This document shows, piece after piece, positions 1-64,000 of a stretch of 64,000 nucleotides of DNA. Positions within the stretch are counted from its first letter, which is position 1, and each line of letters starts with the position of its first letter. Source of the stretch: Amycolatopsis lexingtonensis (GTDB taxonomy: Bacteria; Actinomycetota; Actinomycetes; Mycobacteriales; Pseudonocardiaceae); assembly GCF_014873755.1 (NCBI RefSeq), contig NZ_JADBEG010000001.1:8344501-8408500 (forward strand), given 5' to 3'. The notes beneath the pieces were generated by a model, which was not told the DNA's origin, did not search any database, and saw only the letters and a program-made list of their open reading frames with translations. Both the position numbers and the translations under genes were made by a program.

Positions 1-685
1 CGGTGATCAGGGCGTGGCTGACCTCGAGTTCGAGGGCCGGCTCGACGTCGATCGGAGTGTCGAGGACGCGCTTCGCCATCGCCGCGGCCGCCGGCGGGTG
101 CTCGGCGATCCGCTTCGCCCAGCTCAATGCCTCGGCCTGGAGCTGCTCGGCGGGCACGGCGGCGTTGACCATGCCCAGTTCGGCGGCCTTCCGGCCGTCG
201 AAGCGCTCGCCGAGCAGCAGGAGTTCCTTCGCCTTGAGCGGGCCGACGAGCAGCGGCAGCAGCCGCGACGCCGCGCCGGTGACGCTCAGGCCCAGCGAGA
301 CCTCCGGGAACGCGAACACGGCGTCCTCGGCGGCCAGGATCATGTCGCAGCCCAGCGCGAATTCGGCGCCGGCGCCGATCGCGTAGCCGTGCACCGCCGC
401 GATCACCGGCTGGCGCAGCCCGCGCAGCCGCCGCGTGACGTCCTGGAGCCGGTCCAGCCGCGTGCGCGAATCACCCTCGGGGGTGGGTTCCTTGAGGTCG
501 TGGCCGGCGCAGAAGGCGCGCCCGTTGCCGGACAGCACGACCACGCGGGCGTCGCTGCGGGCGGCCGCGTCGAGGGCGGCGAGGAAGTCGTCGACCAGGA
601 CGGCGGCGACCGCGTTGAGCCGCTCGGGCCGGTTCAGCCGGATCTGTGCGATGCCGTCCTCGACGGCGAAGTCCACGGTGGGCAT
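1..685 (-). CDS. Enoyl-CoA hydratase/isomerase family protein (3' end outside window)
   Basis: Crotonase-fold enzyme expected to hydrate or isomerise enoyl-CoA thioesters in the cytoplasm. About 228 codons are visible and the frame is still open at base 1. It begins MPTVDFAVEDGIAQIRLNRPE, the usual crotonase N-terminus. The oxyanion-hole segments AFCAGHDLKE (about residue 65) and HGYAIGAGAEFALGCD (about residue 105) are present. The ATG at 685 is the first in-frame start and lies 47 bp from a divergent amidohydrolase. The exact substrate cannot be told from the sequence; the family covers fatty acid and aromatic catabolism. Confidence 0.9.
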   Translation of the reverse strand, partial: MPTVDFAVEDGIAQIRLNRPERLNAVAAVLVDDFLAALDAAARSDARVVVLSGNGRAFCAGHDLKEPTPEGDSRTRLDRLQDVTRRLRGLRQPVIAAVHGYAIGAGAEFALGCDMILAAEDAVFAFPEVSLGLSVTGAASRLLPLLVGPLKAKELLLLGERFDGRKAAELGMVNAAVPAEQLQAEALSWAKRIAEHPPAAAAMAKRVLDTPIDVEPALELEVSHALIT

Positions 686-704
686 GAGGGCGATGCTAGA
701 CGTT

Positions 705-720
705 CGATCGATCGATCGAT
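705..720. repeat. CGAT tetranucleotide repeat, four copies, self-complementary
   Basis: Four perfect tandem CGAT units lie in the 47-bp gap between two divergent genes, 12 bp before the amidohydrolase ATG. The run is its own reverse complement apart from the edges, so it could act as a weak operator or simply be a slippage-prone microsatellite. No function is shown by the sequence. Confidence 0.75.
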
Positions 721-732
721 AGCCTCTGGCTC

Positions 733-2316
733 ATGCGGGTTGACACGGTCTACGAGAACGCCACGGTGTGGACGGGCACCGGCGTGACCAGCGCTCTTGC
801 CGTGTGGCAGGGCCGGGTGGTCGCGCTGGGGGATGACGCGCTGTCGCTGTCGGCGCGCTCGCGGGTCGACCTCGCCGGCGGCTTCGTGGTGCCCGGCTTC
901 CACGACGCCCACAACCACATGGCGTGGTTCGGCATGGGCCTCGACGACGTGCCGCTCAGTGACTGCCGCAGCGTCGAGGAGGTCTACGACGCCGTCGCCG
1001 CGCGCGCCAAGACGCTGCCGCCCGGGAGCTGGGTGGTCGGCAGCGGGTACGACCAGAACAAGCTCGCCGGCGGGCACCCCGACTCCCGCGGCCTCGACCG
1101 CGCCGCGCCGGGGATGCTCGTGCGGCTCAAGCACACGTCCGGGCACATGACCGTGGTCAACTCGGCCGTGCTCGACCAGCTCGACCTGGCGCACGTCCCG
1201 GTCGGCGGCGACGTCGTGCACGTGGACGGCTCGCCGACGGGACTGCTGCGCGAGCAGGCCCAGCTGCTGCTGCGGCCGCTGACGTACCCGACGCCGGTCT
1301 CGCGGGTCGTGCGCGGGCTCGCCCGGGCGTCCGAGCGGTACCTCGCCGAGGGCATCACCAGCGTCCAGGAGGCCGGGATCGGCGGCGGCCTGGTCGGCGA
1401 GACGCCCGCCGAGCTGGCCGCCTACCAGGAGGCGCGCGACACCGGCGTGCTTCGCGTGCGCAGCACGGTGATGGTCGCCGCGAGCGTGCTGCACGACCTG
1501 CCCGACGACGCCGGCTTCGGCCTCGACCTCGGCCTGCGCACCGGCCTGGGCGACGAGTGGCTGCGCGTCGGCCCGATGAAGTTGTTCGCCGACGGCTCCC
1601 TCGTCGGGCGTACCTGCGCGATGCACGACCCGTTCGACGGAGAGCCGGACAACCGCGGCTACTTCCAGGTGCCCGAGGACGAGCTGGCCCGCACGATCCG
1701 CCGCGCCCACGAGGCGGGCTGGCAGATCGCGACGCACGCGATCGGCGATCGCGCGATCACCGTCGTCCTCGACGCCTACGAAGCCGCGTTGGCCGCTTCG
1801 CCGCGCGCGGACCACCGGCACCGCATCGAGCACTGCGCGGTGCTCCAGCCCGCGGAGCTGACCCGGCTCGCCTCGCTCGGCCTCATCCCGTCCCCGCAGG
1901 GGCGGTTCGTCAACGAGCTCGGCGACGGCATGCGCGCCGCGCTCGGCGAGTCCCGCGTCCCCTGGTGCTACCGGCTGCGAAGCGTCCTCGACGCGGGCTG
2001 CGTGCTCCCCGCGTCCTCGGACCGCCCGGTCGTGAACGGCGCTCCGCTGCTCGCGCTCTCCGACATGGTTCGGCGGCGCACGGCGTCAGGCGCACCCTTC
2101 GCGCCCGAAGAGGCGTTGACGCCGGAGCAGGCGTTGCGTGCGTACACGTACGGATCGGCGTACGCGACCTTCGCCGAGCGTGACCTGGGCACGCTCGAGC
2201 CCGGGAAGCTCGCCGACTTCGCCGTGTTGTCCGGATCGCCGCTCGAAGAGTCCGCTTTGGACGGGCTCAGCGTGCAAGGCACCGCCGTCGGCGGCGAACT
2301 GCGTTATCAAGCGTGA
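733..2316 (+). CDS. Amidohydrolase family protein (YtcJ-like metal-dependent hydrolase)
   Basis: A 527-residue protein of the YtcJ group in the amidohydrolase superfamily: a TIM-barrel metal hydrolase of mostly unknown substrate, probably an amide or N-acyl compound. The metal-binding motif HDAHNHMAW sits near residue 57, later metal and active-site segments read ATHAIGDRA and HRIEHCA (about residues 336-366), and SSDRPV (about 428) supplies the catalytic Asp. The C-terminal LGTLEPGKLADFAVLS strand is the composite beta-sandwich typical of the family. The length is normal. It is transcribed alone and meets a minus-strand TfoX-N gene 4 bp past its stop. Confidence 0.88.
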   Translation: MRVDTVYENATVWTGTGVTSALAVWQGRVVALGDDALSLSARSRVDLAGGFVVPGFHDAHNHMAWFGMGLDDVPLSDCRSVEEVYDAVAARAKTLPPGSWVVGSGYDQNKLAGGHPDSRGLDRAAPGMLVRLKHTSGHMTVVNSAVLDQLDLAHVPVGGDVVHVDGSPTGLLREQAQLLLRPLTYPTPVSRVVRGLARASERYLAEGITSVQEAGIGGGLVGETPAELAAYQEARDTGVLRVRSTVMVAASVLHDLPDDAGFGLDLGLRTGLGDEWLRVGPMKLFADGSLVGRTCAMHDPFDGEPDNRGYFQVPEDELARTIRRAHEAGWQIATHAIGDRAITVVLDAYEAALAASPRADHRHRIEHCAVLQPAELTRLASLGLIPSPQGRFVNELGDGMRAALGESRVPWCYRLRSVLDAGCVLPASSDRPVVNGAPLLALSDMVRRRTASGAPFAPEEALTPEQALRAYTYGSAYATFAERDLGTLEPGKLADFAVLSGSPLEESALDGLSVQGTAVGGELRYQA

Positions 2317-2320
2317 TGAC

Positions 2321-2641
2321 TCACTTCCTTCCCACGAACTCGAGTGCTTCTTCCGCCAGCGCGGACCACGGCTGTGGCGACGCCGCGTCCAGCGCCAGCC
2401 ATTCCTTCATCGGCGTGCCCTTGTTCGCGTCGAACCGCACGCCGTGGCCGCCCTCGACCAGCTCGTCCACCCTGGCCTTGGGCAGCTTCAGCACCAGCTG
2501 CCCGCGGACGAACATCGCGAAGATCCGCCCGTCGGCGCGCAGGGCGGAGCGGCCGAACCCGCCGGTCGCGCCCGGTGGCGTGATGCCCGGGCGTCCGGTG
2601 AACTCGTCGACCAGGGCCTCGAACCTGCCTTCCGGTGACAT
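2321..2641 (-). CDS. TfoX N-terminal domain protein
   Basis: A 106-residue protein matching the stand-alone TfoX/Sxy N-terminal domain, a small fold found in competence-related proteins and in many actinobacterial proteins of unknown role. It reads MSPEGRFEALVDEF at the start, then ALRADGRIFAMFVRGQLVLKL and a KARVDELVEGG helix. The ATG at 2641 is chosen over an upstream in-frame Met because GGAGGTGG lies just before it. It is divergent from an acetyltransferase and convergent with the amidohydrolase. No DNA-binding or competence role can be claimed. Confidence 0.8.
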   Translation of the reverse strand: MSPEGRFEALVDEFTGRPGITPPGATGGFGRSALRADGRIFAMFVRGQLVLKLPKARVDELVEGGHGVRFDANKGTPMKEWLALDAASPQPWSALAEEALEFVGRK

Positions 2642-2696
2642 CGACCACCTCCGAGCCCGACAGTAACGACCACCACCGACAGAAACGGGAGGCGAG

Positions 2697-3137
2697 ATGC
2701 CCGTCCGCGACGCCGTCTTCGAAGACATCGAGGAAATCTGCGCGCTCATCGAGGAGCACGCCGTCTACGAGGACAACCACGACCTGAAGCTCGACCGCGC
2801 CGAGATGAGCGGGCACCTGTTCGGGCCGGACCCGAAGGCGTGGGTGCTGATCGCGACCCCGCCCGGCGAGCCGGGGACCGTCGCCGGCTTCGCCTTCTGC
2901 AGCTGGAACTTCTCGACGTGGGAGGCCCGGCCGGGGATCTGGCTGGACGACCTGTTCGTCCGTCCGGCCCATCGCCGCCACGGCCTCGGCGGCGAGCTGC
3001 TCGACGAGCTGCGCAACCGCACGACCGGCCGCGTCGAGTGGGACATGCAGGAGGGCAACGAAAAGGGCGAGGCGTTCTACGCCCAGCTGGGCGCGGAGCC
3101 GGTCCCCGGCTGGATCCGCTACCGCTGGCGGCCGTGA
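2697..3137 (+). CDS. GNAT family N-acetyltransferase
   Basis: A 146-residue single-domain GNAT protein expected to move an acetyl group from acetyl-CoA to an amine. The acetyl-CoA loop is visible as RRHGLGGELL (about residues 93-102), following the DDLFVRPAHR strand, and the end AFYAQLGAEPVPGWIRYR is the usual beta6-beta7 region. It resembles the diamine/spermidine acetyltransferase group, but the substrate is not determined. The ATG follows GGGAGGCGAG. The next gene, a DtxR regulator, starts 40 bp downstream. Confidence 0.87.
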   Translation: MPVRDAVFEDIEEICALIEEHAVYEDNHDLKLDRAEMSGHLFGPDPKAWVLIATPPGEPGTVAGFAFCSWNFSTWEARPGIWLDDLFVRPAHRRHGLGGELLDELRNRTTGRVEWDMQEGNEKGEAFYAQLGAEPVPGWIRYRWRP

Positions 3138-3177
3138 ACTTTCACGAGAAAGAACCCGGCCCCGTAAAGTATGCGGT

Positions 3178-3861
3178 ATGGGAGATGGTTCGGTCCGGAG
3201 GTCCTCGTCGGTCGAGGACTACGTCCGGGTGATCTACGGCCTGGTCGAGCGGGGTGAGGCGGTCACCAACACGTCGCTCGCCGGCCGGCTGGAGGTCAGC
3301 CCGTCCTCGGCGTCGGGGATGGTCACGAAGCTGTCCCAGCTCGGCCTGGTCACGCACGTGCCGTACCGCGGCATCGAGCTGACCGCGGACGGCAGGCTGC
3401 TCGCGCGCTCGGTGCTGCGTCGGCACCGGCTGATCGAGACGTACCTGGTCTCGGAGCTCGGCTACACGTGGGACGAGGTCCACGCGGAGGCCGACGCGCT
3501 GGAGCACGCGGTGTCGGATCGGCTGGTCGAACGCATCGCGGCGAAGCTCGGCAACCCGGTCCGCGACCCCCACGGCGACCCGATCCCGGCCCCGGACGGC
3601 AGCGTGGAGGAGCTGTCGGTCCGGATCCTGGACGACCTCGAGCCGGGCGCGGTCGGCGAGATCGTCCGGGTGTGGGACACCGACCCGGAGCTGCTGCGGT
3701 ACCTGACGGAACACGCGATCAACCTGGGCGAACGCATCGAGGTCATGGAACGCCAGCCGTTCGGCGGCCCGATGGTGGTGAAGGTGGGCTCGCCCCCGGA
3801 TGCGGCTACGCACGCGATCGGGAAGGAGATCGCGCAGGCGTTGTCGGTCACGCTGCGCTAG
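3178..3861 (+). CDS. DtxR/MntR family metal-dependent transcriptional regulator
   Basis: A 227-residue regulator of the DtxR family (IdeR/MntR group), which represses metal uptake when bound to Fe(II) or Mn(II). The N-terminal winged helix (residues 5-70) carries the recognition segment VSPSSASGMVTKLSQLGLV. The dimerisation and metal domain follows, with the motif RRHRLIETYLV (about 80) and EHAVSDRLVERI (about 107). The C-terminal part is a FeoA/SH3-like domain (about 150-227). A TAAAGTAT box lies about 10 bp before the ATG, so the transcript may be nearly leaderless. Whether iron or manganese is sensed cannot be decided here. Confidence 0.9.
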   Translation: MGDGSVRRSSSVEDYVRVIYGLVERGEAVTNTSLAGRLEVSPSSASGMVTKLSQLGLVTHVPYRGIELTADGRLLARSVLRRHRLIETYLVSELGYTWDEVHAEADALEHAVSDRLVERIAAKLGNPVRDPHGDPIPAPDGSVEELSVRILDDLEPGAVGEIVRVWDTDPELLRYLTEHAINLGERIEVMERQPFGGPMVVKVGSPPDAATHAIGKEIAQALSVTLR

Positions 3862-3866
3862 TCCCG

Positions 3867-3953
3867 AGCGCCCCAATGTGGCGTTGGTTGCGTCCAACGC
3901 ACCGAACGCCACATTGGTTGCGTCTGACGCACCGAACGCCACATTGGGGCGCT
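3867..3953. repeat. Long palindromic intergenic element (CCACATTGG family, copy A)
   Basis: The outer arms, 3867-3885 and 3935-3953, are perfect 19-bp inverted repeats reading AGCGCCCCAATGTGGCGTT. Inside is a third copy of AACGCCACATTGG (3905-3917) and a TGCGTC-TGA-CGCA hairpin. It begins 6 bp after the DtxR stop and probably ends that transcript. Bases 3908-3933 are identical to 46492-46517, which marks it as one copy of a dispersed element. Confidence 0.85.
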
Positions 3954-4031
3954 TTGACGCTGAGGGGCGTACGCGCGGGTGACGTCGTGAAGCGGATGTG
4001 GTGACCAGCCCGGCCGCAGCACCATGGCCGC

Positions 4032-4850
4032 ATGAAACCCTTCCGCTTCGGCGTCGTCGCCGGCTTCGCGCCTGATCTCACCGCCTGGACGGCCCAGGCC
4101 AAGCGGGTCGAGGACCTCGGCTACGACACCCTCCTCGCCACCGATCCCGTCGGGACCGCCGACCCCTTCGTCCTCCTCGGTGCCGCCGCCGCGGTCACGC
4201 GGAACCTCCGGCTCGGCACCTTCGTGCTCGCCGATCCCTTCCGGGACGCCCGCGCCCTCGACTGGCAGGCGCAGACCCTCCACCGGCAGACCGGCGGGCG
4301 ATTCGAACTCGGGCTCGGCGTCGGGCGGCCCGGGGCGGAGGGGCACGCGAAGCAGCTCGGCCGGGAGTTCCCCTCACCGGGTGAGCGCGTCACACGGATG
4401 GCCGAGACCATCGCGCTCCTCAAGCGCACGGCCGACCGGCCACGGCTGGTACTTGCCGGCGGCGGGCCGAAAATGCTCGCGCTCGCCGCGCAAGAAGCCG
4501 ACACCGTCACGTTCACCTGGGCGCCGAAAACCGCCGAAGCCGAAGCCGAGTCCATTGTGGATCGATTCCGTACGCTCGCCGGTACGCGGCTGGCGGACAT
4601 CGAGCTGGGGCTGAACCTCATGGCCGTCGGGGAGGCGCCGTCGCCCGGAATCGCGCGGTGGGCCGGGGTCGACGTGCCCGAGCTGGCCGCCGCTGGTGCG
4701 GTCACCGTGCTGCCCGAGGACCCGGACCGGGCCGGGGAAAGGCTTCTCCGGTGGCGGGAGCGGTGGGGGATTTCCTACGTCACCATCAACTCGGGCTACG
4801 CCGAACCGTTCGCCGCGATCGCCGCGAAGGCGCGCACGGCAGGTGGGTGA
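4032..4850 (+). CDS. LLM class F420-dependent oxidoreductase (TIGR03621-like)
   Basis: A 272-residue luciferase-like monooxygenase-fold protein, expected to use reduced F420 as hydride carrier. The start MKPFRFGVVAGFAPDLTAW, the FRDARALDWQAQTLHRQTGGRFELGLGVGR segment (about residues 70-100) and the GISYVTINSGYAEPFA end match the TIGR03621 subgroup of actinobacteria. It has no signal peptide or membrane segment and so is cytoplasmic. The physiological substrate is unknown. Its stop codon abuts the adapter-like sequence described below. Confidence 0.85.
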   Translation: MKPFRFGVVAGFAPDLTAWTAQAKRVEDLGYDTLLATDPVGTADPFVLLGAAAAVTRNLRLGTFVLADPFRDARALDWQAQTLHRQTGGRFELGLGVGRPGAEGHAKQLGREFPSPGERVTRMAETIALLKRTADRPRLVLAGGGPKMLALAAQEADTVTFTWAPKTAEAEAESIVDRFRTLAGTRLADIELGLNLMAVGEAPSPGIARWAGVDVPELAAAGAVTVLPEDPDRAGERLLRWRERWGISYVTINSGYAEPFAAIAAKARTAGG

Positions 4851-4865
4851 GTGCTCTTCCGATCT
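4851..4865 (+). other. 15-base match to the end of an Illumina adapter
   Basis: The bases GTGCTCTTCCGATCT directly follow the stop of the LLM oxidoreductase. They are identical to the last 15 bases of the common TruSeq read-2 adapter. A chance match of this length anywhere in the window is unlikely. It may be assembly contamination at a join, or a natural coincidence. The surrounding sequence is otherwise normal for this genome. Confidence 0.5.
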
Positions 4866-4922
4866 TGCGGACCTGCGCCTACGCTCCAATGTTCGTATTC
4901 GGGAGTGCTTCGGAGCGTTGTG

Positions 4923-5267
4923 ATGACCGGTCAGCGAACACGCACGATCGACCGGGGGGAACAGGCGGAGCTGAGCCAGCTGCTCGCCGCGGGCCCGTTC
5001 GACGTGGCCTTGCGGGCGGCGATCCGGGCCCGCGGGCTCGGGCTCGATCGGATCCGCTATCGCTTGCGCGGCAGGGGAACCACGGTCAGCCTGGCCACCC
5101 TCAGCCACTGGCAGTCCGGGCGGTGCCGCCCGGAACGCGCGGAATCGTTGGAGGCCTTGCGGAATCTCGAGGACATTCTGAACGTGCCGGACGGCTCGCT
5201 CAGCAAGCTCCTCGGGCCGCCGCGGGGAAGAACGCGGTTCCACGCGCAGCCGCCGCCGCTCAACTGA
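4923..5267 (+). CDS. Short helix-turn-helix protein, apparently lacking its C-terminal domain
   Basis: A 114-residue protein starting MTGQRTRTIDRGEQAELSQLL. The middle (about residues 20-80) reads as an HTH region with RGTTVSLATLSHWQSGRCRPERAESLEALRNLEDIL, the pattern of an actinomycete XRE-like regulator group whose members, as I recall, run to roughly 300 residues. Here the frame stops soon after LSKLLGPPRG, where a larger effector domain would be expected. It may be a truncated regulator or a natural short form. A GTG at 4851 in frame would add 24 residues but lies within the adapter-like sequence, so the ATG is preferred. Confidence 0.6.
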   Translation: MTGQRTRTIDRGEQAELSQLLAAGPFDVALRAAIRARGLGLDRIRYRLRGRGTTVSLATLSHWQSGRCRPERAESLEALRNLEDILNVPDGSLSKLLGPPRGRTRFHAQPPPLN

Positions 5268-5306
5268 GCGGTAGCAAGGAAAAACGGATCACGTAGGCTC
5301 GCGGCC

Positions 5307-6365
5307 ATGCGAGCTGTCGTGATCGAAGAGTTCGGCGTCCCGCCCGTCGTGCGGGACGTGCCGGAGCCGGTGGCGCCGCCGGGTGGTGCGGTGATCGAGG
5401 TCGACGCGACCGGCGTGTGCCGCAGTGACTGGCACACCTGGCAGGGCCACGACGCCGCCGTGACGCTGCCGCACGTCGCCGGGCACGAGCTCGCCGGCCG
5501 GGTCGTCGCGCTCGGTGCGGGCGTGCGTGGGTGGGCGCCCGGCGCACGTGTCACCGTGCCGTTCGTCTGCGCGTGCGGCACGTGCGCCCAGTGCGCGCGC
5601 GGCGACCAGCAGATCTGCGACCGCGAGTTCCAGCCCGGCGCGACGCACTGGGGTTCCTTCGCCGAGCGCGTCGCCATCGAGCACGCCGAGACGAACCTGG
5701 TGGCGCTGCCGGACTCGATGGGCGCCGCCGAAGCCGCCGCGCTCGGCTGCCGGTTCGGGACGGCGTTCCGCGCGGTGCTGCGGCAGGGCCGGGTCACCGC
5801 GGGGCAGTGGGTTTCGGTGTACGGGTGCGGCGGCGTCGGGATCTCCGCCGTCCTGCTGGCCGTCGCGGCGGGCGCCAAGGTGGTCGCCGTCGACGTCTCG
5901 CCGCCGGCGCTGGAGCTGGCGGCGAAGTCGGGTGCGGTGCTGACCGTCGACGCGTCGGCGTTCGACGGCCCGGAAGCCGTCGCCGAGCACGTGCGAGAGC
6001 TGACCGGCGGCGGCACGCACGTCTCGTTGGACTGCCTCGGCTCGCCGTCGACCTGCGCCGCGTCCGTCGGCAGCCTCCGCAAGCGCGGGCGTCACGTCCA
6101 GGCCGGGCTGATGCCGCCCGCGCAGGGCGTCGCGCCGATCCCGATGCACCGGGTCATCGGCGGCGAGCTGGAGCTGGTCGGCATCCACGGGCTGCAGGCC
6201 CACGAGTACCCGGAGCTGCTCCGCGTCGTCGAGACGGCGGGGATCGACCTCGCCGCGCTGATCGGACGGCGGATCGGGCTCGGCGACGTCCCGGCGGCGC
6301 TGGCCGAGATGAACGACCCGGTGCCGGCGCGCGCGGGCGTCACCGTCGTGACGTTCGGTGACTGA
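5307..6365 (+). CDS. Zinc-dependent alcohol dehydrogenase family protein
   Basis: A 352-residue medium-chain dehydrogenase that should oxidise an alcohol with NAD(P)+. Catalytic zinc ligands appear in GVCRSDWHTW (Cys about 36) and GHELAGRV (His-Glu about 60). The structural zinc lobe is CACGTCAQCARGDQQIC (about 89-105), with all four cysteines. The nucleotide fold reads SVYGCGGVGISAVLLA (about 172-187), followed by an acidic VDVS segment that suggests NAD+. Length is standard. It stands alone between the short HTH gene and the alkB pair. Substrate unknown. Confidence 0.9.
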   Translation: MRAVVIEEFGVPPVVRDVPEPVAPPGGAVIEVDATGVCRSDWHTWQGHDAAVTLPHVAGHELAGRVVALGAGVRGWAPGARVTVPFVCACGTCAQCARGDQQICDREFQPGATHWGSFAERVAIEHAETNLVALPDSMGAAEAAALGCRFGTAFRAVLRQGRVTAGQWVSVYGCGGVGISAVLLAVAAGAKVVAVDVSPPALELAAKSGAVLTVDASAFDGPEAVAEHVRELTGGGTHVSLDCLGSPSTCAASVGSLRKRGRHVQAGLMPPAQGVAPIPMHRVIGGELELVGIHGLQAHEYPELLRVVETAGIDLAALIGRRIGLGDVPAALAEMNDPVPARAGVTVVTFGD

Positions 6366-6447
6366 TCCGCCGCGCCGTGGTCAAGTGACCCGTTCGTAGC
6401 TGATCCACGCTGGCCTTGTGACATTCAGGTGTGGCAACGTCTAGTTC

Positions 6448-6615
6448 ATGGTGGCCCAGGGCGAGGGGTTTCGGCCGCAGGAGCGTCCCGTTGGTCCGTT
6501 GGGACGTCTCCTGCGGCAGTTCGCCGCCGCGGGCGTCACGTTCCGCGGTCACCGTGTCGTGCCTTCGACGATCACCGAGCGTGCGCGGCGGGAGCTTCCG
6601 GCACAATCGAAGTGA
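6448..6615 (+). CDS. Small hypothetical protein coupled to alkB
   Basis: A 55-codon frame reading MVAQGEGFRPQERPVGPLGR at the start and ending AQSK. Its TGA shares one base with the alkB ATG (TGATG at 6613-6617), a classic translational-coupling arrangement. Third codon positions are GC-rich, as in real genes of this genome. No ribosome site is clear, but a TAG-TTC box close to the ATG would fit a leaderless transcript. I recognise no domain. It could instead be a non-coding leader of alkB. Confidence 0.45.
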   Translation: MVAQGEGFRPQERPVGPLGRLLRQFAAAGVTFRGHRVVPSTITERARRELPAQSK

Positions 6616-7235
6616 TGGACGCTCTCCTGCCGCGCCCCCGCGCCGAGATCGCGCCCGGCGCGGTGCACCTGCCCGACTGGCTCGGTTTCGACGAGCAGCG
6701 CGAGTTCGTGACGGCCTGCCGCGGCTGGTCCGGCTATCGCCACACCCGCCTGCCGAACGGCGGGGTGATGTCGGTGAAGTCCGTCTGCCTCGGCTGGCAC
6801 TGGTACCCGTACGGTTACTCGCGCACCACCGGGGAGGGCACGCCGGTGCTGCCGTTCCCGGACTGGCTGGGCGACCTCGGCCGCCGCGCGCTGGCGGCCG
6901 CGACCGGTGAGGAGGGCTACGAGCCGGACGTCGCGCTGGTCAACTTCTACGACGCCACCGCGAAGATGGGGCTGCACCAGGACAAGGACGAACGCAGCCT
7001 GGCCCCGGTGGTCTCGTTCAGCCTCGGCGACGCCTGCGTGTTCCGCTTCGGCAACACCGAGACGCGCGGCAGGCCGTACACCGACGTCGAACTCCGCTCG
7101 GGCGACGTCTTCGTGTTCGGCGGCCCGTCCCGGCTGGCCTACCACGGCGTCCCGAAGACGTTGCCCGGCACGGCGGACCCGGCGCTGGGCCTGACCGGGC
7201 GGCTGAACATCACGCTGCGGGTGTCCGGGCTCTAG
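6615..7235 (+). CDS. alkB: AlkB family alpha-ketoglutarate-dependent DNA/RNA demethylase
   Basis: A 206-residue Fe(II)/2-oxoglutarate dioxygenase that repairs N-methylated bases such as 1-methyladenine and 3-methylcytosine. The iron triad is His121-x-Asp123 (GLHQDKDE) and His177 (LAYHGVP). The 2-oxoglutarate arginines lie in TGRLNITLR (R196, R202). The N-terminal nucleotide-recognition lid includes WHWYPYGYSR. Length equals E. coli AlkB. The start overlaps the stop of a 55-codon frame. Its 3' end overlaps the convergent ArsR-like gene by 4 bp. Confidence 0.93.
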   Translation: MDALLPRPRAEIAPGAVHLPDWLGFDEQREFVTACRGWSGYRHTRLPNGGVMSVKSVCLGWHWYPYGYSRTTGEGTPVLPFPDWLGDLGRRALAAATGEEGYEPDVALVNFYDATAKMGLHQDKDERSLAPVVSFSLGDACVFRFGNTETRGRPYTDVELRSGDVFVFGGPSRLAYHGVPKTLPGTADPALGLTGRLNITLRVSGL

Positions 7236-7813
7236 TCCTTTGTGGACTCGTCTTCCTCGGGCACCACGATGAGCCGCACGGCGACCGCGCGCGAGCCTTC
7301 CGGGTGCTGCCCCGGCTCGGTGACGTACTTCCACACCAGGTTCTGGTACTCCTCGACGAACGAAGCGATCTGTTCCTTCGTCAGGTGCAGCCCCGACCGG
7401 TAGATCTGGTTCCAGCCGCCCGCGCTGTCGTACCCGGCGTACGCGCGCGTGACCAGCCCCAGGTCGTGGCTCATCTTCATCGCGCCCAGCTTCAACGCGG
7501 CTTCGCGCTCGTCCGGCGTCAGCTCCAGGCCCGGCGGGGTGTAGATGTCCTTCATCTGCGACTTCCACCAGCGTTCGCGCCCGTCGCCGCGGTCCTCGAG
7601 CTCGGTGATGAGGTCGAGGTCGGCGAGCTTGCGGAGGTGGTAGCTGGTCGTCCCGGTGCTCTCGCCGAGGGCTTTGGCGACGCTCGTCGAGTTCGCTTCG
7701 CCGTGTTTGCCCAGGTAGGACAGGATGTCCCGGCGGACGGGGTTGGCCAGCGCCTTCGAGAAGGCCTTGAGATCCGGGCCGGTGAGCACGCGCTTTTGGG
7801 GACGTTGGACCAT
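7232..7813 (-). CDS. ArsR-like winged-helix transcriptional regulator
   Basis: A 193-residue protein with an N-terminal winged helix (residues 12-75). The segment KALANPVRRDILSYLGKHGEANSTSVAKALGESTGTTSYHLRKLADLDLI is typical of the ArsR/HTH_20 class. The remaining 110 residues form an uncharacterised effector region containing a WWKSQMKDIYTPPG stretch. It is divergent from a two-gene membrane-protein unit, with an inverted repeat between them that it may bind. The ligand is unknown. The ATG at 7813 is the natural start. Confidence 0.85.
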   Translation of the reverse strand: MVQRPQKRVLTGPDLKAFSKALANPVRRDILSYLGKHGEANSTSVAKALGESTGTTSYHLRKLADLDLITELEDRGDGRERWWKSQMKDIYTPPGLELTPDEREAALKLGAMKMSHDLGLVTRAYAGYDSAGGWNQIYRSGLHLTKEQIASFVEEYQNLVWKYVTEPGQHPEGSRAVAVRLIVVPEEDESTKD

Positions 7814-7828
7814 GGCCGCAGCGTACTA

Positions 7829-7854
7829 CAGAGACTGTTTGCAAAAAATCTCTG
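7829..7854. promoter_or_regulatory. Putative operator between ArsR-like gene and small membrane-protein genes
   Basis: CAGAGA (7829-7834) and TCTCTG (7849-7854) form an inverted repeat with a 14-bp spacer. A nested TTGCA/TGCAA pair occupies 7839-7843 and 7853-7857. The region is AT-rich compared with its surroundings. It lies in the 78-bp divergent gap, so autoregulation by the ArsR-like protein is a reasonable inference. Confidence 0.5.
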
Positions 7855-7891
7855 CAATCGGCTACCTTGGATCGGGAGATCGGGGGTTGCG

Positions 7892-8248
7892 ATGAAGAAG
7901 CTGTTCTGGGCGGCGGGGTTGGGGCTACTGCCGTGGATCGCGGTACTGGGGCTGACGCTGCCGGACGTCGTGCAAGCGCAAAACTGGCGGCTGGCCTGGA
8001 CGGGGTTCGACGCGGCGGAGGCGTTCGGCCTGCTGGCCACCGCCTGGCTGCTCGGGCGCGGCGACCCGCGGACGCCGTTCGCGGCGATCGGCACGGCGAC
8101 CCTGCTGCTGGCCGACGCCTGGTTCGACGTCGTGACGGCCGGCGACGATGTGGTGTTTTCGCTGCTCATGGCCGGTCTGGAGGTGCCGCTGGCGCTCGCG
8201 TGCCTGTCCGTCGCCCTGCCGCGGCCGGCGGTGCCCGCCCATGTCTGA
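7892..8248 (+). CDS. Small four-helix membrane protein of unknown function
   Basis: A 118-residue protein beginning MKKLFWAAGLGLLPWIAVLG. Hydrophobic stretches at about residues 5-25, 40-55, 60-80 and 90-110 suggest up to four membrane helices in the cytoplasmic membrane. The pattern WTGFDAAEAFGLLATAWLLGR recurs in actinobacterial hypothetical proteins often found beside ArsR-type regulators. It is followed, with an 8-bp overlap, by a second small gene. Control by the divergent ArsR-like protein is likely. No function can be assigned. Confidence 0.75.
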   Translation: MKKLFWAAGLGLLPWIAVLGLTLPDVVQAQNWRLAWTGFDAAEAFGLLATAWLLGRGDPRTPFAAIGTATLLLADAWFDVVTAGDDVVFSLLMAGLEVPLALACLSVALPRPAVPAHV

Positions 8249-8417
8249 GCTGAGCCCGGGGCTGCGCGACGAGATCGACGACCAGGTCGCGGAGGCCCTC
8301 GACGCCTACCTCGTCGAGTGGCGCCCGATCCGGGCCCGCCGCACCTGGCCGCTGTGGCTGGCGATCGCGCTCACCAACGTCGCGTGGCTGGTGGTCGTGA
8401 GTGTTCGGTCGGGTTAG
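8241..8417 (+). CDS. Small single-span membrane protein
   Basis: A 58-residue protein, MSELSPGLRDEIDDQVAEAL at the start, with a predicted helix near residues 35-54 (TWPLWLAIALTNVAWLVVVS). It overlaps the previous gene by 8 bp and so is probably translated with it. Its last residues, VVSVRSG, are encoded by the left arm of a perfect hairpin, and its stop codon lies in the hairpin loop. Function unknown. Confidence 0.7.
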   Translation: MSELSPGLRDEIDDQVAEALDAYLVEWRPIRARRTWPLWLAIALTNVAWLVVVSVRSG

Positions 8418-8439
8418 CACCCGACCGAACACTCACGAC
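8394..8439. terminator. Perfect 20-bp hairpin holding the stop codons of two convergent genes
   Basis: Arms 8394-8413 and 8420-8439 are perfectly complementary over 20 bp, starting GTCGTGAGTGTTCGGTCGGG, with a 6-base loop. The plus-strand small gene stops in the loop (TAG 8415-8417) and pxpC stops in the right arm (TCA on the plus strand, 8433-8435). It probably acts as a bidirectional terminator. Confidence 0.85.
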
Positions 8440-9269
8440 GCGGGACGGAAGCGCACGGTCTGACCCGGGCGCAGCTGGGCCGCGAGGTCGAGGTCGTCCT
8501 CCTCGACGACGGCGAGCACCGGGTAGCCGCCGGTCGTCGGGTGGTCGGCGTGGAACAGGATGGGCCGGCCGGACGGCGGTACCTGCAGCGACCCGGGCAC
8601 GCACGCCTCCGACGGCAGCTCGTCGTGGCGCACGCGCTCGAGAGCGGGCCCGGTCAGCCGGATGCCGACGCGGTCGGAGTCCGGTGACACCGTGTACACA
8701 GTGGACAGCAGCGCATCCGGTGCGGCGAACCAGTCCCGGCGCGGGCCCGGCGTCACCCGCAGCACCGGGGATTCCGGCAGAGCCGCCCGGGGCGCGAGGT
8801 CCACGACGGGAAACTCCCGCGGTGCCGGGCCGATCGGCAGTAGCATGCCGGCGGCGAGCGGCGGCGGGCCCAGCTTCCCGAGCGTGTCCGTCGCCCGCGA
8901 GCCGAGCACCGGCGGCACGTCGATGCCGCCGCGGACCGCCACGTAACACCGCAAGCCCGAAACCGCCGTGCCCAGCGCGAGTTCCTCGCCCGGCCACAAC
9001 GTGATCGGCCCGTTCAATCCGCCTTTCGAGAGCGGGCACACCGCCCCAGTGACGGCGACCGTGGTGACGGCGGAAGCGCGCAGCACCAGCCCGCCCAGCG
9101 TCACCTCCAGGGCCGCGGCGCCGTCCGGGTTGCCGACGAGCCGGTTCGCCAGCCGGAACGACGAGCGGTCGGCGGCCCCGGACCGGCCGACGCCGAGTGC
9201 CGCGTGGCCGGGGCGGCCGAGGTCCTGCACCGTCGTCGTGAAGCCCGGCCGCACGACCTCCAGCTTCAC
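8433..9269 (-). CDS. pxpC: 5-oxoprolinase subunit C (biotin-dependent carboxyltransferase family)
   Basis: A 278-residue subunit of the ATP-dependent PxpABC 5-oxoprolinase, which opens 5-oxoproline (pyroglutamate) to glutamate. Family landmarks: VQDLGRPGHAALGVGRSGAADRSSFRLANRLVGN (about residues 14-48), VAVRGGIDVPPVLGSRATDTLGKLG (about 111-135) and the late RPILFHADHPTTGGYPVLAVV. The GTG at 9269 overlaps the pxpB stop in a GTGA, so it is translationally coupled. It is the last gene of the operon and ends inside the hairpin at 8394-8439. Confidence 0.93.
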   Translation of the reverse strand: MKLEVVRPGFTTTVQDLGRPGHAALGVGRSGAADRSSFRLANRLVGNPDGAAALEVTLGGLVLRASAVTTVAVTGAVCPLSKGGLNGPITLWPGEELALGTAVSGLRCYVAVRGGIDVPPVLGSRATDTLGKLGPPPLAAGMLLPIGPAPREFPVVDLAPRAALPESPVLRVTPGPRRDWFAAPDALLSTVYTVSPDSDRVGIRLTGPALERVRHDELPSEACVPGSLQVPPSGRPILFHADHPTTGGYPVLAVVEEDDLDLAAQLRPGQTVRFRPAS

Positions 9270-9877
9270 GACGGCACCACCGTGAACCGGACGCGGGTGC
9301 CGGGCGGCAGCAGGTTCGGCGGGTCGCGCTCGACGTCCCACACCGGAACTTCCGTGCGGCCCAGCAGCCGCCACCCGCCGGGGGAGGCGCTCGGGTAGAC
9401 CGCGCTGTACTCGCCCGCGATCGCCACCGAGCCCGGCGGGATCCGGGTGCGCGGCGACGAACGCCGGGACACGTGCAGCACCGGGTCCGATCCGGACAGG
9501 TAGGCGAAGCCCGGCGCGAACCCGCAGAACGCCGAAACGTACGAACCGCCGCTGTGGCGGGCGATCAGCGAGCCCACGCTCAGCCCCGTTTCCGCGGCGA
9601 CTTCGGCCAGGTCTTCGCCGTCGTAGACCACCGGGATCACCACCTCGCCCGCGTCGGCCGCCGCACTGTCCACAGGGGACACCTGGCGCAGCACCGCGCC
9701 CAGCCGGCCGGCGTCGGTCACCGACGGGTCGAAGCGGACCAGCAGCGTCCGCGCCGCCGGGACCAGCTCCTCGACGCCCTCCGGCGCCAGTTCCGCCACG
9801 GCCGCCTGGTAGCCCAGCACGTCGCCGGTCTCGACCAGCACCGCGCGCCGCCCGCACGGGAGCAACCGGACGGTCAT
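9266..9877 (-). CDS. pxpB: 5-oxoprolinase subunit B (KipI/Ahs1 family)
   Basis: A 203-residue subunit of 5-oxoprolinase, homologous to B. subtilis KipI. Marker segments are MTVRLLPCGRRAVLVE at the start, the conserved SAFCGFAPGFAYLSG (about residues 113-127), and RIPPGSVAIAGEYSAVYPSASPGGWRLLGRT (about 145-175). The ATG at 9877 overlaps the pxpA stop (ATGA). The gene sits between pxpA and pxpC, as in other bacteria, which argues for a metabolic role rather than a sporulation-kinase inhibitor. Confidence 0.93.
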   Translation of the reverse strand: MTVRLLPCGRRAVLVETGDVLGYQAAVAELAPEGVEELVPAARTLLVRFDPSVTDAGRLGAVLRQVSPVDSAAADAGEVVIPVVYDGEDLAEVAAETGLSVGSLIARHSGGSYVSAFCGFAPGFAYLSGSDPVLHVSRRSSPRTRIPPGSVAIAGEYSAVYPSASPGGWRLLGRTEVPVWDVERDPPNLLPPGTRVRFTVVPS

Positions 9878-10623
9878 CCGGTGAACGCGCCCAGCGGCAC
9901 GCCGGCGCCCTCGAGCGCCGCCTCGATCCGCCGGGCCAGCTCCACCGCGCCCGGCGTGTCCCCGTGCACGCACAGGGAATCCGGGCGCACGTCGAGCTTG
10001 GTGCCGTCTTCGGTCACGACGCCGCCGGTCGCCATGCCGACCGCGCGCTCGGCGACCAGGTCGGGGTCGTGCAGCACCGCGCCCGGCTTCTTGCGCGAGA
10101 CCAGCTTGCCGTCGGCGGTGTAGGCCCGGTCCGCGAACGCCTCCGCGTACGCCACCACCCCCGCGATCTCCGCCTGCCGCTGCATTTCCGAGTTCGGCAG
10201 GCAGAGCAGCGCGAGCGCGGGGTCGTACCGGCGCAGGCCCTCGACGATCGCCGCGGCCTGCTCGGCGTCCGCCGCCGCGGTGTTGTACAGCGCGCCGTGC
10301 GGCTTCACGTACGACACGCGGCTGCCGGCCGCGCGGGCGAACGCGTCGAGCGCGCCGATCTGGTAGAGCACTTCGTCGGCCAGCTCGTCCGGCGCGATGT
10401 CGAGCGCGCGCCTGCCGAACCCGGCCAGGTCGCGGTACCCGACGTGCGCGCCGATCGCGACGTCGCGCTCGGCCGCCAGCTCGCACACCCGCCGCATCAC
10501 CGACGGGTCGCCGGCGTGGAAGCCGCACGCGATGTTCGCGCTGGTCACGATGTCGAGCATGGCTTCGTCGTCGCCCATCTTCCAGGCGCCGAAGCCCTCG
10601 CCGAGATCGCTGTTCAAGTCCAT
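9874..10623 (-). CDS. pxpA: 5-oxoprolinase subunit A (LamB/YcsF family)
   Basis: A 249-residue LamB/YcsF protein, the third subunit of ATP-dependent 5-oxoprolinase. It begins MDLNSDLGEGFGAWKMGDD and continues with SANIACGFHAGDP (about residues 32-44), GAHVGYRDLAGFGRR and VKPHGALYN (about 105). The end SLCVHGDTPGAVELAR is diagnostic. The ATG at 10623 directly begins the conserved N-terminus. It starts 1 bp after the stop of the DUF1445 gene, so the two are co-translated. Confidence 0.94.
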   Translation of the reverse strand: MDLNSDLGEGFGAWKMGDDEAMLDIVTSANIACGFHAGDPSVMRRVCELAAERDVAIGAHVGYRDLAGFGRRALDIAPDELADEVLYQIGALDAFARAAGSRVSYVKPHGALYNTAAADAEQAAAIVEGLRRYDPALALLCLPNSEMQRQAEIAGVVAYAEAFADRAYTADGKLVSRKKPGAVLHDPDLVAERAVGMATGGVVTEDGTKLDVRPDSLCVHGDTPGAVELARRIEAALEGAGVPLGAFTG

Positions 10624-10624
10624 T

Positions 10625-11419
10625 TCAGCCCACCCGGTATTCGCTGTCGTGGCGGTCGGTGATGAACATGTACCCCGGCGCGTGGGTGATCGCAAAGGGG
10701 GGCCGCGACGCCATCAGCGCCGCCTGCGGGGTGACGCCGCAGGCCCAGAACACCGGGACGTCGCCGGGGTGCGCGTCCACCGGGTCGCCGAAGTCCGGCC
10801 GGGAGAGGTCCTCGATCCCCAGCGCGCGGGGGTCGCCGATGTGCACCGGGGCGCCGTGCACCGCAGGCATCGCCCGGGTGATCCGGATGGCGTCGTCGAC
10901 GCGGTCCTCCGGGATCTGGCGCATCGACACCACCATCGGCCCGAACAGCCGCCCGGCAGGCTCGCACTGCCGGTTCGTCAGGTACATCGCGACGTTGCGG
11001 CCCTGGTCGACGTGCCGCAGCGGGACGCCCTCGGCAGCCAGCGCCGTCTCGAACGTGAAGCTGCAGCCGATCGAGAAGGCGACCATGTCGCTGCGCCACA
11101 GCCCGGTCGCGTCCGACACCTCGCCGGCGAGCGCGCCGTTCTGCCAGATCCGGTAGCGCGGCAGGTCGGTGCGCAGGTCCGCGCCCTCGGCGAGCCGGGT
11201 GGCCGGGTCGCCGGGGTCGGTGACGTCGAGCAGCGGGCACGGCTGCGGGTTGCGGGTGCAGAAGAGCAGGACGTCGTACGCCCAGTCTTCGGGGACGGCG
11301 ATCAGGTTGGTCTGGGTGAAGCCGTTGGCCCAGCCCGTGGTCGGCCGTGCGGTGCCGCGGCGGAACACCGCGCGCGCCTGGGCCGGGGTGAACGTGGCCG
11401 GTTCGTCCGTGGTCGTCAT
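10625..11419 (-). CDS. DUF1445 family putative hydro-lyase (D-glutamate cyclase-like)
   Basis: A 264-residue DUF1445 protein. Members are called putative hydro-lyases; the mammalian relative is D-glutamate cyclase, which converts D-glutamate to 5-oxo-D-proline. Its place directly before pxpABC fits that chemistry: it could feed 5-oxoproline to the oxoprolinase. Conserved segments include [34 protein letters not shown] and [12 protein letters not shown] (about residues 220-240). It lies 10 bp downstream of the MFS transporter gene. The activity is inferred from family and context only. Confidence 0.85.
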
Positions 11420-11429
11420 GAGTTCCCCC

Positions 11430-12674
11430 TCAGTCGACGAGTTCGATGCCCCGGGTTTCCGGGAGGCCGAGCAGTGCGAGCACGGCGATGCCGTAGCCGA
11501 GCGCGCCGAACACGATGGCCCCGCCCGCGCCGAGGAAGCCCACCACGGTCGGGAAGATCGCCCCGACCGCGCGGCCGAAGTTGTAGGTGAAGCCCTGTCC
11601 CGTTCCGCGCAGCGCCGTCGGGTACAGCTCGGCGAGGAACGCCCCGAAGCCGCTGAAGATCGCGGACATCGAGAAGCCGAGCGGGAAGCCGAGGACGAGC
11701 ACGAGCCCGTTGGCGCCCTTGGGGATCTGCGTGTACGCGACGATCAGCGCGGCCGAGAGCAGCGCGAAGGTAAGGAACGTTTTCTTGCGCCCCAGCAGGT
11801 CCGTGAGGTAGCCGCCGCAGACGTACCCGACGAAGGCGCCGGTGATGAGGAACGCGAGGTAGCCGCCGGTGCCGATCACGGTCAGCTCGCGCGTCTTCTT
11901 CAGGTAGGACGGCAGCCACGTCGAGATCGTGTAGTACCCGCCCTGGACGCCGGTGGCCAGCAGCGCGGCGAAGAACGTCGTGCGCACGAGGTCGCCCTTG
12001 AAGATCTGGCCGAGAGTGCCCTTCGGGCGTTCGGTCTTGAGGCGTTCTTCCGCGCGCGGGGCGTCCTTGACGCTCTTGCGCACCCACAGCACGAGCAGCG
12101 CCGGGATGACGCCGGTCCAGAACATGATCCGCCAGGCGACGTCGTCGCTCGCGACGCTGAACACCACGGTGTAGACGATCACCGACAGGCCCCAGCCGAC
12201 CGCCCACGCGCTCTGCACGAACGCCACGGTCCGGCCGCGGTAGCGCGCCGAGGAGTACTCCGCGACCAGCGCCGCGCCGGCGGCCCACTCGCCGCCGAAG
12301 CCCAGGCCCTGCAGCGCGCGGAAGATCAGCAGCGTCTCGAAGTTCGGCGCGAACCCGCAGAGCACGGTGAAGATCGTGTACATCGCGATGGTGATCTGGA
12401 GCGTGCGGACGCGGCCGATCCGGTCGGCGAGCATGCCCGCGCCGACGCCGCCGACGGCCGACACGACCAGCGTCGTCGTGCCGAGCAGGCCGGCTTCACC
12501 GCTCGAAATGCCGAAGTAGGCCGTGATGGCGGCCAGGCCGAGCGGCAGGGTCTGGTAGTCGAACGAGTCCAGGCCGTAGCCGCCGAACGCGCCGACGAAG
12601 GCGCGCCGTCCGCGTTTTCCGAGCGTGCGGAACCAGTCGAACGGCCGGGCCTCGGTTGCAGTGGTCGCGGTCAT
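11430..12674 (-). CDS. MFS transporter, probably for 5-oxoproline or a related acid
   Basis: A 414-residue major facilitator protein with twelve hydrophobic segments, resembling the aromatic acid/sialate:H+ symporter group. The loop 2-3 motif [15 protein letters not shown] (about residues 75-90) and [22 protein letters not shown] (about 130-152) are present. It has short cytoplasmic ends. The ATG at 12674 follows CAGGAGGTG. As first gene of the DUF1445-pxpABC operon it most likely imports the substrate of that pathway. That is an inference from context. Confidence 0.88.
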
Positions 12675-12725
12675 GGGCACCTCCTGGCCAGTGTCTCTCA
12701 TCGTGGCGTGCCTCACACGGTAGGG

Positions 12726-12738
12726 ATTGTTGAACAAT
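12726..12738. promoter_or_regulatory. Palindromic operator, GntR/FCD type
   Basis: ATTGTT-G-AACAAT is a perfect 13-bp palindrome around one central base. It sits in the divergent gap between the transporter/pxp operon and its GntR gene. FCD-type GntR regulators commonly bind TTGT-N-ACAA-like sites, so this is the natural candidate for their shared operator. Confidence 0.65.
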
Positions 12739-12789
12739 TCCACAAGACCGCAATTGGATCGTCCCCTGTGTGACGGGTACCATCGGAGT

Positions 12790-13512
12790 GTGGTCATCGA
12801 AGACAGCGGGTTGCCGGGCCTGGCGGCCGACCGTGGCCTGGTCAGCCGCAAGAGCACGGCCGAACGGGTCGCCGGCGTCCTCCGCAAGCGCATCGCGGAG
12901 GGCTTCTTCCTGCCCGGCGGCCGGCTGTCCGAGCAGGACATCGGCAACGCGCTCGGCGTCTCGCGCAACACGCTGCGCGAGGCGTTCCGGCTGCTCACGC
13001 ACGAGCGGCTGCTGGCCCACGAGCTCAACCGCGGGGTCTTCGTCCGCATCCCGAGCGTCGAGGACGTCGTCGACATCTACCGCGTCCGCAAGATCATCGA
13101 GTGCGCGGCGGTCCGCGGGGTGACGGCCAAGCCGGCGAGCTTCGCGCGGATCAAGGAGAAGGTCGACATCGGCGACGAGGCCGCCCGCTCCGGCAACTGG
13201 AAGGACCTCGGCACCGCGAACGTCTGGTTCCACCAGGAGCTGGCCGCGCTGTCCGGCAGCGAGCGCGTCAACGAGCTGGTCGACAGGCTGACCGCCGAGC
13301 TGCGGCTGGTCTTCCACATCATGGCCGAGCCGCGCCGGTTCCACGAGCGCTACCTGCCGCGCAACCACGAGATCCTCGACCGCATCGAGGCGGGCGACGG
13401 GCCGGGCGCGGAGCAGCTGCTGATGAAGTACCTCGAGGACGCCGAGGAGCAGCTGGTCGAGGCGTACGCCGACCGCGCGGAAGCCGCCCGCGCGGCGATC
13501 GCGGCGGAGTAG
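12790..13512 (+). CDS. GntR family transcriptional regulator (FCD subfamily)
   Basis: A 240-residue regulator. The winged helix (about residues 16-80) reads AERVAGVLRKRIAEGFFLPGGRLSEQDIGNALGVSRNTLREAFRLL, a typical GntR signature. The C-terminal part (about 90-225) is an all-helical FCD ligand domain, with NVWFHQELAALSGSERV and RNHEILDRIEAGDG supplying the metal/ligand His residues. It probably controls the divergent MFS-DUF1445-pxp operon in response to 5-oxoproline or a related acid. The GTG at 12790 is preferred; an in-frame ATG at 12727 would overlap the operator. Confidence 0.88.
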   Translation: MVIEDSGLPGLAADRGLVSRKSTAERVAGVLRKRIAEGFFLPGGRLSEQDIGNALGVSRNTLREAFRLLTHERLLAHELNRGVFVRIPSVEDVVDIYRVRKIIECAAVRGVTAKPASFARIKEKVDIGDEAARSGNWKDLGTANVWFHQELAALSGSERVNELVDRLTAELRLVFHIMAEPRRFHERYLPRNHEILDRIEAGDGPGAEQLLMKYLEDAEEQLVEAYADRAEAARAAIAAE

Positions 13513-14166
13513 CTACCGCCGTCGCACCATCTCCGCGATCCAGGCGGGCGCGTACGGCGACGTGCAGTTCGGCGGCGTCGGGTAGTCCTTGAGCACTTCC
13601 AGGCGCTCGCCGATGGCGATCGCCCGGGCGCGGAGGTTTTCGTGCTCGATCCCGATCTGAGCCAGGCAGTGGTTCATCGCCCACTGCAGGCGGTCCGGGG
13701 CGTCCTTCAGCTCCTTCTCGATGACGTCGAGGAGTTCGGTCAGGCCGTCGGTCATGGTGGCCACGCGGGCGGTCGTCAACGCCCAGCCGGCGCTCGCGAC
13801 GACGGGGTCGGGATCGGCGAACCAGGCCTGGCGCAGCTCCTCGGCGTGCGGGCTCTTCTTGACGACGTAGTTGACGAGCCAGTCGTGCACCTTGGGGGTG
13901 CGCGCGGTCCGGAGCATGGTGTCGAGCTCGTCGCGGTCGAAGGCTTTCGGGCGGCAGATCAGCGTCGCGAGCAGTTTGGCCGCGGTGTTGTCGGTCCGCC
14001 AGAGTTCGCGGGCGAGGTCGTGCTGCGTTTTCAGCCGTTTCGCGACGGCTCGCAGCTTGCTCAGGTTCACGCCGTGGTCGTCGCCGTGCTTTTCGTTGAC
14101 CGCACGGGCTTTGGGGTCGTCGAGGGTCGCCAGCTCGGCGAGCACTTCGTCCACGGTCTCCGCCAT
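13513..14166 (-). CDS. DNA alkylation repair protein (HEAT-like, AlkD family)
   Basis: A 217-residue all-helical protein of the AlkD-related DNA alkylation repair family (HEAT-like repeats), thought to excise or sense alkylated bases. It contains DPKARAVNEKHGDDHGVNLSKLRAVAKRL near residues 17-45, then LICRPKAFDRDELDTML and KVHDWLVNYVVKKSPHAEELRQAWFAD (about 90-120). The second half is closer to actinobacterial relatives of unknown activity than to AlkD itself. It is convergent with the GntR gene, whose stop abuts its own. A glycosylase activity is not established. Confidence 0.8.
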   Translation of the reverse strand: MAETVDEVLAELATLDDPKARAVNEKHGDDHGVNLSKLRAVAKRLKTQHDLARELWRTDNTAAKLLATLICRPKAFDRDELDTMLRTARTPKVHDWLVNYVVKKSPHAEELRQAWFADPDPVVASAGWALTTARVATMTDGLTELLDVIEKELKDAPDRLQWAMNHCLAQIGIEHENLRARAIAIGERLEVLKDYPTPPNCTSPYAPAWIAEMVRRR

Positions 14167-14349
14167 GGCGACCAGTTTACGGTGCGCGTTCGGGCACGCT
14201 TGGCGTCCGGACGGGCCGAGCACCGGCCTGGCTCCGGCGCCGCTGGATAACCTCGGTGCGGTTCCGCCGCCGGAGACCCCCAGCGGCCGGCGGGCCACGC
14301 TGCCGGGTCGCCGCAACCCCAGTGCCGCGGCCCGGCAGTCCATACTCCG

Positions 14350-14408
14350 AAGTCCGTGAATGCCACATTGAGAGACGTAAAGTCCCTCGATGTGGCATTC
14401 ACGGACTT
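14350..14408. terminator. Hairpin after the glycosidase operon
   Basis: Arms starting AAGTCCGTGAATGCCACAT at 14350 and ending at 14408 pair over about 22 of 25 positions, with a loop around 14375-14383. It lies 14 bp beyond the chitinase stop and so probably ends the four-gene operon. The CCACATTG core recalls the elements at 3867 and 46489. The rest of the 255-bp gap (14167-14421) holds only the promoter side of the alkylation-repair gene. Confidence 0.8.
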
Positions 14409-14421
14409 TCCCGTGGTGTCG

Positions 14422-15774
14422 TCAGCCGGCGTAGCGCGCGAAGATGCGTGTGAAGTCCCACGCCTGCTGGGAAACACCCGAACAGGTGTCGTTGTTCGGG
14501 TAGGCGCCCGGGCACGGGCGGTCGCGGTTGGCCGACCAGAACGTCAACCGGGCCAGGTGGTGCGCGTTGGCGTAGCCCAGGATCGTGGTGAAGTCGTTCA
14601 GGGTGACCGTCTCGTTGTTGTCGGTGATGCCGTTCATCGACGAGATGCCCATGTGCCGGTAGGCGGTGTCGTCGTCGTAGCCGTACGCACTCTTGACGAC
14701 GGTCTTGAGGCCCTCGGCGGCCCGCTGCGTCAGCGTGCCCATGTTCTGGCCGGCGCCGCCGAAGTCGAACGGCATGATGACCCAGCCGTCGACCGTGAGC
14801 CCGGACTGCGCCGCCCGGTTCACCAGGCTGCTGTCCGGTCCGGACTGCCCGGTGCCGAAGGTGACGTAGAGCTTGATGCCCGGGTTGTTCGCCCGGACCG
14901 TCTTCAGCGCGTCGACCGTGCGCTGCTGCACCGTCGGGTTGCTGTAGGCGTCGGCCTCGATGTCGATGTCGATCGCCTTGAGACCGTAGGCGCTGATCAC
15001 CTTCTGGTAGCCCGCCGCGAGTTCGTCCGCGCTGCCGCACGAGGACTCCAGCTTGTTCCCGGAGTAGCCGCCGAACGAGGGGATGACGTCGCCGCCGCCC
15101 GCGCGGACCGCGTTGATCGTGTTCTGGTCGACACCGCCGGTGAGCGCCCGGCCGCCGTCCCACTGCGGGTTGCAGTAGCCGTTGGACAGGATGAACGCGA
15201 GCGTGAACCACTTGACGCCGGTGGCGCTCTGGATCGTCTGCGGGTTCGGCGGGTCGCCCCAGCCGTTGTAGAGGTACGGCGCCACGGCCATCACGCCCGG
15301 CGACGGCGTCGTGTTTCCGCTCGGCAGGGTCCACTGCTGGTTGGCCGTGCTCGCGCACGTCCAGATCTGCAGCCGCGTCCCGTTCGCGCTGGAGTTGCCG
15401 GTGGCGTCGAGGCATTTGCCCGAGCCGGTGTTGACGAGGTTCTTCGCCGCGTTGGCCGTCCACTTCTGGGCGCCCGAGCCGTTGCAGTCCCAGAGCTGGA
15501 CCGTGGTGCCGTTCGCGGTGCCGGCGCTCGTCACGTCGAGGCACTTGCCCAGCGCCTGCAGGGATCCGTCGGACCCGACTGTCCACTGTTGAGCGTTGGT
15601 GCCGTTGCAGTCGTACAGCTGGATCGCCGTGCCGTTCGCGGTGCTCGCCGCGTTGACGTCGACGCACTTGCCGCCGATGCCGGTGATCGGGCCGGTCGCC
15701 GCCTGGGCGACGCCCGGGGCGAGCACCAGCGCCGACGCGGCGGCGAGCGCGCCCAATGCCGCTGTCAGTTTCAT
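14422..15774 (-). CDS. Secreted chitinase: N-terminal ricin-B lectin plus GH18 domain
   Basis: A 450-residue secreted enzyme expected to cleave chitin. A Sec signal peptide covers residues 1-26 (ALVLAPGVAQA). Residues 28-152 are a ricin-B/CBM13 lectin with repeated GKCLD and QxW units. Residues 160-450 form a GH18 barrel with the catalytic motif AIDIDIEAD (D269, D271, E273) and SFGGYSG as the substrate strand. Here the lectin is N-terminal, unlike its three operon partners. The ATG overlaps the previous gene's stop (ATGA). It is the last gene of the operon and is followed by a hairpin. Confidence 0.93.
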   Translation of the reverse strand: MKLTAALGALAAASALVLAPGVAQAATGPITGIGGKCVDVNAASTANGTAIQLYDCNGTNAQQWTVGSDGSLQALGKCLDVTSAGTANGTTVQLWDCNGSGAQKWTANAAKNLVNTGSGKCLDATGNSSANGTRLQIWTCASTANQQWTLPSGNTTPSPGVMAVAPYLYNGWGDPPNPQTIQSATGVKWFTLAFILSNGYCNPQWDGGRALTGGVDQNTINAVRAGGGDVIPSFGGYSGNKLESSCGSADELAAGYQKVISAYGLKAIDIDIEADAYSNPTVQQRTVDALKTVRANNPGIKLYVTFGTGQSGPDSSLVNRAAQSGLTVDGWVIMPFDFGGAGQNMGTLTQRAAEGLKTVVKSAYGYDDDTAYRHMGISSMNGITDNNETVTLNDFTTILGYANAHHLARLTFWSANRDRPCPGAYPNNDTCSGVSQQAWDFTRIFARYAG

Positions 15775-17624
15775 GCGGGCACATTCCACTTCTGGTTGGT
15801 GGCGCCGGTGCAGGTCCAGATCTGCAGCCGGGTGCCGTTGGCACTGGTGTTGCCGGTCGCGTCGACGCACTTGTTCGACCCGGCACCGACGATGTCCTTG
15901 GCCGCGGTGGCCGCCCATCTCTGGTTCGCGGTCCCGCCGCAGTCCCAGAGCTGCAGCTGTGCTCCGTCCGCAGTGGACTGCCCGGTGACGTCGAGGCACT
16001 TGCCGAGCGCGCGGATCGTGCCGTCGGTGCCGACGGTCCACTGCTGGGCGGCGGAGCCGTTGCAGTCGTAGAGCTGCACCGCGGTGCCGTTGGCGCTGTT
16101 CGCGCCCGCGACGTCGACGCACTTGCCGCCGAGCCCGGTGATCGGGCCGGTCTTGCCGGTGCCGCCGCCGTTGCCCTGGTTGCCGCTCCAGGTGAACGTC
16201 GCCGAGGTGTGGCCGGGCAGGGTGTAGCTGAACGAGGAGGTGCCCCAGTTCACCCGCACGCTCTGGTTGCCGGTGCTCGAGTTGTACGCGATCAGCGCCT
16301 TCGAGCCGTCCGGGTTCTTCCAGGCGACGTTGCGGACGGTCGAGTTGTCGTTCGAGTCGATCCGGTACGCGCCCGGCTTCACGAACTTCGTCAGGTGGCC
16401 CATCGTGTAGTACTCGACGGTGTAGTCGACCTGCCCGCTGCGCGAGTCTCCGTTGTGGACGGTGATCAGGCCGGTGCAGGTGCCGCAGCCGCCGTTGTGC
16501 GGGCCCATGTTCTGGTCGACGCCGAGGCTCCACTTGACGAAGCTCTTCGACCAGTTCCGGGTGTAGTCCACGATGTTGTTCATGTCTTCGGCCTGCTGGT
16601 TGGAGATCCAGGTGCCGCCGGAGTGCTCGGTCGAGTAGGCGTTGACGCCGGGGTACTGGTTGTGCGTCGTCGTCTGCTGCGCGATGTCGCCGCCGTAGCC
16701 GTGCCAGGCGACGCCCCCGAAGTTCGGGTGGTTCCGGATCGCCGAGTCGTCCAATGTGGGCGCGCCGTAGGAGGCGTAGGTGTCCCAGTTCCAGTCGAGC
16801 GCGAGGACCTTTGTGGACAGTCCGGCGCCCTGCAGTGCGGGCAGCAGGTTGTTCTTCGCGAAGTACGCGAGCCCGGCGCCGTTCCAGTTGGTCGACGGGT
16901 AGCTCGAGCAGCACGTCGGCTCGTTCTGCATCGAGACGTAGTCGATCGGCACGCCCGCGGCCTGGTAGGCCTGGAGGTACTTGACGAAGTACTGCGCGTA
17001 GGCCGGGTAGTACTGCGATTCGACCCAGCCGAGCAGGTAGCTGTCGTTGTCCTTCATCCACGGCGGCGCGCTCCACGGCGACGCCATCACCTTGGCCTGC
17101 GGGTTGAGCTGCTTGGCCTGCTTGGTCAGCGGCAGCACGTCGGCCTGGTCGTGGGCGATCGAGAAGTGCGTCAGGTTCGGGTCGGTCTGGCCGGCCGGCA
17201 TGTCGTCGAAGGTGTAGCTGTAGCGGGCCAGGTCGGACGCGCCGAGCGGGTTGCGGATGAAGCTCAGCCCGATGCCGTTGTTCGGGTCGAACAGCTTGCG
17301 CATCGTGTCGTCGCGGGTGGCCTGGGAAAGCGCGCCGCTGGAGTTCATCAGCCAGGCCGCAGTGTCCGTAAAGGACGCTCCGCCGCCCTCGAACTGTTGG
17401 TAAGTGGTGCCTTCGTTGACGTTGATGGTCACGCCACCGGTGCCGGTGCCCGAGGCGAACGTGATCGGCGTCTGCTGCTGGAGGCCGCGGGTGACCGTCC
17501 GGCCGCCGGAGTCGCTGGTGGTGGTGAGCCAGATGTTGACCGTCTCGCCCGCGGCCTGCGCGGGCGCGGCGAAGGTGGCCGCGGCGAGCGCGGTCACGCC
17601 GAGCAGCGTGAGCAGTTTTCTCAT
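15771..17624 (-). CDS. Secreted GH30 glycosidase with C-terminal ricin-B lectin
   Basis: A 617-residue secreted enzyme with a signal peptide at 1-24. Residues 70-480 are a GH30 barrel and beta-sandwich: MQNEP gives the acid/base E235 and STEHSGG the nucleophile E333, with MASPWSAPPWMKDN between. Residues 492-617 are a ricin-B lectin. GH30 members include endo-beta-1,6-glucanases and beta-1,6-galactanases. Given GH16, GH75 and GH18 partners, fungal beta-1,6-glucan is the likely target, but the substrate is inferred. It shares a 4-bp overlap with the genes on both sides. Confidence 0.9.
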   Translation of the reverse strand: MRKLLTLLGVTALAAATFAAPAQAAGETVNIWLTTTSDSGGRTVTRGLQQQTPITFASGTGTGGVTINVNEGTTYQQFEGGGASFTDTAAWLMNSSGALSQATRDDTMRKLFDPNNGIGLSFIRNPLGASDLARYSYTFDDMPAGQTDPNLTHFSIAHDQADVLPLTKQAKQLNPQAKVMASPWSAPPWMKDNDSYLLGWVESQYYPAYAQYFVKYLQAYQAAGVPIDYVSMQNEPTCCSSYPSTNWNGAGLAYFAKNNLLPALQGAGLSTKVLALDWNWDTYASYGAPTLDDSAIRNHPNFGGVAWHGYGGDIAQQTTTHNQYPGVNAYSTEHSGGTWISNQQAEDMNNIVDYTRNWSKSFVKWSLGVDQNMGPHNGGCGTCTGLITVHNGDSRSGQVDYTVEYYTMGHLTKFVKPGAYRIDSNDNSTVRNVAWKNPDGSKALIAYNSSTGNQSVRVNWGTSSFSYTLPGHTSATFTWSGNQGNGGGTGKTGPITGLGGKCVDVAGANSANGTAVQLYDCNGSAAQQWTVGTDGTIRALGKCLDVTGQSTADGAQLQLWDCGGTANQRWAATAAKDIVGAGSNKCVDATGNTSANGTRLQIWTCTGATNQKWNVPA

Positions 17625-18685
17625 GGGAGCGTCCACTTCTGGTTCGCGCCGGACCCGCAGGTCCAGATCTGCAGCCGGGTGCCGTTGGCGCTGGAGTTGC
17701 CGGTGGCGTCGAGGCACTTGCCCGAGCCGGCGTTCACGAGGTTCTGCGAGCCGTTCGCCGACCACTTCTGGGCACCCGAGCCGTTGCAGTCCCAGAGCTG
17801 GGTCGGCGTGCCGTCGGCCGTGCCCGCGCTGGTGACGTCGAGGCACTTGCCGAGTGCTTTCACCGTGCCGTCGGTGCCGACCGTCCATTGTTGAGCGTTG
17901 GTTCCGTTGCAGTCGTAGAGCTGGACGGCGGTGCCGTTGGCGTTGTTCGCGCCCGCGACGTCGACGCACTTGCCGCCGATGCCCTTGATCGGCCCGGCCG
18001 TCCCGGCGGGCGGGGGTGTCGTGCCGCCGACGAACTGCGTGGCGACCTGCTCGCCGAGGCTGACCGCGTTCGCGTGGTTTTCGATCGGGTCGACGTGCGT
18101 GTTCGGGAACACGACGTAGGTGACCGGGCCTTCGGTGCCGCCGTTCTTCGGGTCGGGGTTGATGCCGAGGCTGACGGCGGTGGCGTAGGACGCCTCGCCG
18201 ATGATGCTCGTCGGGCCGGTGTCGCCGACGACCGCGTAGGTGACCTGGTTGTTGTAGATCACCGCCACGACCGAACCGCCGTCGATCCCGTAGTTGCGGT
18301 AGTCCCAAGTGGACGTCGGCTGCGGGAGGACGATGTACGGGAGCTGCGCCGCGTTGAGCGGCTGGTCGGTCGAGGTGTGGAACGCGGTGTCGGGGTAGAA
18401 GCAGCAGTCGGTGTTCTCGTTGCACTGCGTGGTGCGGACGCCGTCGCAGTCGATGTCCATGTCGGCGGTGAAGAACACGGCGCCGGGGGTCTGGCAGACG
18501 GGCACGGTGGCCGCGCCGCCTTCGTCGAAGGAATACTTGCCGTTGGAGATCTGCTGGCAGTTCTGGGTTTTGGCGAGCAGCTGGCTCGCGGACGGGCCCG
18601 CTTCGACCGCAGCTTGGGCGGAACCGGTGGTCAGGGAAAGCGCTAACAGGGCACACCCCATTAGCGCGACGAGGATTCGCCGCAC
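17621..18685 (-). CDS. Secreted GH75 chitosanase with C-terminal ricin-B lectin
   Basis: A 354-residue secreted protein. The signal peptide is residues 1-26 (SLTTGSAQA). Residues 30-220 match the fungal-type GH75 chitosanase: FFTADMDIDCDGVRTTQCN (about 71-89) carries the catalytic Asp region, followed by TDCCFYPDTAFH and GDTGPTSIIGEAS. Residues 231-354 form a ricin-B lectin that is close in sequence to those of the neighbours. It should cut chitosan, a component of some fungal walls. It lies 24 bp downstream of the GH16 gene. Confidence 0.9.
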   Translation of the reverse strand: MRRILVALMGCALLALSLTTGSAQAAVEAGPSASQLLAKTQNCQQISNGKYSFDEGGAATVPVCQTPGAVFFTADMDIDCDGVRTTQCNENTDCCFYPDTAFHTSTDQPLNAAQLPYIVLPQPTSTWDYRNYGIDGGSVVAVIYNNQVTYAVVGDTGPTSIIGEASYATAVSLGINPDPKNGGTEGPVTYVVFPNTHVDPIENHANAVSLGEQVATQFVGGTTPPPAGTAGPIKGIGGKCVDVAGANNANGTAVQLYDCNGTNAQQWTVGTDGTVKALGKCLDVTSAGTADGTPTQLWDCNGSGAQKWSANGSQNLVNAGSGKCLDATGNSSANGTRLQIWTCGSGANQKWTLP

Positions 18686-18709
18686 TCGATTCTCCTTATG
18701 GGGTAAAGA

Positions 18710-19924
18710 TCAGGGAGTGGTCCACTTCTGGTTGGTGCCGCCGGTGCAGGTCCAGATCTGCAGGCGGGTGCCGTTCGCGGAGCTGTTGCCCGTCGCGTCG
18801 AGGCACTTGTTCGCGTTGGGGTTCACGATGTCGCGCGCCCCGGTGACGACCCACTGCTGGGCGCCGGTTCCGTTGCAGTCGTAGAGCTGCACGGGTGTCC
18901 CGTCCGCGGTGCCCGCGGCGGCGACGTCCATGCACTTGCCGAGCGCGCGGATGGTGCCGTCGGTGCCGATCGTCCAGCTCTGGGCGGCGTTTCCGTTGCA
19001 GTCGGTGATCTGGATGGGCGTCCCGTTGGCGCTGTTCGCGCCGGCGACGTCGACGCACTTTCCACCGATGCCGGTGATGGTGCCGGTCCGGCCGCTGCCG
19101 CCGCCCGAGGTGTCGGTGACGTGCACGTAGTCGACGACCAGCTGCTGCGGGAACTGCGTGCTGCTGTTGGGATCGCCGGGCCAGTACCCGCCGACGGCGA
19201 GGTTCAGGATGAGGAAGAAATTGTGGTCGTAGACCCAGCGGTTGCCGTTCAGGTCGGCCGGGGTGCGCGTCTGGTAGAGGTTCCCGTCGACGTACCACTT
19301 GATCTGGTTGGGCGCCCAGTCGATGGCGTAGGTGTGGAAGTCGTCGGAGAAGTTCGGTCCGTTGTAGGCCGCGCCGATGCCGCCGGAGCCGGAGTACCCG
19401 GGCCCGTGGATGGTGCCGTGCACGGTGTTCGGCTCGAACCCGACGTTCTCCATGATGTCGATTTCGCCGTCGGTGGGCCAGTTCCCGCCGCCGAGCATCC
19501 AGAACGCGGGCCACATGCCTTGCCCGCGCGGGAGTTTCATGCGCGTCTCGAAGTGGCCGTAGGCCTGGCTGAACCGGCCGGCGGTGTTCATCCGCGCGGA
19601 GGTGTACTCGCAGCGGCCGTACCAGCAGTTGTAGTTGCCGGGGTTTTCCTTCTTGGCCGTGATGACGAGGTGGCCCTGCCCGTCGAGCTGGGCGTTGTTC
19701 GTGCCGGAGGTGTAGTACTGCCGCTCGTGGTTGTTGACGTTGTCGCCGGTCTCGAGCTGCCACTTCGACCCGTCGACGGCCGACCCGGCGGGCCCGTTGA
19801 AGTCATCGGTGAAGGTGGCCGCGGCTTCGGCGGCCGGCGCGGTCAGGGCCTGCTGCCCGAGGACGAGCAGCGAGCAGGCGGCGAAGAGCGCCGCCCATCT
19901 CTTGCGGAACTTCGAGGTGGACAT
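18710..19924 (-). CDS. Secreted GH16 endo-beta-1,3-glucanase with C-terminal ricin-B lectin
   Basis: A 404-residue laminarinase-type enzyme that should hydrolyse beta-1,3-glucan. The signal peptide ends near residue 36 (PAAEAAA). The GH16 domain spans about 38-272 and contains GEIDIMENVG, giving nucleophile E154 and acid/base E159, plus the aromatic FWMLGGGNWP. A SGGGSG linker leads to a ricin-B lectin (281-404). It is the first gene of the glycosidase operon. The ATG at 19924 follows a weak purine-rich stretch; regulatory repeats lie 140-180 bp upstream. Confidence 0.93.
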   Translation of the reverse strand: MSTSKFRKRWAALFAACSLLVLGQQALTAPAAEAAATFTDDFNGPAGSAVDGSKWQLETGDNVNNHERQYYTSGTNNAQLDGQGHLVITAKKENPGNYNCWYGRCEYTSARMNTAGRFSQAYGHFETRMKLPRGQGMWPAFWMLGGGNWPTDGEIDIMENVGFEPNTVHGTIHGPGYSGSGGIGAAYNGPNFSDDFHTYAIDWAPNQIKWYVDGNLYQTRTPADLNGNRWVYDHNFFLILNLAVGGYWPGDPNSSTQFPQQLVVDYVHVTDTSGGGSGRTGTITGIGGKCVDVAGANSANGTPIQITDCNGNAAQSWTIGTDGTIRALGKCMDVAAAGTADGTPVQLYDCNGTGAQQWVVTGARDIVNPNANKCLDATGNSSANGTRLQIWTCTGGTNQKWTTP

Positions 19925-20060
19925 CGTTGTCGCCTCTCTTGCCGTTGGGGGGACGGCGTTCCGCGCGCAGCACGGAACGCGGGGAGGGGCCGCGCATGCC
20001 GGGGCGGCGGCAGGCGCGGTCAGGCCCTCGAGCCGGGGCGGGGTGGCTCGGGGACGGGTG

Positions 20061-20101
20061 CTTTGTTGTGTCTGGCAACAAAGTATGCATGGTCCAGACA
20101 A
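20061..20101. promoter_or_regulatory. Operator cluster upstream of the glycosidase operon
   Basis: CTTTGTTG (20061-20068) and CAACAAAG (20076-20083) form a perfect inverted repeat. TGTCTGG (20069-20075) pairs with CCAGACA (20094-20100). TGGTCCAGACAA (20090-20101) matches 10 of 12 bases of TGGTCTAGACCA, the core of the Streptomyces DasR binding consensus as I recall it. The same GGTCCAGAC core recurs before the transporter operon. Control by a DasR- or ROK-type regulator is inferred. Confidence 0.5.
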
Positions 20102-20145
20102 GCCGGGCAACAGTCGGCCGGTCATTTTTTTTCAACCCGAATTAA

Positions 20146-20173
20146 GGGTGGGTGGGTGCCGGGGGTGGGTGGG
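20146..20173 (+). other. Possible G-quadruplex: six G-runs
   Basis: Six runs of three to five G separated by loops of one to four bases occupy these 28 bp on the plus strand, upstream of the minus-strand glycosidase operon. An eight-T run lies just before it (20125-20132), unusual for this genome. The rest of 19925-20595, a 670-bp gap, holds the operators, this tract, the hairpin at 20426 and no convincing gene. Confidence 0.55.
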
Positions 20174-20425
20174 TCGTCGCTGGTGGCGGGGTCCCGGTGA
20201 GCGGGGCACGGGTGGCTCGGTTCGTGGTTGCCGGGCTGGGTCGTGCGGGTGGTCCGGCCGGTGGGTGGGCGCTTGCCGGGTCGGTTGTCCACAACTTGGC
20301 TCGGGTGGGGACAACCGGGCGCCGAGGCGGGAATCCGGCGGGTTTTGTCGGGGCGGCTGGATACGCTGGAGCGGGGCGGTCCCCCTGGGAGGGTGGGCCC
20401 TGCTGGTGGGGCGCTGCTCAGCGAG

Positions 20426-20478
20426 GTCGCGAATGACTCATTCGGGACCTCCGAGGTCCCCAATGACCCATTCGCGAC
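20426..20478. terminator. Imperfect long hairpin downstream of the ROK gene
   Basis: Arms beginning GTCGCGAATGACTCATTCGG and ending CATTCGCGAC pair at 22 of 25 positions. It lies about 118 bp beyond the stop of the minus-strand ROK regulator and may end its transcript. Short ATTCG/AATGA units repeat inside both arms. Confidence 0.65.
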
Positions 20479-20595
20479 ACCACGGCAGCCACCGGCACCA
20501 CCCGACCGCACCGAGAACACCGGCAGCAAAGCCGCCGTGCGTGGATGGCACTGGCGCGCACCAGCACGCTCGACCTCGCGGCGGGCGACCCTCCG

Positions 20596-21831
20596 CTACG
20601 CCGCATCCGAATCCGGTGCGCCCGGCTTCGCCAGCCGCGACGTCGCCCCCTGCTCCAGCAAATCCGCCACCGGCAACGTCGCCGCCCCGGTCGCCACCGC
20701 GTCCAGCCCCAGCGACCCCAGCTGGATCGACGTCTGGCTGAACGGGTGCCGCAACGCATGCTCCCCGGCCACCGCGCGAATCCGCGGCAGCAGCTGCTCG
20801 CCCAGCGCCAGCCCGGCCCAGCCGCCGATCACTATCCGCTCCGGGTTGAACAAGTTGATCAAGTTCGCGATCCCCGCGCCCAGGTACCCCGCCGTCTCGT
20901 CGAGGACGCGAGCCGCCGTCTTCGACCGAGCTGCCGCCTCCAGCAACGCCGTGAACTGGGCCTGCTCGTCCTCGCCCGAGACGTCCTTGCCGCGCGCCCG
21001 CCGGTACCGGGCCAGCACGCCGCCCGCGCCGATGTACGCCTCCAGGCAACCCCGCGCGCCGCAGCGGCACTCCTGGCCGCCGTACGCGATCGTCGTGTGG
21101 CCCCACTCGCCCGCGCTGCTCGTCGAGCCGCGGTACGTCGTTCCGTCCGTCACCACCGCCGCGCCGACGCCCGAGCCGATCAGGGCGATCACCGCGTGGC
21201 GGGCGCCGCGGCCCGCGCCGAACCACATCTCCGCCTGGCCCTGCGTCTTCGCGCCGTTGTCCACGAACAGCGGCAGCCCGACTCCCGCGTCGCGCAGCAG
21301 CGAGACCAGCGGGACCGCGTCCCAGCCCACCGTCGGGGCGTGCACCAGCACCCGTGCGCCTTGCTCGACCGTGCCCGGGACGCCGATGCCCACGCCCAGC
21401 ACCGCCGATTCGTCGATGCCCGCCGTCGCGAACACCTCGCGGAGCCCTGACGTCACCTGCTCGACCGCCGTCGCCGCGTCCGGGGCCTTCGGGAGCGGGT
21501 GCTCCACCGTGGCGAGCCGGTTCATCGCCAGGTCGAACAGCTCCACCTTGACGCCGGTTTCGCCGATGTCGACGCCGGCCACGTGCCCGTACGCCGGGTC
21601 GACGCGCAGCAGCACGCGCGGGCGGCCGCCGTCGGACTCCACCTGGCCGGCCTCCGTGATGAGGCGTTCCTCGCCCAGTTCCGCGGTCACGTTGCTGACC
21701 GTCGCGGCGCTCAATCCGGTGAGCTGGCTGAGTTCGTGCCGCGACAGCGGGCCGTCGAAGTACAGTTTCGACAGCAGCAGGGAACGGTTGTGCCGCCGCA
21801 GATCACGGACGGTGGTGCGCTTGCTCGCCAT
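20596..21831 (-). CDS. ROK family transcriptional regulator (1 of a divergent pair)
   Basis: A 411-residue sugar-responsive repressor. The N-terminal winged helix (residues 5-70) reads RRHNRSLLLSKLYFDGPLSRHELSQLTGLSAATVSNV. The ROK kinase-like domain follows, with the GIGVPG phosphate motif (about 145), EWGHTTI (about 240) and the zinc motif CRCGARGC (about 250). It may sense a gluco-oligosaccharide or amino sugar and control the flanking glycosidase and transporter operons. It is a clear paralogue of the gene across the 96-bp divergent gap. ATG 21831 preferred over an upstream TTG. Confidence 0.88.
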   Translation of the reverse strand: MASKRTTVRDLRRHNRSLLLSKLYFDGPLSRHELSQLTGLSAATVSNVTAELGEERLITEAGQVESDGGRPRVLLRVDPAYGHVAGVDIGETGVKVELFDLAMNRLATVEHPLPKAPDAATAVEQVTSGLREVFATAGIDESAVLGVGIGVPGTVEQGARVLVHAPTVGWDAVPLVSLLRDAGVGLPLFVDNGAKTQGQAEMWFGAGRGARHAVIALIGSGVGAAVVTDGTTYRGSTSSAGEWGHTTIAYGGQECRCGARGCLEAYIGAGGVLARYRRARGKDVSGEDEQAQFTALLEAAARSKTAARVLDETAGYLGAGIANLINLFNPERIVIGGWAGLALGEQLLPRIRAVAGEHALRHPFSQTSIQLGSLGLDAVATGAATLPVADLLEQGATSRLAKPGAPDSDAA

Positions 21832-21927
21832 GGGCAACCCATCTGAAACTCTTACCGGCTTCGACCAGGATGCCTGATCACCGTAAGTTGTGGCTATGTA
21901 TTAAGTGGTGAACTAAGTCCCGAACTG

Positions 21928-23151
21928 ATGGTCGCACGGTGGGTGTCTGGCACAATCCCCCAGGTGACCCAGGTGGTGCGTCAGACAACCCGAGACCTCC
22001 GACGGCACAACCGCGCGGCACTCCTCTCCTCCCTGTACCTCCGCGGCCCCGTCAGCAGGCTGGAACTAGTAGCTGAATCGGGACTTTCGGCCGCCACCGT
22101 TACCAACGTCGTCTCCGAGCTCATCGCCGACGGCGTCGTCGCCGAGGCCGGTTCGGTCGAATCGGACGGCGGGCGGCCGCGGACGCTGCTCGCCGTGCGG
22201 CCCGACTTCGGGCACGTCGTGGGCGTCGACGTCGGCGAAACCCACGTCGAGGTCGGCCTGTTCGACTGCGCGCTCGGCACCCTCGGCACGGTGCGCCACC
22301 CGCTCGTCGGCACCCGGCTCGACCCGGGCGAAGTCGCCGGGTTGGTGCGCACCGGCATTGCCGAAGTGCTGGAAGACGGCGAGCCGGACATGGTGTTCGG
22401 CGTCGGCATCGGGGTGCCCGGCGCGGTCCGCGACGGCGGGATCGTGCACGCGCCCACCCTCGGCTGGCGCGGCGTGGCCTTCGGCGACCTCATCCACCCG
22501 CACATCGACGCGCCTCTCCACCTGGACAACCGGGCCCGCACGCTCGGCCAGGCGGAGACCTGGCGCGGGGCCGGCCGGGGTGCCGAACGCGCCATCGTCG
22601 CCCTGCTCGGCGTCGGGGTCGGCGCCGCCGTCGCCACGGCCGGGCGGTCGCACCCCGGCATCACGACCAGCGAGTGGGGCCACACCGTCGTCAAGGCGGG
22701 CGGTGCGCCCTGCCGGTGCGGCTCGCACGGCTGCCTGGAGGCCTACGTCGGCACCGAGGCTGTCGTCCGGCACTACGCCGCCCGCGTCGGCAAACAGCCG
22801 GTCATCGGGGACGAAAGCGACATCGAACTCGCGCACATCGTGGCGGCGGCCGTCGAACCGGGCGCCGCCGCGGACGTGCTCGCCGAAACCGGCGAATACC
22901 TGGGGATCGGCATCGCGAACCTGATCAACCTGCTCAGCCCGGACCGGGTGGTGCTCGCCGGTTCGGCGGGCGCGATCATGGGCCCGGCGATCCTGCCCGC
23001 CGTCCGCGACGCCGTCGGCCGCCACGCGCTCGACTACCTCGCCGGGCGCACCGAGGTCGTCCTCGGCCGGCTCGGGCCGGAGGCCGTCGCGCTCGGCGCG
23101 GCGACGCTGCCGATCGCGCAGTTGCTGGCCAGCGGGGGCCGGACCGGCTGA
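21928..23151 (+). CDS. ROK family transcriptional regulator (2 of a divergent pair)
   Basis: A 407-residue ROK repressor, with HTH at about residues 18-85 (RQTTRDLRRHNRAALLSSLYLRGPVSRLEL) and a ROK domain holding GIGVPGAV, EWGHTVV and the zinc motif CRCGSHGC. It resembles the divergent gene along its length. It reads toward the ABC transporter and beta-glucosidase operon and is the best candidate for its local regulator. A GTG at 21964 is an alternative start with a CACAAT box close by that would fit a leaderless message. Confidence 0.88.
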   Translation: MVARWVSGTIPQVTQVVRQTTRDLRRHNRAALLSSLYLRGPVSRLELVAESGLSAATVTNVVSELIADGVVAEAGSVESDGGRPRTLLAVRPDFGHVVGVDVGETHVEVGLFDCALGTLGTVRHPLVGTRLDPGEVAGLVRTGIAEVLEDGEPDMVFGVGIGVPGAVRDGGIVHAPTLGWRGVAFGDLIHPHIDAPLHLDNRARTLGQAETWRGAGRGAERAIVALLGVGVGAAVATAGRSHPGITTSEWGHTVVKAGGAPCRCGSHGCLEAYVGTEAVVRHYAARVGKQPVIGDESDIELAHIVAAAVEPGAAADVLAETGEYLGIGIANLINLLSPDRVVLAGSAGAIMGPAILPAVRDAVGRHALDYLAGRTEVVLGRLGPEAVALGAATLPIAQLLASGGRTG

Positions 23152-23154
23152 TTT

Positions 23155-23169
23155 CCTTGCGTCGCAAGG
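23155..23169. terminator. Short hairpin after ROK gene 2
   Basis: CCTTGCG and CGCAAGG form a 7-bp inverted repeat around a single T, beginning 4 bp after the ROK stop. It would fold with a five-base loop. It is a weak terminator candidate separating the regulator from the transporter operon. Confidence 0.5.
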
Positions 23170-23182
23170 AGTAGTCCGACGG

Positions 23183-23198
23183 ACAGGTCCAGACCGCC
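23183..23198. promoter_or_regulatory. DasR-like operator upstream of the transporter operon
   Basis: ACAGGTCCAGACCGCC agrees with the recalled Streptomyces DasR consensus ACTGGTCTAGACCACT at 12 of 16 positions and keeps the palindromic GGTC-AGACC core. It lies about 160 bp before the substrate-binding protein gene and shares GGTCCAGAC with the site at 20091-20099. An AT-rich TTAAACTTAG stretch and a GTGAC/GTCAC repeat (23252-23265) lie between it and the gene. Binding is inferred. Confidence 0.5.
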
Positions 23199-23356
23199 AG
23201 TTCTTTCAGTACTTAAACTTAGGCACAAAACGTTACCACCGTGTTATTGACGTGACCCGAGTCACCCGGGTTGACTTCTCGACGTCGTTCGGTCGCCGGC
23301 GGTCGGGGCTCGCTACCAGTCGACACAGGTAAGTCGTCGATGACCAGGAGGATCCG

Positions 23357-25027
23357 ATGCGAGTCAAGCGCTCCATCGTCGCAGCGCTAGTAGCCGTAAT
23401 GGCCCTGGGCGGCCTGACCGCGTGCGGAGGCAGCGGCAGCTCGAACGCCGCTCAAGGCAACCCGGACGCCGTGCTCAACGTCGGCAAGCCCGACGGCCCG
23501 CAGTCGGAGAACAACAACCCGTTCCTCGAGACGTCGGCCCTGTCCAACATGGGCTACCGCTGGATGATCTACGAGCCCCTGGTCATGCACAACCGCGTCA
23601 AGCCGCAGGAGCCGGGCAAGCCGTGGCTGGCGACGAAATGGGACTGGACGGACAACTACAAGAAGCTCGTTCTCACCATCCGTGACGGCGTCAAGTTCTC
23701 CGACGGCCAGCCGATGACCGCCGAAGACGTCGCCTACACGTTCCAGCTGCTGCGCGACAACAAGGCGCTGAACGTCGACGCCGTGCCGTACAAGGACATC
23801 GCCGCCGCCGGCAACCAGGTGACGCTGGGCTTCGAGAGCTCCCAGTTCGTCAACCAGCTCAAGATCCTGCAGACCCTCGTCGTGCCCAAGCACGTCTGGC
23901 AGGGCATCAAGGACCCGGCGCTCGACACCGTGAAGAACCCGATCGGCACCGGCCCGTACACGCTGAAGTCGGCCACGCCGCAGACGATGATCGTCACCCG
24001 CCGGGACGGCTACTGGCAGGAAGCGCCGAAGGTCAAGGAGATCCGCTACACCTCCTACACCGACAACAACGCGCAGGTGAGCGCGCTGGTCAGCGGCGCG
24101 TCGGAGTGGAGCTTCGTCTTCATCCCGAACTACAAGGCGGTCTACACCAGCAAGGACCCGCAGCACTACAAGCTGTGGTTCCCCGCGCAGCTGGCCGTCC
24201 ACGGCCTGTGGTTCAACACCGAGAAGGCGCCCTGGAACGACGCGAAGCTGCGTCAGGCGGTCAGCAAGGTGATCAACCGCGACGACATCTTCAACCAGGG
24301 CGAGGCCGGCTACTTCTACCCGAAGAACGACCAGGTCACCGGCATCCCCACGCCGGCGGGCGACCCGTTCATCGCACCGCAGTACAAGGGGCAGACGGTC
24401 AAGGTCGACGTCCCGGGCGCCAAGTCGCTGCTGACCGGCGCGGGCTACAAGTTCAACGGCGACAAGCTGGCCGACCCGAGCGGCAAGCCGGTCACCCTCA
24501 AGCTCACCGTCCCGTCGGGCTGGTCGGACTACATCACCGACCTGGAGATCATCAAGGACAACCTGGCACAGATCGGCATCACCGCCACGGTCGAGAAGAT
24601 GAACCAGGACGCGTGGATCAAGTCGGTCGACACCGGTGACTTCGAAGGCCTGATGCACTGGACCAACGACGGTGCGACGCCGTACGACATGTACCGCGAC
24701 GTGATGGACGGCAGCCGCTACAAGCCGACCGGCCAGGGTGGCATCAACGGCAACTACGGCCGCTTCAAGAACGACGAGGCGACCAAGGCGCTCGAGACCT
24801 ACGCGAACGCCGAGGACGACGCCGCCCGCACCGCCGCGATGGCGACGCTGCAGAAGATCATGATCGACCAGCAGCCGATGGTCCCGACCTCGGCGGCCAA
24901 CTCCGGTGGCGAGTACAGCACGAAGAACTGGACGGGCTGGCCGGACGAGGCCAACCCGTACGCGCCGGCCCAGCCGACGCTGCGCAACGCGCTCGACATC
25001 GTCCTGCACCTGAAGCCGTCGGCCTGA
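23357..25027 (+). CDS. ABC transporter substrate-binding lipoprotein, family 5 (oligopeptide/oligosaccharide type)
   Basis: A 556-residue solute-binding protein anchored outside the membrane. The lipobox LGGLTAC puts the lipidated cysteine at residue 23. The mature part is SBP_bac_5, with [42 protein letters not shown] near residues 90-132. Most relatives bind peptides, but family 5 also includes binders of cellobiose and laminaribiose in Thermotoga. Next to a laminarinase and ending in a beta-glucosidase, this one is inferred to bind beta-gluco-oligosaccharides. The ATG follows CAGGAGGATCCG. Confidence 0.9.
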
Positions 25028-25030
25028 TCG

Positions 25031-26113
25031 ATGGCGGAATCAGCTGTGACGACCGAGCAGTCCCCCTCCGACCCCGTCGCCGTCGGGTCGGAGGGGGACC
25101 TCCCCGTTGTCCTCGAGGCGGCGGGGCTCACCAAGCACTTCCCCCTCCGGCGACGCGGCCGGGCCGCGCTGACCGGCCCGAAGCGCAGCATCCAGGCCGT
25201 CGACGACGTGACCCTGACGCTGCGGCGGGGCCGGGTCACCGCGCTGGTCGGCGAGTCCGGTTCGGGCAAGTCGACGGTCGCGCGCCTGCTCGCGGGGCTC
25301 TACCCGCGCACGGCCGGTGACATCCGGCTGCACGGCGAAGCGGTGGACGTCAAGCACGGCAAGGCGTTCCGCGCCTACGCCCGCCGGGTGCAGATGATCT
25401 TCCAGGACCCGTTCGCGTCGCTGAACCCGGTGCACACCGTGCGCTACCACCTGACGCGGGCGCTGAAGATCCACGGCCGAGCGGGCGACGACCTCGAGAA
25501 GTCGTTGCACGAACTGCTTTCCCGGGTGCAGCTGACGCCGCCGGAGCGGTACATCGACAAGTTCCCGCACGAGCTGTCCGGCGGCCAGCGCCAGCGCGTC
25601 GCGATCGCGCGGGCGCTCGGCGCCGACCCGGAAGCCCTGCTGGCCGACGAGCCGGTGTCCATGTTGGACGTCTCCATCCGGCTCGGCGTGCTGAACCTGT
25701 TGCGGGACCTCAAGGAACGCCTGCACCTGGCGATCCTGTACATCACGCACGACATCGCGTCGGCGCGCTACTTCGCCGACGAGACGATGGTGATGTACGC
25801 GGGCCGGATGGTCGAGGGCGGCGACAGCGAGACCATCACGCAACGGCCGGCGCACCCCTACACGCGGTTGCTCATCGACTCCGCGCCCGACCCCGACCGG
25901 ATCGCCGGCGGGGCCAAGCCCGGGGAGACGCCCGCCGAGCGCGGGGCCGGCGAACCGCCGAGCCTGATCGACCCGCCGTCCGGCTGCCGGTTCCACCCGC
26001 GCTGCCCGGTGGTGATGGAGCGGTGCAAGACCGACCTGCCGCCGCGCTTCGACGTCGACGACGCACCCGGGCACTGGGCCGCGTGCTGGCTGTACGACGG
26101 GGCCGCCCGATGA
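25031..26113 (+). CDS. ABC transporter ATP-binding protein (DppF/OppF type)
   Basis: A 360-residue ATPase of the family-5 importer. Walker [10 protein letters not shown] is at residues 74-82, the Q-loop at [10 protein letters not shown], the signature LSGGQ at 182-186 and Walker B ending in DEP at 206-208. The C-terminal oligo_HPY extension includes [18 protein letters not shown], whose cysteines may hold an iron-sulphur cluster as in related DppD/DppF proteins. It starts 3 bp after the binding-protein stop and overlaps the next gene by 4 bp. Confidence 0.92.
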
Positions 26114-27090
26114 GGTACCTGCTGCAACGGCTGCTCTTCTACGTCTTCACCGCGTGGGCCGCCGTCACCATCAACTTCTTCATCCCGCGGCTGATCCCGG
26201 GCGACCCGGTGCAGTCGCTGATCGCGAAGAACCAGGGCATGCTCAGCGCGGACGCGATCCAGTCGCTGTACGTCCTGTTCGGACTCGACAAGAACGAAAG
26301 CCTGGTCTCCCAGTACTTCGACTACTGGGGCCAGCTTTTCCGCGGCGATCTCGGGATCTCGTTCACGTTCTTCCCGACCCCGGTGTCCGAGCTGCTCGGC
26401 GACAGCCTGCCGTGGACGATCATCCTGGTCGGCATCACCACGATCGTCGGCTTCGCCATCGGCACCGGCCTCGGCGTGGTCGCCGGCTGGAAGCGCGGCT
26501 CGTGGGTCGACGGCCTGCTGCCGGTGACGACGTTCCTCTCGTCGATCCCGTACTTCTGGCTCGGCCTGATCGCGCTGACGCTGCTGGCCGGCCCGGGGAG
26601 CTTCTTCCCGTCGTCGGGCGGCTACGACCCGGGCACGATCCCGGGCTGGGACGGCACGTTCATCGGCAGCGCCATCCAGCACAGCCTGCTGCCCGCGCTC
26701 ACCATCCTGATCAGCTCGATGGGCAGCTGGATCCTGGGCATGCGCAACATGATGGTCACCGTCGCTTCGGAGGACTACGTGACGGTCGCGCACGCCAAGG
26801 GCCTGCCCGAGCGCCGAGTCATGGTCGGGTACGCGGCGCGCAACGCGCTGCTGCCGAGCGTGTCCGGCTTCGCGCTGGCGCTGGGCTTCATCGTCGGCGG
26901 GACGCTGCTGGTGGAGATCGTCTTCTCCTACCCCGGCGTCGGGTTCCAGCTGTTCCAGGCGGTCGGCTCGCAGGACTACCCGCTGATGCAGGGCATCTTC
27001 CTGATCATCACGCTGTCCGTGCTCGTGGCGAACCTGTTCGCCGACGTCGCCTACCTCGCGCTCGACCCGCGCACCCGGAAGGAGGGCTGA
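26110..27090 (+). CDS. ABC transporter permease (DppB/OppB type)
   Basis: A 326-residue membrane subunit of the importer with about six helices. It begins [28 protein letters not shown], typical of DppB. The cytoplasmic EAA-like loop that docks on the ATPases reads [28 protein letters not shown] (about residues 218-245). Its ATG overlaps the preceding ATPase stop (ATGA) and the DppC-type gene starts 1 bp after its own stop, so all are translated together. Confidence 0.93.
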
Positions 27091-27091
27091 C

Positions 27092-28075
27092 ATGGCCGTA
27101 CCCGCGGCGGACGTCAAAGCCGCCCAAGCCCTCCCGATCGACGCGGTGGCGCGGCGGCGCCGGTTCCGGTTCCTGGCCGGCGGCAAGACCGGCACCGGCC
27201 TGGCCGTGATCGTCTTCTTCCTGGTGATCGCGGTCATCGGCGAGTGGATCGCGCCGTACGACCCGTCGGCGCGCAGCAGCGATCTGCTCGAAGGGCCGTC
27301 CGGACGGCACTGGTTCGGCACCACCCACCTCGGCCAGGACATCTTCAGCCAGGTCGTGGTCGGCACGCGCAGCGTCATGCTGGTCGGGCTGGCCGCCGGC
27401 GTGGTGGCGACGATCCTCGCCGTCGTCGTCGGCGTGGCCTCCGGCTACCTCGGCGGCAACACCGGTGAAGGCCTCTCCGCACTGTCCAATGTGTTCCTGG
27501 TGATCCCGGCGCTGCCGCTGATCATCATCGTCGGCAGCGCGGTGCCCACCGGCGGCGACATCCTGGTGGCGGTGATCATCGGGTTCACGTCGTGGGCGTG
27601 GGGCGCGCGCGTGCTCCGGGCGCAGACGTTGTCCTTGCGCGGCCGGGAATATGTCGAAGCCGCGCGGGCGACCGGCGAGTCGACGTGGCGGATCATCTTC
27701 TTCGAGATCCTGCCGAACCTGACCGCGGTGATCGCGTCCAGCTTCGTCGGCACGGTGATCTTCGCGGTGATGTCCGAGATCACGCTGGCGTTCGTCGGCG
27801 TCTCGGGACTGTCCAACTGGAACTGGGGCACGATCCTGTTTTGGGCGCAGAGCCAGCAGGCCCTCGCGCAGGGCGCGTGGTGGTGGTTCGTGCCGGCCGG
27901 GCTGGCGATCGCGATCCTCGGCACCGCGCTGTCCCTGCTCAACTTCGGCATCGACGAGTTCGTCAGCCCGCGGCTGCGCGGCAGCGGCAAGGCGCGCGTG
28001 CGCGGCGCCGACGGGAAGACGCACCGCATGCGAGTGGGCTTCACGCCCGTGCTCGGGCGAGAGGAAACGCCATGA
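27092..28075 (+). CDS. ABC transporter permease (DppC/OppC type)
   Basis: A 327-residue partner permease. A longer cytoplasmic N-terminus (residues 1-30) precedes the first helix at about 31-50. The periplasmic segment GRHWFGTTHLGQDIFSQVVVGTR is characteristic of the OppC N-terminal domain. The EAA-like loop reads REYVEAARATGESTWRIIFFEILPNLTAVI (about 188-217). A stretch of about 25 basic residues ends the protein. The following ATPase gene overlaps its stop by 4 bp. Confidence 0.93.
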   Translation: MAVPAADVKAAQALPIDAVARRRRFRFLAGGKTGTGLAVIVFFLVIAVIGEWIAPYDPSARSSDLLEGPSGRHWFGTTHLGQDIFSQVVVGTRSVMLVGLAAGVVATILAVVVGVASGYLGGNTGEGLSALSNVFLVIPALPLIIIVGSAVPTGGDILVAVIIGFTSWAWGARVLRAQTLSLRGREYVEAARATGESTWRIIFFEILPNLTAVIASSFVGTVIFAVMSEITLAFVGVSGLSNWNWGTILFWAQSQQALAQGAWWWFVPAGLAIAILGTALSLLNFGIDEFVSPRLRGSGKARVRGADGKTHRMRVGFTPVLGREETP

Positions 28076-29064
28076 TGGACCCGGTACTGGAGATCAAGGG
28101 TCTCGACGTCGACTACGGCGTCGGCGACGAGGCCGTGCGCGCGGTCCGGGACGTGCACCTGACGCTCCACCGCGGCGAAGTCCTCGGTCTGGCCGGGGAA
28201 AGCGGCAGCGGGAAGTCCACTTTGGCCTACGGGCTGACGCGGCTGCTCGCGCCGCCGGGTGTCATCCGGGGCGGCGAGGTGATCTACCACCCCGCCGACG
28301 GCGAGCCGTACGACGTGCTGAAGCTGACGGACAAGCAGCTCCGGGGCTTCCGCTGGGCGGAGACGTCCATCGTGTTCCAGGGCGCGATGAACTCGCTGAA
28401 CCCGGTGCACAAGGTAGTCACGCAGCTCGTCGACGTCATCAAGGCGCACGAACCGCGGACCACGAAAGCGGGCCGGGTGGCGCGGGCCCGCGACCTGCTC
28501 AAGCTGGTCGGCATTTCGGCTGACCGCCTGGAGGCGTACCCCCACCAGCTCTCCGGCGGCATGCGGCAGCGCGTGATGATCGCGATGGCGCTCGCGCTCG
28601 AGCCGCGGGTCGTCATCATGGACGAGCCGACGACGGCGCTCGACGTCGTGATGCAGCGGCAGATCCTCGGCCAGCTCGTGGAACTGCGGGAACGGCTGGG
28701 TTTCTCGGTCCTGTTCATCACGCACGACCTCTCACTGCTGGTGGAGTTCTCGGACCGGATCGCGATCATGTACGGCGGCCGGATCGTCGAGCAGGCGCCG
28801 GCCGCGGACCTCTACCGGGACGCGCTGCACCCGTACAGCCACGGCCTGCTGAACTCGTTCCCCGCGCTGCGCGGGCCGCGGCGCGAGCTGGCCGGGATCC
28901 CCGGTTCGCCACCGGACACGCGGGGGATGCCGGCCGGCTGCGCGTTCCACCCGCGCTGCCCCAAGGCTTTCGAGCCCTGCCCCGACCGCGTCCCGCTGCT
29001 GGGCACCCCGGGTGACCCGGCGCGTGAAGTCGCGTGCTGGCTGCACCCGGTGGCCACCCCCTGA
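28072..29064 (+). CDS. ABC transporter ATP-binding protein (DppD/OppD type)
   Basis: The second ATPase of the importer, 330 residues. Walker [10 protein letters not shown] lies at about 40-48, signature LSGGM (a common OppD variant of LSGGQ) at about 160, Walker B as VVIMDEPTTALD at about 178-189, and the H-loop in LFITHDLSLL. The C-terminal PAGCAFHPRCPKAFEPCP is again the oligo_HPY extension with cysteines. An ATGATG start overlaps the DppC stop. The beta-glucosidase starts 41 bp downstream. Confidence 0.92.
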   Translation: MMDPVLEIKGLDVDYGVGDEAVRAVRDVHLTLHRGEVLGLAGESGSGKSTLAYGLTRLLAPPGVIRGGEVIYHPADGEPYDVLKLTDKQLRGFRWAETSIVFQGAMNSLNPVHKVVTQLVDVIKAHEPRTTKAGRVARARDLLKLVGISADRLEAYPHQLSGGMRQRVMIAMALALEPRVVIMDEPTTALDVVMQRQILGQLVELRERLGFSVLFITHDLSLLVEFSDRIAIMYGGRIVEQAPAADLYRDALHPYSHGLLNSFPALRGPRRELAGIPGSPPDTRGMPAGCAFHPRCPKAFEPCPDRVPLLGTPGDPAREVACWLHPVATP

Positions 29065-29105
29065 ATGCCGTCCGCCCTGTCCGGTACCACTGGAGGAGTG
29101 CTGCC

Positions 29106-30509
29106 TTGACCGAGACCACCGCCGCGACCGCCGACCAGCAGGCGCTGATCGACACCCTGCCGCCGGACTTCCGCTGGGGCGTGGCCACCGCCGCGTACCA
29201 GATCGAAGGCGCGGTCGCGGAAGACGGACGCACACCGTCCATCTGGGACACCTTCTGCCAGGTCCCGTGGGCGATCGACAACAACGACAACGGTGACGTG
29301 GCGTGCGACCACTACCACCGGATGCCGTCGGACATCGAGCTCGTGCAAGAATTGGGCGCGGACACGTACCGCTTTTCCGTGGCGTGGCCCCGGGTCCAGC
29401 CGCGCGGCCGCGGCGGCGTCAACGAGGCGGGGATCGGCTTCTACGACCGGCTGGTCGACGAGACGCTGAGCCGCGGGATCACGCCGTGGCTGACGCTGTA
29501 CCACTGGGACCTGCCGCAGGAGCTGGAGGACGCGGGCGGCTGGCCGGCGCGTGACACGGCGTACCGGTTCGCGGACTACGCGATGCTGGTGTTCGACCGG
29601 CTTTCCGACCGCGTCCGGCACTGGACGACACTGAACGAGCCGTGGTGCTCGGCGATGCACGGGTACGTCCACGGCGTGATGGCGCCCGGGCGCCGGGACT
29701 ACGCGGCCGGCCTGCACGCGGTGCACCACCTGCTGCTCGGCCACGGGCTCGCGACGCAGCGGATGCGCGAGGCCGCCCCGGCGGACACGCAGTTCGGCAT
29801 CACGCTCAACATGTGCACGGCCGACCCGGCGACCGACTCCGAGGAAGACGTCCGCGCGGCCCGCCAGGCGGACGGCCTCGGCGTCCGCGTCTACCTGGAC
29901 CCGCTGGTGCACGGGCGGTACCCGGAAGACGTGGTGGCGGACCTGGCCGACCGCGGGGTGAAGCTCCCGGTCCAGGACGGCGACCTGTCGATCATTTCGA
30001 CGCCGCTGGACTTCCTGGGCGTGAACTACTACTTCGGCCAGCAGTTCTCGGGCGTGGACGAGAACGGCTCTTCCGTAGACGAGGACGGGGCGCCGGCTTC
30101 GCGAGTGGTCCCGTTCGGCGAGCCGACGACGGCGATGGGCTGGGAGATCCTGCCGGGCAAGTTCACCGAGCTGCTGACCCGCCTCGGCCGCGACTACCCG
30201 GGCCTCCCGATGTACATCACCGAGAACGGCTCGGCGTTCGACGACGACCCGGACTCGTCCGGCTTCGTCCGCGACGAGCAGCGGACGGCTTACCTGGCTT
30301 CACACATCGCGGCCGTGGCGGCGGCGCGTGAGGCGGGGGCGGACGTGCGGGGGTACTTCGCCTGGTCCCTTTTGGACAACTTCGAGTGGGCTTACGGGTA
30401 CGCGAAGCGGTTCGGGCTGATCCGGGTGGACTACGAGACGCAGGAGCGGGCGATCAAGCAGAGCGGCTACTTCTACCGCGACACCGTCCGGCGGGTGCGG
30501 GGCAGCTGA
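29106..30509 (+). CDS. GH1 beta-glucosidase, intracellular
   Basis: A 467-residue GH1 enzyme with no signal peptide, so it would split imported beta-gluco-oligosaccharides in the cytoplasm. WGVATAAYQIEGA (about 24-36) is the N-terminal signature, TLNEP gives the acid/base E178 and YITENG the nucleophile E373. The normal family length is matched by a TTG start at 29106, placed nine bases after GGAGG; no ATG fits. It is the last gene of the transporter operon and is followed by a hairpin. Its place completes a degrade-import-hydrolyse route. Confidence 0.93.
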   Translation: MTETTAATADQQALIDTLPPDFRWGVATAAYQIEGAVAEDGRTPSIWDTFCQVPWAIDNNDNGDVACDHYHRMPSDIELVQELGADTYRFSVAWPRVQPRGRGGVNEAGIGFYDRLVDETLSRGITPWLTLYHWDLPQELEDAGGWPARDTAYRFADYAMLVFDRLSDRVRHWTTLNEPWCSAMHGYVHGVMAPGRRDYAAGLHAVHHLLLGHGLATQRMREAAPADTQFGITLNMCTADPATDSEEDVRAARQADGLGVRVYLDPLVHGRYPEDVVADLADRGVKLPVQDGDLSIISTPLDFLGVNYYFGQQFSGVDENGSSVDEDGAPASRVVPFGEPTTAMGWEILPGKFTELLTRLGRDYPGLPMYITENGSAFDDDPDSSGFVRDEQRTAYLASHIAAVAAAREAGADVRGYFAWSLLDNFEWAYGYAKRFGLIRVDYETQERAIKQSGYFYRDTVRRVRGS

Positions 30510-30517
30510 ACGGCGGT

Positions 30518-30553
30518 GGGGTGAGCCCCACCACGGTCGTGGTGGCTCACCCC
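30518..30553. terminator. Hairpin after the beta-glucosidase gene
   Basis: GGGGTGAGCCCCACCAC (30518-30534) pairs with GTGGTGGCTCACCCC (30539-30553) with a two-base bulge and a four-base loop. It begins 9 bp after the stop of the last gene of the transporter operon, so it probably ends that transcript. Confidence 0.8.
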
Positions 30554-30612
30554 ATGGTTTCGTCCCCGGGATCTCCCTACCTTCGGATCGGTAGCCGATC
30601 CTGGGGGTAGTC

Positions 30613-31305
30613 ATGACCGTTCGGACGGAGATCAGACCCGCACCCGCGCAAGGGAAACCGACGTGGTGGCGGCGGCCGTGGGTGGCGCCGCTGGCGCTCG
30701 TCGTCGCCGTCTTCCTGGCGTATTCCGTGCCGCCTTACCTCACGCTCGATCCCGCGCAGTCGCGCGTGCCCGCGCCGGCCGGGTTCGCCGCGCACTACTG
30801 GTTGCTCGTCGCCCACATCGCCTTCGGGACGATCGCGATCGTCGGCGTCATCCTGCAGATCTGGCCGTGGCTGCGGCGGACGCACCCGGTCGTGCATCGC
30901 CGCGTCGGGCGGGTCTACGTCTTCGCCGGGGCGATTCCCGCCGCCGTGATGGCGGCGACCATCGGGGCGGTCAGCCCGTTCGGGCCGGTCGTCGCCGCGC
31001 TGGACGTCGTGGCCGCCTTGCTGTGGCTCGGGTTCACGATCGCCGGGTGGCGGGCGATCCGGCAACGGCGGTTCGCCGACCATCGCAAGTGGATGGTCCG
31101 CAGCTTCGCCATGTGCATGCACACGCTGCTGACCCGCGCGCTGTCGCCGGTCGGATTTCTGCTGGTCATGTCCCGAGGCGGGGACAAAGGCACGATGATC
31201 CTCAACGCCGCCACGGTTTCCGGGGTGCTGAGCGTGCTGACGCTGTTGCTGCTCAGCCAGTGGTGGCTCGACCGGAAGCCGAAGACGCCAGCCACCGCGC
31301 GATGA
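30613..31305 (+). CDS. DUF2306 membrane protein
   Basis: A 230-residue protein of the DUF2306 family with about six predicted helices (first at about residues 25-45, last at about 198-218). Conserved histidines occur in LLVAHIAFGTIAIVGVILQI, HPVVHRRVGRVYVFAGAIPAA, ADHRKWMVRSFAMCMHTLLTR. These could bind haem or a metal, but the function of the family is not known. Its 3' end overlaps the convergent acyl-CoA dehydrogenase gene by 53 bp. Confidence 0.85.
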   Translation: MTVRTEIRPAPAQGKPTWWRRPWVAPLALVVAVFLAYSVPPYLTLDPAQSRVPAPAGFAAHYWLLVAHIAFGTIAIVGVILQIWPWLRRTHPVVHRRVGRVYVFAGAIPAAVMAATIGAVSPFGPVVAALDVVAALLWLGFTIAGWRAIRQRRFADHRKWMVRSFAMCMHTLLTRALSPVGFLLVMSRGGDKGTMILNAATVSGVLSVLTLLLLSQWWLDRKPKTPATAR

Positions 31306-32419
31306 TCGTCCGCTGGATTTCCGACGCGCCTTCGTAGATGCGCGGCGCGCGGACCTCGCGGTACAGGTGCTCCAGCAGGTGCCCGCGGCGCAAGGCGCGG
31401 GCACCGTGCAGCTGGACCGCGGAGTCGACGACGAACTGCGCGGCCTCGGTCGCGAACAGCTTCGCCATCGCCGCGCGGCCGCCGAGGTTCTGCTCGCCGG
31501 CGTCGTACGCGCCCGCCGCCGCGTAGACCAGCAGCCGCGCGGCTTCCGTGCGGGTCGCCATCTCCGCCAGCGCGTGCGCCACCGCCTGCTGCTTGATCAG
31601 CGGGCCACCGAACGCTTCCCGCGCACCCGTGTGGTCCACAGTGGCGTCGAGCGCCGCCTGCGCCATGCCGACGGCGAACGCGCCGACGCTCGGGCGGAAC
31701 AGGTCCAGCGTCCGCATCGCCACGGCGAAACCGCGGTTCTCCTCGCCGAGCAGCTCTTCGCGCCGGACCTCGACGGCGTCGAACGTGACCGTGCCGATCG
31801 GGTGCGGGCTCACCAGGTCGAGGTGCTCGCCGCCGAGGCCCGGGCGGTCGGCCGGGACGACGAACGCGCTGACGCCGCGGGAACCCGCGTCCGGGGTGGT
31901 GCGGGCGAAAACCGTGTAGAAGTCGGCTTCCGGCGCGTTCGAAATCCACATCTTGGATCCGGTGAGCCGCCAGCCGTCGCCGTCGGGCTCCGCGGAGAGC
32001 GACAGCGCCGCCGCGTCCGAACCGGCGTCCGGTTCGGTCAGCGCGAACGCCGCCACCGCGTCGCCGGCCGCCACCGCGGGCAGCCACTTCGCGACCTGTT
32101 CGTCCTGTCCGGACTGCAGGACCGGGTAGGTTCCCAGTCCCTGCAACGCCAGCGCGGTTTCGGCTTCGGTGTTCACCATGGCCAGGTTCTCGCGCAGGAT
32201 GCACAGGTCCGTCGCGGCCGCCTGCCGCGACGGCGTGCCCGACGCGACGCCGGGGAACAACCGCGCTAGCAGGCCGAGCGCACCCATCGCCTTGAGCAGC
32301 GGGCGGTTGACCGCACCCTCCACACCGGACTCGGCGAGCGGGCGCAGCTGCTCCTCGGCCAGCCGCCGGACTTCCGCGGCGAAAGCCTGCTGCTCTGCGG
32401 TCAACGCGAAAGCGGTCAT
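31253..32419 (-). CDS. Acyl-CoA dehydrogenase
   Basis: A 388-residue FAD-dependent dehydrogenase that introduces a 2,3 double bond into an acyl-CoA. FAFALTEPDAGSD-type motif (AAFALTEPDAGSDAA, about residues 117-131) and TGSKMWISNA (about 148-157) are the FAD and substrate signatures, and LYREVRAPRIYEGASEIQR (about 355-373) is the C-terminal signature that includes the region of the catalytic base. It is co-translated with the upstream monooxygenase fusion (ATGA overlap). It likely acts on an aromatic- or alicyclic-CoA intermediate of that pathway. Confidence 0.9.
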   Translation of the reverse strand: MTAFALTAEQQAFAAEVRRLAEEQLRPLAESGVEGAVNRPLLKAMGALGLLARLFPGVASGTPSRQAAATDLCILRENLAMVNTEAETALALQGLGTYPVLQSGQDEQVAKWLPAVAAGDAVAAFALTEPDAGSDAAALSLSAEPDGDGWRLTGSKMWISNAPEADFYTVFARTTPDAGSRGVSAFVVPADRPGLGGEHLDLVSPHPIGTVTFDAVEVRREELLGEENRGFAVAMRTLDLFRPSVGAFAVGMAQAALDATVDHTGAREAFGGPLIKQQAVAHALAEMATRTEAARLLVYAAAGAYDAGEQNLGGRAAMAKLFATEAAQFVVDSAVQLHGARALRRGHLLEHLYREVRAPRIYEGASEIQRTIIARWLASSASGRATTG

Positions 32420-34758
32420 CGCGAAACTCCCGGTCGCCAGCGGGCATGGGCGGTCCCCGTCGGCCCCGAGCGGACGAGGTCGAGGCGCGGCTCCGGCCCG
32501 TCGCTGCGGCCGGTCTGGGGTTTGCGGCTGCCCGCGGCGAACGGCTTCGGCCACGCCAGCGGGTAGTCCTGCTCGGCCGCCGCGTGCAACGTCCACTGTG
32601 GATCGTAGAGGTGCGTGCGGCCCAATGCGCAGAGGTCTGCGCGCCCGGCCAGGATCAGCGAGTTCACGTCGTCGTACGACGAGATCGCGCCGACCGCGAT
32701 CACCGCGATCCCGTACTCCTCGCCGATCTCGTTGCGGATCCGGTCCGCGTACGGCGTCTGGTAGCTGCGCCCGTACTGCGGGCGTTCCTCACTGACGACC
32801 TGGCCGGTCGAGACGTCGATGCCCGCGGCGCCGTGGGAAGCGAACGCGCGCGCGATCTCGACCGCGTCGTCGGCGTCGACGCCGCCCTCGCACCAGTCGG
32901 TCGCCGAGATCCGGACGGTCATCGGCCGCTCGGCGGGCCACGCGGCGCGGACCGCGTCGAAGACTTCGAGCGGGAAGCGCAGCCGGTTCTCCAGCGAGCC
33001 GCCGTAGGAATCGGTCCGCCGGTTGGTCAGCGGGGAGAGGAACGACGACAGCAGGTAGCCGTGCGCGCAGTGCAGTTCGAGGACGTCGAACCCGGCGCGG
33101 GCGGCGGGCTGGGCGCACGCGACGAACTGGTCCCGGATCGCCGAAAGCTCTGTTGTGGACAGTTCGCGCGGGACCTGGTTCCGCGACGAGTACGGCAAGG
33201 CCGAGGGACCGCAGACTTCCCAGTTGCCCGTGGGAAGCGGCTCGTCGATGCCGTCCCACATGAGTTTCGTCGAACCCTTGCGGCCGGAGTGTCCCAATTG
33301 GACACCGATGCGCGCGGACGACTGCGCGTGCACGAAGTCCACCACCCGCTTCCAGGCGGCTTCCTGTTCCGGCGTGTACAGCCCGCCGCAGCCGGGGGTG
33401 ATCCGGCCTTCGGGGGAGACGCAGACCATCTCGGTCATCACCAGCCCGGCGCCGCCCAGCGCCTTGCTGCCCAGGTGCACCAGGTGGAAGTCGCCCGGCA
33501 CGCCGTCGACCGCCGAGTACATGTCCATCGGGGACACGACGATCCGGTTGGGCAGTTCCAGCGAACCGAGCTTGTACGGCTGGAACATCGGCGGCCGCGA
33601 CGTCGTCCCGAGCGACCGTGCGAACCAGTGGTCCAGCTCGGTGGCGAACTCCGGATCGCGCAGGCGGAGGTTCTCGTAGGTGACGCGGCGGCTGCGCGTG
33701 AGGATGTTGAACGCGAACTGCGGCGGTTCCTGGTGCGCGTACTGCGCGATGTTCTCGAACCACTCCAAGCTGGCCTGCGCGGCGCGCTGCGTCGACGTGA
33801 CGACCGGCCGCCGTTCCAGCTCGTACGCCTTGAGCGCGGATGCGACGCCATCGTTTTCGTGCAGGCAGGCGGCGAGCGCGAGCGCGTCCTCCATCGCCAG
33901 CTTGGTGCCGGAGCCGATCGAGAAGTGCGCGGTGTGCGCCGCGTCGCCGAGGAGGACGACGTTCTCGTGCACCCACGTCTCGCAGCGGACCGTGGCGAAC
34001 GAAACCCACTTCGAGTTGTTCGCCATGACCTGGTGGCCGTCCAGGACGTCGGCGCACAGCTCGCGGATCAGCGCGATCGACTTCTCGTCGCTCTCGCCCG
34101 GCTTGAGCGAGGTCGCCGCGACGGGGCCGAACGTCCGCTGCCAGACGTCCTCCTGGACCTCGAGGATGAACGTGCTGCCGTCGCGGCCGTACGGGTAGCC
34201 GTGGATCTGCATGATCCCGGCCGGCGTCTCCAGGACGTAGAACTTGAAGGCGTCGAACACCAGGTCCGTGCCGAGCCAGATGTAACGGCACCGGCGGGTC
34301 TCGACGCTCGGCCGGAACGTGTCGGCGTACCGGTTCCGGATCGCGGAGTTCAGGCCGTCGGCGGCGACGACGAGGTCGTACCCCGAGAGGTCCGCCGGCG
34401 CCTCCTCGCGGAAGTGCAGCCCGACGCCGAGTTCGCCGCAGCGGCTCTGCAGGATGCCGAGCAAGCGCTTGCGGCTCATCGCCGCGAAGCCGTGGCCGCC
34501 CGAGGTGGTCACTGTGCCGCGGTAGTGGACGTCGATGTCGTCCCACCGCGCGAACTCGGCCTTCATGGCCTCGTGCACCGCCGGGTCGGCGTGCTCGATG
34601 CCGCCGAGCGTTTCGTCGGAGAACACGACGCCGAAGCCGAAGGTGTCGTCCGGGGCGTTGCGCTCCCAGACCGTGATTTCGTGGCCGGGACCGAGCTGTT
34701 TCGCCAGCGCGGCGAAGTACAGGCCCGCCGGGCCGCCGCCGATGACCGCGATACGCAC
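32416..34758 (-). CDS. Bifunctional aromatic acyl-CoA monooxygenase/old-yellow-enzyme fusion (salicylyl-CoA 5-hydroxylase or 2-aminobenzoyl-CoA monooxygenase/reductase type)
   Basis: A 780-residue fusion. Residues 1-370 are an FAD monooxygenase with IGGGPAGLYFAALAKQ at the start and LLGDAAHTAHFSIGSGTKLAMEDA near 275-298. Residues 390-740 are an old yellow enzyme FMN domain, with SPMDMYSAVDG, QLGHSGRKG, ELHCAHGYLLSSFLSPLTNRRTDSYGGS. Known relatives hydroxylate salicylyl-CoA (Streptomyces SdgC) or hydroxylate and reduce 2-aminobenzoyl-CoA (Azoarcus ACMR). Which substrate applies here is open. RidA and PaaX genes nearby favour a CoA-dependent aromatic route. Confidence 0.9.
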   Translation of the reverse strand: MRIAVIGGGPAGLYFAALAKQLGPGHEITVWERNAPDDTFGFGVVFSDETLGGIEHADPAVHEAMKAEFARWDDIDVHYRGTVTTSGGHGFAAMSRKRLLGILQSRCGELGVGLHFREEAPADLSGYDLVVAADGLNSAIRNRYADTFRPSVETRRCRYIWLGTDLVFDAFKFYVLETPAGIMQIHGYPYGRDGSTFILEVQEDVWQRTFGPVAATSLKPGESDEKSIALIRELCADVLDGHQVMANNSKWVSFATVRCETWVHENVVLLGDAAHTAHFSIGSGTKLAMEDALALAACLHENDGVASALKAYELERRPVVTSTQRAAQASLEWFENIAQYAHQEPPQFAFNILTRSRRVTYENLRLRDPEFATELDHWFARSLGTTSRPPMFQPYKLGSLELPNRIVVSPMDMYSAVDGVPGDFHLVHLGSKALGGAGLVMTEMVCVSPEGRITPGCGGLYTPEQEAAWKRVVDFVHAQSSARIGVQLGHSGRKGSTKLMWDGIDEPLPTGNWEVCGPSALPYSSRNQVPRELSTTELSAIRDQFVACAQPAARAGFDVLELHCAHGYLLSSFLSPLTNRRTDSYGGSLENRLRFPLEVFDAVRAAWPAERPMTVRISATDWCEGGVDADDAVEIARAFASHGAAGIDVSTGQVVSEERPQYGRSYQTPYADRIRNEIGEEYGIAVIAVGAISSYDDVNSLILAGRADLCALGRTHLYDPQWTLHAAAEQDYPLAWPKPFAAGSRKPQTGRSDGPEPRLDLVRSGPTGTAHARWRPGVSR

Positions 34759-34824
34759 GCCGTCCAGGGTATGTCGTCACGACTACGACCGTCAATAAGG
34801 CGAAAGATGGCGTACGGTGTGCGC

Positions 34825-35220
34825 ATGGAACGCATCAACCCGCCGGAGCTGGGCAAGCCGTCCGGGTTCTCGCACGCGGTGGTGGCCGAGGGCCGGGTCG
34901 TCTTCCTGGCCGGCCAGACGGCGCTGGACTCGTCGAACAAGATCGTCGGCGACGGCGTGGTCGAGCAGTTCGAGCGCGCGCTGGGCAACCTGCTGGCGTC
35001 GCTGCGCGCGGCCGGCGGTTCCCCGGAAGACCTGTGCAGCGTCACGATCTACATCGTCGACATGCCGGATTATCGCGCCCACGCGCGCGAGATCGGCCGG
35101 GTCTGGAAGCGGCTCGCGGGCACGGAGTATCCGGCGATGGCGGGCATCGGCGTCGCCCGGCTCTGGGACGAGGAGGCGCTCGTCGAGGTCCAGGGCTTCG
35201 CGGTGCTCAGCCGAGGTTGA
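34825..35220 (+). CDS. RidA family protein (reactive enamine/imine deaminase type)
   Basis: A 131-residue RidA/YjgF protein starting MERINPPELGKPSGFSHAVV. Members hydrolyse reactive enamines and imines. Here it may handle the imine expected when a 2-amino-cyclohexenone-type CoA intermediate is formed by the divergent monooxygenase fusion. Conserved pieces are VFLAGQTALDSSNKIVGDGVVEQFERALGNL and LCSVTIYIVDMPDYRAH. An in-frame ATG at 34807 would add six residues. The stop region lies within a 47-bp sequence that is duplicated at 35741. Confidence 0.87.
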   Translation: MERINPPELGKPSGFSHAVVAEGRVVFLAGQTALDSSNKIVGDGVVEQFERALGNLLASLRAAGGSPEDLCSVTIYIVDMPDYRAHAREIGRVWKRLAGTEYPAMAGIGVARLWDEEALVEVQGFAVLSRG

Positions 35221-35251
35221 TCGACCTGGCGACGTAGGCGCGTGCCGGGGT
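35205..35251. repeat. 47-bp direct repeat, copy 1 (end of RidA gene)
   Basis: This segment, starting GCTCAGCCGAGGTTGATCGA, matches 35741-35787 at 44 of 47 positions. It contains the RidA stop. Copy 2 encodes the last residues of PaaX on the minus strand. A small unknown gene fills the 490 bp between the copies, so the arrangement looks like an insertion with duplicated flanks. Confidence 0.85.
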
Positions 35252-35655
35252 CAGCTGCCCGCCATGCGGGCCATGATCGAATGCAATTTTCCGGCGGCGT
35301 CAGCTCGGTTCACGATCGGCGCTTCGGGGTTCTGGACCGCCGCGCAAAGGTGGTTGATCAGGTATTGCAGTGCACCGCTCGCCGCCTTTTGCAGATCCTC
35401 GTGATCGGCCAGCGGGAACGACTGTCGACAGGTCCACTCATTTTTCGACCTGTCGAGAGTCATCTCAAGGAGGTGCCAGCATCTCCCGCCGTCCGAGACC
35501 GCACCGATCATGCCGTCGGTGATCGGGATCCCGACTGCGGGCGATCCGTCGGGGAGCGGGGTTACGTCAACTTGAGTAAAGATGACGAAATTGCGGATGA
35601 GATCACGAATCGCCTGCAGGTTCCGAAGCACCGGCTGTCCGTTGATGAGCGGCAT
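35251..35655 (-). CDS. Hypothetical protein in an apparent insertion
   Basis: A 134-residue protein beginning MPLINGQPVLRNLQAIRDLI, preceded by GGAGGA, which supports this start over an upstream TTG. No signal peptide or membrane helix is visible. The middle (DVTPLPDGSPAVGIPITDGMIGAV) looks beta-rich and the end (LQKAASGALQYLINHL) helical. I recognise no family. Its base composition is visibly less GC-rich than the neighbours, and it lies exactly between two 47-bp direct repeats, with its stop at the edge of copy 1. Recent acquisition is likely; it could belong to a small mobile or conflict-related unit, but nothing proves that. Confidence 0.65.
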   Translation of the reverse strand: MPLINGQPVLRNLQAIRDLIRNFVIFTQVDVTPLPDGSPAVGIPITDGMIGAVSDGGRCWHLLEMTLDRSKNEWTCRQSFPLADHEDLQKAASGALQYLINHLCAAVQNPEAPIVNRADAAGKLHSIMARMAGS

Positions 35656-35740
35656 CGACTCCTCCACGAGTCCGGGAGCCGATAACGATAGCTCCCGGTG
35701 TGGCGCGTTCAAAGATCGTCAATGGCGGTCGGCTGGGAGA

Positions 35741-35787
35741 GCTCAGCCGAGGTTGATCGACTTGGCGACGTAGGCACGTGCGGGGGT
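35741..35787. repeat. 47-bp direct repeat, copy 2 (end of paaX)
   Basis: Matches 35205-35251 with three mismatches. On the minus strand it encodes the PaaX C-terminus (ARAYVAKSINLG and stop). Copy 1 lacks the rest of the gene, so copy 2 is the functional one and copy 1 the duplicate, or the remnant of an ancestral overlap of the RidA and PaaX ends. Confidence 0.85.
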
Positions 35788-36597
35788 TTCCAGGCGCGCG
35801 TGCAGCTCGAAGAACAGCTCGGCCGCGCGGATCCCCGACCAGCCGGCGGGCAGGAACTCCGCGGGCAGGCCCGGGTCGAGGTAGGGCATCCGCCGCCAGC
35901 CGGTCAGCACGCGGACGTAGTCGGCGAACGCCTCCTCGCCGGCGGCCGGCTCGCGGCGCTGCCAGCGGCGCAGCGCCGGGCCGTGCTCGTCGAGGAACGT
36001 CGTGTACAGCTCGTCCAGCCGGTCGAGGTCCCACCAGTCGCGGACCTTCGCGGCGACGTCGCCGAACGCCAGGTGGTCGGCGCGGAACAGGTCGGCGTAC
36101 CCGGCCAGGCCGAGCCGGGTCAGCGCCTCGGCGGCCACCCCGTGCAGGTGGGCCGGCGCGATCCAGACGCCCGACGCCGCCGTCCCGAAGCCCATCCGGG
36201 CGAGCTGGGTGCGCAGGAGGTGGCGCTTGTGGCGCTCGGTCTCCGGCACCGAGAACACCGCGAGCAGCCAGCCGTCGGCCGGGGTCGCGCGGTCGCGGCG
36301 GAAGATCCGCTCGTCGCCCTCGCGCAGGATCTCGCGGGCTTCGGCGGACAGCTCGTAGCCCGCTGTCGCGTCCCGGCGGACCGCTTCGAGGATGCCGCGC
36401 CGCTTCAGCCGGGAGATCGACGAGCGCACGGCCGGTTCGTCGACGCCGACGGCCGCGAGCAGCTCGATCAGGGAGGCGACCGACAGCCAGCCGCCTTCGG
36501 TGCGCGAGTACAAGCCGTACACCGTCACGATGAGCTGACGCGGCTGGGCCGCCCGGCCGGAGCCGTCCAGTTCGGTTGCGTCGGGTACGGCCGTCAT
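35743..36597 (-). CDS. PaaX family transcriptional regulator
   Basis: A 284-residue regulator of the phenylacetyl-CoA-responsive PaaX type. An N-terminal winged helix (about residues 20-90) holds GGWLSVASLIELLAAVGVDEPAVRSSISRLKRRGIL. The central PaaX domain has GWLLAVFSVPETERHKRHLLRTQLARMGFG (about 112-141), and the C-terminal PaaX_C part contains LDPGLPAEFLPAGWSG. It probably senses an aryl-CoA thioester and controls the aromatic-CoA genes just upstream. It is divergent from an acetyltransferase over a 51-bp gap. Confidence 0.9.
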   Translation of the reverse strand: MTAVPDATELDGSGRAAQPRQLIVTVYGLYSRTEGGWLSVASLIELLAAVGVDEPAVRSSISRLKRRGILEAVRRDATAGYELSAEAREILREGDERIFRRDRATPADGWLLAVFSVPETERHKRHLLRTQLARMGFGTAASGVWIAPAHLHGVAAEALTRLGLAGYADLFRADHLAFGDVAAKVRDWWDLDRLDELYTTFLDEHGPALRRWQRREPAAGEEAFADYVRVLTGWRRMPYLDPGLPAEFLPAGWSGIRAAELFFELHARLETPARAYVAKSINLG

Positions 36598-36648
36598 CGG
36601 GCCACAATACAACTCGCGTCCCGGCCGCTCCGCTACGATTTCGCCGCG

Positions 36649-37323
36649 ATGCTGCCAGCCACCAAGGGGATCTTCGACCGGCTCACCCGCCGCGGCCGCC
36701 TGATGACCAAGCGGACCTGCGACCGGCAGGGCCACGTCGTGCGCGACGGGCGCTTCCTCTTCCGCACCCCGACCGCGTGGGAGTACGCCGCTGCGGTCGC
36801 GTGCGGCAGCGATCCGGCCGCCCAGCGGTGGCTGGGCTGGCAGGCCGCCTCGATCGTCGCCGAGCCGGCGCGGGCCGACGCGCTGCGCGTGGTGCCCGGC
36901 ACCGGCCCGGACTGGGCGGCGCCCGATCCGCAGTCCGTCGACCTGGTGATGATCGACGTCGAGGCCAACCGCTGCGTCGGGCTGGTGAGCGTGCACACCG
37001 GTGAGGACGGCGGCCCGGAGACCGGCGGCTACCTCGCGCCGGACTACCGGGGCCGCGGCTACGGCCGGGTGCTCTTCGCGGCCGGGCTCGTGCTGGCGCA
37101 CGACCACCTCGGCCTGCCGCGGGTGCGGGCCGGCGCCGAGGTCGGCAACGTCGCGAGCGCGCGTTCGCTGCAGGCCGCCGGGCTCGCCCGCGTGGCGGGG
37201 CCGCCGACGTACCGGCTCCCGGACGGCCGCGTCACCGAGGCGTGGTGGTTCCAGCACGCCGTCCCGCGGCCCGTGCGGTGCGGTGGTCCGCAAGCCACCT
37301 GGTTCCCGGTTTCGCTGCTCTGA
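36649..37323 (+). CDS. GNAT family acetyltransferase
   Basis: A 224-residue protein of the RimJ/RimL-like GNAT group. The N-terminal half carries an extra strand region (GRFLFRTPTAWEYAAAVACG). The acetyl-CoA motif is YLAPDYRGRGYGRVLFAAGLVLAHDHLG (about residues 128-155), followed by EVGNVASARSLQAAGLARV, the usual RimJ-type site. A TACGAT box lies about 10 bases before the ATG, so the transcript may have a very short leader. Substrate unknown. Confidence 0.85.
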   Translation: MLPATKGIFDRLTRRGRLMTKRTCDRQGHVVRDGRFLFRTPTAWEYAAAVACGSDPAAQRWLGWQAASIVAEPARADALRVVPGTGPDWAAPDPQSVDLVMIDVEANRCVGLVSVHTGEDGGPETGGYLAPDYRGRGYGRVLFAAGLVLAHDHLGLPRVRAGAEVGNVASARSLQAAGLARVAGPPTYRLPDGRVTEAWWFQHAVPRPVRCGGPQATWFPVSLL

Positions 37324-37364
37324 CTTCGGCAGGCGCCGAAGTTTTCCGCGGCTAACTTCGCCGT

Positions 37365-38117
37365 ATGACTTCGCTTTCCGCTCCGGTGCCGCCCGTTCCC
37401 GTCGACGTTCCGCCGGGGAGCGTCGCCTGGCTGCGCGCCACCGTGGCCCGGTTCAGCAATGGTCCCGACCACGTCCGGCGGCGCGCGCTCGCGGTGGCGC
37501 TCCTCGAGCCGATCGGCGACTTGCGCGAAAAGGCTTTCTCGCGGACCGAGCGGATCGTGGCTCCGCTCGACGATTTCGACGTGATGGCGCTGATCGCGCG
37601 GCCGGTGCCGGTCGGCGTGCTCGCTTCGGCGCTCGGCCTGCCCGACGTCTCGGCGGACGTGGCACTGGTCGCGGCGGCGTACCACCCCCACGTGACGCCG
37701 GACGCCGCCGCCGAAGCCGCGCTGGGCCGGCTGATCGCCGCGTGCGGCGGGGCGGACGAGGGGGTGGCCGCCCGGATCGGCCTGCTCGTCCAGGCGTGCG
37801 ACGCCACCGCAGGGCTCATCGGCAACGAGCTTTCCGCGCGGCTGTCCGGAAAACCCGCCGGGCAGCCGGTGCTGTCCACCCGCCGCCGGATCGACGGCGC
37901 CGACGTCGCGGTCTCGCTGGCGGGGACGCCGTTCGGCGCCGGACCGCGCGCCTGCCCGGGATCGCGGCACGCGACCGCCCTCGCGACCGGCGTTCTCCAG
38001 GCGCTGCAAGGGTTTTGCCTGACAGAAACGAAGACGACGTGGGTGTCGTCGCCGAATCTCCGGATGCCCGCCGAGCTGTGGGTGACCCGCGGCCGGCCCG
38101 GAACCGGGCTCTGCTAA
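37365..38117 (+). CDS. Mini cytochrome P450-like protein
   Basis: A 250-residue protein with pieces of a P450 but only about 60% of the normal length. ATVARFSNGPDHVRRRAL (about residues 25-42) resembles the B-C helix region, VQACDATAGLIGNEL (about 142-156) the I helix, and PFGAGPRACPG (189-199) is a good haem-ligand loop with C197. The K-helix ExxR motif is not seen between them, and much of the F-G region is missing. It may bind haem without normal oxygenase chemistry, or be a non-functional remnant. No frameshift is apparent. Confidence 0.7.
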   Translation: MTSLSAPVPPVPVDVPPGSVAWLRATVARFSNGPDHVRRRALAVALLEPIGDLREKAFSRTERIVAPLDDFDVMALIARPVPVGVLASALGLPDVSADVALVAAAYHPHVTPDAAAEAALGRLIAACGGADEGVAARIGLLVQACDATAGLIGNELSARLSGKPAGQPVLSTRRRIDGADVAVSLAGTPFGAGPRACPGSRHATALATGVLQALQGFCLTETKTTWVSSPNLRMPAELWVTRGRPGTGLC

Positions 38118-38156
38118 GACTTACCGCGTTCATTCCTTGGGGGAAAGGCGCGGAAA

Positions 38157-38516
38157 TTGCTGTACCTGGACGGACTGCTCGGCATCGTCACGCTCGGGCT
38201 GTGGATCTTCTGCCTGGTCGACGTGATCACGACGGACGAGTCGTCCTGCCGCAACCTGCCGAAGGGCCTGTGGCTGCTGCTCGTGCTGGTGGTGCCGCTG
38301 GTCGGGTCGATCGTCTGGCTGGTCGCGGGCCGGCCGCAGCAGGTGACGCGGGTGCGCGGGCCGTACGAGCGCCACGCGCCGGCGTACCCGGAGTACGACC
38401 GCCCCGGGCGGTTCGCGGCGACGAGCCCGGACGACGACGAGGAGTTCCTGCGCAAGTGCCGGGAACGCGCGGAGGCACAGCGGAAGCTGGCCCGCGAGAA
38501 GCGCGCCGAGGACTGA
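38157..38516 (+). CDS. PLDc_N domain small membrane protein
   Basis: A 119-residue protein with two membrane helices (about residues 3-22 and 37-57) in the PLDc_N pattern: MLYLDGLLGIVTLGLWIFCLVDVI, then LPKGLWLLLVLVVPLVGSIVWLVAGRP. The domain is an anchor found at the N-terminus of cardiolipin synthases but also alone in actinobacteria. A charged C-terminal tail, DDDEEFLRKCRERAEAQRKLAREKRAED, is probably helical and cytoplasmic. The TTG start at 38157 is supported by GGGGGAAAGG. Function unknown. Confidence 0.8.
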   Translation: MLYLDGLLGIVTLGLWIFCLVDVITTDESSCRNLPKGLWLLLVLVVPLVGSIVWLVAGRPQQVTRVRGPYERHAPAYPEYDRPGRFAATSPDDDEEFLRKCRERAEAQRKLAREKRAED

Positions 38517-38517
38517 G

Positions 38518-38982
38518 TCAGCAGCCGGGGCCTTCGCACGTGGCGCGTTCGTAGGCCTCCAGCGTCGCGATCACCAGCTGACGCTCGGCCGGGCTCAGCG
38601 GCGTCAGCGCGTCGGTCCACGCCTTCGCGCCGCGCGCCAGCCAGGCGTCGACGGCGGGGCGCTTGTCCGGGGTGATGCTGACGATCGTGCGGCGGCGGTC
38701 GGCCGGGTCCTCGTCGCGGTTCAGCACGCCCTGGCGGCTGAGGTCGCCGACCATCAGGCTCGCCGTCGTCGGGGCGACCTGGAGGCGGGTGGCCAGTTCG
38801 GTGACCGTCATCGGGCCGTCGAAGAGCAGGTAGGACAGCAGCGACAGGTGCCGCGGCGCGAGCGAGCAGCCGTCGAGCTCCGCGGGCACCGGCGTCCGCT
38901 TCGCGCGGCCGACCAGGCGCGGCATGAGCAGCAGGAGCTGCCGCACGCCGTCCTCGACACTCGGGCCGGGCTGCGTTGACAC
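38518..38982 (-). CDS. MarR family transcriptional regulator
   Basis: A 154-residue MarR protein. The winged helix (about residues 45-110) reads LSLLSYLLFDGPMTVTELATRLQVAPTTASLMVGDLSRQGVLNRDEDPADRRRTIVSITP, with the wing DPADRRRT. A GTG start follows GGAGGTGA. It is divergent from a deazaflavin-dependent reductase, with a palindrome between them. It therefore probably represses both itself and that enzyme. The ligand is unknown. Confidence 0.9.
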   Translation of the reverse strand: MSTQPGPSVEDGVRQLLLLMPRLVGRAKRTPVPAELDGCSLAPRHLSLLSYLLFDGPMTVTELATRLQVAPTTASLMVGDLSRQGVLNRDEDPADRRRTIVSITPDKRPAVDAWLARGAKAWTDALTPLSPAERQLVIATLEAYERATCEGPGC

Positions 38983-39001
38983 TGCTCACCTCCGGTCGGT
39001 A

Positions 39002-39021
39002 GCTTTGTTTGCAAAGCAAAC
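39002..39021. promoter_or_regulatory. MarR operator candidate
   Basis: Two overlapping perfect inverted repeats: GCTTTG/CAAAGC (39002-39007 and 39012-39017) and GTTTGC/GCAAAC (39007-39012 and 39016-39021). They lie in the 100-bp gap between marR and the divergent reductase, about 20 bp from the marR start. This is the expected position and form for an autoregulatory MarR site. Confidence 0.7.
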
Positions 39022-39082
39022 GCTTCGGCTCGTCCGAGCCTACCTCGCGGATCGAGCGTACCGGCCAGAACAGGGGATCCTC

Positions 39083-39505
39083 ATGACCGCACCAGCCGAC
39101 ATGAACGACTTCAACAAGCAGGTCGTGGACGAGTTCCGCGCCAACAACGGCGTGGTCGGCGGCTACTTCGAGGGCAAGAACGTGCTGCTCCTCACGACGA
39201 TCGGCGCGAAGAGCGGCGAAGCCCGCCTGTCCCCGCTGGTGTACACCACCGACGGCGACCGCTACGTCGTCGCCGCGTCCATGGGCGGCGCCCCGAAGAA
39301 CCCGGCCTGGTACCACAACCTGGTCGCCAACCCGAAGGTCACGCTCGAGGTCGGCACGGAGAAGTTCGAGGCCACGGCGACGGTGATCGCCGACCGCGCC
39401 GAGCGTGACCGCCTGTACGCGGGGATGGTCGCGCACGCCGAGGGCTTCGCGGAGTACGAGACGAAGACCGACCGGGTGATCCCGATCGTGGTCTTCGAGC
39501 GCTAA
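39083..39505 (+). CDS. Nitroreductase family deazaflavin (F420)-dependent oxidoreductase
   Basis: A 140-residue split-barrel protein of the Ddn/F420 family, which uses reduced F420 to reduce quinones or nitro compounds. Typical segments are NVLLLTTIGAKSGEARLSPLVY (about residues 31-52), VAASMGGAPKNPAWYHNLVANPKV (about 63-86) and YETKTDRVIPIVVFER at the end. It is likely controlled by the divergent MarR protein. The end overlaps the convergent acyltransferase by 4 bp. Confidence 0.92.
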   Translation: MTAPADMNDFNKQVVDEFRANNGVVGGYFEGKNVLLLTTIGAKSGEARLSPLVYTTDGDRYVVAASMGGAPKNPAWYHNLVANPKVTLEVGTEKFEATATVIADRAERDRLYAGMVAHAEGFAEYETKTDRVIPIVVFER

Positions 39506-40680
39506 GACGCCGAGGTCGCGGGAGCGGGCCGGGGCTCGGACGGAACCTGAGGCTCGGCCGTCCGCCGGGCCTCCTCCCGCTCCGCGCGCCGCCCTTCCTT
39601 CCGGGCGATGATCCGCTTGCCCACGTCGATCAGCGGCTTCTCCACCCACCGGTGGATCAGGTCCGCGATCGCCAGGCCGACCAGGAAGACCACCACCGCG
39701 CTCGTCGTGTGGTTGCGGGCCAGGCCCGGCACCGCCTGGATGACCGCGAAGTGCACCGGCCCCTGCAGCAGGTACAGCGAGTACGACCGCTCGCCCACGA
39801 ACCGCAGCGGGGCCGTGCTCATCAGCCAGCGGGCCGGGCCCGGGCTGACCAGGACGATCAGCAGCAGCATCGCCGCGAACGCGTACGCCACCAGCAGCCA
39901 CAGGTTCTGGCCCGTGCCGTTCCACAGCGTGTCGAGGTTCGTGTGGAACACGACGAAGCCCACCACGATCGGGATCGCCGCCAGCGGGTGCGTCAGCGGC
40001 TTGAGCAGCGCGTAACCCCGGCGGTAGTGCAGCAGGATCGCCAGCAGGCAGCCCGCCGCCAGGATGAAGTAGTGCACCGTCGAGCGGTAGATCGGCACGT
40101 TCGCGCCGTGCAGCAGCCAGCCGCCGGTGGTCAGCGGGACCAGGGCCAGCAGGACGACCATCGCCACGCCGACCAGCACGAACTTGCGCTTGGCCGCGCC
40201 GATCCCGAGGAAGACCAGCAGGAACGGCCAGACCAGGTAGAACTTCTCCTCGATCCCCAGCGTCCACGAGCCGCTGAAGAAGTTGTCCGTGCCGTTGGTG
40301 AACGACGGCAGGAACTCGTTGAGGAACGTCAGGTAGAACTTCAGCGCGTTCGGGAAGTCGCGGGCGTGGAATTCGCCGCGCAGCGCCACGAACGCGACGA
40401 TCCCGCCCAGGATCACCAGGTACGGCGGCAGGATCCGGAACACGCGCCGGATGTAGAAGTTCGACAGCGAGATCCGGCCGGTCCGGTCCTGCTCGCGCAG
40501 CAGCAGCGTCGTGATCAGGAACCCGGAGAGCACGAAGAACAGGTAGACGCCGACCCAGCCCGACAGCCACGTCCAGTTCTGGCCGCCGAAGTGGAAGAAG
40601 ATCACCATCGTGGCGGCGATCGCGCGGAGGCCGTCGAGGCCAGGGAACCGCCGCATGCCGAGGTAGTCCTCGTGGCTCAT
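39502..40680 (-). CDS. Acyltransferase 3 family membrane protein (OafA-like)
   Basis: A 392-residue membrane acyltransferase with ten predicted helices. The N-terminal motif RFPGLDGLRAIAATMVIFFHFGG holds the conserved His of the family, and RRVFRILPPYLVIL the basic motif. Such enzymes acylate sugars of surface glycans, antibiotics or lipids. A charged tail of about 40 residues rich in Glu, Arg and Pro follows the last helix. The ATG at 40680 is used; an upstream TTG would add three residues. The acceptor is unknown. Confidence 0.9.
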   Translation of the reverse strand: MSHEDYLGMRRFPGLDGLRAIAATMVIFFHFGGQNWTWLSGWVGVYLFFVLSGFLITTLLLREQDRTGRISLSNFYIRRVFRILPPYLVILGGIVAFVALRGEFHARDFPNALKFYLTFLNEFLPSFTNGTDNFFSGSWTLGIEEKFYLVWPFLLVFLGIGAAKRKFVLVGVAMVVLLALVPLTTGGWLLHGANVPIYRSTVHYFILAAGCLLAILLHYRRGYALLKPLTHPLAAIPIVVGFVVFHTNLDTLWNGTGQNLWLLVAYAFAAMLLLIVLVSPGPARWLMSTAPLRFVGERSYSLYLLQGPVHFAVIQAVPGLARNHTTSAVVVFLVGLAIADLIHRWVEKPLIDVGKRIIARKEGRRAEREEARRTAEPQVPSEPRPAPATSAS

Positions 40681-40738
40681 CGTGCGCAAGTCGGTTCCCC
40701 CGTCGGTGTGATCGTCCGGGCGAGTATAGGACGTCCGC

Positions 40739-42043
40739 TTACCCTGCCTTTGCCTCCGGTCCGACCGCCCGGAAGGTGCTCCGAACGTCGTAACGGCGCT
40801 TCAGCTCCCCGAGTCGGCGCAGGTCCGCGGCCGGATGGACCCCCTCGACCGCGGCGTGCTCGCCGTACACGAAGGGCAGCAGCCGCCCGGTCGTCCACGG
40901 CGCCAGCGCGTCGAACAGCTTCGCCTGCACGTTCCGGACCGCCGCGACCCCGCCGTCGCCGACCACCGACAGCGCCCGGACGACGAACTCGGCCGAGCTG
41001 TCCCAGCCGACGCCCGCCTTGTCGGACGGCCGGGCGAGCGCGCCGCCCAGCCGGTCGATGATCAGCACCGGCGGGGTGGCCGCGCCGGGGCCCGCGTGCT
41101 CCACGACGGCGTCGAGCATGGCGTCGTTCAGCTGCGAGACGGTCGCGTTGGTGCCGTGGTAGCCGTGCGGCTGCCGCGGCTCGGCCGCGATCGAGCCGGA
41201 CTCGGTGAACGGCATGACCTTCAGCGTGTCCAGCAGGACCGGCGCCGCGGCCCGCAGCGGCGCGACCAGCTCGTCGCCGTCCTCGCCGAGGTAGGCGACG
41301 CGGATCTGGGCGATGTGCTTGCCGCGCAGCGGTTCCGGCAGCACCGGGAGGTCGGGGTAGTCGACCATGGCCAGCGACGTCGTCAGCGCGTCCGGCGCCG
41401 CCGCCGACCACGTGCGCCAGGCCCGCAGCACCGCGGGCACGTCGTCGGGGCCGAAGTAGAGGCTGCCGCCGTAGAGCCGGTCCACCGGGAACAGGTCGAA
41501 CTCCATCGCCGTGACGACGCCGAAGCTGTCGCGGCCGCCGCGCAGCGCCCAGAACAGGTCCGAGCCGGGCTCGACGCGCCGCAGCTCGCCGTCGGCGGTG
41601 ACGACGTCGAGGGCGCGGACGTGGTCGGCGGCGCGGCCGTACCGGCGGCCCAGCAGCCCGAAGCCGCCGGCGAGCGTGTAGCCGACGACGCCGACGTCCG
41701 GCGACGAGCCGCTGAGCGGCGCCAGGCCGTGCGCCCCGGCGGCTTCGATGACCGCGCCCCAGCGCGCGCCCGCTGCCACCCGGGCGGTCCGGGCTTCGGG
41801 GTCGATTTCGACGCCGGTCATCCGGCGGGTGCTGATCAGCAGCCCGTCGGCGCCCGCGGTGAGGCCGTGGCCGGTGGCCTGGACGGCGACCGGCAGCCCC
41901 TGCTCGGCGGCGTACCGCACGGCGGCGGCGACGTCCTCGGCGCTTTCGGCGGCGACGACGACCGCGGGGGCGCTGGGCACCGCCGTCTGGAACCCGGCGA
42001 CTTCTTCGGCGTAACCGTCCTGACCTGGGCGGAGGGTGTGCAT
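40739..42043 (-). CDS. FAD-binding oxidoreductase, berberine-bridge-enzyme type
   Basis: A 434-residue flavoprotein of the VAO/PCMH fold. The FAD domain has VQATGHGLTAGADGLLISTRRM (about residues 54-75), whose His57 or a near residue is the likely covalent flavin site, and GSSPDVGVVGYTLAGGFGLLGRRYG (about 110-134). The usual second covalent Cys motif is not seen, so the flavin would be singly attached. The BBE-type C-terminus is shortened. It lies divergent from a LysR gene that probably regulates it. Substrate unknown. Confidence 0.85.
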   Translation of the reverse strand: MHTLRPGQDGYAEEVAGFQTAVPSAPAVVVAAESAEDVAAAVRYAAEQGLPVAVQATGHGLTAGADGLLISTRRMTGVEIDPEARTARVAAGARWGAVIEAAGAHGLAPLSGSSPDVGVVGYTLAGGFGLLGRRYGRAADHVRALDVVTADGELRRVEPGSDLFWALRGGRDSFGVVTAMEFDLFPVDRLYGGSLYFGPDDVPAVLRAWRTWSAAAPDALTTSLAMVDYPDLPVLPEPLRGKHIAQIRVAYLGEDGDELVAPLRAAAPVLLDTLKVMPFTESGSIAAEPRQPHGYHGTNATVSQLNDAMLDAVVEHAGPGAATPPVLIIDRLGGALARPSDKAGVGWDSSAEFVVRALSVVGDGGVAAVRNVQAKLFDALAPWTTGRLLPFVYGEHAAVEGVHPAADLRRLGELKRRYDVRSTFRAVGPEAKAG

Positions 42044-42133
42044 CTCGGCTCCTTTCGTTCGCTGTCTCCAGCTTCGGGCCGAGTCGACCAGAAGTCCAAG
42101 ATCTGGTTTTTCTACGAGCTAGAATCAATGCTT

Positions 42134-43015
42134 ATGGAACTGCACCAGCTCGCCTACTTCGTCGCGGTCGCCGAGGCGGGCAACTTCACGCGCGCCGCCG
42201 AACGGCTGCACGTCGCCCAGCCCGGGGTGAGCGCGCAGGTCCGGCGGCTGGAACGGGAGCTGGGGCAGGAGCTGCTGGACCGTTCCGGCCGGACGGTCCG
42301 GCTCACCGACGTCGGCGCCGCGGCCCTTCCGCACGCCCGGGCCGCGCTGGCGGCGGTGCAAGGCGTGCGCGAAGCCGTCGACGAGCTGGCCGGGCTGGTC
42401 CGCGGCCAGGTCGCGATCGGTGCCGTGACCTCGGCCGGCCCGGTCCGGCTGCCGGACCTGCTGGCCGGCTTCCACGAGCGCTACCCGGCCGTCGAGATCA
42501 CGCTGTCGGAAGCCAACTCCGACACGATGCTCGCGGCGCTGCGCGAAGGGCGCCTGGACCTCGCGGTCGTCGGTCTCTCGACCGAGCCGCCGCCGGGCAT
42601 CGCGACGCAGGTGCTGCTCGACGAGCCGTTCCTGGCCGTCACCGCACCGGACGGCCCGCTCGACCGGGCCGAGGTCGGGATCCGGGACCTCGACGGCCTG
42701 CCGCTGATGGCACTGCCGAAGGGGACCGGCCTGCGCACCGCGCTGGACGCCGCCTTCGCGCGTGAAGGGCTGACCCCGCGGATCGCGTTCGAGGCGGCCG
42801 ACCCGAACGTCCTGGTGCAGCTCGCGACGCGCGGCCTCGGCGTGGCGATCGTGCCGGAGTCGCTGGCCCGGTTCCACCGGGCGGAGCTGCGGATCATCGG
42901 GATCGCGGGCCCGGGCCTGCGCGGGATGCTCGCGCTGGCGTGGCGGACGGAGGGCCCGCTCAGCCCCGCGGCTCGCGCGTTGATCGCGTTCGCCCGGGCG
43001 AACTACCGCTCTTGA
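42134..43015 (+). CDS. LysR family transcriptional regulator
   Basis: A 293-residue LysR regulator: HTH at residues 1-60 (MELHQLAYFVAVAEAGNFTRAAERLHVAQPGVSAQVRRLERELG), then a periplasmic-binding-like effector domain. An ATG six bases upstream is an alternative. It is divergent from the FAD oxidoreductase. CCAGA (42088-42092) and TCTGG (42102-42106) form an inverted repeat in the shared gap, next to an AT-rich promoter, which suits a LysR site. Confidence 0.92.
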   Translation: MELHQLAYFVAVAEAGNFTRAAERLHVAQPGVSAQVRRLERELGQELLDRSGRTVRLTDVGAAALPHARAALAAVQGVREAVDELAGLVRGQVAIGAVTSAGPVRLPDLLAGFHERYPAVEITLSEANSDTMLAALREGRLDLAVVGLSTEPPPGIATQVLLDEPFLAVTAPDGPLDRAEVGIRDLDGLPLMALPKGTGLRTALDAAFAREGLTPRIAFEAADPNVLVQLATRGLGVAIVPESLARFHRAELRIIGIAGPGLRGMLALAWRTEGPLSPAARALIAFARANYRS

Positions 43016-43047
43016 CACATCGTCAACAGTGTCGTTCCCTGGAGGGC

Positions 43048-43845
43048 GTGACCGAAACCGCGCTCCAGGACGCCGTGATCGGCGCCGGGCTGCTGGCCGG
43101 CAGCGCGAACGTGATCATGCAGCTCTCCCGCGCGCCCGTCGGGTACGGCGTGCTGGAAAGCCGGGTCGACAGCGGCAACCTCTTCCGCCACCCGGTGAAG
43201 CGGACGCGCACGACGCTCACCTACCTCGCCGTCGCGACCATGGGCACCGACGCCGAACGGGCGGCCTACCGCCGCGGGGTCAACGCGGCCCACGCGCGGG
43301 TCCACTCGACCGACGAGAGCCCGGTCGCCTACAACGCCTTCGACACCGACCTCCAGCTGTGGGTCGCGGCCTGCCTGTACAAGGGCTTCGAGGACATCTA
43401 CCGCGCGTTCGTCGGCGGCGAGCCGGGGAACTTCTACCGCGAAGCCGCTTCGTTCGGCACGACGCTGCAGGTGCGTGAAGAGATGTGGCCCGCCGACCGC
43501 GACGCCTTCGAGGAGTACTGGGCCGCCGGGCTCGCGGAAGTCGGCATCGACGACACCGTCCGCCGCTACCTCACCGACATCGTCGACCTGCGGTTCCTGC
43601 ACCCGGTCGTGGCCGCGCCGGGACGGCGGTTCCACCGCTTCGTCACCACCGGCTTCCTCCCGCAGCGCTTCCGCGACGAGATGCGGCTGCCGTGGACCGA
43701 CGCCGACCAGCGGCGGTTCGACGCGCTGCTCGGCGTGGTCGGGCGGGTCGTGCGGGTGCTGCCCACGCCGGTGCGGCGGTTCCCGTACAACCTCTGCCTG
43801 TGGGACCTGCGCCGCCGGCTGCGCACCGGGCGTCCGCTGGTCTGA
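43048..43845 (+). CDS. MpaB/DUF2236 family oxygenase-like protein
   Basis: A 265-residue DUF2236 protein. The family (latex-clearing protein relatives, MpaB) includes haem b oxygenases. It contains GVLESRVDSGNLFRHPVKRTRTTLTYLAVATMG, then HARVHSTDESPVAYNAFDTDLQLWVAACLYKG (about residues 93-124), with the conserved His and Asp-Leu-Trp pattern. The GTG start lies only two bases after GGAGG, too close for ideal spacing; TTGACA at about 43012 may be a promoter. The substrate is unknown. Confidence 0.82.
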   Translation: MTETALQDAVIGAGLLAGSANVIMQLSRAPVGYGVLESRVDSGNLFRHPVKRTRTTLTYLAVATMGTDAERAAYRRGVNAAHARVHSTDESPVAYNAFDTDLQLWVAACLYKGFEDIYRAFVGGEPGNFYREAASFGTTLQVREEMWPADRDAFEEYWAAGLAEVGIDDTVRRYLTDIVDLRFLHPVVAAPGRRFHRFVTTGFLPQRFRDEMRLPWTDADQRRFDALLGVVGRVVRVLPTPVRRFPYNLCLWDLRRRLRTGRPLV

Positions 43846-43894
43846 GCGGCCCCGGCTACAGTGTCGGGTCGGCAAAGCCACCCGAGGGGATTCC

Positions 43895-45472
43895 ATGACG
43901 GCGATCGAGGCTGACGTCCAGGCCGAAGAGACCGCGCCCGCCCGGCCCACCCGCCGCGCGCCGCTGTTCGTGGTCTCGCTGGTCCTGCTCGCGGTGTTCC
44001 TCGTGGGCGCCTGGGCGGCCTGGTTCTTCACGATCGACGACGCGTTCATCAGCTTCCGCTACTCGGCGAACCTCGCCGAGGGGCACGGGCCGGTGTGGAA
44101 CGTCGACGGCCCGCGCGTCGAAGGCTTCACGAACTTCGCCTGGGTGGTCTGGTCGGGGCTGGGCGCGTGGCTCGGACTGGCCCTGCCGCTGTTCACCAAG
44201 CTGACGTCGCTGGTCCTCGGCCTGGGCACGCTGTACCTGCTGATCCGCGAGGGCCACCGCCGTGCCGGGCTCACCGGCGTCCTGGTCGGCGCGGGCGCGT
44301 ACGTCGTCTTCCTGCCGACCTATTTCCACCTCACCGCCGGCCTCGAGACGGCCGCGTTCGCCGCCGTGCTGCTGCGGATCGTCGTGCTCGGCCTGCGGGT
44401 GCTCGCGAACGAGCGGGTGCGGACGTGGGAACCGCCGGTGCTGCTGCTCCTGCTCGGCATGCTGCGGCCGGAGGGTGTGCTGGCTGCGCTGCCGGTCGTC
44501 GCGCTGTGGTTCTGGAAGGAACGCGGCCGCGCGTCGGCGCGCTGGTGGACGCTCGCCGCGGCCGTCGCCGGCGCGGGCTACTTCGTCTGGCGCTGGCGGT
44601 TCTACGGCCAGCTGCTGCCGAACACCTTCTACGTCAAGTTCGGCCACCTCGACTCCGGCTGGCTGTGGACCAAGCACACGGCGGTGCTGCTGCTCCCGCT
44701 CCTGCTGCTGACGCTGTCGGTGGTCATCCGCAAGGCGACGCGCGCGATGGGCGTGCTGCTGGTGGTCACCGTCGCGGTCACCTACGTGACGTACGCGGTG
44801 TCCGGCCCGACCATGGACTACCTCGACCGCTTCGCCGACCACGCGATCCCCGTCCTCTGCCTGGGCGCCGGGATCGCCGCCGGGACGCTCAAACCGCGTC
44901 TCGTGGGCGCGCTGCTCGGGCTGGTGGCGGTCGGCTGGTCGGCCGTCGGCGGTGCGACCGCGCCCGACCTCGGCGTGATCGCGAACTACGGCCCGGACCT
45001 GCAGCGCGCGCACATCGCGATCGGCAAGGGACTGGCCGAGGCCGACGTCCCGCCGGCCGCCCGCAGCCTCGCGGTCACCGACGCGGGCGCGATCCCGTAC
45101 TACAGCGGCTGGAACTCGATCGACTACATCGGGCTCAACGACGCGGCGATCGCCCGCGGCGCCGACCCGACCGAGGTCGTCATGAAGGCGCGGCCGACGG
45201 TGATCGTCGTGACCGCGAACGGCCCGGACCCGTCCGGCATGCGCTACGGCTTCGACTTCGCGAAGGCGACCGCGGGCTACGAGAAGGTGTCCACGGTCGA
45301 GATGCGCGCCGGGTACTGGCAGAACGTCTACGCGCTGCCGCAGTACGCGGCGACGATCGGCCAGCACGTCCAGGAGCGCGCCGACGCGGCACGCAAGGCC
45401 AACGACTACGACCGCGCCGAGGACACCGTGGACCGCTGGCTCGACCGGCTCCGCTCGCAGCTGCCGTTCTGA
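43895..45472 (+). CDS. Membrane glycosyltransferase, AftB-like (arabinofuranosyltransferase type)
   Basis: A 525-residue GT-C membrane enzyme. A cytoplasmic tail (1-22) leads into the first helix and then the extracytoplasmic motif FFTIDDAFISFRYSANLAEGHGPVWN with the catalytic-type Asp-Asp (about residues 47-48), followed by GPRVEGFTNF. Around ten helices fill residues 22-340, and the last 180 residues are outside. This resembles mycobacterial AftB, which adds the terminal beta-1,2 arabinofuranose to arabinan using decaprenyl-phosphoarabinose. That fits a member of the Mycobacteriales/Pseudonocardiales. The assignment to AftB itself is not certain. Confidence 0.8.
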   Translation: MTAIEADVQAEETAPARPTRRAPLFVVSLVLLAVFLVGAWAAWFFTIDDAFISFRYSANLAEGHGPVWNVDGPRVEGFTNFAWVVWSGLGAWLGLALPLFTKLTSLVLGLGTLYLLIREGHRRAGLTGVLVGAGAYVVFLPTYFHLTAGLETAAFAAVLLRIVVLGLRVLANERVRTWEPPVLLLLLGMLRPEGVLAALPVVALWFWKERGRASARWWTLAAAVAGAGYFVWRWRFYGQLLPNTFYVKFGHLDSGWLWTKHTAVLLLPLLLLTLSVVIRKATRAMGVLLVVTVAVTYVTYAVSGPTMDYLDRFADHAIPVLCLGAGIAAGTLKPRLVGALLGLVAVGWSAVGGATAPDLGVIANYGPDLQRAHIAIGKGLAEADVPPAARSLAVTDAGAIPYYSGWNSIDYIGLNDAAIARGADPTEVVMKARPTVIVVTANGPDPSGMRYGFDFAKATAGYEKVSTVEMRAGYWQNVYALPQYAATIGQHVQERADAARKANDYDRAEDTVDRWLDRLRSQLPF

Positions 45473-45510
45473 GGTTGACCGCTTCGCGCGCGAGGCGCGA
45501 AGGTGGGCCG

Positions 45511-46467
45511 ATGAGCGGCGAAGAGGTGCGGCACGGCGTCAAGCTGAGCAGTCTCGACCAGGAGGTCTTCCCGGACGCCGGGGTGACCAAGCGGGAGCTG
45601 CTCGACTACCTCGAAGCCGTGTCCGAGCGGATGCTGCCCGAACTGCGCGACCGGCTGCTCACCGTGCTGCGGGTGCTGCGCGGCCAGGGCCCGTTCATGC
45701 AGAAGAACCTGCCGAAGTACACCCCGGACTGGGTCGAGCGGGTGTCGGTGTGGGCCGAAACGTCCAAGCGGGACGTCTCCTACGCGCTGTGCAACGACCT
45801 CCGCACGCTGATCTGGTTCGGCAACCAGCGGGCGATCGAGTACCACACGTCGCTCTACCGCGGCGGCCCCGAGCACGGCCCGACGCACCTGATCCTCGAC
45901 CTCGACCCGCCCGAGGACGGCCCGTTCTCGCTGGCCGTCGGCGCCGCGAAGCTGGTGCGTGAGGCCCTGCGGAACGACGGCCTGGACGGCGCCGTGAAGA
46001 CGAGCGGCTCGAAGGGCGTGCACGTCTTCGTGCCGCTCGCACCCGGCCAGTCGACCGAGGACATCGCGGCGGCCACGCGGGCGGTCGCGGCGCGGGCCGA
46101 GCGGATCGACCCGGCGCTCGGCACCACGGAGTTCGTGCGGGAACGCCGCGAAGGCAAGGTGTTCCTGGATTCGACGCGGGCGGGTGGCGCGACGGTCATT
46201 TCGGTCTACAGCCCCCGCCACCGGCCCGGGGCGCCGGTGTCGTTCCCGGTCGCGTGGGCCGACCTCGACGGCGTCAAGCCCGCCGACTTCACGGTGCACA
46301 CGGCCCCGGAGCTGCTCGCGGCCGGTGATCCGTGGACGGCGGAGATGCCGGAGCCGTTCGTGCTGCCCGAGGACCTGGTGGCGGAGGGACACACGATCCC
46401 GATCGCCCGGGTGGTCGCGATGCACGAAGGCAAGCGCCGCGCCCGGGCCGCCCGCGAGTCGGGCTGA
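45511..46467 (+). CDS. Stand-alone LigD polymerase (primase-like) domain
   Basis: A 318-residue protein equal to the polymerase domain of bacterial LigD, which fills gaps with ribonucleotides in non-homologous end joining. THLILDLDPPED (about 128-139) carries the catalytic Asp pair, KTSGSKGVHVFVPL the nucleotide site, and FLDSTR the third Asp. There are no nuclease or ligase domains and no Ku gene nearby; actinobacteria often encode these apart. The ATG at 45511 follows GAAGGTGGG. It ends just before the palindromic element at 46489. Confidence 0.9.
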   Translation: MSGEEVRHGVKLSSLDQEVFPDAGVTKRELLDYLEAVSERMLPELRDRLLTVLRVLRGQGPFMQKNLPKYTPDWVERVSVWAETSKRDVSYALCNDLRTLIWFGNQRAIEYHTSLYRGGPEHGPTHLILDLDPPEDGPFSLAVGAAKLVREALRNDGLDGAVKTSGSKGVHVFVPLAPGQSTEDIAAATRAVAARAERIDPALGTTEFVRERREGKVFLDSTRAGGATVISVYSPRHRPGAPVSFPVAWADLDGVKPADFTVHTAPELLAAGDPWTAEMPEPFVLPEDLVAEGHTIPIARVVAMHEGKRRARAARESG

Positions 46468-46488
46468 GCGACCCGGCCCAAGCGCCCC

Positions 46489-46561
46489 AAGGCCACATTG
46501 GTTGCGTCTGACGCACCCAAGGCGGCCTTCGGTGCGTCAGACGCACCGAAGGCCACATTGG
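46489..46561. repeat. Palindromic intergenic element (CCACATTGG family, copy B)
   Basis: AAGGCCACATTGG occurs at 46489-46501 and 46549-46561. Between them TGCGTCTGACGCACC (46503-46517) and its exact reverse complement (46531-46545) form a 15-bp stem, extended by an AAGGC/GCCTT pair. Bases 46492-46517 are identical to 3908-3933. It lies between convergent genes and probably ends transcription in both directions. Confidence 0.85.
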
Positions 46562-46574
46562 GGGCATCGCCGGG

Positions 46575-47318
46575 TTAAGCCGCCTGGTTGCCGCGCCAGG
46601 CCGGGGTGTGGAAGGGGCGGGGGAACTGGACGATCCGGGTCGGCTCGGCCACCCGGTGCCGGGCCAGCCACGCGACGTCGCGGCCGAACGACCACACCAG
46701 CGACCCCAGCGCGACCGCGACCAGGGCAAACGTCACCGCCATCGGCAGCAGCCCGGACACCGCGACCACCAGCACCACGCCCTGCACCGCGGCCACCGTC
46801 TTGCGCGCCATGCTCGGGTACAGCGGCGCGGTCAGCCACGGCATCGTCCACGAAGCCGCGACGAACACGTACCGCATCAGGCCGATCGCCAGCACCCACA
46901 GCCCGAGCGTGCGGGACACCTGGACGCACAGCAGGAGGATCAGGAACGCGTCGACCTCCATGTCGAACCGCGCGCCGAACTCCGACGTCGTGCCGGTGCG
47001 GCGGGCCACCTGGCCGTCGAGGCCGTCCAGCAGGAGGGCCACGCCGGTCAGCCCGACCAGCCACGCGACGGACAGGCCGCCGTCGGCGATCAGTTCCGCG
47101 GCGCACCCGACGAGCGTCGCGCGGGCGAACGTGATCCAGTCGGCCGCGCTGAACGCGGCGCGGCCGGCGCGGCGCAGGCCCCACTCGGTCAGCAGCACGA
47201 GGGCGATCCCGAAGGTGAGCCCGGTGGCCCAGGCGAGGGGGGACAGGCCCGCGACGACCCCCGCGGCGAGCACCCACGCCGGCACCACCGCGCGCAGGAG
47301 AAGGTCCTGTTTGATCAT
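46575..47318 (-). CDS. CDP-alcohol phosphatidyltransferase
   Basis: A 247-residue membrane enzyme that joins a CDP-activated alcohol or lipid to a second alcohol. The diagnostic DGx2ARx8Gx3Dx3D motif reads DGQVARRTGTTSEFGARFDM (about residues 106-125), then EVD. About six helices are predicted. The best ATG is at 47318; an alternative 12 codons upstream would overlap the divergent promoter. It is divergent from, and may be co-regulated with, the pterin-like gene run starting at 47386, where it could make a phospho-lipid head group. Confidence 0.87.
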   Translation of the reverse strand: MIKQDLLLRAVVPAWVLAAGVVAGLSPLAWATGLTFGIALVLLTEWGLRRAGRAAFSAADWITFARATLVGCAAELIADGGLSVAWLVGLTGVALLLDGLDGQVARRTGTTSEFGARFDMEVDAFLILLLCVQVSRTLGLWVLAIGLMRYVFVAASWTMPWLTAPLYPSMARKTVAAVQGVVLVVAVSGLLPMAVTFALVAVALGSLVWSFGRDVAWLARHRVAEPTRIVQFPRPFHTPAWRGNQAA

Positions 47319-47385
47319 CGTCGACTCCGCGAATTGCTCATAGGGTGGCGACACCAGCCTCCGGTCGCCCGCTGAGGAGAAACAC

Positions 47386-48348
47386 GTGGAACAGGCTTTC
47401 TGGGTTCAACGGCCCGGTGTCGGGGAGTTGCGGGAGGAGCGGCTGCCCGAGCCGGGATCGGACGAGGTGCTCGTCCGCACGCTCTGCTCCGGCGTCAGCC
47501 GCGGCACCGAAACGCTCGTCTTCCGCGGCGGGGTCCCGGCGAGCCAGCACGACGTCATGCGCGCGCCCTTCCAGGACGGCGGCTTCCCCGGCCCGGTCAA
47601 GTACGGGTACCTCAACGTCGGCGTCGTCGAACGCGGCCCGGCCGACCTCGAGGGCCGGATCGTCTTCTGCCTCTACCCGCACCAGACCGCGTACGTCGTC
47701 CCCGCGAGCGCGGTGACGCCGGTGCCCGACAACGTCCCGCCCGGCCGCGCGATCCTGGCCGGCACCGTCGAGACCGCGGTGAACGCCGTGTGGGACGCCC
47801 GGCCGCGGCTCGGCGACCGGATCGCCGTCATCGGCGCCGGGATGGTCGGCGCCAGCGTCGCGAAGCTCCTGAGCGGCTTCCCGGCGACGCGGGTGCAGCT
47901 CGTCGACGTCGACCCGTCACGCGCCGACGTCGCCGAAGCGCTCGGTGTCGACTTCTCGACCCCGGAGCGTGCCCACGGCGACTGCGACCTCGTCGTGCAC
48001 GCCAGCGCGAGCGAAGCCGGGCTCACCCGCGCGCTGGAACTGCTCGCGCCGGAAGGCGAAGTCGTGGAAATGTCGTGGTACGGCGACCGCCGGGTGAGCG
48101 TCCCGCTCGGCGAGCACTTCCATTCGCGGCGCCTGGCGATCCGCGCCAGCCAGGTCGGGACGGTCGCGCGGCCGGACCGCGGCTACGCCCAGCGGATGGC
48201 CGTGGCGCTGGAGCTGCTGGCCGATCCGGCGTTCGAAGCACTGGTCAGCGGCGAGTGCGCGTTTGAAGATCTGCCGTCCGTGCTACCCCGGCTGGCCGGG
48301 AATGAACTTTCCGCGCTCTGCCTCCGTGTCATGTATCAGCCGCAGTGA
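47386..48348 (+). CDS. MDR-superfamily dehydrogenase of the GTP cyclohydrolase cluster
   Basis: A 320-residue medium-chain dehydrogenase-like protein. The nucleotide fold is clear: [32 protein letters not shown] (about residues 146-177). The N-terminal GroES-like part has [16 protein letters not shown], but the GHE catalytic motif is replaced by a [11 protein letters not shown] stretch and the structural zinc cysteines are absent, so zinc alcohol dehydrogenase activity is doubtful. It resembles sugar- or porphyrin-type dehydrogenases. It begins the gene run leading to GTP cyclohydrolase II and is 31 bp from the next gene. Confidence 0.85.
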
Positions 48349-48379
48349 CCACGTCCACCCGAACGCATCGGAGGTCTTG

Positions 48380-48778
48380 GTGTTCAGCATCACCGTCCGT
48401 GACCACATGATGGTCGCCCACAGCTTCCGCGGGGAAGTCTTCGGTCCCGCGCAACGCCTGCACGGCGCGACCTTCGTGGTGGATGCGACCTTCCGCCGCG
48501 CCGAGCTCGACGAGGACAACATCGTCGTCGACATCGGCAAGGCCACGGAAGAGCTCAAGGCGGTGCTGAGCGACCTGAACTACCGCAACCTCGACGACGA
48601 GCCGGAGTTCAAGGGCGTCAACACCTCCACCGAGTTCCTCGCGAAGGTCGTCGCCGACCGCCTCGCCGACGCCGTGCACGCCGGACGCCTCGGCGAAGGC
48701 GCGCGCGGCCTCGAAGGCATCGCCGTCTCGCTCAAGGAGTCGCACGTCGCCTGGGCGAGTTACGAGCGTGCGCTGTGA
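48380..48778 (+). CDS. PTPS/QueD-fold protein with altered active site
   Basis: A 132-residue member of the 6-pyruvoyl-tetrahydropterin synthase/6-carboxytetrahydropterin synthase family. The fold is plain: AHSF (His14), [10 protein letters not shown] (His28) and VSLKESH (Glu120). Against E. coli QueD, the catalytic Cys is Ala24, the second His of the HGH zinc motif is Ala30, and the Asp-His pair is Asn67-Tyr68. Ordinary PTPS or QueD chemistry is therefore unlikely. A GTG start follows GGAG by six bases. It overlaps the glycosyltransferase start in a GTGA. A new pterin-like reaction or a binding role is possible. Confidence 0.85.
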
Positions 48779-49842
48779 CCGCGGTGTATGTGGTCCTCCC
48801 CGGGGACGTCGACGACGCGTCCGTCCCGAGCGGGGGCAACACCTACGACCGCCGGCTGTGCGACCGGCTGACCGCCGCCGGGCTCGACGTGCACGAGATC
48901 GCCGTCGCCGGTTCCTGGCCGCGGCCGGACACCGAGGCCCGCGCGGTCCTCGGCCACCTGCTCGCCGCGCTGCCCACCGGGTCCGCCGTGCTGCTCGACG
49001 GCCTGGTCGCGTGCGGCGTGCCCGAGGTTGTCGTCCCGCAGGCCCGGCGCCTGTCCCTCTCGGTGCTGGTGCACCTGCCGCTGGCCGACGAGACGGGGCT
49101 GCCGCCCGCGCTCGCCGCCGAGCTCGACGCGCTGGAGCGCGAGACGCTCCGGGCCGCGAGCTCGGTCGTGGCGACCAGCGAGTGGGCCGCGCGCCGGCTG
49201 ACCGTCCACCACGGGCTGGCCCCGCACCGCGTGCACGCCGTGCCGCCTGGCGTCGACCCGGCACCGCCCGCCATCGGCACCGACGGGGTGTCCCGGCTGG
49301 TCTGCGTGGCCAACGTGACCCCGCGCAAGGGCCAGGGCGTGCTCGCCCAAGCGCTCGAAACCGTCGCCGACCTGCGCTGGACCTGCGAATGCGTCGGCGG
49401 GATCCGGCGCGAGACCAAGTACGTCGAGCGGTTGCGCGAGCACCGGCTCGGCGACCGCTTCACCCTCACCGGACCCCGCACCGGCGCGGCGCTCGAGGCG
49501 ACCTACCACACCGCCGACCTGCTCGTGCTGCCTTCGCGCGCCGAGACGTACGGCATGGTCGTCACCGAAGCCCTCGCCCGCGGCGTGCCGGTGCTGGCCA
49601 CCGCCGTCGACGCGCTGCCCGACACGCTCGGTGTCGCGCCCGACGGCTCGGTGCCCGGGATGCTCGTCCCCGGTGACGACGTCGAGGCGCTCGGGGCCGC
49701 GTTGCGCCGCTGGCTCACCGAGCCCGAGCTGCGGACGCGGCTGCGTGCCGCGGCGAAGCTGCGCCGCGAGACCCTGACCGGCTGGGACGACACCGCCCGC
49801 CGGATCGCCGACATCGTGCAGCGGCAGGAGGCGGCGGCATGA
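48775..49842 (+). CDS. GT4 family glycosyltransferase (active copy)
   Basis: A 355-residue GT-B retaining glycosyltransferase of family 4. The N-terminal loop [14 protein letters not shown] binds acceptor or phosphate, VTPRKGQ (Arg184-Lys185) contacts the nucleotide diphosphate, and [17 protein letters not shown] provides the EX7E pair E257 and E265. No membrane helix. It would attach a sugar from a nucleotide sugar to the product of this cluster. It overlaps the genes on both sides by 4 bp. A paralogue at 55521 has lost the EX7E glutamates. Confidence 0.9.
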
Positions 49843-50669
49843 CCGCGTTCGCGCCGGACTGGCTCTACCTGCGGGAACCCGCCGACGCCGCGGCCCGCGC
49901 CCCCGAACTCGTCGACACGCTGCGCGACAGCCTCGCCGGCGGCGAAGAGATCGTCATCCGCGACCTCGGCTGCGGCACCGGCTCGCTCGGCCGCTGGCTG
50001 GCCGGCCGGCTGCCCGGCGCCCAGCGCTGGATCCTGCACGACAACGACACCGCCCTGCTCGACCGCGCCCGCACCGGCTTGCCCGCCACCGCGCTCGACG
50101 GCAGCCCGATCGCCGTGGAGGCCGAGCGGCGGGACGTCACCGCGCTGCGCGCCGCCGACCTCGCCGGGACGTCGCTGGTCACCGCGTCCGCGCTGCTCGA
50201 CCTGCTGACCAGGGACGAGGTCACGGCGCTGGCCACGGCCGTCGTCGAAGCGGGCTGCGCGGCGCTGCTGATGCTGTCGGTCACCGGCAAGGTGGAGCTC
50301 TCGCCCGCCGACCCGCTCGACCCGGCCATCTCGGCCGCGTTCAACGCCCACCAGCGGCGGCTGACCGGCGGCCGCCGGCTGCTCGGCCCGACCGCGGTGG
50401 ACGTCGCCGCGACCGCGTTCGGCAGGCTCGGCGCCACGGTCGTCCGCGCGGAGAGCGCGTGGCGGCTCGGGCCGGACCAGGCGGAACTGCAGCGGCAGTG
50501 GCTCGAAGGCTGGGTCGGCGCCGCCGTCGAGCAGCTGCCCGAGCTGTGCCCGGTCACCGACGTCTACCTGCAGCGACGGCTCGAAATGGCCGCGGCCGGG
50601 GAGCTGCACGCGGTGGTCCACCACGGCGACCTGCTGGTCCTGCCGCCGAGCCTGGAGGCGGCGGCGTGA
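49839..50669 (+). CDS. SAM-dependent methyltransferase
   Basis: A 276-residue class I methyltransferase. Motif I is IRDLGCGTGSLGRWLAGRL (about residues 39-57), and the acidic post-I loop is ILHDNDTALLDRAR. SALLDLLTRDEV (about 113-124) gives motif IV-V. The target may be a hydroxyl or amine of the pterin- or sugar-derived product. It is translationally coupled to the glycosyltransferase before it (ATGA) and to the membrane protein after it (GTGA). Confidence 0.88.
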   Translation: MTAFAPDWLYLREPADAAARAPELVDTLRDSLAGGEEIVIRDLGCGTGSLGRWLAGRLPGAQRWILHDNDTALLDRARTGLPATALDGSPIAVEAERRDVTALRAADLAGTSLVTASALLDLLTRDEVTALATAVVEAGCAALLMLSVTGKVELSPADPLDPAISAAFNAHQRRLTGGRRLLGPTAVDVAATAFGRLGATVVRAESAWRLGPDQAELQRQWLEGWVGAAVEQLPELCPVTDVYLQRRLEMAAAGELHAVVHHGDLLVLPPSLEAAA

Positions 50670-51664
50670 AGCGCGCACTGGCCTGGCTCCGGATCCTCGG
50701 CGCGGCAGGCATCCTCGCGGTGCTCGTCTGGCAGCTCGGCAGCGCCGCCTTCCTCGACGGCCTCGGCCGGATCAGCACGCCCGGCGTGCTCGCCGCGCTC
50801 GGCATCGGCTTCGCGACGACGCTGTTCAGCGCGGGGCGCTGGCAGATCGTCGCCACCCGGCTCGGCCTGCGGCTTTCGCTGCGCACCGCGGTCGCCGACT
50901 ACTACCGCGCGCTGTTCCTCAACGGCGTGCTGCCCGCGGGCGTCCTCGGCGACGTCCACCGCGCGGTGCAGCACGGCCGCGACGCCGGCGACGTGCCGCG
51001 CGGCGTGCGCGCCGTCGTCCTGGAGCGGACCGCGGGCCAGCTCGTGCTGATCGCGTCCGCCGTGGGCGTCGTGCTCTTCGTCCCGGCCGCCGTGCCCGAG
51101 GCGTTCCGCGAGGTCGTGACGGTCACCGGTGTGGTCGTCGTGCTGGCCGCCGTCGCCGGGATCGTCGCCGGCCGGCTGTTCGGCGGGCGCTGGATCCACA
51201 GCCCGTCGAAGGTCCGGCGCGGCTTCGCCGTCACCCTGGCCGACCTGCGGCTCGGCCTGTTCACCCGCGAGACCTGGCCCGGCGTGGGCTTCCTGTCGGC
51301 CGCGACGCTGGCCGGGCACCTGGCGCTGTTCGTCGTCGCCGCCCGCGTCGCCGGGGTGGCCGCACCGGTCGGGCAGCTCGTGCCGCTGATGATCCTCGCG
51401 CTGCTCGCGATGGGTCTCCCGCTCAACATCGGCGGCTTCGGCCCGCGCGAGGGCGTCTGCGCCCTGCTCTTCGGCGCGGCCGGGCTCGGGGCCGCCCAAG
51501 GTGTCACCGTCGCTGTCGTCTACGGCGTGCTCACGCTCTTCGCGAGCCTGCCCGGCGCCGGCGTCCTGCTCGTCCGGAGCGTCGCCGGGGTGCGCCGGAC
51601 GGCACTTTCACGTGAAAGTGCCGCACGACCAGCCCCGCACTTTCACGTGAAAGTGCGGGGTTAG
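50666..51664 (+). CDS. Lysylphosphatidylglycerol synthase TM-region/UPF0104 membrane protein
   Basis: A 332-residue integral membrane protein with about eight helices, of the family that forms the flippase part of Mpr[22 protein letters not shown] and [21 protein letters not shown] are the conserved segments. In this cluster it could flip a glycolipid-like product. The last 20 residues, [17 protein letters not shown] at the end, are encoded by two DNA palindromes and look like read-through into a terminator rather than a real domain. The GTG start overlaps the methyltransferase stop. Confidence 0.88.
51601..51660. repeat. Twin perfect palindromes inside the 3' end of a gene
   Basis: GCACTTTCACGTGAAAGTGC occurs at 51602-51621 and again at 51637-51656. 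The first extends to a 22-bp perfect palindrome, the second to a 28-bp one (51633-51660) with G/C flanks. They lie inside the end of the membrane-protein gene, 18 bp before the GTP cyclohydrolase II start. They may form an attenuator between these two genes or a protein-binding site. Confidence 0.85.
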
Positions 51665-51677
51665 AGAGGTGGAGAAG

Positions 51678-52328
51678 ATGACAGCAAGCGACGTCATCGG
51701 GGACGTGCCGCACCGCCCTGTGGTGGAGCGGGTGGTCGACACCCGGCTGCCGACCCGGTACGGGACCTTCCGCGCGGTCGGCTACCTGGACGACACGGGT
51801 ACCGAGCAGGTCGCGCTGGTGCACGGCGAGATCAGTGAGCTGGGGACGCTGACCCGCGTGCACAGCGAATGCCTGACCGGCGACGTCTTCGCCTCGATGC
51901 ACTGCGAGTGCGGCGACCAGCTGGCGGCGGCGCTGGACCGGATCGTCGAGGAGGGCTCCGGCGTGCTGGTCTACGTCCAGGGCCACGAGGGCCGCGGCAT
52001 CGGCCTGCTCGCGAAGCTGAAGGCGATGCGGCTGCAGGACGAAGGCCTCGACACGGTCGACGCGAACGTGGCGCTCGGCCTCCCGATCGACGCCCGCGAC
52101 TACCACGCGGCGGCGGGCATCCTGCAGGACCTGGGCGTCCGGTCGGTGCGGCTGCTGTCGAACAACCCGGAGAAGGTCGAACAGCTGACGCGCTACGGAA
52201 TCCGGATCAGCGAGCGGGTCCCGCTGCTGGTTCCGCCGAACCCGGAGAACCTGCGGTACCTCCGCACGAAGGCCGAGCGGATGGCTCACCTGCTCCCGCA
52301 CCTGGACCAGGCTTTCTCAGGCGCCTAA
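51678..52328 (+). CDS. ribA: GTP cyclohydrolase II, variant with Met at the Tyr105-equivalent position
   Basis: A 216-residue enzyme that opens the imidazole ring of GTP. Zinc cysteines are in [18 protein letters not shown] (Cys65, Cys76, Cys78) and the active-site loop is [14 protein letters not shown]. The next helix reads KAMRLQDEG, with Met117 where E. coli RibA has Tyr. In Streptomyces coelicolor a paralogue with Met here is reported to stop at the 5-formylamino-pyrimidine (FAPy) product. Its location away from riboflavin genes and next to a creatininase supports such a specialised role. A GTG three codons earlier is possible. Confidence 0.92.
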
Positions 52329-53015
52329 CGCGTCGAGCACGCCGGCGAACCGCTGGACCAGGGTGTCCAGCAGGACGTGCCCCTTGGCCGCGCTGGCCAG
52401 CGACGGACGGCCGACCACGCCCGACTCCGTGTACGCCCGCAGGCCCCGCGTCAGCAGGTGCTCCCGGTCGGTGAGGTGGTCGGCCGCCTCGTAGCCGGGC
52501 CGGACCAGGTGCGGGTGCGCGTGCAGCAGGAGCGACGTCTCCAGTTCGCCCGCGTGCATGTCGTCGTCCAGCGACGTCCGCAGGCCGGCCGCGGTGTGCG
52601 CCGCCTGCCAGTCCGCGACGCCGGGGAACAGCGCCATCGTGCCGCCCGCCTCCTGGACCACATTGGACAGTACGTAGTTGCCGCCGTGCCCGTTGACCAG
52701 CACGAGCCGGCCGACCCCGGACGCCGCGAGCGACTCGGCGACGTCGGTGACCACGGCGTGCAGCGTGCGGGCCGAGATGCTCACCGTGCCGGCCCACCCC
52801 GCGTGTTCGTGCGAGCACGAGATCGTGATCGGCGGCAGGTGGAGCACCGGGTACGCCTCGGCAACGGCCTTCGCGAGGGTCGCCGCGATCACCGCGTCGG
52901 TGGCCAGGGGGAGGTGCGCGCCGTGCTGCTCGAAGCTGCCCACCGGCAGCACCGCGACCGATGCCCGCCGCGCCTGCTCGTCGGCGGTGGTCGCGAGCGG
53001 GAACAGATCGGTCAT
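52317..53015 (-). CDS. Creatininase family protein (ArfB-like formamide hydrolase candidate)
   Basis: A 232-residue creatininase-fold metal hydrolase. Metal ligands are in [16 protein letters not shown] (Glu, His, Asp near residues 28-40), NGHGGNY (His about 109) and HAGELETS (Glu about 157). Creatininase itself cleaves creatinine, but the archaeal relative ArfB removes the formyl group from the FAPy nucleotide made by GTP cyclohydrolase III. Here it overlaps GTP cyclohydrolase II by 12 bp end to end. FAPy deformylation is thus the leading hypothesis. The MftE mycofactocin peptidase is another relative, but no mycofactocin genes are present. Confidence 0.87.
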
Positions 53016-53044
53016 GAGCGCGGCCCTTCTCTATGTTGGGTGGC

Positions 53045-53845
53045 ATGACCGAGCATGCCGCACTGCTGGCCGTCGCGCGCGAAGCCGTGGCGAAGGCGAC
53101 CGGGATCGTCCGGTCGCGCCCGACCTTTTCCGTTTCCGCGAAAGGCGATCGCGACCTGGTGACCGACGTCGACACCGCCGTCGAGGACGCGCTGCGGGAG
53201 TTCCTCGCCGCGGAAACCCCCGAAATCGGCTTCCTCGGCGAGGAGCGCGGCCGCAGCGGCGCGGACGGCGGGCGCTGGTGGGCCCTCGACCCGATCGACG
53301 GCACCGCGAACTTCGCCCGCGGGATTCCGCTCTGCGGGATTTCCCTGGCGCTGGTGGACGGCGAGCACAGCACGGTCGCCGCGATCGCCCTGCCGTACCT
53401 CGGAGTCACCTACACCGCCGCGCGCGGCGAAGGTGCTTTCGCGAACGGAGAGCGGGTCGGTGCGTCGCGCGCGACCGAGCTGTCCGACGCGATGATCGCG
53501 ATGGGTGACTTCGCGATCGGCGAACTCGCCGAAGAGAAGAACCGCGCGCGGCTGTCGTTGCTGACCGACCTCGGCGCGCGGGCGCAGAAGATCCGGATGC
53601 TGGGCACCGCGGCGATCGACCTCTCCTGGGTCGCGGACGGAAAGCTCGACGCCGCACTGATCCTGTCCAACAACCCGTGGGACACCATGGCGGGTGTGCT
53701 GCTCGTGCGCGAGGCAGGCGGTGCCGTCGTCGACCGTGACGGCAGCGAGCACACGGTCGGTTCCGCGGCGACGATCGCCGTCGGCGCCGGGCTGCGCAAG
53801 GAGATCGTGGACGCACTTGATCGAGCGTTCGGGGTTGTTCGTTAG
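53045..53845 (+). CDS. Inositol monophosphatase family protein
   Basis: A 266-residue Mg-dependent phosphatase. EERG (about 73-76), WWALDPIDGTANFARGIP (about 85-102; metal-binding DPIDGT) and NNPWDTMAGVLLVREAGG (about 219-236) are the three family motifs. It may remove a phosphate from inositol, a sugar or the nucleotide-derived intermediate of the adjoining cluster; histidinol phosphatase is another activity in the family. It is divergent from the creatininase gene over a 29-bp gap with a CTATGTT box and so may share its control. Confidence 0.9.
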   Translation: MTEHAALLAVAREAVAKATGIVRSRPTFSVSAKGDRDLVTDVDTAVEDALREFLAAETPEIGFLGEERGRSGADGGRWWALDPIDGTANFARGIPLCGISLALVDGEHSTVAAIALPYLGVTYTAARGEGAFANGERVGASRATELSDAMIAMGDFAIGELAEEKNRARLSLLTDLGARAQKIRMLGTAAIDLSWVADGKLDAALILSNNPWDTMAGVLLVREAGGAVVDRDGSEHTVGSAATIAVGAGLRKEIVDALDRAFGVVR

Positions 53846-53982
53846 TATTCGGGGTATCCGGGTGGGCGGCGCCACAACGCGCGATTGCACTGCCCGCCCA
53901 AGGTTTTCGGTTAGGTTGGTACCGGTCGGCCGCCGCGGCTGGCATGCTGACCGGATCTCTCGGCCACTTCGGAGAATGGTGG

Positions 53983-55455
53983 ATGCTCGTGGAAAGTCGC
54001 CGGATCCGCGATCGGTACCGGCTGCTCGAGCCGATCGGCGGCGGCGCGATGGGCACGGTGTGGCGAGCCCAGGACGAAAAGCTCGACCGCACCGTGGCGA
54101 TCAAGGAACTCCTGCTGCCCCACGACCACGACGAGCACCGCACGGAAGAAGCGAAGAACCGCGCGATGCGCGAGGCGCGGATCGCCGCCCGGCTGCAGCA
54201 TTCCCACGCGATCACCGTGTTCGCCGTCCTCGAAGAGGAGGACCGGCCGTGGTTGATCATGGAATACCTGCCGTCGAAGAGTTTCGCCGTCCTGGTCCGC
54301 GAGGAGCCGGCGACGGTGGACGACGCCATCCGCGTCGGCGCGCAGATCAGTTCCGCGCTGGCGGGCGCGCACCGCGTCGGAGTCGTGCACCGCGACGTGA
54401 AGCCGGCCAACATCCTGGTCGCCGAGGACGGAACGGCGAAGATCACCGACTTCGGCATCTCCCGCGCGATCGGTGACGTCAAGCTGACGGCCACCGGCGA
54501 GATCGCCGGCACGCCCGCGTACCTCGCGCCCGAAGTGGCCCGGGGTGAGGACGCGAGCTTCGCCGCCGACGTCTTCTCCCTCGGCGCGACGCTGTACGCG
54601 GCGGTCGAAGGGAAGCCGCCGTACGGCACGGCGGACAACCCGATCGCCTTGCTCTACAAGGCGTCCAGCGGCGAGATCGAGCCGCCGGAGAAGTCGGGCC
54701 GGCTGACGCCGCTGCTGCTGCGGATGCTCGCTTCCGACCCGGCCGAACGGCCGTCGATGGACGAGGTCGAGCGGGAGCTGGTCGCGCTGCTGCCGGACGC
54801 GGAGCCCGGCGAGTCGGTGCTCGCGGCGACGGTCCCCGAGACCGAACCGCCCGCGCTGCCGCCGGTGCCCGCCGCGGTCACCGTGCCCGCGGGCGAGGTC
54901 GCCGCGGTGTCCCCGGGCGCGCGCAGGGGCATGATCGCCGTCGGGGCGGGCGCGGCGCTGCTGTGCGTCGCGGTCGTGGTGGCGATCCTGCTGGTCGTGC
55001 GCCAGAAGCCGCCGGCCGACAACGCGGCACCGCAAGCGTCGGTACCGCCGCCCACCTCGGCTTCGGGCACCCCGTCGGCGGCCCCGCCCCCGGCGCCGAC
55101 GTCCACGTCGGAAACACCCACCACGACGGCCCCGCCCACCTCGACGCCGGTGTCGAGCGTGGCTTCGACGAAGACCGCGGCCGAAGCCCTCAGCGCCTAC
55201 TACGCGTTGCTCCCGAACAACACAGCGGAGGCGTGGAACCTGCTCACGGAACGCTTCAAGGCGTCGCGCAAGCAGACGCTGGCGACCTACCAGAGTTTCT
55301 GGCGCCAGTACAAGTCGGTGACGGCGGACAGCGTGCGGGAGATCAGCCCCGGCCGGGTCACCGCGCGCGTCCTCTACGACGGCGGCAAGCCGGAGACCGA
55401 CACGTTCACCTTGGTCCAGGAAGGCGGCGTCTGGAAGATCGACGCCCAGAGCTGA
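53983..55455 (+). CDS. Membrane Ser/Thr protein kinase (PknB-like)
   Basis: A 490-residue eukaryotic-type kinase. The kinase domain (residues 10-270) has GGGAMGTVW, the ATP lysine K41, HRDVKPANIL (Asp138) and DFG (156-158). A single helix at about 317-339 anchors it, followed by a Pro/Thr/Ser-rich linker (about 345-400) and an extracytoplasmic domain (about 400-490) that resembles a small NTF2-like fold, not PASTA repeats. The ATG at 53983 has GGAG eight bases before; an upstream ATG at 53944 has none. The signal sensed is unknown. Confidence 0.92.
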   Translation: MLVESRRIRDRYRLLEPIGGGAMGTVWRAQDEKLDRTVAIKELLLPHDHDEHRTEEAKNRAMREARIAARLQHSHAITVFAVLEEEDRPWLIMEYLPSKSFAVLVREEPATVDDAIRVGAQISSALAGAHRVGVVHRDVKPANILVAEDGTAKITDFGISRAIGDVKLTATGEIAGTPAYLAPEVARGEDASFAADVFSLGATLYAAVEGKPPYGTADNPIALLYKASSGEIEPPEKSGRLTPLLLRMLASDPAERPSMDEVERELVALLPDAEPGESVLAATVPETEPPALPPVPAAVTVPAGEVAAVSPGARRGMIAVGAGAALLCVAVVVAILLVVRQKPPADNAAPQASVPPPTSASGTPSAAPPPAPTSTSETPTTTAPPTSTPVSSVASTKTAAEALSAYYALLPNNTAEAWNLLTERFKASRKQTLATYQSFWRQYKSVTADSVREISPGRVTARVLYDGGKPETDTFTLVQEGGVWKIDAQS

Positions 55456-55520
55456 ACCTTCCCGGCTCCGGCCGCGTGTGACGGATGAGGCGTCCGTCGA
55501 TCCACGCTGGAGGTTGAGCG

Positions 55521-56597
55521 ATGAGGCCTGCCGACCCGATGGTGTTCATCCTCCCGGCCGCCCCACCGGGTTCCGACACGTACGACAAGCGCATGTGCCA
55601 GAACCTGCCCGCCGTCGGGCAGCCGGTGCTCGAACTGCCGATCGCCGGCCACTGGCCGGAGCCCGACGCGACGTCGAGACGCCGGCTCGCGCGGTCGCTG
55701 GCCGCGTTGCCCGACCGGACGGTGGTGCTGCTCGACGGCATGATCGCCTCGGGCGTCCCGGAGATCGTCGTCCCGCACGCGCGGCGGCTGCGGCTGGCCG
55801 TGCTGGTGCACCAGGCACTGGCCGACGAGCCCGGCCTCGACCCGGCGCACGCCGCGGAGCTCGACGCGTGCGAGCGCGAGACGCTGCGGATGGCCGGGAT
55901 GGTCGTCGCGACCAGCCCGTGGCTCGCCCGGCTGCTGATCGACCGCCACGACCTGGACCCCGGCCGCGTCTACGTCGCGAAGCCCGGCACCGACGCGGCC
56001 CCGCTCGCGGCGGGCGCCGACGGCGTGTCCCGGCTGCTCTGCGTCGGCGACGTGACCCGCCGCAACGGCCAGGACGTGCTGGTCCAGGCCCTCGGCGAAG
56101 TCGACCACCTCGCGCTGTCGTGCGTCTTCACCGGCTCGCTGGAGGTAGACCCGGCATACGTCGACGAGCTGCGCTGGTCGATCGAGCGCCTCGGCCTCGG
56201 CGGCCGGATCACCCTGGCCGGCGACGCGGTCGACCTCGGCGCCGCCTACAACGCGGCGGACCTCCTGGTCATCCCGTCCCGCGCGGCGACGTCCGGAATG
56301 TCCGTCGCGCAGGCGCTGGCCCGCGGCATCCCCGTGCTGGCGACCGAGGTCGGCGGCGTGTACGACGCACTCGGCGTCGACGCGGACGGCGAGGTCCCGG
56401 GCCTGCTGGTGGAGCCGGACGACCCGTTCTCGCTCGCGGACGCGCTGCACCGCTGGTACGCCGACCCGGAACTGCGCCGCTCCCTGCGCACGGCGGCGCT
56501 GGGCCGCGGCAGTGCGTTGGAAGAGTGGGACGTCGCCGCGCGGCGGTTGACGCACGTGCTCTCGCGGCTGGCGTCGGAGCCCCGCATCGTCGCCTGA
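55521..56597 (+). CDS. GT4-like protein that has lost the EX7E catalytic pair
   Basis: A 358-residue paralogue of the glycosyltransferase at 48775. The shared framework is obvious: LLDGMIASGVPEIVVPHARRL, LADEPGLDPAHAAELDACERETLR. The key residues differ. The EX7E motif reads SRAATSGMSVAQALARG (Ala256, Gln264), the Arg-Lys pair is Arg181-Asn182, and the GG loop is PPGSDTYD. It is therefore probably not a working retaining GT4 enzyme. It may be a partner or regulator of the active copy. The kinase gene stands just upstream, separated by 65 bp. Confidence 0.85.
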   Translation: MRPADPMVFILPAAPPGSDTYDKRMCQNLPAVGQPVLELPIAGHWPEPDATSRRRLARSLAALPDRTVVLLDGMIASGVPEIVVPHARRLRLAVLVHQALADEPGLDPAHAAELDACERETLRMAGMVVATSPWLARLLIDRHDLDPGRVYVAKPGTDAAPLAAGADGVSRLLCVGDVTRRNGQDVLVQALGEVDHLALSCVFTGSLEVDPAYVDELRWSIERLGLGGRITLAGDAVDLGAAYNAADLLVIPSRAATSGMSVAQALARGIPVLATEVGGVYDALGVDADGEVPGLLVEPDDPFSLADALHRWYADPELRRSLRTAALGRGSALEEWDVAARRLTHVLSRLASEPRIVA

Positions 56598-56636
56598 GGC
56601 TTGCCGGGGCGGGCGGCCCTCCGCCAACCTGACGCG

Positions 56637-57158
56637 ATGTCGTCCCTTGATTCCGAACGCGGCTTCCTCGAAGTCGCCGGGCGCGAGCCGGACCGCCCGC
56701 TGCGCGACCAGCTCCTGGGCTTCCGCGACCTCGTGTCGGCGGACATGGACTGGGCCGACAGCCGCAAACGCCGCTTCCGGCGGCGCGCATCGGTCATCCG
56801 CGTGGCCGCGCTCCTGCTCACCGCGGTGTCGACGGTGGTGCTCGGCATCCAGGAGATCCCGGCGCGCGCGTCGATCGCCCTGCCGATGGTGGCGCTGGTG
56901 ACGGTGCTCGGCGGCCTCGAGACGTTCTTCAACTGGCGGTCGCGGTGGGTGCTGATGGAGGAGACCCGCTACAACCTCAACCGGATCCGCGACGAGATGG
57001 ACTACTACCTGGTCGGCACGCCGACGGCGGAGCTGAGCCGCGCGCGGCTGCAGGAGTTCTTCGACCGGCACCAGGTGACTTGGGCCGATGCGAGCCGGCA
57101 GTGGGTGGAGTTCCGGCGCCTCGACCGGCCACCGCAGTCACCTGAGATCCGGGGGTGA
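56637..57158 (+). CDS. DUF4231/SLATT-type two-helix membrane protein
   Basis: A 173-residue protein with a helical cytoplasmic start (RPLRDQLLGFRDLVSADMDWADSRKRRFRRRA), two membrane helices (about residues 52-72 and 78-98) and a long helical tail ending EFFDRHQVTWADASRQWVEFRRL. This matches DUF4231 and the SLATT group, 2TM effectors found in nucleotide-signalled conflict systems but also alone. No nucleotidyltransferase or SLOG gene is adjacent. It starts 39 bp after the GT4-like gene and may be in its transcript. Confidence 0.8.
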   Translation: MSSLDSERGFLEVAGREPDRPLRDQLLGFRDLVSADMDWADSRKRRFRRRASVIRVAALLLTAVSTVVLGIQEIPARASIALPMVALVTVLGGLETFFNWRSRWVLMEETRYNLNRIRDEMDYYLVGTPTAELSRARLQEFFDRHQVTWADASRQWVEFRRLDRPPQSPEIRG

Positions 57159-57167
57159 GGCGGGACC

Positions 57168-58928
57168 TCAGCCCTCACCGTCTTCGCCCAGCGCGATCTT
57201 GCCGGTGCGGCGATACCGGGTCGCCGGGTTCCGCACGTTCTCTTCCGTCGCTTCCACGAGACCTTCGCCGCGGAGGATGCGAAGCCACCGCGCCACGGTC
57301 TGGTCGGTGAGCCCGGTGGCCGCGGCCAGCTCGAGCCGCGATCGCTCTCCTCGGCTCAGTGCGCTCAAGATCTCCTGACGGCGGTCTGCCCGCCGAGCAC
57401 CCGAAGCAGGGCCCGCGCCGGACGACCGCAGTAGCGCGGGGGCGAGCCGATAGCGCGCCCAGCGCCGGTTCCCGGTCTGCACCACCAGCTCGCGAGCGAT
57501 CAGATCGCGCAGCTCCTGGGTTGCCACGCGGGAGTCGACTCGGGTCTCCGCCCGGTAGGTCTGGTTGTCGAGGTGGCCGCCGTCCCGGAGGATCGCGAGG
57601 CCGACGCACTGGCTCTCGGACAGACCGTGCTCACCCAGCGAGGTGAGCCACTCGACGGTCTCTTCCCCGAGTAGCGTGTGGTTCGGGAACGTGACGCTGA
57701 ACGTGCTGACACGGTTCTTGAACTCGGGCAAGCTCATCCGCGCCGCGCGAAGGGCGTTGATCATCGTCCGGATCCCCGAGCCGCGATTCTCGCAGATGGC
57801 GTGCGTACCTCCCGGCAGCGGCACGTCTTCGAGGATGCGGAGGAGAGTGGCGTTCCTCGCCGACGAGATGCCCTCCTCGCCGAGCCGGTCTTCGGTCACC
57901 GGTCCGAAGAGCCCGCCGGGATTCCGGACGGTGAGCCGATCCGGGTACATCTCGACCTGTACCTGCGTACCCCGTGCTTCGGGCGAGAGGTCACGGTGGA
58001 CGAGCGCGTTTACGATGGCTTCGCGCAACGCCGCCTCGGGGTACTGCCAGACGTCCGCGCGGCCGGCTCCGCGCACGACCGAACGCCGGGTCATGTTCTT
58101 TCGCACGGCGAGGAGCGCGTCGCGGACGATCACCGGGATCGGCCCCTCGGCCACGACGTTGTCGACGAAGCGCTCGCCGGTCGCGGTGTCGGAGCCGTCG
58201 GCGGTCGGGTAGTGGACGAAGGTCAGCATCAGCTGCGGGAAGTGCTCCTGCGGGTAGCTGCCGAGCGCGAGCAGACCACCCACGCCGGCAACGACGGCGC
58301 CGTCGTCTGCCACGACCAAAGCCTTGGCTCGCTTGAGCGCGGGGACGTCGTCGAGTTCGCCGAACGCGTAGGGGCGGCGGGTGCGCAGCCTGGTCAGGAA
58401 CGCTGTCACCAGAGTCGCATCGAGGTCGGCGAGGCCAGTGCCGGGAACGGGGGCCTCGTCTTCACGCGGCTGGCCCCGGTTCGCCAAAAGGAGCTGGACC
58501 TCGTAGCTGGTGAGCTTGCGGTCCCCGTCACCGACCCGGACGAAGCTCCCTTGGCTCATTCCCGCGCCACGGCTGAAGCACGGTTTGAGATGCGGAGGCA
58601 ATTCCGGAACCTCGGCGACCAGGACGCTCGTGCCTTCGAAGTCGTGGATGCCGATGTGGGGCCGCACCGGCGGTTCGACGTCGGCCGCGCACATGGCGGC
58701 GAGGTCCGACGACATCTTCGCCGGGTCGGCCAGCCCCGTCGCCGTGAAGCCCGAACGCTCGTCCAGGCCGAGGATCAGCGTGCCGCCGCGGGTGTTCGCG
58801 AACGCCACGACGGTGTCGCGCGCCGAGCGCGGCAGCCCACCCGCCGCTCGTTTGACCTCGACGTCGGACACGTCGCTGCCGAGCAGCCGAAGGTTCTCGA
58901 CGATCTCGGCGAGCTCTTCATCCTGCAC
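57168..58928 (-). CDS. AlbA_2 (Schlafen-type) plus ATPase-like regulator with C-terminal winged helices
   Basis: A 586-residue protein. Residues 20-140 form an AlbA_2/Schlafen-like domain (EVKRAAGGLPRSARDTVVAFANTRGGTLILGLDE). Residues 290-410 resemble HATPase_c_4 (YPEAALREAIVNALVHRDLS, then GGTHAICENRGSGIRTM). The last 160 residues hold winged-helix segments (SRGERSRLELAAATGLTDQTVARWLRILRGEGLV). Such proteins are regarded as transcription or RNA-directed regulators, often stress- or conflict-linked. The GTG start at 58928 is preceded by 12-bp repeats that may be its own operator. Confidence 0.88.
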   Translation of the reverse strand: MQDEELAEIVENLRLLGSDVSDVEVKRAAGGLPRSARDTVVAFANTRGGTLILGLDERSGFTATGLADPAKMSSDLAAMCAADVEPPVRPHIGIHDFEGTSVLVAEVPELPPHLKPCFSRGAGMSQGSFVRVGDGDRKLTSYEVQLLLANRGQPREDEAPVPGTGLADLDATLVTAFLTRLRTRRPYAFGELDDVPALKRAKALVVADDGAVVAGVGGLLALGSYPQEHFPQLMLTFVHYPTADGSDTATGERFVDNVVAEGPIPVIVRDALLAVRKNMTRRSVVRGAGRADVWQYPEAALREAIVNALVHRDLSPEARGTQVQVEMYPDRLTVRNPGGLFGPVTEDRLGEEGISSARNATLLRILEDVPLPGGTHAICENRGSGIRTMINALRAARMSLPEFKNRVSTFSVTFPNHTLLGEETVEWLTSLGEHGLSESQCVGLAILRDGGHLDNQTYRAETRVDSRVATQELRDLIARELVVQTGNRRWARYRLAPALLRSSGAGPASGARRADRRQEILSALSRGERSRLELAAATGLTDQTVARWLRILRGEGLVEATEENVRNPATRYRRTGKIALGEDGEG

Positions 58929-58950
58929 CTGTGCTCCATCGCTTCGGCGA

Positions 58951-58993
58951 CATGCTAGTTGGCATGTTAGTTGACATGCTAGTTAACATGCTA
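58951..58993. promoter_or_regulatory. 12-bp tandem repeat operator (3.6 copies)
   Basis: Units CATGCTAGTTGG, CATGTTAGTTGA and CATGCTAGTTAA run head to tail from 58951, followed by CATGCTA up to 58993. The period of 12 bp keeps each unit near one face of the helix. It lies 23 bp upstream of the AlbA_2 gene start and is much richer in A and T than its surroundings. Cooperative binding and autoregulation are likely. Confidence 0.8.
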
Positions 58994-59029
58994 CGCCGGG
59001 TGATGAATGAGTACAGAAAGTGGTCGTGA

Positions 59030-59061
59030 GTGGTGAGCCGGGCCGGAACCCGGCTCACCAC
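59030..59061. terminator. Hairpin after the GH92 gene
   Basis: GTGGTGAGCCGGG (59030-59042) and its exact complement (59049-59061) form a 13-bp stem with a six-base loop, starting 10 bp after the alpha-mannosidase stop. It separates this gene from the following AlbA_2 gene on the same strand. Confidence 0.85.
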
Positions 59062-59071
59062 CCACCACCGA

Positions 59072-62000
59072 TCACGCCAGGGTGAGCGCGTAAATCTCCA
59101 CCCTCGGGTCGTTCGGCAGGCTCACCGACTGCACGGTCTTCCCGCCATCCAACCCGGCCGAAATCCCGAACAACCGCACCGGCGGCCCGTCGACACCGCT
59201 GCCCGCCTTGATCCGGTGCGGCATCTCGAGCACGACCGGCGAACCCGACCCCGCCCAGTCCCCGAAGGTCACCGCCAGGTCGGCGCTCGTCCCGTCGGTG
59301 TAGTGCGCGGTCAGCGTCGTCGACACCGGCCCGTTGTGCGACGCCCCGACCAGCTTCAACGCGCCGTGCTGCCCGGCAGGCAGCAACAGCGACTGCCCCC
59401 GGGCCTCCACGAAGTTGGGCGAAGTCCCCGAAGCGTCCGGAGCCGCGTAGGTGACGCCGTCCCACACCGCCGGGCCCGCCGCCGGCAGTAGGGAAGCGTC
59501 GTAGCTCCAGCCGCCGCCGTCGAAGTTGCCCTCCGTGGACGCCGCCACCGTGGCCGTGCCGTCGTGGTTGAGGTCACGGGAAAGGTCGACCGCGCACTGC
59601 GCGCCGGAAGACGCGCACACCGAAGGCGTCCGGACCTCGACCGTCGCCGAGCGCGAAACGCTGTTCGCGCCCAGCCCGGTCACCTTCACCTCCACCGGGT
59701 ACGTCCCCGGCGCGGTCCCGGCCGGCACCGAAACCGTGATCGGCACCGTCTTCTGCACCGGGAGCCGGCCCGACCAGATCAGCTGCAACGGCTGGACCTG
59801 CGCCCGCCAGCCCGGTGCGGACACCGAAACCGTCACCGGTTGCAGCGCCGGGTTCTGCGCCAGCACGTCCAGGTCGAGGTGCACCTGCTGCGCCGCCCCC
59901 GCCGGGATCACCACGGACGTCTGCCGCAGCGACGCGTCGACGTGCCGCCGCGAGTCACCGGCCGCGGTGTTCACCGACGGCGGCGTCGCGCCCGGCGACG
60001 TTCCCCAAGCGGAAGGCCGCGACCCCAGCTTGTGCGAGAGCGTCCCGCCGTGGGCCAGCGCGGACCAGTCCAACGACGTCTGCCGGACGTCACGGCCATT
60101 CAGCGACACGCTCTGGATGTACCGGTTCGCGTCAGAAGCCCCCGGCGCCGACACCGTCAGCGTCCCGCCCTGCGACCGCCCGTACTGTCCGATCCGGACG
60201 GTCGCCGACTCGAACTGCGGGCTCGACACCGCGAGGAAGTTCGCGCCGCTCATCGTCGGGTACAGGCCGAGCGACGAGAAGACGTACCAGGCGGACATCG
60301 TGCCGAGGTCGTCGTTGCCGGTCATGCCGTCGGGGCCGGTGGTGAACAGCGTCATCGCCGCGCGGACGACGGTCGCCGTCTTCGCCGGCGCGCCGACCCA
60401 GTTGTACATGTAGGGCGCGAGCAGGTCGGGTTCGTTGTTCGGGTTGTAGGTCGCCTTGCCGTAGTAGTCGTATGGGCTCGCGATCCAGTCCTTCCGCGCG
60501 GTCCCCGCGGGGTCCTTCAGAAGGTTGCCGTACGCGAAGAAGGAGTCGAGCCGCTTCTCCGTCGACGTGCGCCCGCCCATCAGCGAGACGAGCCCGGCCG
60601 GGTCCTGCGGCACGAGCCACTGGTACTGGTAGGCGCCGCCTTCGTGGAACTGGTGGTCGGCGTCGACCGGGTTGTACGGCGTGAGGAACGTGCCCTCGGC
60701 GGTGCGCGGGCGGAACTGCTGGATCGAGGAGTCCCACAGATTGCGATACCACTGGCCGCGGTCGGTGAACAGCTTCGCGTCGGCGCTGTGCCCGAGCCCG
60801 CGGGCCATCAGTGCCAGCGCCGCGTCGGCCGCCGAGTACTCCATGGTCGCCGACGCCGGGTGCTCGCAGTCGTTGTCGCCGCCCTTGGCCGCGCAGTCCT
60901 TGCCCAGTTCCAGACCGCTGGGGATGTAACCGCGGTCGTTGTAGTAGTTCACGCCGGAGCGGCCGTTGTACGGCGAATCGGCGGGCGGCGTGCTCGTCGC
61001 GTTCTTCTTGAGCAGCGCGTACGCCTCTTCCTCGTGCCCGGCGAGCAGGCCCTTCGACCACGCCTCGACGAGGAACGGCGTCACCGGGTCGCCGGTCATG
61101 ATGTTGGTTTCGCTCTCGGCCAGCGCCCAGCGCGGCAGCCACCCGCCGTCCCGTCCGATCGCGACGACCGACAGCGCGACGTCCCGCGCGACCTGCGGCT
61201 CGAGCATTTCGAGCAGCTGGTTCTGCGGCCGGTAGGTGTCCCACAGCGAGAAGTTCTGGTACGGCGTGTAACCGCTCGCGGCGTGCACCTTGCCGTCGAA
61301 ACCGGTGTACGCGCCATCGGTGTCGCCGGCCAGGTTCGGGTGCAGCTGCGCGTGGTAGAGCGCGGTGTAGAACGCCGTCTGCCGGTCGGCCGTCCCGCCG
61401 GCGATCTTGATCGCGCCGAGCCGGTCGGCCCACTGCTGGTGCAGCGCGGCCCGCGTCGCGTCGAAGTCGTAGCTGTCCGACGTCTCCGCGGCGAGGTTCT
61501 TCCGCGCGCCGTCGAGCCCGGTGTAGGACAGGCCGACCTTGAGCACGACGTCGTGGTCGGTGCTCGCGTCGAAGCTGGCCCAGGCGCCGTTGCCGCCGGT
61601 GCCCGCGGCGTCGCGGCTGCCCGGCGTGCGCGTCGCATCGCGCCAGGTGCCGAACGAGCTGAACGGCCGGTCGAAGGTGGCGGTGAAGTAGACGGTGTGC
61701 TCGTCGTGCCCGGCGCAGAACCCGCCCGCGCGGACCCGGCCTTCGAGCGTCCGGTCACCGACGACGTGGATTTCGGAGTCCTTGACGGACTGGTTGGCCT
61801 GGCCGGTGTTGAACAGGACGTTCGCCTGGCCAGTCGAGGGGAAGGTGTAGCGCTGCCAGCCGGTGCGCGCGGTCGCCGTCAGCTCGGCGTTCACGCCGTA
61901 CTTCTTCAGGCCGACGCGGTAGTAGCCGGGCTCGGCGTGCTCGTCGTCGTGGCTGTACTCGGACTTGTAGGCGTTCTTGTCGACGGTGTCGACGGCGCCG

Positions 62001-62317
62001 GTGGTCGGCATGATCGGCAGCTCGCCCATCACGCCGCAGCCGACGCCGGACAGGTGCGTCTGGCTGAAGCCGTAGATCGCGTTCTGCAGGTAGTCGTAGC
62101 CGCCCTGACCACCGGTGTCCGGGCTGACCTGCACCATGCCGAAGGGCGCGCTCGCGCCGGGGAACGTGTTGCCGAAGTTCTGCGTGCCGACGAACGGGTT
62201 GACCAGGCCGACCGGATCGGCGGCGGCCGGGGCGGCCTGCGCCACGGCGGGGGCCAGGCCGGCGACCACCACCCCCGCGGCCACCGCGGCGGCCAGCCGT
62301 CTGCTCTGCGACCACAT
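59072..62317 (-). CDS. Secreted GH92 alpha-mannosidase
   Basis: A 1081-residue secreted enzyme that should remove alpha-1,2- or related mannose from glycans such as fungal mannoproteins. The signal peptide is residues 1-33. VNPFVGTQNFGNTFPGASAPFGMVQVSPDT opens the N-terminal sandwich; SLWDTYRPQNQLLEMLEPQ, GRDGGWLPRWALAESETNIMTGDP and TGNDDLGTMSAWYVFSSLGLYP mark the (alpha/alpha)6 barrel. A NEW3-like domain (about 805-890) and a sugar-binding sandwich (about 900-1081) follow. ATG 62317 follows GGAGGT. A LacI-type palindrome lies 19 bp upstream. Confidence 0.93.
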   Translation of the reverse strand: MWSQSRRLAAAVAAGVVVAGLAPAVAQAAPAAADPVGLVNPFVGTQNFGNTFPGASAPFGMVQVSPDTGGQGGYDYLQNAIYGFSQTHLSGVGCGVMGELPIMPTTGAVDTVDKNAYKSEYSHDDEHAEPGYYRVGLKKYGVNAELTATARTGWQRYTFPSTGQANVLFNTGQANQSVKDSEIHVVGDRTLEGRVRAGGFCAGHDEHTVYFTATFDRPFSSFGTWRDATRTPGSRDAAGTGGNGAWASFDASTDHDVVLKVGLSYTGLDGARKNLAAETSDSYDFDATRAALHQQWADRLGAIKIAGGTADRQTAFYTALYHAQLHPNLAGDTDGAYTGFDGKVHAASGYTPYQNFSLWDTYRPQNQLLEMLEPQVARDVALSVVAIGRDGGWLPRWALAESETNIMTGDPVTPFLVEAWSKGLLAGHEEEAYALLKKNATSTPPADSPYNGRSGVNYYNDRGYIPSGLELGKDCAAKGGDNDCEHPASATMEYSAADAALALMARGLGHSADAKLFTDRGQWYRNLWDSSIQQFRPRTAEGTFLTPYNPVDADHQFHEGGAYQYQWLVPQDPAGLVSLMGGRTSTEKRLDSFFAYGNLLKDPAGTARKDWIASPYDYYGKATYNPNNEPDLLAPYMYNWVGAPAKTATVVRAAMTLFTTGPDGMTGNDDLGTMSAWYVFSSLGLYPTMSGANFLAVSSPQFESATVRIGQYGRSQGGTLTVSAPGASDANRYIQSVSLNGRDVRQTSLDWSALAHGGTLSHKLGSRPSAWGTSPGATPPSVNTAAGDSRRHVDASLRQTSVVIPAGAAQQVHLDLDVLAQNPALQPVTVSVSAPGWRAQVQPLQLIWSGRLPVQKTVPITVSVPAGTAPGTYPVEVKVTGLGANSVSRSATVEVRTPSVCASSGAQCAVDLSRDLNHDGTATVAASTEGNFDGGGWSYDASLLPAAGPAVWDGVTYAAPDASGTSPNFVEARGQSLLLPAGQHGALKLVGASHNGPVSTTLTAHYTDGTSADLAVTFGDWAGSGSPVVLEMPHRIKAGSGVDGPPVRLFGISAGLDGGKTVQSVSLPNDPRVEIYALTLA

Positions 62318-62335
62318 GGGCGCACCTCCAGGAGA

Positions 62336-62349
62336 TGACAACGTTGTCA
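62336..62349. promoter_or_regulatory. LacI-type operator at the GH92 start
   Basis: TGACAACGTTGTCA is a perfect 14-bp palindrome with the central CG typical of LacI-family operators. It sits 19 bp before the GH92 ATG, just beyond the ribosome site, where a repressor would block transcription. No lacI gene is in the window, so the regulator is elsewhere. The remaining 115 bp up to the next gene show nothing else. Confidence 0.75.
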
Positions 62350-62464
62350 AACGTCGACCGGCGGTCAGGCCCGCGGTCGGTGAGCAACCTTGCCACCTGG
62401 ATGCGGCTTTTGGAAGACCACAACCGGCCGCTTCGCGTACCTGTCCCTTGTGGACAAAGCCCGA

Positions 62465-63088
62465 TCAGTCCAGCAGCCGCTGTTCCTTGGCGACCGCGAC
62501 CGCGCCGCTCCGGGTGTCGACTTCGAGCTTGGCGTAGATCCGGCTCAGGTGCGTCTTGACCGTCGCCTCGCTGATGAACAGCGCGCGGGCGATCTCGCGG
62601 TTGCCGAGTCCCTCGGCCAGGCGGCGCAGGATGTCCAGTTCCCGCGCGGTCAACGTGGGCCGCGGGGCGCGCAGCCGCGCCATCATCCGGTCGGCGACCG
62701 GCGGGGACACCGCCGTCCGCCCGGCCGCGGCCGCTTCGATCGCCGTGTAGAGCTCGGTGGCGGACCCGGCTTTCAGCAGGTAGCCGGTGGCCCCGGCGGC
62801 GATCGCGCGGCTGATGTCCGCGTCGGTGTCGTACGTCGTCAGCACGAGGATCCGGGGCGCGCCGGGGGTGCTCCGGATCCGGCGGGTGGCCTCGATCCCG
62901 TCGATGCCGGTGCCGAGCTGGATGTCCATCAGGACGACGTCGGGGTGCACGGCGGCGGCGGTCGCGACGGCCTCCTCCCCGCTCGCCGTCTCGGCGACGA
63001 CCTCGATGCCGTCCGCGCCCGCCAGCAGGGCACGCAGGCCGGCGCGGACGACGGTGTGGTCGTCGCAGATCAGGACGCGGATGGTCAC
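62465..63088 (-). CDS. LuxR/NarL family response regulator
   Basis: A 207-residue DNA-binding response regulator. The receiver domain (1-120) has RVLICDDHTVVRAGL, phospho-acceptor Asp in VVLMDIQLGTGIDG (about residue 55) and the Lys in YLLKAGSATELYTAI. The LuxR HTH (about 140-205) reads LTARELDILRRLAEGLGNREIARALFISEATVKTHLSRIYAKL. The GTG start overlaps the kinase stop (GTGA), so the pair is co-translated and forms a two-component system. Targets are unknown. Confidence 0.94.
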   Translation of the reverse strand: MTIRVLICDDHTVVRAGLRALLAGADGIEVVAETASGEEAVATAAAVHPDVVLMDIQLGTGIDGIEATRRIRSTPGAPRILVLTTYDTDADISRAIAAGATGYLLKAGSATELYTAIEAAAAGRTAVSPPVADRMMARLRAPRPTLTARELDILRRLAEGLGNREIARALFISEATVKTHLSRIYAKLEVDTRSGAVAVAKEQRLLD

Positions 63089-64000
63089 TGCGTTGCCTCC
63101 ACCGGGATCGCGGCCGAAACCACCGTGCCCTGGCCGGGCTCGGACTCCACGGTCAGCTTGCCACCGAGCTGCTGCGCCCGGACCCGCATGGCGGGCAGCC
63201 CGTGTCCCCGGTCGGCTTCGGGTGCCCGCTCGGCGAACCCCCGCCCGTCGTCGGCGACGTCCAGCACGACCTGGTCGTCGAGGTAGGTGAGGGTGAGCAC
63301 GACGCTGGCCGCCTCGGCGTGCTCGCGCGCGTTCGCCAGCGCGCCCTGGGCGATCCGGACCACAGTGGACTGGACGCGCTCGGGCAGCTCCCGCTCGTCG
63401 CCGTCGATGCGGACCGCCACCGGCAGCCCGGCCCGGCCGGCGACCGCGCGCAACGCCTCTTCGAGCGTGGCGCCGGCGAGGTCGGCGGGCGCGAGGTCCT
63501 GCACGAGCCGCCGCGCTTCCGAGAGGTTGCCCGCGCCGACGCGCTGCGCGGCACGCAGGTGCTCGCGGGCCAGCTCGGGCCGGTCCCACGCCTGGTCGGC
63601 GGCCTGCAGCAGCATCGCCTGGCTGGACAGGCCCTGCGCGAGGGCGTCGTGGAGCTCCCGGGACACGCGGTGGCGTTCGGCGAGCACGCCGGCGCGGCGC
63701 TCGGATTCGCGCAGCCGCTCGGCCTGCCGCCGCATGAAGGTGATCACCGCGGCGGTGACCGCGGCGATGGCGATCGGCACGATGGTCAGGTTCGGGTCGA
63801 AGTCGTCGGCCAGCCGGTTCTGCGACACGACGACCAGCGCGGTGATCACGCCGACGAGGGCGAGCGCCTGCCCGGTCGGCAGCGTCCGCAGGCCGGTGAC
63901 CAGCAAGGGGATCGCCGACCAGGCGAAGCTGGGGGCGAGCACCACCAGCACGATCCAGAGCGCCAGGACGACGGTCAGCCAGACGAGGTGCTGCCGGAGG
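63085..64000 (-). CDS. Sensor histidine kinase, NarL-type partner (5' end outside window)
   Basis: About 305 codons are visible and the frame runs off the end of the window. Four or more membrane helices occupy the visible N-terminal part. HRVSRELHDALAQGLSSQAMLLQ carries the phospho-acceptor His of the HisKA_3 dimerisation domain. The ATPase domain has ANAREHAEA (N box), DDGRGF and GHGLPAMRVRAQQLGGKL. It should phosphorylate the response regulator encoded next. The signal is unknown. Confidence 0.93.
   Translation of the reverse strand, partial: LRQHLVWLTVVLALWIVLVVLAPSFAWSAIPLLVTGLRTLPTGQALALVGVITALVVVSQNRLADDFDPNLTIVPIAIAAVTAAVITFMRRQAERLRESERRAGVLAERHRVSRELHDALAQGLSSQAMLLQAADQAWDRPELAREHLRAAQRVGAGNLSEARRLVQDLAPADLAGATLEEALRAVAGRAGLPVAVRIDGDERELPERVQSTVVRIAQGALANAREHAEAASVVLTLTYLDDQVVLDVADDGRGFAERAPEADRGHGLPAMRVRAQQLGGKLTVESEPGQGTVVSAAIPVEATQ

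Follow-up and report, generated by a model that had tools for sequence, protein, structure and literature searches.

A creatininase-family gene accompanies tyrosine-less GTP cyclohydrolase II in a conserved actinobacterial cluster, suggesting a two-step opening of GTP

In archaea, the creatininase-fold enzyme ArfB deformylates FAPy. A GTP cyclohydrolase II paralogue of Streptomyces coelicolor with Met in place of Tyr reportedly releases FAPy, and the SCO6650/SCO6655 neighbourhood of this species is said to have been treated by Spoonamore and colleagues in 2006. PMC2853524 gives SCO6655 as a GTP cyclohydrolase II. BrbF of Sinorhizobium meliloti (SMc02977), a protein annotated as a creatininase, deformylates AFRPP for riboflavin synthesis, and its cyclohydrolase partner was not found in Sinorhizobium (PMC9478397). 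Our literature search found no published function for the SCO6650 neighbourhood and no account of the pathway proposed below. SCO6650 itself is a solved structure of unknown function, and the co-variation that we describe offers a concrete first reaction sequence for its neighbourhood.

The window (the whole 64,000-nucleotide stretch of Amycolatopsis lexingtonensis DNA that we analysed) carries a related locus. Profile searches recovered every gene that the initial annotation had named at 47386..53845, together with a CDP-alcohol phosphatidyltransferase gene beside them:

46575..47354, minus strand: CDP-alcohol phosphatidyltransferase family membrane protein (PF01066, 48.3 bits, cut-off 22)
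47386..48348, plus strand: MDR-type dehydrogenase with a distant BchC likeness (TIGR01202, 47 bits, far below the cut-off of 291)
48380..48778, plus strand: PTPS (T-)fold protein, orthologue of SCO6650 (PDB 3d7j; 231.6 bits, residues 1-132)
48775..49842, plus strand: GT4 glycosyltransferase (profile match)
49839..50669, plus strand: SAM-dependent methyltransferase (PF13649, 28.3 bits)
50666..51664, plus strand: flippase-like membrane protein (PF03706, 107.7 bits)
51678..52328, plus strand: GTP cyclohydrolase II with Met117 (PF00925, 220.1 bits)
52317..53015, minus strand: creatininase-family hydrolase, predicted formamidase (PF02633, 214.6 bits)
53045..53845, plus strand: inositol-monophosphatase-family phosphatase (profile match), a member in some lineages only

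The initial annotation described mostly 4-bp overlaps between these genes. This is correct for three of the five forward junctions, but the MDR and PTPS-fold genes are 31 bp apart and the flippase and cyclohydrolase genes 13 bp apart. As that annotation had it, the creatininase gene meets the cyclohydrolase gene (they converge with a 12-bp overlap) and the phosphatase gene diverges from the creatininase gene, with 29 bp between them. The CDP-alcohol phosphatidyltransferase gene diverges from the MDR gene across 31 bp; this gene, and an ArfC-like reductase present in related clusters, had been overlooked.

The match of the PTPS-fold protein to SCO6650 is full-length, covering all 132 residues. 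The locus shares this orthologue and a GTP cyclohydrolase II with the SCO6650/SCO6655 neighbourhood; what is new relative to that neighbourhood is the co-variation of the creatininase gene, the CDP-alcohol phosphatidyltransferase, the ArfC-like reductase and the existence of Tyr-bearing versions. The PTPS-fold gene is present in 57 of 394 class genomes sampled (26 of 138 genera). Across 120 related loci, the MDR and GT4 genes each occur in 117, the flippase gene (PF03706) in 109, the methyltransferase gene in 108 and the CDP-alcohol phosphatidyltransferase gene in 107. One set of 80 loci, the best 80 of 429 relatives, is rich in Streptomyces and Amycolatopsis. The initial annotation had called for a search of this kind and would have counted against its pathway any failure of the genes to stay together elsewhere; since they are conserved across genera, that objection falls away. 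Its inclusion of the phosphatase gene is justified in some lineages and not overall (15 of the 120 loci). The cluster is real and is kept together beyond chance.

The cyclohydrolase belongs to PF00925, with zinc cysteines C65, C76 and C78 invariant in 22 of 22 alignment rows. Met117 had been placed at the tyrosine site of this family, and the alignment agrees: it falls opposite position 105 (Tyr) of E. coli chain 2bz0, and the protein thus lacks the residue of riboflavin-type enzymes. In the 120 best of 7896 database homologues the site is Met (114) or Leu (6). We take Tyr105 to bear on the product outcome of GTP cyclohydrolase II, and the FAPy-releasing enzymes to be those of the SCO6655 type. 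The window's cyclohydrolase is predicted to release formylaminopyrimidine.

In the creatininase-family protein (PF02633), residues E29, H31, D40, H110, H154, E157 and E159, presumably the metal ligands of the family, are invariant in all 120 of the best database homologues listed. The ArfB model (NF033501) scores 33.9 bits, far below its cut-off of 180. The nearest curated creatininase model is MftE, the mycofactocin peptidase (TIGR03964), at 136.3 bits; this is below the cut-off of 172, and we rejected an MftE-like peptidase identity for that reason. A near sister subfamily lacks the cluster and adjoins NsdA-type regulators, and the standard cyclohydrolases of its host genomes carry Tyr. Its neighbours passed the NF053720 cut-off in four of the four cases scanned with NCBIfam, and two partial neighbours gave no match in a Pfam scan. 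The existence of this subfamily rules out the notion that a creatininase orthologue always marks the present pathway, and means that family membership alone does not prove deformylation.

The presence of the creatininase gene follows the state of the tyrosine site. An orthologue occurs in 33 of the 57 PTPS genomes, and the cluster cyclohydrolase has Met, His, Leu or Gln in all 33 (15, 4 and 13 from separate scorings, plus the window itself). Of the 24 genomes without it, 13 have a Tyr cyclohydrolase at the cluster; in the other 11 the fetched stretch contains no cyclohydrolase, and the genome encodes Tyr forms only. Every creatininase candidate was scored in these 24 genomes, and the best reached 130 bits, as against at least 375 for orthologues. 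By locus, a non-Tyr cyclohydrolase is found at 77 of 120 (M 52, H 17, L 6, Q 2), with the creatininase gene within the stretch at 76 and, at the 77th (L108), 13 kb from the PTPS gene; a Tyr cyclohydrolase is found at 23, none of which has the creatininase gene. The two genes are divergent neighbours at 46 of the 76 loci, lie at opposite ends at 15, converge at nine and are otherwise arranged at six. At the distant loci L121 and L123, the nearby Tyr cyclohydrolase is encoded on the opposite strand and could be the housekeeping enzyme.

On a tree of MDR, PTPS and GT4 sequences (53 rows, thinned to below 80% identity, L121 and L123 left out), both traits change six times, and jointly. One of these changes (L046) rests on a truncated creatininase, matched only at positions 3-174 of 233, and becomes discordant if that gene is scored as present. 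The independent pairs on well-supported branches agree in four of four cases, for which the pair test gives p 0.125 at best. The non-Tyr cyclohydrolases form one clade (support 90, not starred); their gain may thus be a single event, with only losses and replacements recurring.

We consider a two-step opening of GTP by the cluster probable, with a Tyr-less cyclohydrolase acting first and a creatininase-like formamidase second, although we infer each of these reactions from sequence. The cyclohydrolase would open the imidazole ring and halt at FAPy 5'-phosphate (AFRPP), and the creatininase-family protein would take off the formyl group to give 2,5-diamino-6-ribosylamino-4(3H)-pyrimidinone 5'-phosphate. 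Relatives could draw the same intermediate from a Tyr-keeping cluster cyclohydrolase or from the housekeeping enzyme. Because it accompanies the cluster, in the genomes examined, exactly where the cyclohydrolase has lost Tyr, the creatininase-family protein most likely performs the deformylation that the cyclohydrolase no longer does. The initial annotation's proposal that the two enzymes act in series is thus well supported by comparison (all 33 class-sample genomes with the orthologue, all 24 without it, and the tree of other cluster genes). Tyr-bearing Micromonospora-type clusters, which should not require a formamidase, serve as an internal control. The predicted order of reactions is that of archaeal ArfA-ArfB-ArfC, with the weak ArfB match given above. 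Unlike the archaeal route, however, the first enzyme here is a GTP cyclohydrolase II rather than GCH III, all model scores fall below their cut-offs, and we noticed no deaminase or lumazine genes in the cluster. The likeness to BrbF lies in family annotation and predicted reaction. If our reading is true, this would be a bacterial creatininase-family formamidase with a candidate cyclohydrolase partner in its own cluster, unlike BrbF as described in PMC9478397.

Alternatively, the formyl group could be kept. Tyr-less clusters would then yield a formylated version of the compound, and the creatininase-family protein would cut a different amide or lactam later in that branch. Creatininase-family substrates are varied, the best NCBIfam match is the peptidase MftE, and this scheme accounts for the co-occurrence just as well. 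We nevertheless think it unlikely: it calls for two product types where deformylation calls for one, the remaining cluster genes are the same with and without the pair, the 11 clusters with neither gene sit in genomes that offer only Tyr cyclohydrolases, and a creatininase-family enzyme is already shown to deformylate AFRPP (PMC9478397).

The role of BrbF in Sinorhizobium riboflavin synthesis (PMC9478397) also lends some plausibility to the pair being an extra riboflavin supply line that travels with an unrelated glycolipid cluster, and 16 further matches show that housekeeping-type cyclohydrolases are retained in these genomes in any case. Such an arrangement is very unlikely given that the pair remains linked to the MDR-PTPS-GT4 genes whatever the gene order and that, in the class sample with up to seven candidates scored per genome, each of the 33 cluster-clade creatininases belongs to a PTPS genome. 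Simple hitchhiking, in which one ancestral cluster held both genes and lineages deleted them jointly with no functional link, would fit the single non-Tyr clade and the small number of independent pairs (four on supported branches). It seems extremely improbable to us, as the remainder of the cluster persists in most losses, the genes are not adjacent at the 15 loci where they occupy the cluster ends, and a different, Tyr-bearing cyclohydrolase stands in the cluster of L027, which is nested in creatininase-bearing Pseudonocardia and lacks the creatininase gene.

After the two-step opening of GTP, an ArfC-like reductase would give the ribityl form, and the T-fold protein and dehydrogenase would build the core. 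The GT4 enzyme, methyltransferase, CDP-alcohol phosphatidyltransferase and flippase would assemble and transport a product that is glycosylated and perhaps linked to lipid; the pterin-like unit, glycosylation, methylation and export, which the initial annotation had proposed, are all inference. The inositol-monophosphatase-family protein possibly removes the 5'-phosphate. A fuller scheme, which we regard as a long shot, is a membrane-anchored pterin glycophospholipid made without GTP cyclohydrolase I. Here, the cyclohydrolase and formamidase would supply the diaminopyrimidine and the ArfC-like reductase the ribityl chain, the MDR enzyme would oxidise C2' to a ketone, and the zinc-less T-fold protein would close the ring to a neopterin-like compound, so that reduction and oxidation stand in for the Amadori step. 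The GT4 enzyme and methyltransferase would decorate this compound, the CDP-alcohol phosphatidyltransferase would join it to lipid, and the flippase would turn it outward.

In the T-fold protein, Ala30 takes the place of the third zinc His throughout the 32 rows aligned, which excludes a canonical PTPS/QueD identity; H14, H28 and Glu120 are kept, the last presumably being the residue that anchors 2-amino-4-oxo rings. Of 65 related clusters, at least 18 contain the ArfC-like reductase gene, a lower bound because gene calling missed reductases near L085, L114 and L116; in A. lexingtonensis it is encoded elsewhere in the genome. ArfC (TIGR01508) is the best model for three of four reductases tested, the four scoring 134.1, 133.5, 133.9 and 94.5 bits against a cut-off of 186.45, which none reaches. 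Genome-wide, a reductase occurs in 48 of 57 PTPS genomes versus 55 of 337 others; this co-occurrence is weak evidence, since the reductase is also present in Streptomyces that lack the cluster. The class-wide creatininase and reductase scans scored up to seven candidates per genome, and their genomes without a match are to be read as lower bounds. Comparison of the methyltransferase and the CDP-alcohol enzyme with solved structures gave weak generic matches only, with no clue to substrate. The CDP-alcohol enzyme has the family motif (DG-AR-G-D-D), and D110, D113, G114, A117, R118, G127, D131 and D135 do not vary among the 26 rows aligned.

The genes named in the initial annotation were all found in the window by profile searches and coordinates, and run in the order MDR-type dehydrogenase (MDR), PTPS-fold protein (the orthologue of SCO6650), GT4, methyltransferase, flippase-like protein and GTP cyclohydrolase II. 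Junctions described there as mostly 4-bp overlaps are so at three of the five forward junctions, but the remaining two are gaps of 31 bp and 13 bp. The cyclohydrolase and creatininase genes are convergent with a 12-bp overlap, and an inositol-monophosphatase-family gene is divergent from the creatininase gene. A CDP-alcohol phosphatidyltransferase gene, divergent from the MDR gene, is also a cluster member. The genome is a single contig of 10.7 Mb.

The neighbourhood had been proposed to be conserved beyond its host, and this is borne out. When genome contigs were scanned with the PTPS-fold protein, 429 relatives emerged, and the best 80 of these, in which the nearest named relatives are Amycolatopsis, were taken as loci; 39 stretches around class-genome matches and one distant Streptomyces-family stretch brought the total to 120. 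The PTPS-fold gene occurs in 57 of 394 class genomes and 26 of 138 genera. MDR and GT4 are each present in 117 of the 120 loci, the flippase in 109, the methyltransferase in 108, the phosphatidyltransferase in 107 and the phosphatase in 15. Reduced loci retain MDR, PTPS-fold and GT4 genes (L119, L120, L122), lack GT4, flippase and cyclohydrolase (L060, L061), or keep the PTPS-fold gene only (L079). In the window, the phosphatase gene is followed by a gene for a serine/threonine kinase that has a C-terminal tail (53944-55455 and downstream), present in 7 of 120 loci; a second GT4 is next in line in the nine near Amycolatopsis loci.

Alignment confirms that Met117 of the window cyclohydrolase occupies the place of Tyr105 in E. 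coli GTP cyclohydrolase II. As Spoonamore and colleagues reportedly found in 2006, a cyclohydrolase with this Tyr replaced releases the GTP-derived formylaminopyrimidine, FAPy. Because its zinc cysteines are retained, the window enzyme is, judged from sequence, no dead copy. Non-Tyr cyclohydrolases form one clade in a tree of 88 cyclohydrolases (support 90); Tyr is absent from 30/30 rows of this clade, the residue shifting among Met, His, Leu and Gln. In one database protein, P0021 (339 residues), part of a flippase (PF03706) is fused to a Met-type cyclohydrolase within a single reading frame.

The creatininase follows the state of this residue. Among the 120 loci, 77 have a non-Tyr cluster cyclohydrolase, and the creatininase lies within the fetched stretch in 76 of them; in the 77th, L108, it is 13 kb from the PTPS gene, just beyond that stretch. 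In contrast, none of the 23 loci with a Tyr cyclohydrolase has a creatininase. The stretch lacks a cyclohydrolase in the other 20, among them L046 (Sciscionella), which has a partial creatininase. In the class sample, all 57 PTPS genomes are accounted for. A creatininase orthologue is present in 33, the window's genome among them, each with a non-Tyr cyclohydrolase (33/33). A full search found no orthologue in the remaining 24, where the best creatininases reach 130 bits; orthologues of three control genomes score 375 to 413 bits in the same search. Thirteen of these 24 have a Tyr cyclohydrolase near the cluster, although in L121 and L123 the gene is on the opposite strand and is perhaps the housekeeping gene; the other 11 have no cyclohydrolase at the cluster and only Tyr forms genome-wide.

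This association could reflect shared ancestry or repeated change. Across the 53 rows of a tree built by a careful method from the MDR, PTPS-fold and GT4 proteins, Tyr state and creatininase each change six times, at the same positions, and at least four changes are forced by well-supported branches. Independent pairs agree in 4 of 4 cases, too few to reach p 0.05. The strongest individual example is the Pseudonocardia locus L027, which is nested among creatininase-bearing Pseudonocardia: its cluster contains a different, Tyr cyclohydrolase, and a creatininase orthologue was not found (best match 120 bits). One of the six changes, at L046, depends on treating as lost a creatininase whose match spans positions 3-174 of 233. 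Tyr is present in two full cyclohydrolases of the L046 genome, and three weak partial matches end short of the residue; the locus would be discordant if its creatininase counted as present. In the genome of L024, a Tyr locus, a different contig carries an apparently broken remnant of a creatininase. The cyclohydrolase-creatininase pair is seen in several gene orders.

A creatininase-annotated protein of Sinorhizobium, BrbF, deformylates FAPy (PMC9478397), and the reaction and enzyme superfamily are therefore already known. In that study the partner cyclohydrolase was not found in Sinorhizobium and more distant relatives were left open, whereas here a candidate Tyr-less partner sits in the actinobacterial cluster. 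The new part is the coupling of creatininase to Tyr-less cyclohydrolase in an actinobacterial cluster; we found no published account of this coupling in the literature searched.

Later steps are suggested by the remaining genes. In 32/32 rows the third zinc His is missing from the PTPS-fold protein, but Glu120, which holds 2-amino-4-oxo rings in this fold, is kept; this is consistent with a FAPy- or diaminopyrimidine-type substrate. A decorated, perhaps lipid-linked, product would account for the presence of GT4, methyltransferase, phosphatidyltransferase and flippase. A RibD-C-type reductase lies in or beside the cluster in at least 18 of 65 loci. Archaeal ArfC is the best model for three of four reductases tested, at scores under the ArfC cut-off; for that of L068 the bacterial RibD C-terminal model scores higher. 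By coordinates compared by hand, 15 of the 24 genomes lacking the creatininase have a reductase within 6 kb of the PTPS gene, as against 0 of the 33 creatininase-bearing ones, where it is elsewhere or was not found. In the genome of the window, a reductase is located at C1:9658409, at a distance of 1.27 Mb.

Eleven class genomes that lack the PTPS gene carry a sister creatininase subfamily (whole-genome matches score 332 to 376 bits; one further match is partial), and G173 has a member of it as its second creatininase. No other cluster gene was found in its neighbourhoods except a kinase match in L162. In L157-L166 (near 9 kb in most) it sits beside NsdA-family TPR/HTH regulators, without the cluster; NCBIfam scans of four neighbours identified such a regulator in each case, and the two are perhaps a separate signalling pair. 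Standard cyclohydrolases of these genomes carry Tyr and no cluster is nearby, so the subfamily has another role. Two genomes depart from this residue pattern: G173, through its cluster Met form, and G361, through a divergent second form with Leu. G361 has two adjacent divergent GTP-cyclohydrolase-II-like genes (L189 and L190), unrelated to the cluster, of which one carries Leu where the Tyr would be.

A perfect 20-bp palindrome, GCACTTTCACGTGAAAGTGC, occurs twice at the flippase gene end, ahead of the cyclohydrolase gene (51602-51621 and 51637-51656). The genome holds 42 copies, several in close pairs, and 0 copies of a reversed control; the palindrome looks like a genome-wide repeat and is possibly terminator-like.
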